A stretch of 21,445 bases of DNA from positions 1-21,445 of the forward strand of contig FN648492.1 of assembly GCA_000310025.1 (NCBI GenBank), in the 5' to 3' direction. Positions 1 to 21,445 of this stretch are shown here, piece by piece. The notes beneath the pieces were generated by a model. The model saw only the letters and a program-made list of their open reading frames with translations, ran no database searches and had not been told where the DNA came from. Made by a program: the position numbers and the translations under genes. Origin of the DNA: Ectocarpus siliculosus. Taxonomy: Eukaryota > Sar > Phaeophyceae > Ectocarpales > Ectocarpaceae. Each line of letters opens with the position of its first letter. Position 1 is the first letter of the stretch.

Positions 1-24
1 TCCTTTTGTCGAAACTGTTTTCGC

Positions 25-470
25 CCCACAGCGAGAGATAAGCTGCTCAAACGACTGTGAGAGGTCTTGAAATCGTCTCAGCTACCCAGAACTGCTGGTA
101 GTTCTCGGAGGTTTGCAGTGTGGGCTGAGATCGGCAGTCCTCTGTCTCGTCCGCACATCAACAACAACAATAAAACGGGCAAGGGGTCCGCCTCTTATAC
201 AAAAGTATCTATAAAAAGAGGACCCTCAACGACAAGTGAACCAATCTGGTCGTTCCGAAGTGACGATCTGGTCGTTCCGATGTGACGATGTAACGCAGAT
301 CTTCTTGTCGACGGAGGCACTGGTTATCGACCCACAGCAAACGATAGCTGCTCAAACGACTGTGAGAGGTCTTGAAATCGTCTCAGCTACCCAGAACTGC
401 TGGTAGTTCTCGGAGGTTCGCAGTGTGGGCTGAGATCGGCATTTTCGACCCGGTCGGGCAAGGGGTCCGC
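25..470. repeat. Diverged direct repeat, two copies with a period of about 306 bp
   Basis: Copy 1 (about 25-191) and copy 2 (about 331-470) share a nearly identical core of roughly 95 bases starting at GCTGCTCAAACGACTGTGAG. Both end with CGGGCAAGGGGTCCGC, but copy 1 holds about 30 extra bases before that end. The bases before each core (a GTCGA...TCG(A/C)CCCACAGC context) also resemble each other, so the repeat probably continues left of the window. Between the copies lies a perfect-but-one 22-bp tandem duplication (244-265 and 266-287, starting ATCTGGTCGTTCCGA). No open frame of note is present. It may be the edge of a larger transposon or satellite; I cannot decide which. Confidence 0.8.
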
Positions 471-1517
471 TATGCTACTGAAAACTCCACAGACGGAAAA
501 AAAAGACTTTTGATCGACTGAGACCCAAGCTAGAGCTTGGGAGCTTGGGAATTGCGTGCCCGATGTTGGGAATTGCTTGTTGGTTTGACTTTGTGTCAAC
601 TATAGTTCGGCAGCCGCTTCGGCACAGGTAAACAACAGCTTTGGCGTGATGCCCAACCCTCCCTTCTGGTGTGCATCTCATTCCTGGCACTCCACTCATT
701 GCTACCATTCAACTCTGCATGCGCGCGCGTCTTCCCCCCTCTCCGACAGTCTCCAACTGTTTCCGACGCATCCTTTCGAGAGCCGAGGATGCTGATCAGC
801 CGAGGCGTGAGAACGGTCGCCGAGGACGCCGCCTGCTTGGGGAAATTCTTAGATTAGGGGTTTTGGTTCCAACATGCGTCTTCATCGCCTTGCTGTACCG
901 GCCGGGGATGGGGGATAATGAATGGGAGGGGGGTGGGCAGGGGGGAAGGTTTCGGGCTGCGCCTTGATGAAGTATACGTAGTATGCGTTGTGAGCGATCC
1001 TGCGCGTGATACGTTGTAGGATCCGGTTCGAGAAGAACTGTTATGATTGAATATACGCCAACGCCCAGATGCTGCGTGTTTCGCGATTCCACGACTGTAA
1101 GATTCATTTCATCCCAGAAAAAAATCCAACTATCAAAGCAGGGTGAGCTAACTCTGTCGGGTCGGCATCTACATCGTTCTTTCTTTCTCATTGAACCCAA
1201 GCACGTGAAAGCGATTGTTTCGTACACGGGACGGTTTTCACCACCCAGAAATCAACCGCGTTTGGCCCTTAAGTTTGCCGAGGGCTTCAGACAATGGAGA
1301 TTTTTGTCCGCAAAACATGACGGCGGCGGGGCACCCCTCAAAATGGACACGCGAGATTTTCACCCGTTTAGTGCCAAACCGCCTATTAGACATAACGACC
1401 TCCCCAACAACGCTGACGCACGGTACTGCTTCCGGAAGGCAAGCTGTGAAACACAAAACCAAACGTGAAATATCGTAGGCTCAAGGACATCCCGTTCGTT
1501 GCACGGCTCTCATCGAC
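471..1517. other. Intergenic stretch without a recognised gene
   Basis: I find no exon with plausible splice borders or coding-like third positions here. Open frames of up to 143 codons exist on both strands, but they overlap each other and encode compositions without domain-like character. There is a G-rich tract at 926-945. Confidence 0.5.
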
Positions 1518-1924
1518 TTGCTAGAACCCAGACGTACAACGCACAGAGGGTTCTTGTGCCCCGTACATGCCGAGGCGCTCAGAACCTCCAAGTGCTACAA
1601 AGACCCTCCTCGTCTACTTGGTAGGTTGCCTCTCGCCCTAAGACGCGAAATTATGCTCGACACTTACGGCCGTCGGGTTCAGCTCAAGGCACTCGACGAC
1701 GTACGTGACGATTCAATCGCTCGGAGTCCATCAACTCAAGGGCACAAAGGACCGCGAGCCAGATCTAGTTGACATCGATCACACCATCCAAGCCTGTATC
1801 GCTAGGCATCGTGGAGACCCCGTCTGACTTCACCACGTGTTTCGCCATCTCCGGCGGCGACACGTTTGGCCGTACGATGTCCGCCCTGCATCACAAGCAG
1901 GACAACGAAGCAGCGAAGGCGTGA
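1518..1924 (+). pseudogene. Frame-broken coding remnant of unknown origin
   Basis: Protein-like sequence runs through this stretch but switches frame at least twice. One frame carries a segment containing EIMLDTYGRRVQLKALDDV (about 1648-1707). A second frame carries DLVDIDHTIQACIARHR (about 1762-1812). A third carries VETPSDFTTCFAISGGD followed by a segment ending in EAAKA and a TGA stop at 1922-1924. Each piece has ordinary residue composition and GC-rich third positions, unlike the flanks. I do not recognise the family. A decayed transposon protein or a retro-copy would fit. The borders are approximate. Confidence 0.3.
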
Positions 1925-2720
1925 AGAAGCGGAACAGAGATCAATACCAGCGATAAAATTCGACCGGTGCCTTGGGGTGCGGGGTGAGGGTAGGCAACGG
2001 ACGATAACCCAAAAGAAAATCAAAAAACGAATTGGAGCTGGTCGAGGGTAGGGTGTAGCGTGTCTCACAGCCCCCTCGTTAGGTTAGCCACGGCATTGTA
2101 GCATTGTAATGTAGCGATATGGAACTGCCGTCCCACCGTTTCTAGACACCGCCAGACGGCAGCCTCCTTCAAAAGACGATATTTGAGTCCGTGATCATGT
2201 CCACAACAACAATTGAAATCGACACAGTTACGGAGCCCCCAACTCTGGGTGAGCGGAGAGTCTGGGGTGTGGTGGCCATGACCTGCCACTAGAGGCTAGC
2301 TATTTCCTTTGGTGCGATGTGGCGAGGAATGCCAAGCATGACCAAGCGAACTCAACCAAGCTAGGGTGCTGCGGAGAGTGGGCGAGCCTTCGTGGACTCA
2401 TTTTCTCAGCCTTCCAAAGATTCGTCAACCATTCGCAGCTGTTCTGAATCACAAGAGAAACGAAAAACCATGATCTATTATCACAGATCCCTCAGATCCT
2501 ACCCTTTATGTACGTGTGTTTGTGCTTCCTGAATCTCCGTATCCTGACCTCCGCTTAGCCCCCCTTTTTCTTCGCCGAAAGCTCAGCTTGTTGAAGTTGA
2601 GTTTTGGTGCGTATTTGAATGCGTTATTCAACGTGTTGTGACTTCTCATGAACTTTTGTGGTATGCATGGTATGTCACACGCCGGGTCGATTGTGATTTC
2701 GTCTACCGATTCATTGTTTA
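1925..2720. other. Intergenic stretch without a recognised gene
   Basis: No exon, repeat or RNA gene could be supported between the coding remnant and the inverted-repeat element that follows. Confidence 0.5.
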
Positions 2721-2817
2721 GGCCGTGTATTAACGAAGCGCCAAAAATAAAATGAAATAAAATCAAAATCAAAATCGAGCTCTGATTGGTCGAAACACTC
2801 ATACCTCCTGACGAGGT

Positions 2818-2892
2818 CCTTTGATTTTATGGGCGTTCCTCTCTCTGGGAAAAAGTCCCCGAGGGACTTTTCTTATCAAAATCAAAATCAAA
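2818..2892. repeat. Short inverted repeat inside the 1.2 kb element
   Basis: CTTTGATTTT near 2819 is mirrored by AAAATCAAAG near 2891, with a further complementary core (AAAAGTCCC / GGGACTTTT) between 2850 and 2873. The stretch could fold into a hairpin. It is probably a subterminal structure of the element rather than a gene. Confidence 0.5.
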
Positions 2893-3252
2893 GAGGCAAG
2901 GAGTTCAAGACTTCGAAGGTTTGGAGCACCTGCCGCGAGGCCGCTGCAAAGCAAGCGTACGACACGACCTGCTGTACACTGTTCTTAGATCGGCACCCTA
3001 CCACCGAGACCATGGCCATTGTTTGTAGCCAGAAGACGCTGCTCGCCGGCAAGCCCAAAACCTGGTCGGGTCGTTGGGTGCTCGATGAGAAAATGTCGAT
3101 CGTGACAAGCGGTGAACGGACTGACCATCAAAACAGGGCTGCGCGGTTTTTTCGGGCTGTTCTGTGCGGGAGAGGGAATGTAGTTGCAACCCTTTTTCTC
3201 CACACTCACGATACCCCAAGGCATCTAACCTTGTACGAGGAAGATGGTGGGT

Positions 3253-3563
3253 AGAACTACCTCCCGCCGCGTGGCATTGCTAATGCTGTTGCCTCCTCCT
3301 TCGAAAAGTTATTGCTGGAAAACTAAACTGTGAGCAGACAATCGGGGCGAACTTGAACCAACCGCTCTACTTTAGGGTCAAACAAACAAAAAATCCCGAT
3401 ACGCACGATCCCCCACGGTAGCAGACCTTGGGCTTGCAAAATGGAGCAGAGAGGTAGCTCCCGCCGAGTGGCGTTGCTGTTGCTGTTGCTTCCTCCTTCG
3501 AACCGTATCGGTGGAAAACCTAACTGGTGACACAATAAATCACGGAACTTGAAGTGACCGCTC
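3253..3563 (+). repeat. Diverged direct repeat of about 114 bp, two copies
   Basis: Copy 1 (3253-3366) and copy 2 (3450-3563) align along their whole length. They share blocks such as CTCCCGCCG, TTGCCTCCTCCTTCGAA (one mismatch), TGGAAAAC and GAACTTGAA, and both end ACCGCTC. Identity is by eye about 75-80 percent. The 83-base spacer is unrelated. Both copies lie inside the 1.2 kb inverted-repeat element. Confidence 0.75.
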
Positions 3564-4183
3564 GCGACCGTCGGCATTTTTGCTTCAACACAACCGTTTT
3601 TTTTCCGGCGCATTCGGCACCTCATGGCGCCAACCTTGGCATTGCCCCAACAGCCCATGGTACCAGCTCCTTCCGGATACCGTTCTTGAGGCAAGTCGTT
3701 CTTTATTTGGCGAGATATCGGCTAGCACGTGAACAGAAGAGCGTAAAAATCACCGCTTCGCGGCCGGCTCTTCCCCTGGCGCCACGTCTAAATGATATTT
3801 CGCGCCATCTGTCTCCTATCCACGTTAACATGGTCGACCCCCTTTTGTCAGTGTTCCACGATAACGCATTTTGATTTCGATTTTCGGCCCGTATCGATTT
3901 TGATTTTCGACGCTTCGTTAATACACGGCCTCATTCTGTCGGGTACGCGTACTCGATCGCAATACCGATGGACACACGGGATATCCAGCGAGCGCAGACA
4001 TGTGAAAAGCATAAAAAGTCTTCATATGATCAGTTCTCATTAGGTTTGACCTGTGTTTTGACCTGAAGTCTCCAGCTACGGTAGCTACGTGCAACGCTTG
4101 CGGTGCTATATAGGTTGTCCTTGCGTCACTTGGGTGTTCTCTCTGCATCAATTGGCCGAGGGATACTGCCTACTCGGGCGACC

Positions 4184-4533
4184 TTAAGTTTTGAGAACTT
4201 TGTACCCCTCTTGCTTCGCTTGTTCTTCATTCGTGCAGTCGGCATGCGAATGCGTAAAGCGAACGATACTGAATTCGCAACCGAGAAAGTCGTATTCCTT
4301 CTTTTTGGTACTGCGATTTTATCGGGTGCAAATTCAGTATCGTTCGCTTTTTACCCATTCGCGTGCCAACTGTACGAACGAAGAGCACCCACAAAGGCGG
4401 ATAGCAGTACCAAAAAGAAGGAATGCGACTTTATCGGTTGCACATTCAGTAATGTCCGTTTTACCCATTCGCGTGCCGACTGCACGAACGAAGAGCAAGC
4501 GAGGCAAGAGGGGTACAAAGTCACCAAAACTTA
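4184..4533. mobile_element. Fold-back element with nested, three-unit inverted structure
   Basis: The left arm (about 4185-4315) begins TAAGTTTTG and the right arm (about 4403-4533) ends CAAAACTTA. Reverse-complementing the right arm reproduces the left one over about 130 bases with scattered changes, including TTTGTACCCCTCTTGC and ATTCCTTCTTTTTGGTACTG. The middle (about 4316-4402) is not spacer: it is a third copy of the arm's inner half, in the right-arm orientation (TTTATCGGGTGCA... against TTTATCGGTTGCA...). The whole could fold as a long hairpin. No coding capacity is seen. It looks like a fold-back MITE that gained an internal duplication. Confidence 0.8.
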
Positions 4534-4774
4534 GGATCCGTCGTCGGTTTCGCCGGCCATCATGATGCAGCAGCAGCACCATGCAGCCCAAACGCGCATC
4601 TCGCAAACACGACCATGCAGCCTAAACCAGTACGCACACAGCAGCAGCGGGGACCCAGGGGAAGGCCAGTGCCTTCCTTGCATATCCTCCACCGAACGGG
4701 ATGAGACAACAAACGAAATTCTGTACACTCCGGAAGCCCCACCAGATAGCTGCTGCCAGCGGTTATAGAGCAAC

Positions 4775-6686
4775 TCACCCCATTACCCCTGCGGCCTGAA
4801 AGACCACGACGAACTCCCTCTCTGGGCGGTAGTCCTTGACCCGCCTCACGATCTGACCGAGGTCGTCCTCTTCCCCCGCCTCCTGCCCCGCCGCCTTCAT
4901 GCTCTCGAACTCCGTCAAGGGCACGTACATGGAAGGAATGCCGCCGAACTTGTCCGTCTGCGGTTCATGTTGGGCGTCCACGGGCAGAAGGCAACGGCGG
5001 CACGTGTAAGTAAAAAAATGCAACTGTCTTGACACCGCCCATCACGTCTTGCAAACTGATTCTGGCGCACGATTGTACTTCATTTTGAAAAACAAGCCAT
5101 CGGTATGGAGGTAAATGGCTTTTTGCTTAGGCTTGACCCGCCGCGAATCAAAGCCGGGGGACGCCGACTGCTACTGTTTCTGTCCATTGGTGCGTCAAGT
5201 CTGTTACAGTACCACCAACCGTTTCGATCGCCTTCGCGTGGTTCATTCGAGGACCAGCGTTCGGCCAAGATTCTGTGTCGGAACTAGCAGCTCAAGTTCC
5301 AAGCCTCGTCAGTACAGTTCGCCAAACACACTCATCAACCGGGCATCCGACAACGGCAAACGCCCAGGGGACCACAGTGAACAAACCGACGTAACGTCTG
5401 ACTGCTGTAGCTGACCTCGTTAAGCTTGTCTTCCTTCCGAGCATCGTCGTAGTTGGCAAAAATGGCCCCCCTGCCCATCTCCTGGTGGCCCTCCCAGCTC
5501 ATGCTGCACAGGTACTGCCCGGTCCGCTTGATGTAGGCCTGCGAGTGTGTCAGGAATTTTCAGGTCTGTGACACATGACTTACAGCTGTTCCAGAGATAC
5601 GTTTACCCAGCTACGAGCCAGAAAAAACTTCAAGGTGGTTGCTGTCCATCTCGTGCGGGGGCCCTAACTCAATAGCAAATTGTATAGGAAATCAGAACGC
5701 CAGTAACGAACATGGCGTTCGAAGCACGTTTGTTCTTGCTTCGCGGTATTCTTTGCCCGACTCGTTCTTCACGCGTTTTACACGAGAGCCTCTGCAACGG
5801 TTAGGACGCACCATATTGCAACGGAGTACAATAAGGACCTGCTCGGGTTCGCAGATACGCATAAGGCTTCGGAGTGGGTGATATGGCCTCCCTGGGTCCA
5901 GCCGAAAACATATGTTTTGTTTTTCTTACATTCTCTTCTGGGGATGCCGGGATTTTCGCTTTTTTTCCGTGTGTGACTGGTTTTCTCTGCATTCGTTCTG
6001 TTAGCTCTGACAACACGAATCGCAGGAGATCTTCAGAGATCTACACCGTCGTGTGGCGTGGTGTCGACTCCGTGCACGTGTCTAAGCAGCCACGGCTAAG
6101 AATAACCATGTACCCCAACCACCCTCGCGACACTCTCGGCGCAGACCACCACGACGCACCTTATACTCCTTCTCCCACGACCCCACCCCGCTAAGCCCCT
6201 CGCTCCCGGGGGCCTTGCCCCCTCCCTCTTCCCCTCCCGTTGTCGCCGGGGCGGGACTGGGGGGCTCGACGCTCTTACCGAAGCCCTTGGCCGCCATCAC
6301 CCTTGCGGTCGCGGCCGTTTCCCTGACGTGTGATGGCGTGAAAAGGCGGCAGTCGGTAACTCGATACGTCGGCAGTGGGGGGTGCAACAGCAAAGGGGCT
6401 ACAAGTAGAAAAAAATGCGCCCAGAAAACTCGGCTACACATGCATGTACGTGTCAAGGCGCGGCAAAATAGCACGGCGAGAGAGGGAGACCAGATCGAAA
6501 CGCCTGGCGAAACGAGGAGATGCGACCTCGGGGTTTCTATTCAAAAGGCACCTATCACCTTTGGGCCAGCCCTGCTCTGGCAGGAGGAAGAAGGAACGCT
6601 TCGGCCAGGAAGGGGGCGCTCAAGCAGCAGTAGGCGATCACCGCTCCCAGGATGGCGGCGGCGGTGGTGGTGGTGGTGGTGGGCAT
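4775..6686 (-). CDS. Plastid-targeted protein of unknown family, four exons, 198 aa
   Basis: I do not recognise the family. The exons are 6686-6559, 6322-6160, 5538-5416 and 4957-4779 (the coding frame stops at 4777-4775). Donors are AG|GTGATA, AAG|GTGCGT and GAG|GTCAGC; acceptors are GTCAG|G, CGCAG|G and CGCAG|A. Phases (2, 0, 0) agree throughout, which makes the model firm. Residues 1-30 are a signal peptide (Thr/Ala-rich n-region, hydrophobic core AAILGAVIAYCCLSAPFL, cleavage after AEA). The next residue is Phe31, as in the ASA-F motif that sends heterokont proteins across the plastid membranes. A basic, Ala-rich transit segment (about 31-60) and a Pro/Gly linker (about 60-85) follow. The mature domain (about 90-198) has conserved-looking blocks WEGHQEMGRGAIFANYDDA (111-129) and IVRRVKDYRPEREFVVVF (174-191). 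There is no membrane span or catalytic motif. The TGA overlaps a good donor (see findings), so the C-terminus is less certain than the rest. Confidence 0.82.
5546..6159 (-). other. Intron 2 of the plastid-protein gene
   Basis: This stretch of about 610 bases between exon 2 (ending at 6160) and exon 3 (starting at 5538) holds no recognised gene. Open frames of about 70-100 codons occur on both strands without splice support. The last eight bases before exon 3 (5539-5545) belong to its acceptor. Confidence 0.6.
6655..6682. repeat. GGT/GGC microsatellite inside the signal-peptide codons
   Basis: An in-frame trinucleotide run, read on the minus strand as six ACC codons followed by three GCC codons, encodes Thr3-Thr8 and Ala9-Ala11 of the plastid-protein leader. 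Length changes would alter only the n-region of the signal peptide. Confidence 0.8.
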
Positions 6687-6991
6687 TCTCGTCAATAACG
6701 ATGAAGCTGCCGCGTGTCTCCTTGCTGCCGATCGCGGCTTCGCACTAGAAATTACCCGTACGGTTCTTCTTGAGCTCAACACGAGGCTGTTCTGTCGACA
6801 ACGCCGGGTGTGGTTGGCGGGGCTTGTGTCCGGGAACTGGGGGAGTAGGGGTGGTGCGTTCAATCGATCGCATCGTGGAAGGAGAAAAGGTGGGATGGAG
6901 AGGCACACGGAGAGGAAACAGGTTGTTTCAATATGTCGTTAGCACCAACGTCTGCCACCCGGTGAAATTGAATCGAAATGGTAAACGGCAC

Positions 6992-7657
6992 TACTGCTGT
7001 CTATTGTCGGATAGGTTCGGCCTTCCTCGAACCTCTTCCGAGCGTCACGTCTACTGTTGTACATCCAGGGAGAGCTGAATGGCACGGGATGTTGCATACT
7101 GCTGTACATACAATATGGCACCAACCACACGGCATTCTCGGTCCAACAGACTTGAGGTGTCGGGAATCAAACCTCCACATGAAGGATTTCCACAAGATAT
7201 CCACCATCGGTTTGACGGCGTATTATTACAACACAGACGGAACCCTTGATCAGGTGACTCAACGGAGACCTCTTGTACCGGTGATGAGTGCATGCAGGCC
7301 GTACGTCTGTAGGTGGTACTGCTGTAGATTACAATAGTACAGGAGTTGTTCTTCAGCTTCCAATACTGCTGTATCCAACAATACCCCGCGGATCATCGCT
7401 GCAATAGTAGCCCCTCACTGAGCAGGTTACAAAGAGTGCGATGGAAATTCCTCACGCACACTAGTGGTACCAAGGGACTGGAGAGCTGTGAGGGGGAGAT
7501 AAAGCCGGTTTGTGTACGTTCCCTGGTATCAACTCTGGCTTGTCGCGAACATATACAATACCAATCTAGGAGGGGGAAATCAATCTCGTCATTTGCAGTT
7601 GTACATCACACTCGTTGTCGGTGTTTTTGGAACGTAGCAAGGCAGACTGCTGTATAC
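6992..7657 (+). repeat. Cluster of TACTGCTGTA-like motifs
   Basis: The decamer TACTGCTGTA or a one- or two-base variant occurs six times in about 660 bases: near 6992, 7052, 7097, 7317, 7364 and 7645, all in plus orientation. Flanking bases differ, so these are not copies of one longer repeat. Isolated matches occur elsewhere (5401, 16618, 20502, and inverted near 14896). Function unknown; see findings. Confidence 0.6.
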
Positions 7658-8453
7658 GTTACATGACATCTACGGAGGGCCGCAGGAGGAAGGTAAACAT
7701 GTGCACGAGTGCTCAGAAAACAGCGACCTCTGTTGGAGCTCTACCTTCATTGATCAAGGGGTGGTCAGCATAACTTAAGCACAGCCATGACATTTCGGCA
7801 TCCACACCATACACTCACCTCCATGGGGATTCCTTGCTCCCAACACACGCTCTGTTGCTCTCTCTGCGCAGTCGCTCTGTTCCGCTCCTACCGCTCTCTG
7901 CTCTGTGCTTGTAGCTCTGTCTTCATGTCTACGGTGCCCCCCCCCACACCCAAATCATCGTAGATTGTGGAGATCTTATCAAGGCTCCCCCCTCACACTT
8001 TCTGCTGGCGGTACAGTCTGCTGTTGACTTCGCCGCACTACACACCGACCACTACCACCCCGGTCGCCAAAGATGAAGCCGCTGTACCATGACAGAGCAG
8101 AGAGCATCGCGCTTACGTTCACGCAGAACCCTTTGGCTTCCCAGGCAAGCGTCTACAGATAGTGTGTGTCCTCTTGACACAAGCACCTGGGTTTGAATTT
8201 TGAATCGCCTCTGTGTTTTTCCCCAACTCGTTGCTTCATGTTATGGTGGTCGACAGCAGCAGGAAATGCTGGTGGGATGGGCATGTTTAGCTGCATGAAC
8301 TGTGATTATCCTACAGCAGGACCAAACGCCGTCGCGCTGTTATTTTCGATGCCCTTGCGCATATGTAATTCGGCATACTATGGTGTAGCAGACCACGATC
8401 TAAAAAATATGTTATGTGCAGCATTGACGTGATGGGGGGGGTGGGGGACGAAA

Positions 8454-8454
8454 C

Positions 8455-8529
<75 letters not shown>
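8454..8529. repeat. GA dinucleotide microsatellite
   Basis: More than thirty GA units, interrupted by GGGC near 8460 and a CC near 8489. It lies in the divergent intergenic region about 1 kb before gene 2. Confidence 0.95.
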
Positions 8530-8531
<2 letters not shown>

Positions 8532-9578
8532 AGCCTAGAGCCGTCATGCCTTACAGTATCTCCGTGGCACAGTCGTGATGTAGCCTATGTACAGTAATCG
8601 TTACGTACCTCGTTTTCCAACAACTTTGCTACTGCTCGTAGAATGAGCATAAGTCGAGCGCTGCAAACAGATCTACCACCCCACGGGAAGAAGAGCGGTC
8701 TGCGAGGACATCTCGGCGGTAAAACGAAAACAGTCAAAGCTGCGTGGAGGACAAGTGTAGAGGTGACGCAGTCATTGGTACACGTACGAAAGTTCGACAA
8801 GATACGACCTGAGCGGAGTATCTTGCTGGTCGGTGTGAAGCAAGAAACCCCAAATGCGGATACGACTTGTCCAAAGACGCCTGCGGAGATGAGGAGTGGG
8901 AAGGAAGTCTTGTGACTATATAGATATCCTCCTCTCTGTCTTCAGTGCTGCACACTCTCTCTTTCCGAGACCTTTCCCCTTGTCATATCTCAAGAAAGAA
9001 AACTGCCAGCCCCCGGTAGTGGGCCAAGATTACCACGACCTAAGTCCACCATCCAAAGAGGGAACCCTGTGTCCCTACCGTAGCTGAAGTGTTTGGAAGT
9101 ATTCAGCCCGAAACAAGGCCATCGAAACACTGTTTTCGTCGGCCAATGAAAACGAGAGGTTGCTTCCGAGTCAAGCGGCCCTCCAGATGGAAAAATTGGA
9201 ACACGTTTTTGCCACCTTATGGTACAGGCAGTCGGAGGGCACGCGTGCGCGCGGAGGGGGGGGGGATCCGTCACCCGTGGGGCGTAATTACCTGTAGGCC
9301 CGGCCGAGGGGTTTCCGCAAAAATATATATTGCCAAACCCCAGTGATGAGGCGCGAGCGTCCCCCCCACCCGCCGGAGTCATAGGATCTCAAAATCTACA
9401 TCATGGACGGGAAAAATTCCATCAGCAAGTGATATCCACTATTTACGCATACTTGTACTCACGACTGCTGTCCTCCGTTGTGCATCGACTGGCTTTTTGT
9501 TTTGCTTGGTCACGTTATTTCCAGACAGAGGACCACAACAACAGCAGCAGCGATAGCGGCACAGCACTCGCGCCCCCG

Positions 9579-12500
9579 ATGTTCGGCGAGGACAGCATGC
9601 GGGAGTGCCCTCTCGAAAGCTCCATCCTCGGGTCCATCATCCCCACCCTGGACCCCAACCCCCCGCAACCTTTCCGCAAGCGCAAGAACGCTTCCTTCGC
9701 TGACGACACGGCTCCCCCCGAAGAGCCGGGATTGAACCCCCCCCTCTCGACCGGCAGATTGGGCGCCGCAGAGGCTGAGGGGGGGGCTCCACGGGATCGG
9801 GCAGGGGGGGACGGCGGAGTGGCAGTGTCAGGGGGGGGGGTTGGTGAGGGCACTGCTGTGGACCAGAAAGACGAGGCGGGTTCGACCGAGGGTAGAGCGA
9901 GGAAGCCTCGGGTTAAGCATGGGCTGAGAGTTCTCGTGCGGGGCACATGCAGGTGTTGTTTTCTGTACTTGCGTTGCTTGACAGTGTTGATATGTCGGCC
10001 GTTTTTTTGTCTTAAGTCGTAGGCACCTGTGTGGGGTGCAATAGACAGCAGCGGTATCCAAGCGGTAGAAATAGTGTAGACATGTACACACGTTCATTTC
10101 ATCCCCGTTGTGGGTTGTGCCCACCTCGCTTTTCAAATTGTGTCGAATCAGCCGTAGTTTTGCTATGTTCCTTGTTGTTCTATGTGATGCCGTGTGTCAG
10201 GCACGGAGCGGTGCCGTAGGTCCTTGGAATCCCACTGGGTAGGACGTGTTGGTATGTTTCGAGGACGTCATTCGGCTTTTTGCAACACGCGCTTGCTGTC
10301 CGTCTTCTATGTTGTCCAATCGTTTCTGATAAGGTGCGGTAAAACGACGATTCTGTGGGACTATTGCCACCGTGCGGCCGTGGCGGGTCACCGCGTGGTT
10401 CTGGTTTGCCTCAAGACCGCCAACGACAGCGAAGACCTCTCGAACCTGCCTCGCTCCATGAGGGCCGGTGGTAAGGGGTTTTCGCCCGCCGTCCCTCCCA
10501 TTCTCGTGCATGCAGTAACGCATGTGTAGTTGTCAATAGTGGAGAGACATTTTGTGAAGCAGCAGCAGCAGCAGCAGCAGCAGCAGGCTAAGGTGTCGAA
10601 CGCCAACGTGGACTTAAGCTTTAGAGTTGTGCCTGATGCTTGATTCTAGAAGTTGAGTAGGCCCACCCAGTACGCGACGGAGTGCGCCGCTCGCTATTTG
10701 TCCTAGCATGTTTGCCTCTCCTCCCTCGCTTGTTACGTTTCACACATTCTTCACGTTTTCTTCCCGATGGACGACAACTTTTTCCGGATATGTACATCGG
10801 TTTTTCTGTGTACTTTCACATGACATATTGTGTGTGCGCCAACAAGTGTTTCCTTGTAGAGCCTTTGTCTTTGCTATCTGGCTCGTGGTCGCAGGAGCTG
10901 CCTCTTTCACTTGCTCTTTAGGTCAGGGCAACGATGCGACAACCCATATCAGCAGTAACAGCAACAGCAACAGCAACAATGTCAACACAACCATACCAAT
11001 ACGTCGACAAGTGCTAGCGGCCCTCGTGTATAGATTTTTTCCGCATGTGTTTGGAAGATAGGCTAAAAGGATGCAGCCCACACCAGTGGCCGTCGAAGTA
11101 CGCTTCACGTATATACGAGGTGTAATTGCCTGTAACCAATTGCAGTGCCTTGCACACGCTCTGTCGATTGTGTTTTCGGCTGCTGTATTTTTTTCATCTC
11201 AAGGGACTCTCATTGTCATCCACACTCAGCACTTTGTGTGTGTGTTGAGCAAGATGCCTGTTTCGTTTCGTGTTTATTCCGCCGCTTTCTCCGCTTCTCC
11301 TAGGCGAGAGTGACGAGCTGCGAGGGTGGGAGGCGATCGCCCTCGGCAGGATCGGCATCAAGTACGTGCGCTCTCGAGACGACCTCGCCTGGTACCTGGC
11401 CAGCCTGCACACGCTCAAGAAGAGCCAGTGGCCGACGGTGATCGCAGGCGAGCTTTATTTTTGCTCACATTAATAATAATGCCAACACTGTGAAGGGCTG
11501 TCGTAGTCGACGGCAGCCATTGACATTGTAACGAAATAACGGCTACAACGCCGGCGGTCCTTTTTAGCGTGATTTTCTTGCTATCATTGGACGGCTAGTA
11601 CGTGTCATTGGTCATCCGACCCGGCGTCTCCGTGCAGCGCAACAGTTTCACCAAGTCCGACCGATGTCGCCGCCGATCCCGGCCCGCTGAAAACAATGAT
11701 TGGCGTCCTTCCTACCTTTGTCAGTCGATGATGTGGACAAGATCATCGAGACATCGGCGGGCGGCAGCGGCGGCGGCGGCGGCGGCGGAGGAGGAGGAGG
11801 AGCAGCGTTGAGAATACTGGCGCTCCTTCAGGACACAGCTGAATTCTTCGACAAGTCGAGAGCCGAAGCTGCTGCCACCGCCGCTGCTGCCGCTCGCGGT
11901 TCAACCGCGGGAAGTACTCCGAACAGAACAACGGGAGGAACTCCGAACAAAACAACCGCCGCCACCCCTCAACCGGCAGAAAGGGGGAGTGGTGGCGGCG
12001 GCAACACCTCATCGCCCCAATCCCAACCATCGGGCAACTTGAGGGTAGTAGGTGGAGAGGGAGAAAGGTTTGCTTGGACGCCAGGCGAAGGGAGTCGGGC
12101 AGCGGACGGAGCGAGACCGAAAGGAGGTGGGCGTGACGACATAACAGGGGAGGCGGCGGCCGTGCGCGTGGTGACCACCTGCTCGACGTCAGACCGGGGG
12201 ATGCTGTCGCTTTATGGACGGTGAGTCAAGCCAGGCAAACACGAGCTCTTCATAGCCAATCTCTTTCTTTGTCCTCGGGTTTTGTCAGTTTTCCCCAAAC
12301 GCGAACGCCGTTACGGCACCTGCGTGGAACTGATGTGTGCGTTGCGGCTTGCGCTGCGTACCATTTTTTTTTAGGCGGAATCGTTGCTGCGGTGGGGGCA
12401 GAGCCCCGTCGGTCACTTGGTTTTCGTGTCTTTGTTTTCCATGACCCTGTGGCTGTGGCTTACACCAGATCCCCTCTCCCTCCCGCCCAAGCAGCAATGC

Positions 12501-13000
12501 TTCGGTGCTTCGATCGATCAATCCGAACTTCGGTCTATGTGGTTGCAAGCTTGTCCGACCGTTCCATTTGACACCGCCGTCGAACACGCTGAAGCCCCCT
12601 CCCCCGGATCACGTGCTCGCCTCACCCCTACCCACTCCCATCTCGTCTCCCCCTCCCCCCGGCATGACACGTATTCCATCCAACCCCGTTGGGTTGGAAT
12701 CGGAAAAGCTTCGTCCACGTGGTTGCGAGGGTGCAAAATACGACCGGGCCGGACTGCTTCTCGTTGAGGGTCGACCCCGGCATCGGCACAGCGTCTGCCC
12801 CTGCCCCTTACCTTCGTCCTCGACCTGCGGCCGCATCCGGGTCTGGAGGGTTCGCCCCGGGATTCACGCCATGGGACGGCGGTGGCGGTGGTAGCGATGG
12901 TGGTGGTGGTGGTGGTGGTGGGTCTGCTGCTGCTGCTGCACATCAGGAGGTGGTGGAGTACGTGCGGTCTCAGATCGATGGGTCGTTTGCTTTGTTCTGA
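9579..13000 (+). CDS. SWSAP1-like RecA-fold ATPase, five exons, 480 aa
   Basis: The exons are 9579-9952, 10334-10470, 11304-11447, 11725-12220 and 12709-13000; phases 2, 1, 1, 2 agree at every junction. In animals SWSAP1 pairs with the SWIM protein SWS1 and supports RAD51 filaments in homologous recombination, in the nucleus. Visible landmarks: an acidic, low-complexity N-terminus (1-110); strand LRVLVR and Walker A GTCRCGKT (122-129); strand HRVVLVCLK (144-152); RIGIKYVRSRDDLAWYLASLH (about 187-207), matching the family's block before Walker B; Walker B TVIAVDD (215-221); helix LALLQDTAEFF (250-260), also a family hallmark; and a final strand region FVHVVARVQ (385-393) followed by CFSLRVDP. 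Poly-Gly runs (234-244, and in the last exon) and a long Gly/Thr/Pro insert (about 263-370) make it about twice the human length. The ATG at 9579 is the first in frame; an acceptor-like site at 9524 allows an upstream exon. Another RAD51-paralogue-like ATPase remains possible. Confidence 0.8.
10471..11303 (+). other. Intron 2 of the SWSAP1-like gene
   Basis: The intron has a strong donor (GTAAGG) and a pyrimidine-rich acceptor (CTTCTCCTAG). It contains a CAG microsatellite (10559-10586) and a CAGCAA-rich patch (10952-10979). No other gene is visible inside it. Confidence 0.8.
10559..10586. repeat. CAG trinucleotide microsatellite (intronic)
   Basis: Nine uninterrupted AGC/CAG units in intron 2 of the SWSAP1-like gene. 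It is not translated in the proposed model. Confidence 0.95.
11448..11724 (+). other. Probable GC-AG intron (intron 3 of the SWSAP1-like gene)
   Basis: The only junction that keeps the reading frame and rebuilds a Walker B motif joins CAG at 11447 to TCGATGATG at 11725. The intron then begins GCGAGC rather than GT and ends CCTTTGTCAG. GC-AG introns are a known minor class spliced by the major spliceosome. The nearest GT, at 11438, would break the frame. Confidence 0.65.
11758..11803. repeat. GGC/GGA repeat encoding poly-Gly after Walker B
   Basis: Six GGC codons followed by five GGA codons give eleven consecutive Gly residues (234-244) between the Walker B strand and the following helix. A second run, of GGT codons, lies in the last exon at about 12880-12921. 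Confidence 0.9.
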
Positions 13001-14555
13001 GTGAAGATGGGCCTAGCGATTCATCTAGTTTGGTCGCTGGGGCTAGCACGGCGATGTTGATTGCGGCAGTGTGTTTCGATGGCCGTTTCGAAGAATTTGA
13101 TAGTGGCTGGTGTTGGCTGTGCAGCGAAGCACGACCGGCTATCTCGATGGTGAGCTGTCCGCTTCATGCCGAGTGAATACGAGGAATGCCCTTCAATGAG
13201 AAGAGACCGTGACGACGACCTTTAAGGTGCGCATAGAAACTGCAGGCGTATCACGTATCGCGAATTTCGTTGTTGCTCCATTTTTCTGTGTGCCCTTAAA
13301 AAAGATGCTACTTCGTATGTCGTATGACACACAGATTTTGAGCGACCATCCCGAGTCGTACGGCCCCGCTTCATGGTGTTTATTCTTCTCTCCAAGCCAC
13401 TTTGCAACATGATGGGCAGGCCATGGGATGAGTTCTTGCGCACAGGGGTGTATCCCGACGTTTTCTCTCTGGGTGAGGAGATTTATTGTGGCTGTCTATC
13501 TACGGGCCCCATCAGGTCGTCGAGGAAAAATGTCGCTCCTGTGCAGTTATGTGTGAGAAGGAACACACATGGATCTAAATAGCCCCCTAAGTAAGACAAG
13601 GCGCCTGTTCCATTGAACTGAAAGCAACCAAGCGGGCAGCGTACGACGCAACAAGCCTGCGTGAAGAACAAGATGTAGATGAGGGGCTCGTTGGCTGGGT
13701 TCCTCCAGCCTGCATGATGGGCGGCAAGGCGCAACACAACCGAACAGGGCGTTCGGCCGTTGCTGCTGCTGTCAAGACCCTTTGCATTCGTGCAGTTCAC
13801 GTAGTTTCCCACCCCTACCGGTGGTTCAGAAGGAACGTAAGGAATGCCCTCGCATCTACTGGTGTGGACCAGCACTACATACACCCGTGTCGACCACTCC
13901 GACATCCGATCGGTGAACATGGCCATGGAATCCATCCATACCCTGCATGCGGTACAGCGGGGCTCCAGCTCAAGAGCATCCATCCACAGCAGCAGTACTT
14001 GCATACTGCGCAGCATTCGATCTCAACCTGCTAAATCAGCTCATGTACTATGTCCGATGAGTACCCGCTTTGCACCACCACGTCCTCGGCCCGTACTTCG
14101 CCCCCCAAGGATGTGGGTTAGGGAGTAGGAACGAATTGACGTTTGCTTGAGGGAGTTGTTGCCAGACAACGTCCGTCCACGCGTGCTCGACTCATCGCCG
14201 CCCCGCATAGAATGGCATCGCTCCACCCATCATCCTATGGCTAGCGGTACCCGCACTTGCCTCTACCAGCACTCTCGTTACCTCCCAGCGCCCTTCGTCT
14301 ATTATCACGTAAACTTGCGTTCCGCCTACAGCACTCTCTGGCGAGATGAACGTTCCCAACAGGTCTGCTGCATCGGTCTTACCAGCATCTTGGATACGGC
14401 TCCCTGTATCCACCTTGAGCGGGATATGAGTAGAATCGCAGCGTCATCACCCGCAACCGACACTTTGGCTTCCTTGCCCAGCGCAACCCTTAACACGCGT
14501 GAGTGGCCCTGCTGTTGGCCGAGAGCCGGGGTCAGAGGGTGGGGAAAAGACAGCA
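13001..14555. other. Intergenic stretch, presumably starting with the 3' UTR of the SWSAP1-like gene
   Basis: No exon is supported. A 177-codon minus-strand frame (13483-14016) and several overlapping frames at 14147-14560 lack splice context and recognisable motifs. I could not place a polyadenylation signal. Confidence 0.45.
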
Positions 14556-14690
14556 TGTAGTATGTGTCGTCGAAGATCTCCGAGATCTACGAAATCATGA
14601 TGGGGGCTCCGCGGCAGCTGCTGAACGTCGTGCTGATCGCGTTGCTCCACTCTACACTCTACACACACACCACCCAACAGCCAGGCTGAC
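14556..14690 (+). other. Orphan coding-like segment
   Basis: After an in-frame TAG at 14558-14560, a plus-strand frame runs to TGA at 14687-14689. It includes KISEIYEIMMGAPRQLLNVV, and most codons in that part end in C or G as in the three accepted genes. It could be a lone exon of an undetected gene, a gene remnant or chance. The following ACAC-rich part does not look coding. No partner exons were found and I do not recognise the sequence. Confidence 0.2.
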
Positions 14691-15816
14691 CGGTTGATTG
14701 GGAATGGGGCGTGGGCAACTGAAGTACAGGAAAAGAGGAGGGAGAGGGGTCGGGGGTACATTGCGGGGTGGACGGGCTGCAGGAGGTCGCGGCAGTTCGG
14801 GTGGCAGCAGTGAAAGCACAGGTGCAACAAATTTGAATTTCACGTCTCATCAGCACATCAATCGGTGGCATTTCTGCACACACAGGCAACAAGAGTACAG
14901 CAGTAGTGCAAGTAAGAGGTTATGAGAGAGTCTGGCTTTGCCTATAATAGCACCCCATCGCTATTCGCAGGATGTTATGAATTTTCAGGAGAGAGGTTCG
15001 GTGAGCTAATTTTGTCTGATTTGTGTTGACTAGCACTCCCCGGAGCATGTTTTACTTGAGTTTATTACGTACCGATGTAAGCAGGGCGGGCGCGGCCTGT
15101 GTATGGAGAGAGAGAGCGAGAGAGAGAGAGAGAGAGAGATGCGGGATTCTTCCATCTGAGCCTGCTGTTTGGCGTCCAAAGTTGGCGATCCGCCGTTCGC
15201 TACTTCGCGTGCAAACAACCAGGCGACGTCACAGTTCACGCAAGCACCAGATTGTACACGGGAGTAACAATTATTTCAATTATTGATGTAGGACAAACGT
15301 GCAGAAGTATTTACACCGAGCCCTGTAAGAGAGGAAAATCAATCTCTCGAGTAGCGGGAGGTGCCAAAACCGAGTCTGCGGGCGGGGGCCGCCACCGGCT
15401 CTATTGAGTGGGTGCCTTCTGTCGCTGTTGTCTCCATATAAATACCGGACTTCGCTCGGTGAACGCTGCGATACCGACAGCTCGTTCCCCCCTAAATATC
15501 TCGCCTGTAGATTAGCTGTAGACGATCGTGAATCACGCGCCACACACCCCGGCTATGTACCTTTTCCACCGCTTCCTTTTCATATCTTTTTGGAACCACC
15601 CTTCGGTCCATATCATCTGGCCAACGCCCCCTCCCACCCCCCTCCCCCTACCCCCTCAACGGGTCGCTTTGCCTTCCAGCCGTAAACACAAAAAGAAGTG
15701 GACTCCGACACGACCTCACCTCACACCTCCCGTCGAATACGGAAAAATGGGGGCGAGCGTTCGGCGAAGAACACGGAGAACAAGGTAGGAGAAAGGCGCG
15801 TTGGGTGGGTGGATGG
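14691..15816. other. Intergenic stretch without a recognised gene
   Basis: The stretch holds a GA microsatellite (15105-15139) and C-rich tracts near 15630-15660. A short ATG frame at 15747-15787 ends at a donor-like AAG|GTAGGA, but its phase does not fit the next supported exon. Confidence 0.45.
15105..15139. repeat. GA dinucleotide microsatellite
   Basis: About sixteen GA units with one GC interruption near 15116. Confidence 0.9.
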
Positions 15817-15921
15817 ATGGGTGTTTTTTCGACTCGTGGGACCCCCAAGGGAGCGTGGCTCGGAGCGAGTGGGTTGAAGTCGTGGACACGGGTCGTACTT
15901 AGGCAGGCACCAAGCACCACG
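15817..15921 (+). other. Possible first exon of the AVEN-like gene
   Basis: An ATG frame (MGVFSTRGTPKGAWLG...) runs 35 codons to a good donor ACGG|GTGAGG at 15922, leaving phase 1. That is exactly the phase required by the exon starting at 16331. The composition (Gly/Arg/Ser/Thr) is compatible with the basic Gly/Arg-rich N-terminus of animal AVEN. Phase agreement alone occurs one time in three by chance, and other leader exons could exist. Confidence 0.3.
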
Positions 15922-16330
15922 GGTGAGGGAAGAAAGTTGTGGAGAATGCGTCCGTCTTCTCTAAGCAGGGAATGTTCGCGGTACGTGCGGGTCAACGAAG
16001 GCTTGATGTCCCCCTAACGAGGGTCGAGCTGCGTCTTCAAAGCAGTTGGTGCTTTCGTGACGGGCTTCGGAGGGGACTGCCTCATACTGTACCTCTTTCT
16101 TTCGCAGCAAAGGGTTTTTGTTTGCAGAGTAGCGACGACCACGCACACGCCCAAGACTCAACCACCACACCCTCCACCATATCTACCATCATCGTCCCTG
16201 ACAAGGAAACAATACCACACAACAGACAGAACACGTCCACGTTGATGATTCCAATACCAACAACTACATCGATGACAACGGAAACGAACACCGTCCCCCC
16301 CACGCGAACCTCATTCCTTGACGTCAACAG

Positions 16331-18941
16331 GAGGAGGAGGAGGAGGAGGGCGGGGGAGGCGGGCGATATCGACGTCCGCGGTGGGTGTCGAGGAGACGGA
16401 GAGACTCTTGGACGAGAGCGAATGGGCCATCGGCGCCTCGTCTCGGCACTTGGCAGCACTCCAGGAAGATGACGAACCAAGCCACGGGGCTGCGGCCGCC
16501 CCCGGCGAGCTGCTCGCGCTGGTGAGCGTTCTGGAGGGGTATGCAGGGAGAGGAGACATGGAGGGGTTGGTTGGAAGCGGGGATCTTACCTCTTGCACGC
16601 CGTAAGATCTTATAAACACTGCTGTAGCAGTAGTGGGCTACCATCCCCAGTCCTTGGAGATGGAGTGTGTTGTGACGTCATCGTGCAGCCTCCCCTGGAC
16701 AGGTTCCCTGGACGGGCATGCCCTGAGAGTCGGTGTGTGACTCTGACTCTGACAGTCGGGTGTGACTCTGAGAGTCGGGTGTGAGAGGGAGGCAACCTTC
16801 CGTGAGAGATTTACTGTCGAGATCGGGTAGAGAGGAGAAGGGGCGTTCCCATGCCCTTCTTGCCTTCAACTGCACATTTCAACCTCTCTACCTAGGTGAC
16901 ACAAGATACCAGACCCCCCCGGACCGATTCTTGAAGCTCGATTTCTCCGCGACGAATCCAAGATCGAATGATGCCTTGTTGGAAAGTTCTCGAAAGGACC
17001 GCTCCAGCGCCGTAATTTCTAGGCACCATCACGTAGTTTGCTGCAGAGTTTTCGCGCTGTGAAAATCGGTCCCCGGCGTGCGGTATCTTACGCAACCCAC
17101 GGCTGCCCATCCAGACGAACGAATTCCCTTCTCAATGTGAGGGAGCAGTCCTCGACTTTGATCGCGCCCGCTTTTGGTTTTGTGCCGCGTGGTCTGCCTG
17201 TTCGGTCTTCCGCCTGTCAGAACTCTGCTACCCGTCTCTTTGTCCTTCGATTGTACCGTGGCTGGCGGACGATTGGCGTACGTCTTCTGTTGTCTGGCGT
17301 GTGGAGCCCCGTACGTATTATTTTCCCCCCGTTTGTCTGCCTCGTCTGTCTGTCTGTCTGCAGAACCTGGAAGTGCTGGAGGTCTGCTTGCGAACGCTTC
17401 CGGCCCACGAAAGGCTGCGGCTGCCGCACGCCTTGACCGTAAGTTGCCGCACGCCTTAACCGTAAGTTCTCTGGATGATTCGTGTTTCTTTGAATTATCG
17501 TGGAGCTTGTTCGCGGCACCGTGCGTCCCGGACAACCCCCCCCGGCTATCTTCCAGCCAACGGCTGTACTCAGTAGACGCAGGAGGTGTGGACAGAGAAT
17601 GATCCCCCGTATCTATTTAGATTGATATCGCGTTCGAGGAGGAGTCGAGCACTCGCAAATTCTTGTGCGAATGACGTGTTAGGTTTGACGTGTTGGGAGA
17701 GCTTCGCCGTGACAACTAGGGCAGATCGATCTCTTGTGGAGAGTGAGATACCACGCCAGCAGCTCTGGCCACAACCACGAAGAGGCACACGGGCGTGCCG
17801 GCGATTTTACGCAGAATATTTTCCTTTCAATCAAGCCATCTCCTTGCTTGCGCGAACACCAAAGAGCAATCAATCGCCTTGCTCGCCCAGAGACTTGGAG
17901 AGAATTCATCATCGCCTACTCGCGGGTAAGGCAGTCATGGGTACACACCCGCCCTTGGCTAGAGGCGACGCCCGCTATTAGTTTCTCGCGCGCACTACAA
18001 TAATCATCTGACACATGACGAATTAGCCGGGCGATCTGGTCGTCGTCACGTGCTTCATGTCCGCCTCTGCGCGAGGCTCAGACAGCGCTACTGCTGCGGT
18101 CGACGCACAGGAGCGTTGTGCCCGTCCTCTTGTAGGTCCTACCCATGCATCCTATTTTCCCCTCGAGCACCAGACTTGCCGGACGGGCAGGCTCTCTGTG
18201 TTGTCCCCCAACAGACACGATCGATTATCATGACACCAACTCCCCCCCCCCCCTCCGCCTTCGAACACCCGTCAGGCCCAACTGGAGACCCAAGGTGATG
18301 GAAACCCCGCCCCCGGGCCTACCGCCGCGTTACCGGCAAGAGAAGGGGCGGCCGCGGAATGCGCGAGAGCGGCGGCGGCGGCGGGAGAAGGGGGGGTACC
18401 AGAACCAGTACCGGGAGGCACGCGGGGGGGGGACAAAAACGCGGGTCTTGGTGGTCCTGGCCCTATCGCCTCGGCTGGGGCTACCTCAGCGCCCTTAGCT
18501 GTGGTGGGGAACGACGAAGGGGCGGTGTTGGACACCCTGCTGGGCTTACAGGAGGCGACAGGGCCGGCGGCGGCGGGGGCGGGGGCGGGGGGTTCGTGGA
18601 GGGCTAATAGCGGCGGGGGGACGGCAACAACCACTAGCGACGAGGAGAGGATTCGCGCTGCGGGCGGGAGGGAAGAGATCGATGAGTTGCAATCGTGCGA
18701 TGACGATCGTGTGGCGGGTCGGAAAGAGGAGGCCGTGCCTGCAGAACCGCCATCATCATCGTCATCGTCGTTGCCGGCACAAGCGGGAGGTGGTACTAGC
18801 GACCGTCGAGATTCTCTTGGCGGTGCGGCGGCCTTGGGCGGAGGGGTCGTTGGGCCAGGCGCCGGAATGGATAGCGGTAGAGGTGGTGGCGGTACGGATG
18901 AGCTCGAAGACTGGCTCGACGGGATGTTGGCCGACGCTTGA
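16331..18941 (+). CDS. AVEN: AVEN-like protein, three 3' exons recognised, 5' end unresolved
   Basis: The exons are 16331-16521, 17364-17438 and 18276-18941 (stop TGA 18939-18941). Both internal junctions are phase 0: CTG|GTGAGC to CTGCAG|AAC, and ACC|GTAAGT to CGTCAG|GCC. Animal AVEN binds Bcl-xL and Apaf-1 to restrain apoptosis, activates ATM after DNA damage, and has an RGG-rich N-terminus. Landmarks seen here, about 310 residues in all: a Gly/Arg-rich start (GGRGRRA); LLDESEWAI, like the family's acidic segment with a Trp; GELLAL joined across the intron to NLEVLEVCLRTLPAHERLRL, matching the central Leu-rich domain; a long Ala/Gly/Pro insert; AVLDTLLGLQ, like the family's second acidic-Leu motif; and a C-terminus with ELEDWLDGML, the AVEN signature ending. 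No in-frame ATG precedes the first exon, so at least one 5' exon is missing. Plants and algae lack the classical apoptosis partners, so the ancestral role may be in damage signalling or RNA binding. The sequence does not show which. Confidence 0.78.
16725..16785 (+). repeat. Short imperfect tandem repeat
   Basis: Three copies of GA(G/C)AGTCGG followed by GTGTGA begin near 16725, 16751 and 16770, linked by CTCTGA units. They lie inside the AVEN-like intron. Confidence 0.75.
16895..17097. mobile_element. MITE-like inverted-repeat element, copy A
   Basis: The left end (GTGACACAAGATACC...GGACCGATTCTTG) is an inverted, imperfect copy of the right end (GAAAATCGGTCC...GGTATCTTACGCAAC). Arms are about 40 bases and the total is about 200. 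The same family recurs at 20077-20297. No protein is encoded. Exact borders and target duplication could not be settled. Confidence 0.7.
17417..17463 (+). repeat. 23-bp tandem duplication carrying the splice donor
   Basis: TGCCGCACGCCTTGACCGTA (17421-17440) and its continuation AGT are repeated immediately as TGCCGCACGCCTTAACCGTA plus AGT, with one G-to-A change. The exon end and its GTAAGT donor are therefore present twice, 23 bases apart. Confidence 0.9.
17439..18275 (+). other. Last intron of the AVEN-like gene
   Basis: It runs from GTAAGT at 17439 to CCCGTCAG at 18275, with a very C-rich tract (18242-18260) before the acceptor. No other exon is supported inside it; small frames near 17586-18003 have no partner phases. 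Confidence 0.65.
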
Positions 18942-20076
18942 TGCCGCAAAAAGGGATGTCGTCGTTGCAAAAGAAGACGCTACTACTATGCATGGCTTCT
19001 CTGAAAAGGTTGTTGTGTTACAGCGCCCGGGGTGAATTTGCCATGCACACGTGAAGGGTGTTTTTTTCTAAGAGAAACATGGTAGCTATGATTACGTCTA
19101 CTTGGCTTGCGGTGCGCGCAACGCGTCGTGCTTCACGCAATGTTTAGATCGTGTCGGCCCTGGTTTTCGTGTAAAGTTTGGGGTCATGTCTGTCGGCAGG
19201 TTTCCCGACCAAGAACGAGCCGCGCAGTCAGCCAAAGACACGTGCCATTCGTAGGGAGTACCCCTCCGAATAGCGCTTGAGGGGTCACCTTATCTGACAC
19301 AATCGGGTATAGGGAGACACACTCTGCTTAGACGTGTTGATCTCGCCGACCTCTTGATACTCCCTCCGCTTACAAGTACTGCAGCGGTGAAGTAGCGTGT
19401 GCCTGGGAACAGACGTGGGAAGCTGACAAGACCTTTTTGTGGCGTCGTTTGTCGCCGTAAGATCACCCAAACAGGACTTACACGTTTCTCCCAAAAGTGC
19501 ACCCCCCTACCGTAGCATCACTTGGCTGCCCAGTTTATTTTTAGCAATCATGGGGACATAAGCCGGGGTGGGGTGGCAGTTCAAAGCTCAAATGTTGTTG
19601 GTGTCTCACCTTGTCTCGCGCCAAAGGAGTGTTGAAGGTTGCAATGTTTTTCTTTTTTTTTTTGCCACCCCAACTTGGCAATCTGCCGAAGGTATGACAG
19701 AGAGAAAGAACAACGGCACGAAACTTCATACAGATCAGTCGAGCTCGAGCTCGCGTCATTGAGGGGGCAAGCACGGCAAGAAAACACATGAAGGGGAACC
19801 AAAAAAAAAACACACACACACACACACACAAAATAATGCGCGGCGGGTGGGCACCGCTGGCACACATACAACATACAATGCTGTGCGGAACGTTCGATAA
19901 TTGTTTTATCTTTCTTCGCGCACATGTTCTTTCGGCCGGGGAAAGGGAGAGTTTCGCCACCCGTAACGGCGGGGGTGTAGGGCGCCCTCGCTTGTTGTGC
20001 GATCGTTTCTTTTGCCGTTTCTTCATTTTTTCGATCGATGCTGCAGGATCGGCGCATTTTTAGTCTCCCGTGTATA
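18942..20076. other. 3' flank of the AVEN-like gene, no further gene seen
   Basis: This should start with the 3' UTR. A poly-T/poly-A rich part (19648-19662), a CA microsatellite (19801-19830) and a palindromic GAGCTCGAGCTC (19741-19752) are the only features noticed. Open frames here have no splice or motif support. Confidence 0.5.
19799..19832. repeat. Poly-A run followed by CA microsatellite
   Basis: About ten A residues are followed by about ten CA units. Confidence 0.9.
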
Positions 20077-20297
20077 TACCGTGTACGACACAAGATAACA
20101 CACCCCCTGGAGCGATTTTCAGCGCTCGATTACGCCACGACGAAGAAGATGAGAAAACAAAACGATTCATTTTCAGAACGCTCTCGACAAGACGGCTTCA
20201 ACGCCGCCGTTTGTGGCGCTGTGGCTCTTTGTTCTGCTAAGAAATCGAGCTTTGAAAATCGGTCCAGTGGGTGTGTTATCTTGTGTCGTATACGGTA
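20077..20297. mobile_element. MITE-like inverted-repeat element, copy B
   Basis: The ends are TACCGTGTACGACACAAGAT (left) and the reverse complement of TACCGTATACGACACAAGAT (right). Pairing continues for about 55 bases per arm through AACACACCC, CGATTTTCA and GCTCGAT with few changes. Element length is about 221 bases with no coding capacity. The arms are clearly related to copy A at 16895-17097, and the interiors also share short blocks (CGACGAA, CTCGA, CGCCG). Confidence 0.8.
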
Positions 20298-21445
20298 CGC
20301 ATGTTTGCGGTTCAGAATGTACAGACAGGCAGGTGTTGATTGCCGAGGCCTGGCTGGTGGAGGAATCGTCACTCGTGGCGAGGAGCGGGTGACGGAAACT
20401 GGGCGAAGGTCCAAAACATGGAGATCTATCCCTTGATACCTGCGGTAGGTAGTGATAAAGACACTTGCTAAACGCGTGGCATTATGTAGCACACGGGCAG
20501 CACTGCTGTAGGTGGTGCGCAGCCATCTTGTGCGCCTATAGCAGTGTGCAGGTAACCTCCGCAAAAGCAAGGTGTGCACATTTATTTGTCGTCTCGCGCT
20601 GGCTGGCAAACGCATGATGAATTGGTTCATTGAATTCCCCTTTTTTATTTTCCGTCATCCATTTGGTGGACTTTTTTTTTTTCCCCCCCGTCATACCCCC
20701 TCCCCCCCCCCCAACCCGTTGTGCAAATCGCGACTCCAATTCCCCCCCCACAAATACACCCCCTGTTGTTCACTTGACTGGCTGCTACATGTTCCTCCCC
20801 GAGCCAGAATACGCAGCCTCTCGCCCCCCCCTCAGCCTGCGACTGCACGTGATCATGAATGGACGCCCACAACTCCCCATTTCCCTTGTGTACGTCCTCT
20901 AGGGTGTATGTATGCTGTGCATGCACACAAATTGAGACAGACAGGCATTATCCAGCGGATTCGACGCGAACACCATGCAGGATAAAAGAAAGCCAGCCCC
21001 CGCCATCAAAAACAGAATTATTAGGTGATGGGTGGATGGACTACTCGCAGCATGGCATGCATGGCACCCAAACAAATTACTAATATGCATACTTTCATTC
21101 TACGCTGTTAGACTACAGCCATACCGCGCGTCTCTACACGCACCGAGCGGACAACACAGACGCTCATGTTGGACACAAGACTATACCAACGATCAAAACC
21201 CAGTCCCAATGTATGTGTAACCTATCAAAATGCATCTAGATGCACCACAAGAATAGACTCCAGATATTTTCTATTTCTCAGCCAAAGTGTGTTTAAATAC
21301 GGACTACTTGTGAGACTGGTACTAAAACATGCTGTCCCCGATGTAAAGATCACGAAACGTCGACACGACAAAAATCAAGAGAGTGCGCTATTGGGCTAGG
21401 CTAGATGATGGCGTTTGAGGCGAAAGAAGCTATCTTCGAAGCAGC
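20298..21445. other. Intergenic stretch without a recognised gene
   Basis: No exon could be supported. T and C homopolymer tracts lie at about 20672-20713, and the last 400 bases are richer in A and T than the rest of the window. Confidence 0.5.

Follow-up and report, generated by a model that had tools for sequence, protein, structure and literature searches.

The window, i.e. the whole stretch of 21,445 nucleotides that was analysed, contains a five-exon gene at positions 9579-13000, confirmed at the coordinates at which it was first described. The gene probably encodes a divergent SWSAP1-type RAD51 paralog; SWSAP1 is a small ATPase that assists RAD51 in filament formation during DNA repair in mammals. 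Its core motifs, its pairwise similarity to human SWSAP1 and the ranking obtained with a joint profile point in this direction.

Gene structure

Spliced together, the five exons (Table 1) form an open frame of 1443 nt, i.e. 480 amino acids, without an internal stop and with a stop codon that ends at 13000. The sequence-only reading had proposed five exons with consistent phases, and its start at 9579 and stop at 13000 both proved exact. The introns are 381, 833, 277 and 488 bp long, and their phases are 2, 1, 1 and 2. In the open frame at 9288-10022 there is no upstream ATG for this gene.

Table 1. Positions of the exons, of intron 3 and of the main motifs of the SWSAP1-like gene.
Feature	Position	Strand	Content
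Exon 1	9579-9952	+	Residues 1-124 plus two bases; start ATG at 9579; low-complexity stretches at the N-terminus, then HGLRVLVRGTC (first strand and first half of Walker A)
Exon 2	10334-10470	+	CGKT (second half of Walker A); WDYC (residues 133-136); DLSNLP (residues 159-164)
Exon 3	11304-11447	+	LGRIGIKYVRSRDDLAWYLASLHT block; VIA (first half of Walker B)
Intron 3	11448-11724	+	Predicted GC-AG intron, CAG/GCGAGC ... TTTGTCAG/TC; this join completes VIAVDD
Exon 4	11725-12220	+	D220 of Walker B (11727-11729); Gly-rich insert; LALLQDTAEFF; long insert, then VRVVTTCSTSDRGMLSLYGR from 12162
Exon 5	12709-13000	+	FVHVVARVQNTTGPDCFSLRV (12709-12772); Gly-rich C-terminus; stop; weak acceptor
Walker A, GTCRCGKT			Residues 122-129, spanning intron 1
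LGRIGIKYVRSRDDLAWYLASLHT block	11342-11413	+	Residues 184-207, exon 3
Walker B, VIAVDD			Residues 216-221, spanning intron 3
LALLQDTAEFF	11817-11849	+	Residues 250-260, exon 4; helix-like

Base composition shifted at the exon borders. The exons had a G+C content of 0.63-0.67 and a T content of 0.13-0.24, against 0.49-0.57 and 0.27-0.35 in the introns. Third-position G+C was 0.73-0.90 in exons 1-3 versus 0.59 in exons 4 and 5. The chance of an open joined frame was about 2e-9, a rough estimate that was based on the base composition of the window and that ignores the freedom in splice-site choice. Triplet repeats were found in two exons and in intron 2.

Introns 1, 2 and 4 start with GT and intron 3 with the rare donor GC, while the acceptor of intron 3 is rich in pyrimidines (CCTACCTTTGTCAG). 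Intron 3 could also be spliced in phase with fully canonical GT-AG borders (11438-11741), but then the nine residues VIAVDDVDK, and with them Walker B, would be lost. The textbook Walker B motif V-I-A-V-D-D arises only from the GC-AG join of exons 3 and 4. Since two separate exon ends complete Walker B in this way, the predicted GC-AG join was taken as real. The acceptor of exon 5 (TCGGAAAAG, at 12708) lacks a pyrimidine tract. With an alternative in-phase acceptor at 12729, the protein would lack FVHVVAR, seven residues that have counterparts in the alignment with human SWSAP1.

Motifs of the putative ATPase core

All motifs named in the sequence-only reading, i.e. Walker A, Walker B, the RIGIKYV...YLASLH block and LALLQDTAEFF, are present in the order given there, and the two Walker motifs are indeed split by introns, Walker A by intron 1 and Walker B by intron 3. 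Hence, Walker A of this gene exists only in spliced form; when all six frames were scanned unspliced for GxxxxGK[ST], the one match lay elsewhere and was interrupted by a stop. The predicted protein would consist of a single RecA-class ATPase core (residues ~115-408) with two inserts, and with low-complexity tails on both sides.

In one collinear alignment, the 480-aa protein shares with human SWSAP1 the Walker A and B motifs, the strand-helix block LxxIxxxYxxSxxxLxxxLxSxH and ALLxDTAxxF. Between and beyond the Walker motifs, the family sequence, represented by one SWSAP1 sequence, could be followed as LGRIGIKYVRSRDDLAWYLASLH versus LQKIRFQYPPSTRELFRLLCSAH and as LALLQDTAEFF versus IALLLDTAAHF. 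K128 of GTCRCGKT aligns with K18 of human SWSAP1, a Walker A residue reported as required for ATP binding (PMC12167799). Similarly, VIAVD220D aligns with LLLLD96G of human SWSAP1, a correspondence that hinges on the GC-AG intron 3. Mouse SWSAP1 is described with AQT instead of GKT, so that Walker A is not a strict criterion for SWSAP1, and Walker mutants of SWSAP1 are reported to support repair in cells still (PMC8275761).

The two proteins differ in several respects. Human SWSAP1 has only 229 amino acids, whereas the 480-aa protein has two inserts in the core, long low-complexity tails and a gene with four introns. Furthermore, human SWSAP1 carries FAAA and PLQSMP where the 480-aa protein carries WDYC and DLSNLP. 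The FxxA motif (human F23 and A26), located just after Walker A, is not conserved; W133-D-Y-C136 at this position keeps the aromatic residue but has lost the alanine. The FxxA motif of SWSAP1, and its phenylalanine, are reported as necessary for RAD51 binding (PMC6440994, PMC8275761). DLSNLP lies opposite PLQSMP (human residues 44-49), the second RAD51-binding motif of SWSAP1, with two of the six residues identical and one M/L exchange.

Pairwise similarity to human SWSAP1

A single SWSAP1 sequence was used, that of human, typed in rather than taken from a database. It agrees with the anchors given in the literature, namely 229 residues, K18, F23, A26, PLQSMP at 44-49 and D96 (PMC6440994, PMC12167799). 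Four other human proteins were entered likewise and were exact when compared with PDB chains, save for 2 of 376 residues in RAD51C. We trimmed the core to 184 residues. Of residues 115-408, 110 were removed, with 15 taken from the Gly-rich insert and 95 from the second insert; the greater part of these, though not all, is of low complexity. The cuts were made by eye with SWSAP1 in mind, and scores of the trimmed core are therefore somewhat favoured.

The trimmed core aligned end to end with residues 5-187 of human SWSAP1 in BLASTP, with 25% identity, 31.6 bits and an E-value of 3e-6 in this single comparison. The Smith-Waterman score was 79, against a mean of 28.4 for shuffled sequences, and none of 5000 shuffles reached 79. 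An untrimmed contiguous stretch (aa 116-262) scored 60, which again none of 5000 shuffles reached. With the inserts kept, the best piece scored 17.3 bits (E 0.5) after composition adjustment and 26.2 bits (E 8e-4) unadjusted, and the Smith-Waterman score was reached by 27 of 3000 shuffles. In phmmer, the core scored 9.9 bits against SWSAP1, which is lower than three chance matches of the core in the PDB, and the whole protein less than 2 bits.

A panel of 49 proteins served as control. It consisted of SWSAP1, human RAD51, RAD51C, RAD51D and XRCC2, and 44 E. coli proteins hand-picked from 83 CDS in nine regions; RAD51B and XRCC3 were absent. For the trimmed core, SWSAP1 came out at the top of the 49 proteins (z ~12); for the untrimmed stretch it came second (z 6.7), behind E. 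coli SrlD. The RecA-class proteins RadA/Sms and DnaB were slightly above shuffles (z 1.5-1.9), while RAD51, RAD51C, RAD51D and XRCC2 stayed at shuffle level (z <1.1). Panel proteins of the AAA+, STAND and SIMIBI classes, including ClpX, RuvB, Hda, DnaA and MalT, had z <0.7 against the trimmed core; with the untrimmed stretch, two AAA+ proteins reached z 1.3 and 1.9. The unrelated enzymes PurN and TyrB had z 2.1-3.0 in at least one run.

SrlD, an unrelated dehydrogenase, was the sole serious competitor in the panel, with 30.0 bits against the core and z 8.2-10.9. We rejected an identity as short-chain dehydrogenase and counted the similarity as chance, since the Walker A stretch is not covered by the Smith-Waterman alignment and Pfam listed no dehydrogenase model for the core. 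The SrlD score implies, however, that the pairwise statistics are weak and that even z values of 9 to 12 fall short of proof.

Profile searches and fold class

A joint profile of the core and SWSAP1 was compared with the other 48 panel proteins. Ranks 1-6 were all occupied by RecA-class proteins, in the order RAD51D, RadA/Sms, XRCC2, DnaB, RAD51 and RecA. RAD51C, the seventh protein of this class, ranked 20th among the matches listed, which comprised 32 of the 48 panel proteins. SWSAP1 alone placed the seven RecA-class proteins at ranks 1, 2, 10, 12, 16, 17 and 25, and the core alone placed five of them at ranks 2, 3, 8, 12 and 16, with two unlisted. When the core was shuffled, none of five joint profiles filled ranks 1-6 with RecA-class proteins, but four of the five kept RAD51D first. 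Hence, part of the RecA signal stems from SWSAP1 itself. We also joined the core to 17 other partners, and RecA-class partners raised RecA-class proteins, as expected. Core plus RuvB placed RAD51D first (6.5 bits), and core plus MinD placed RecA and DnaB first (1.5 and 0.1 bits). The joint-profile scores were low (2-8 bits), so that the ranking rather than the score is the evidence; this ranking modestly favours the RecA class.

In the PDB, the joint profile (alignment A1) matched KaiC first, with an E-value of 2.7e-4 over profile positions 5-176. The next family was ArsA (E 0.044), matched in the Walker A stretch only. At E <=10 the search gave 61 sequences, and the best 60 of these 61 include unrelated proteins from E 0.1 onwards. 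KaiC was absent at E <=10 in the PDB searches with the core alone or with SWSAP1 alone. KaiC is a RecA-superfamily ATPase and matched most of the core; unlike the 480-aa protein it is a circadian-clock protein, of 490-568 residues in the top three entries, and it was matched in its second half (265-422). Searched by sequence at E <=10, the core alone gave three PDB matches, with no P-loop protein among their names; human SWSAP1 gave nine matches, none of which was SWSAP1.

The best Pfam matches of the core were ATPase_2 (E 3.4e-5), nSTAND_NTPase5 (E 4.4e-5) and AAA_35 (E 6e-4), all below their curated cut-offs; the best one scored 24.2 bits, where the cut-off is 33.2 (PF01637). The NCBIfam matches of the core were again all below cut-off, among them Hda (E 0.088) and one model for KaiC (E 0.099). 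The sequence-only reading had named AAA as a family whose best profile matches would speak against it. The best Pfam matches were indeed of the AAA/STAND kind, but they remained below cut-off, and the control search with human SWSAP1 looked alike, with weak matches to NACHT, AAA_16, nSTAND1 and nSTAND_NTPase5 that were likewise below cut-off. Since human SWSAP1 draws the same kind of match, these Pfam matches do not discriminate. No SWSAP1 model was found among the Pfam matches of the core and of human SWSAP1, and no N-terminal RAD51 domain among those of the 480-aa protein.

Two fragments were folded. The exon 3 fragment was modelled as a pair of helices (mean pLDDT 76), without a strand at RIGIKYV, and the exon 2 fragment as a low-confidence hairpin (mean pLDDT 60) at the place where a helix follows Walker A in the RecA fold. 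With 47 and 45 residues these fragments are too short to judge a fold, and the models do not help the RecA reading.

Relatives and surroundings

We searched viral, bacterial and archaeal sequence collections for relatives; these collections are uninformative on the distribution among eukaryotes. In the viral contigs, 11 pattern matches to the core and 58 to the alignment were obtained, and in the genome contigs 99 and 200, respectively, none of which was confirmed. None of the 20 open frames outside the SWSAP1-like gene had a Pfam match above cut-off, and the window gave no tRNA or Rfam matches. A scan of the window in all six frames, unspliced, gave no match to CxC-x(5-30)-CxH, the SWIM signature of SWS1.

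Alternative explanations

An SWSAP1-like protein, as proposed in the sequence-only reading, is the best-supported identity in view of the first rank among 49 proteins and the RecA-like joint profile, but the similarity weakens once the inserts are included, and FxxA is not conserved. It is unlikely that the gene encodes some other P-loop ATPase (AAA+, STAND or KaiC-like), which would be no orthologue of SWSAP1 and would not act on RAD51. The weak matches of the core to ATPase_2, nSTAND_NTPase5 and AAA_35 in Pfam and to Hda and KaiC in NCBIfam, the position of KaiC at the top of the PDB search with the joint profile, and the z values of bacterial RadA/Sms and DnaB agree with such an ATPase. Against it stand the similarly weak Pfam matches of human SWSAP1, the contrast between ClpX, RuvB, Hda, DnaA and MalT and SWSAP1 in their z values against the trimmed core, and the agreement of LALLQDTAEFF, after Walker B, with IALLLDTAAHF of SWSAP1.

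The remaining explanations appear far less probable. The gene might derive from a canonical RAD51 paralog (XRCC2, RAD51D or RAD51C) as a copy that evolves fast and has lost the N-terminal domain. In favour of this, RAD51D took the first and XRCC2 the third place in the joint-profile ranking, with RAD51C only 20th; against it, the pairwise similarity of the core to RAD51, RAD51C, RAD51D and XRCC2 did not rise above that of shuffles, in a panel without RAD51B and XRCC3. We consider this origin very improbable. Nor is there much to suggest a gene-model artefact assembled from chance open stretches, or a decaying gene with a broken donor at intron 3: although the GC donor, the weak exon 5 acceptor and the triplet repeats would suit it, five open pieces joined in phase, composition shifted at the exon borders, and both Walker motifs became complete only after splicing.

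Discussion

The human SWS1-SWSAP1 pair is described as having an ATPase activity that DNA stimulates and a preference for exposed 5' ends; binding of ATP stabilises RAD51 filaments, and its hydrolysis changes their conformation (PMC12167799). SWSAP1 is also reported to shield RAD51 filaments from FIGNL1 (PMC6440994). For the SWSAP1-like protein described here, the gene structure, the Walker motifs, the resemblance to human SWSAP1 along the core and the RecA-like ranking of the joint profile were observed, whereas its family membership, fold, partner and binding to RAD51, any part in repair or meiosis, and a mode of action like that of the human pair are inferred. The partner would most likely be an SWS1-like protein with a SWIM domain. 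By analogy with the human pair, the SWS1-like/SWSAP1-like pair may bind RAD51 filaments on single-stranded DNA, where the ATP-bound pair would stabilise the filaments and hydrolysis would loosen them.

SWS1 partners are described as so divergent among yeasts, worm and mammals that they are only loosely classed as RAD51-like (PMC6180034), and according to a paper of 2021, plants were still without any identified Shu protein (PMC8162660). We tentatively suggest that the ATP-binding SWS1-SWSAP1 pair predates the split of animals from the present lineage, with RAD51 docking here via WxxC instead of FxxA and with long inserts in the core. If true, a SWSAP1-type protein with intact ATP-binding motifs far outside the animals would suggest that such a partner is ancestral, and that the yeasts departed from it. 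Protein databases may already group sequences of plants and protists with SWSAP1. In the papers searched, SWSAP1 and algae were mentioned together only in a paper on angiopoietin-like genes and in a review of mammalian meiosis; an earlier description is possible.

The gene also illustrates how such genes may be missed, with Walker motifs that are split by introns, a predicted GC donor, and inserts that lower every similarity score.

A fully canonical, in-phase GT-AG pair (11438-11741) lies at intron 3 of the SWSAP1-like gene. Splicing there would leave out VIAVDDVDK, the residues that carry Walker B, so the gene may also yield an isoform that lacks this motif.

Two triplet arrays, composed of CGG and GGT units, encode Gly tracts of the SWSAP1-like protein, and one of them is located in the ATPase core, shortly after Walker B.

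Repeat arrays and open frames in and around the SWSAP1-like gene
Feature	Position	Remark
(AG)40 dinucleotide array	8455-8533	roughly 1 kb 5' of the start codon
Triplet array	11755-11788	
Triplet array	12881-12921	
Coding-looking open frame	16276-16605	+ strand
Coding-looking open frame	18234-18941	+ strand

The two open frames are perhaps exons of a downstream gene; a Pfam scan of both returned nothing at E <= 0.1. In one of them, DELEDWLDGMLADA forms the last residues ahead of the stop.

At about 4085-4621, overlapping open frames contain a near-identical phrase in two frames (THSRADCTNEE and THSRANCTNEE), and this double occurrence suggests a local DNA repeat.
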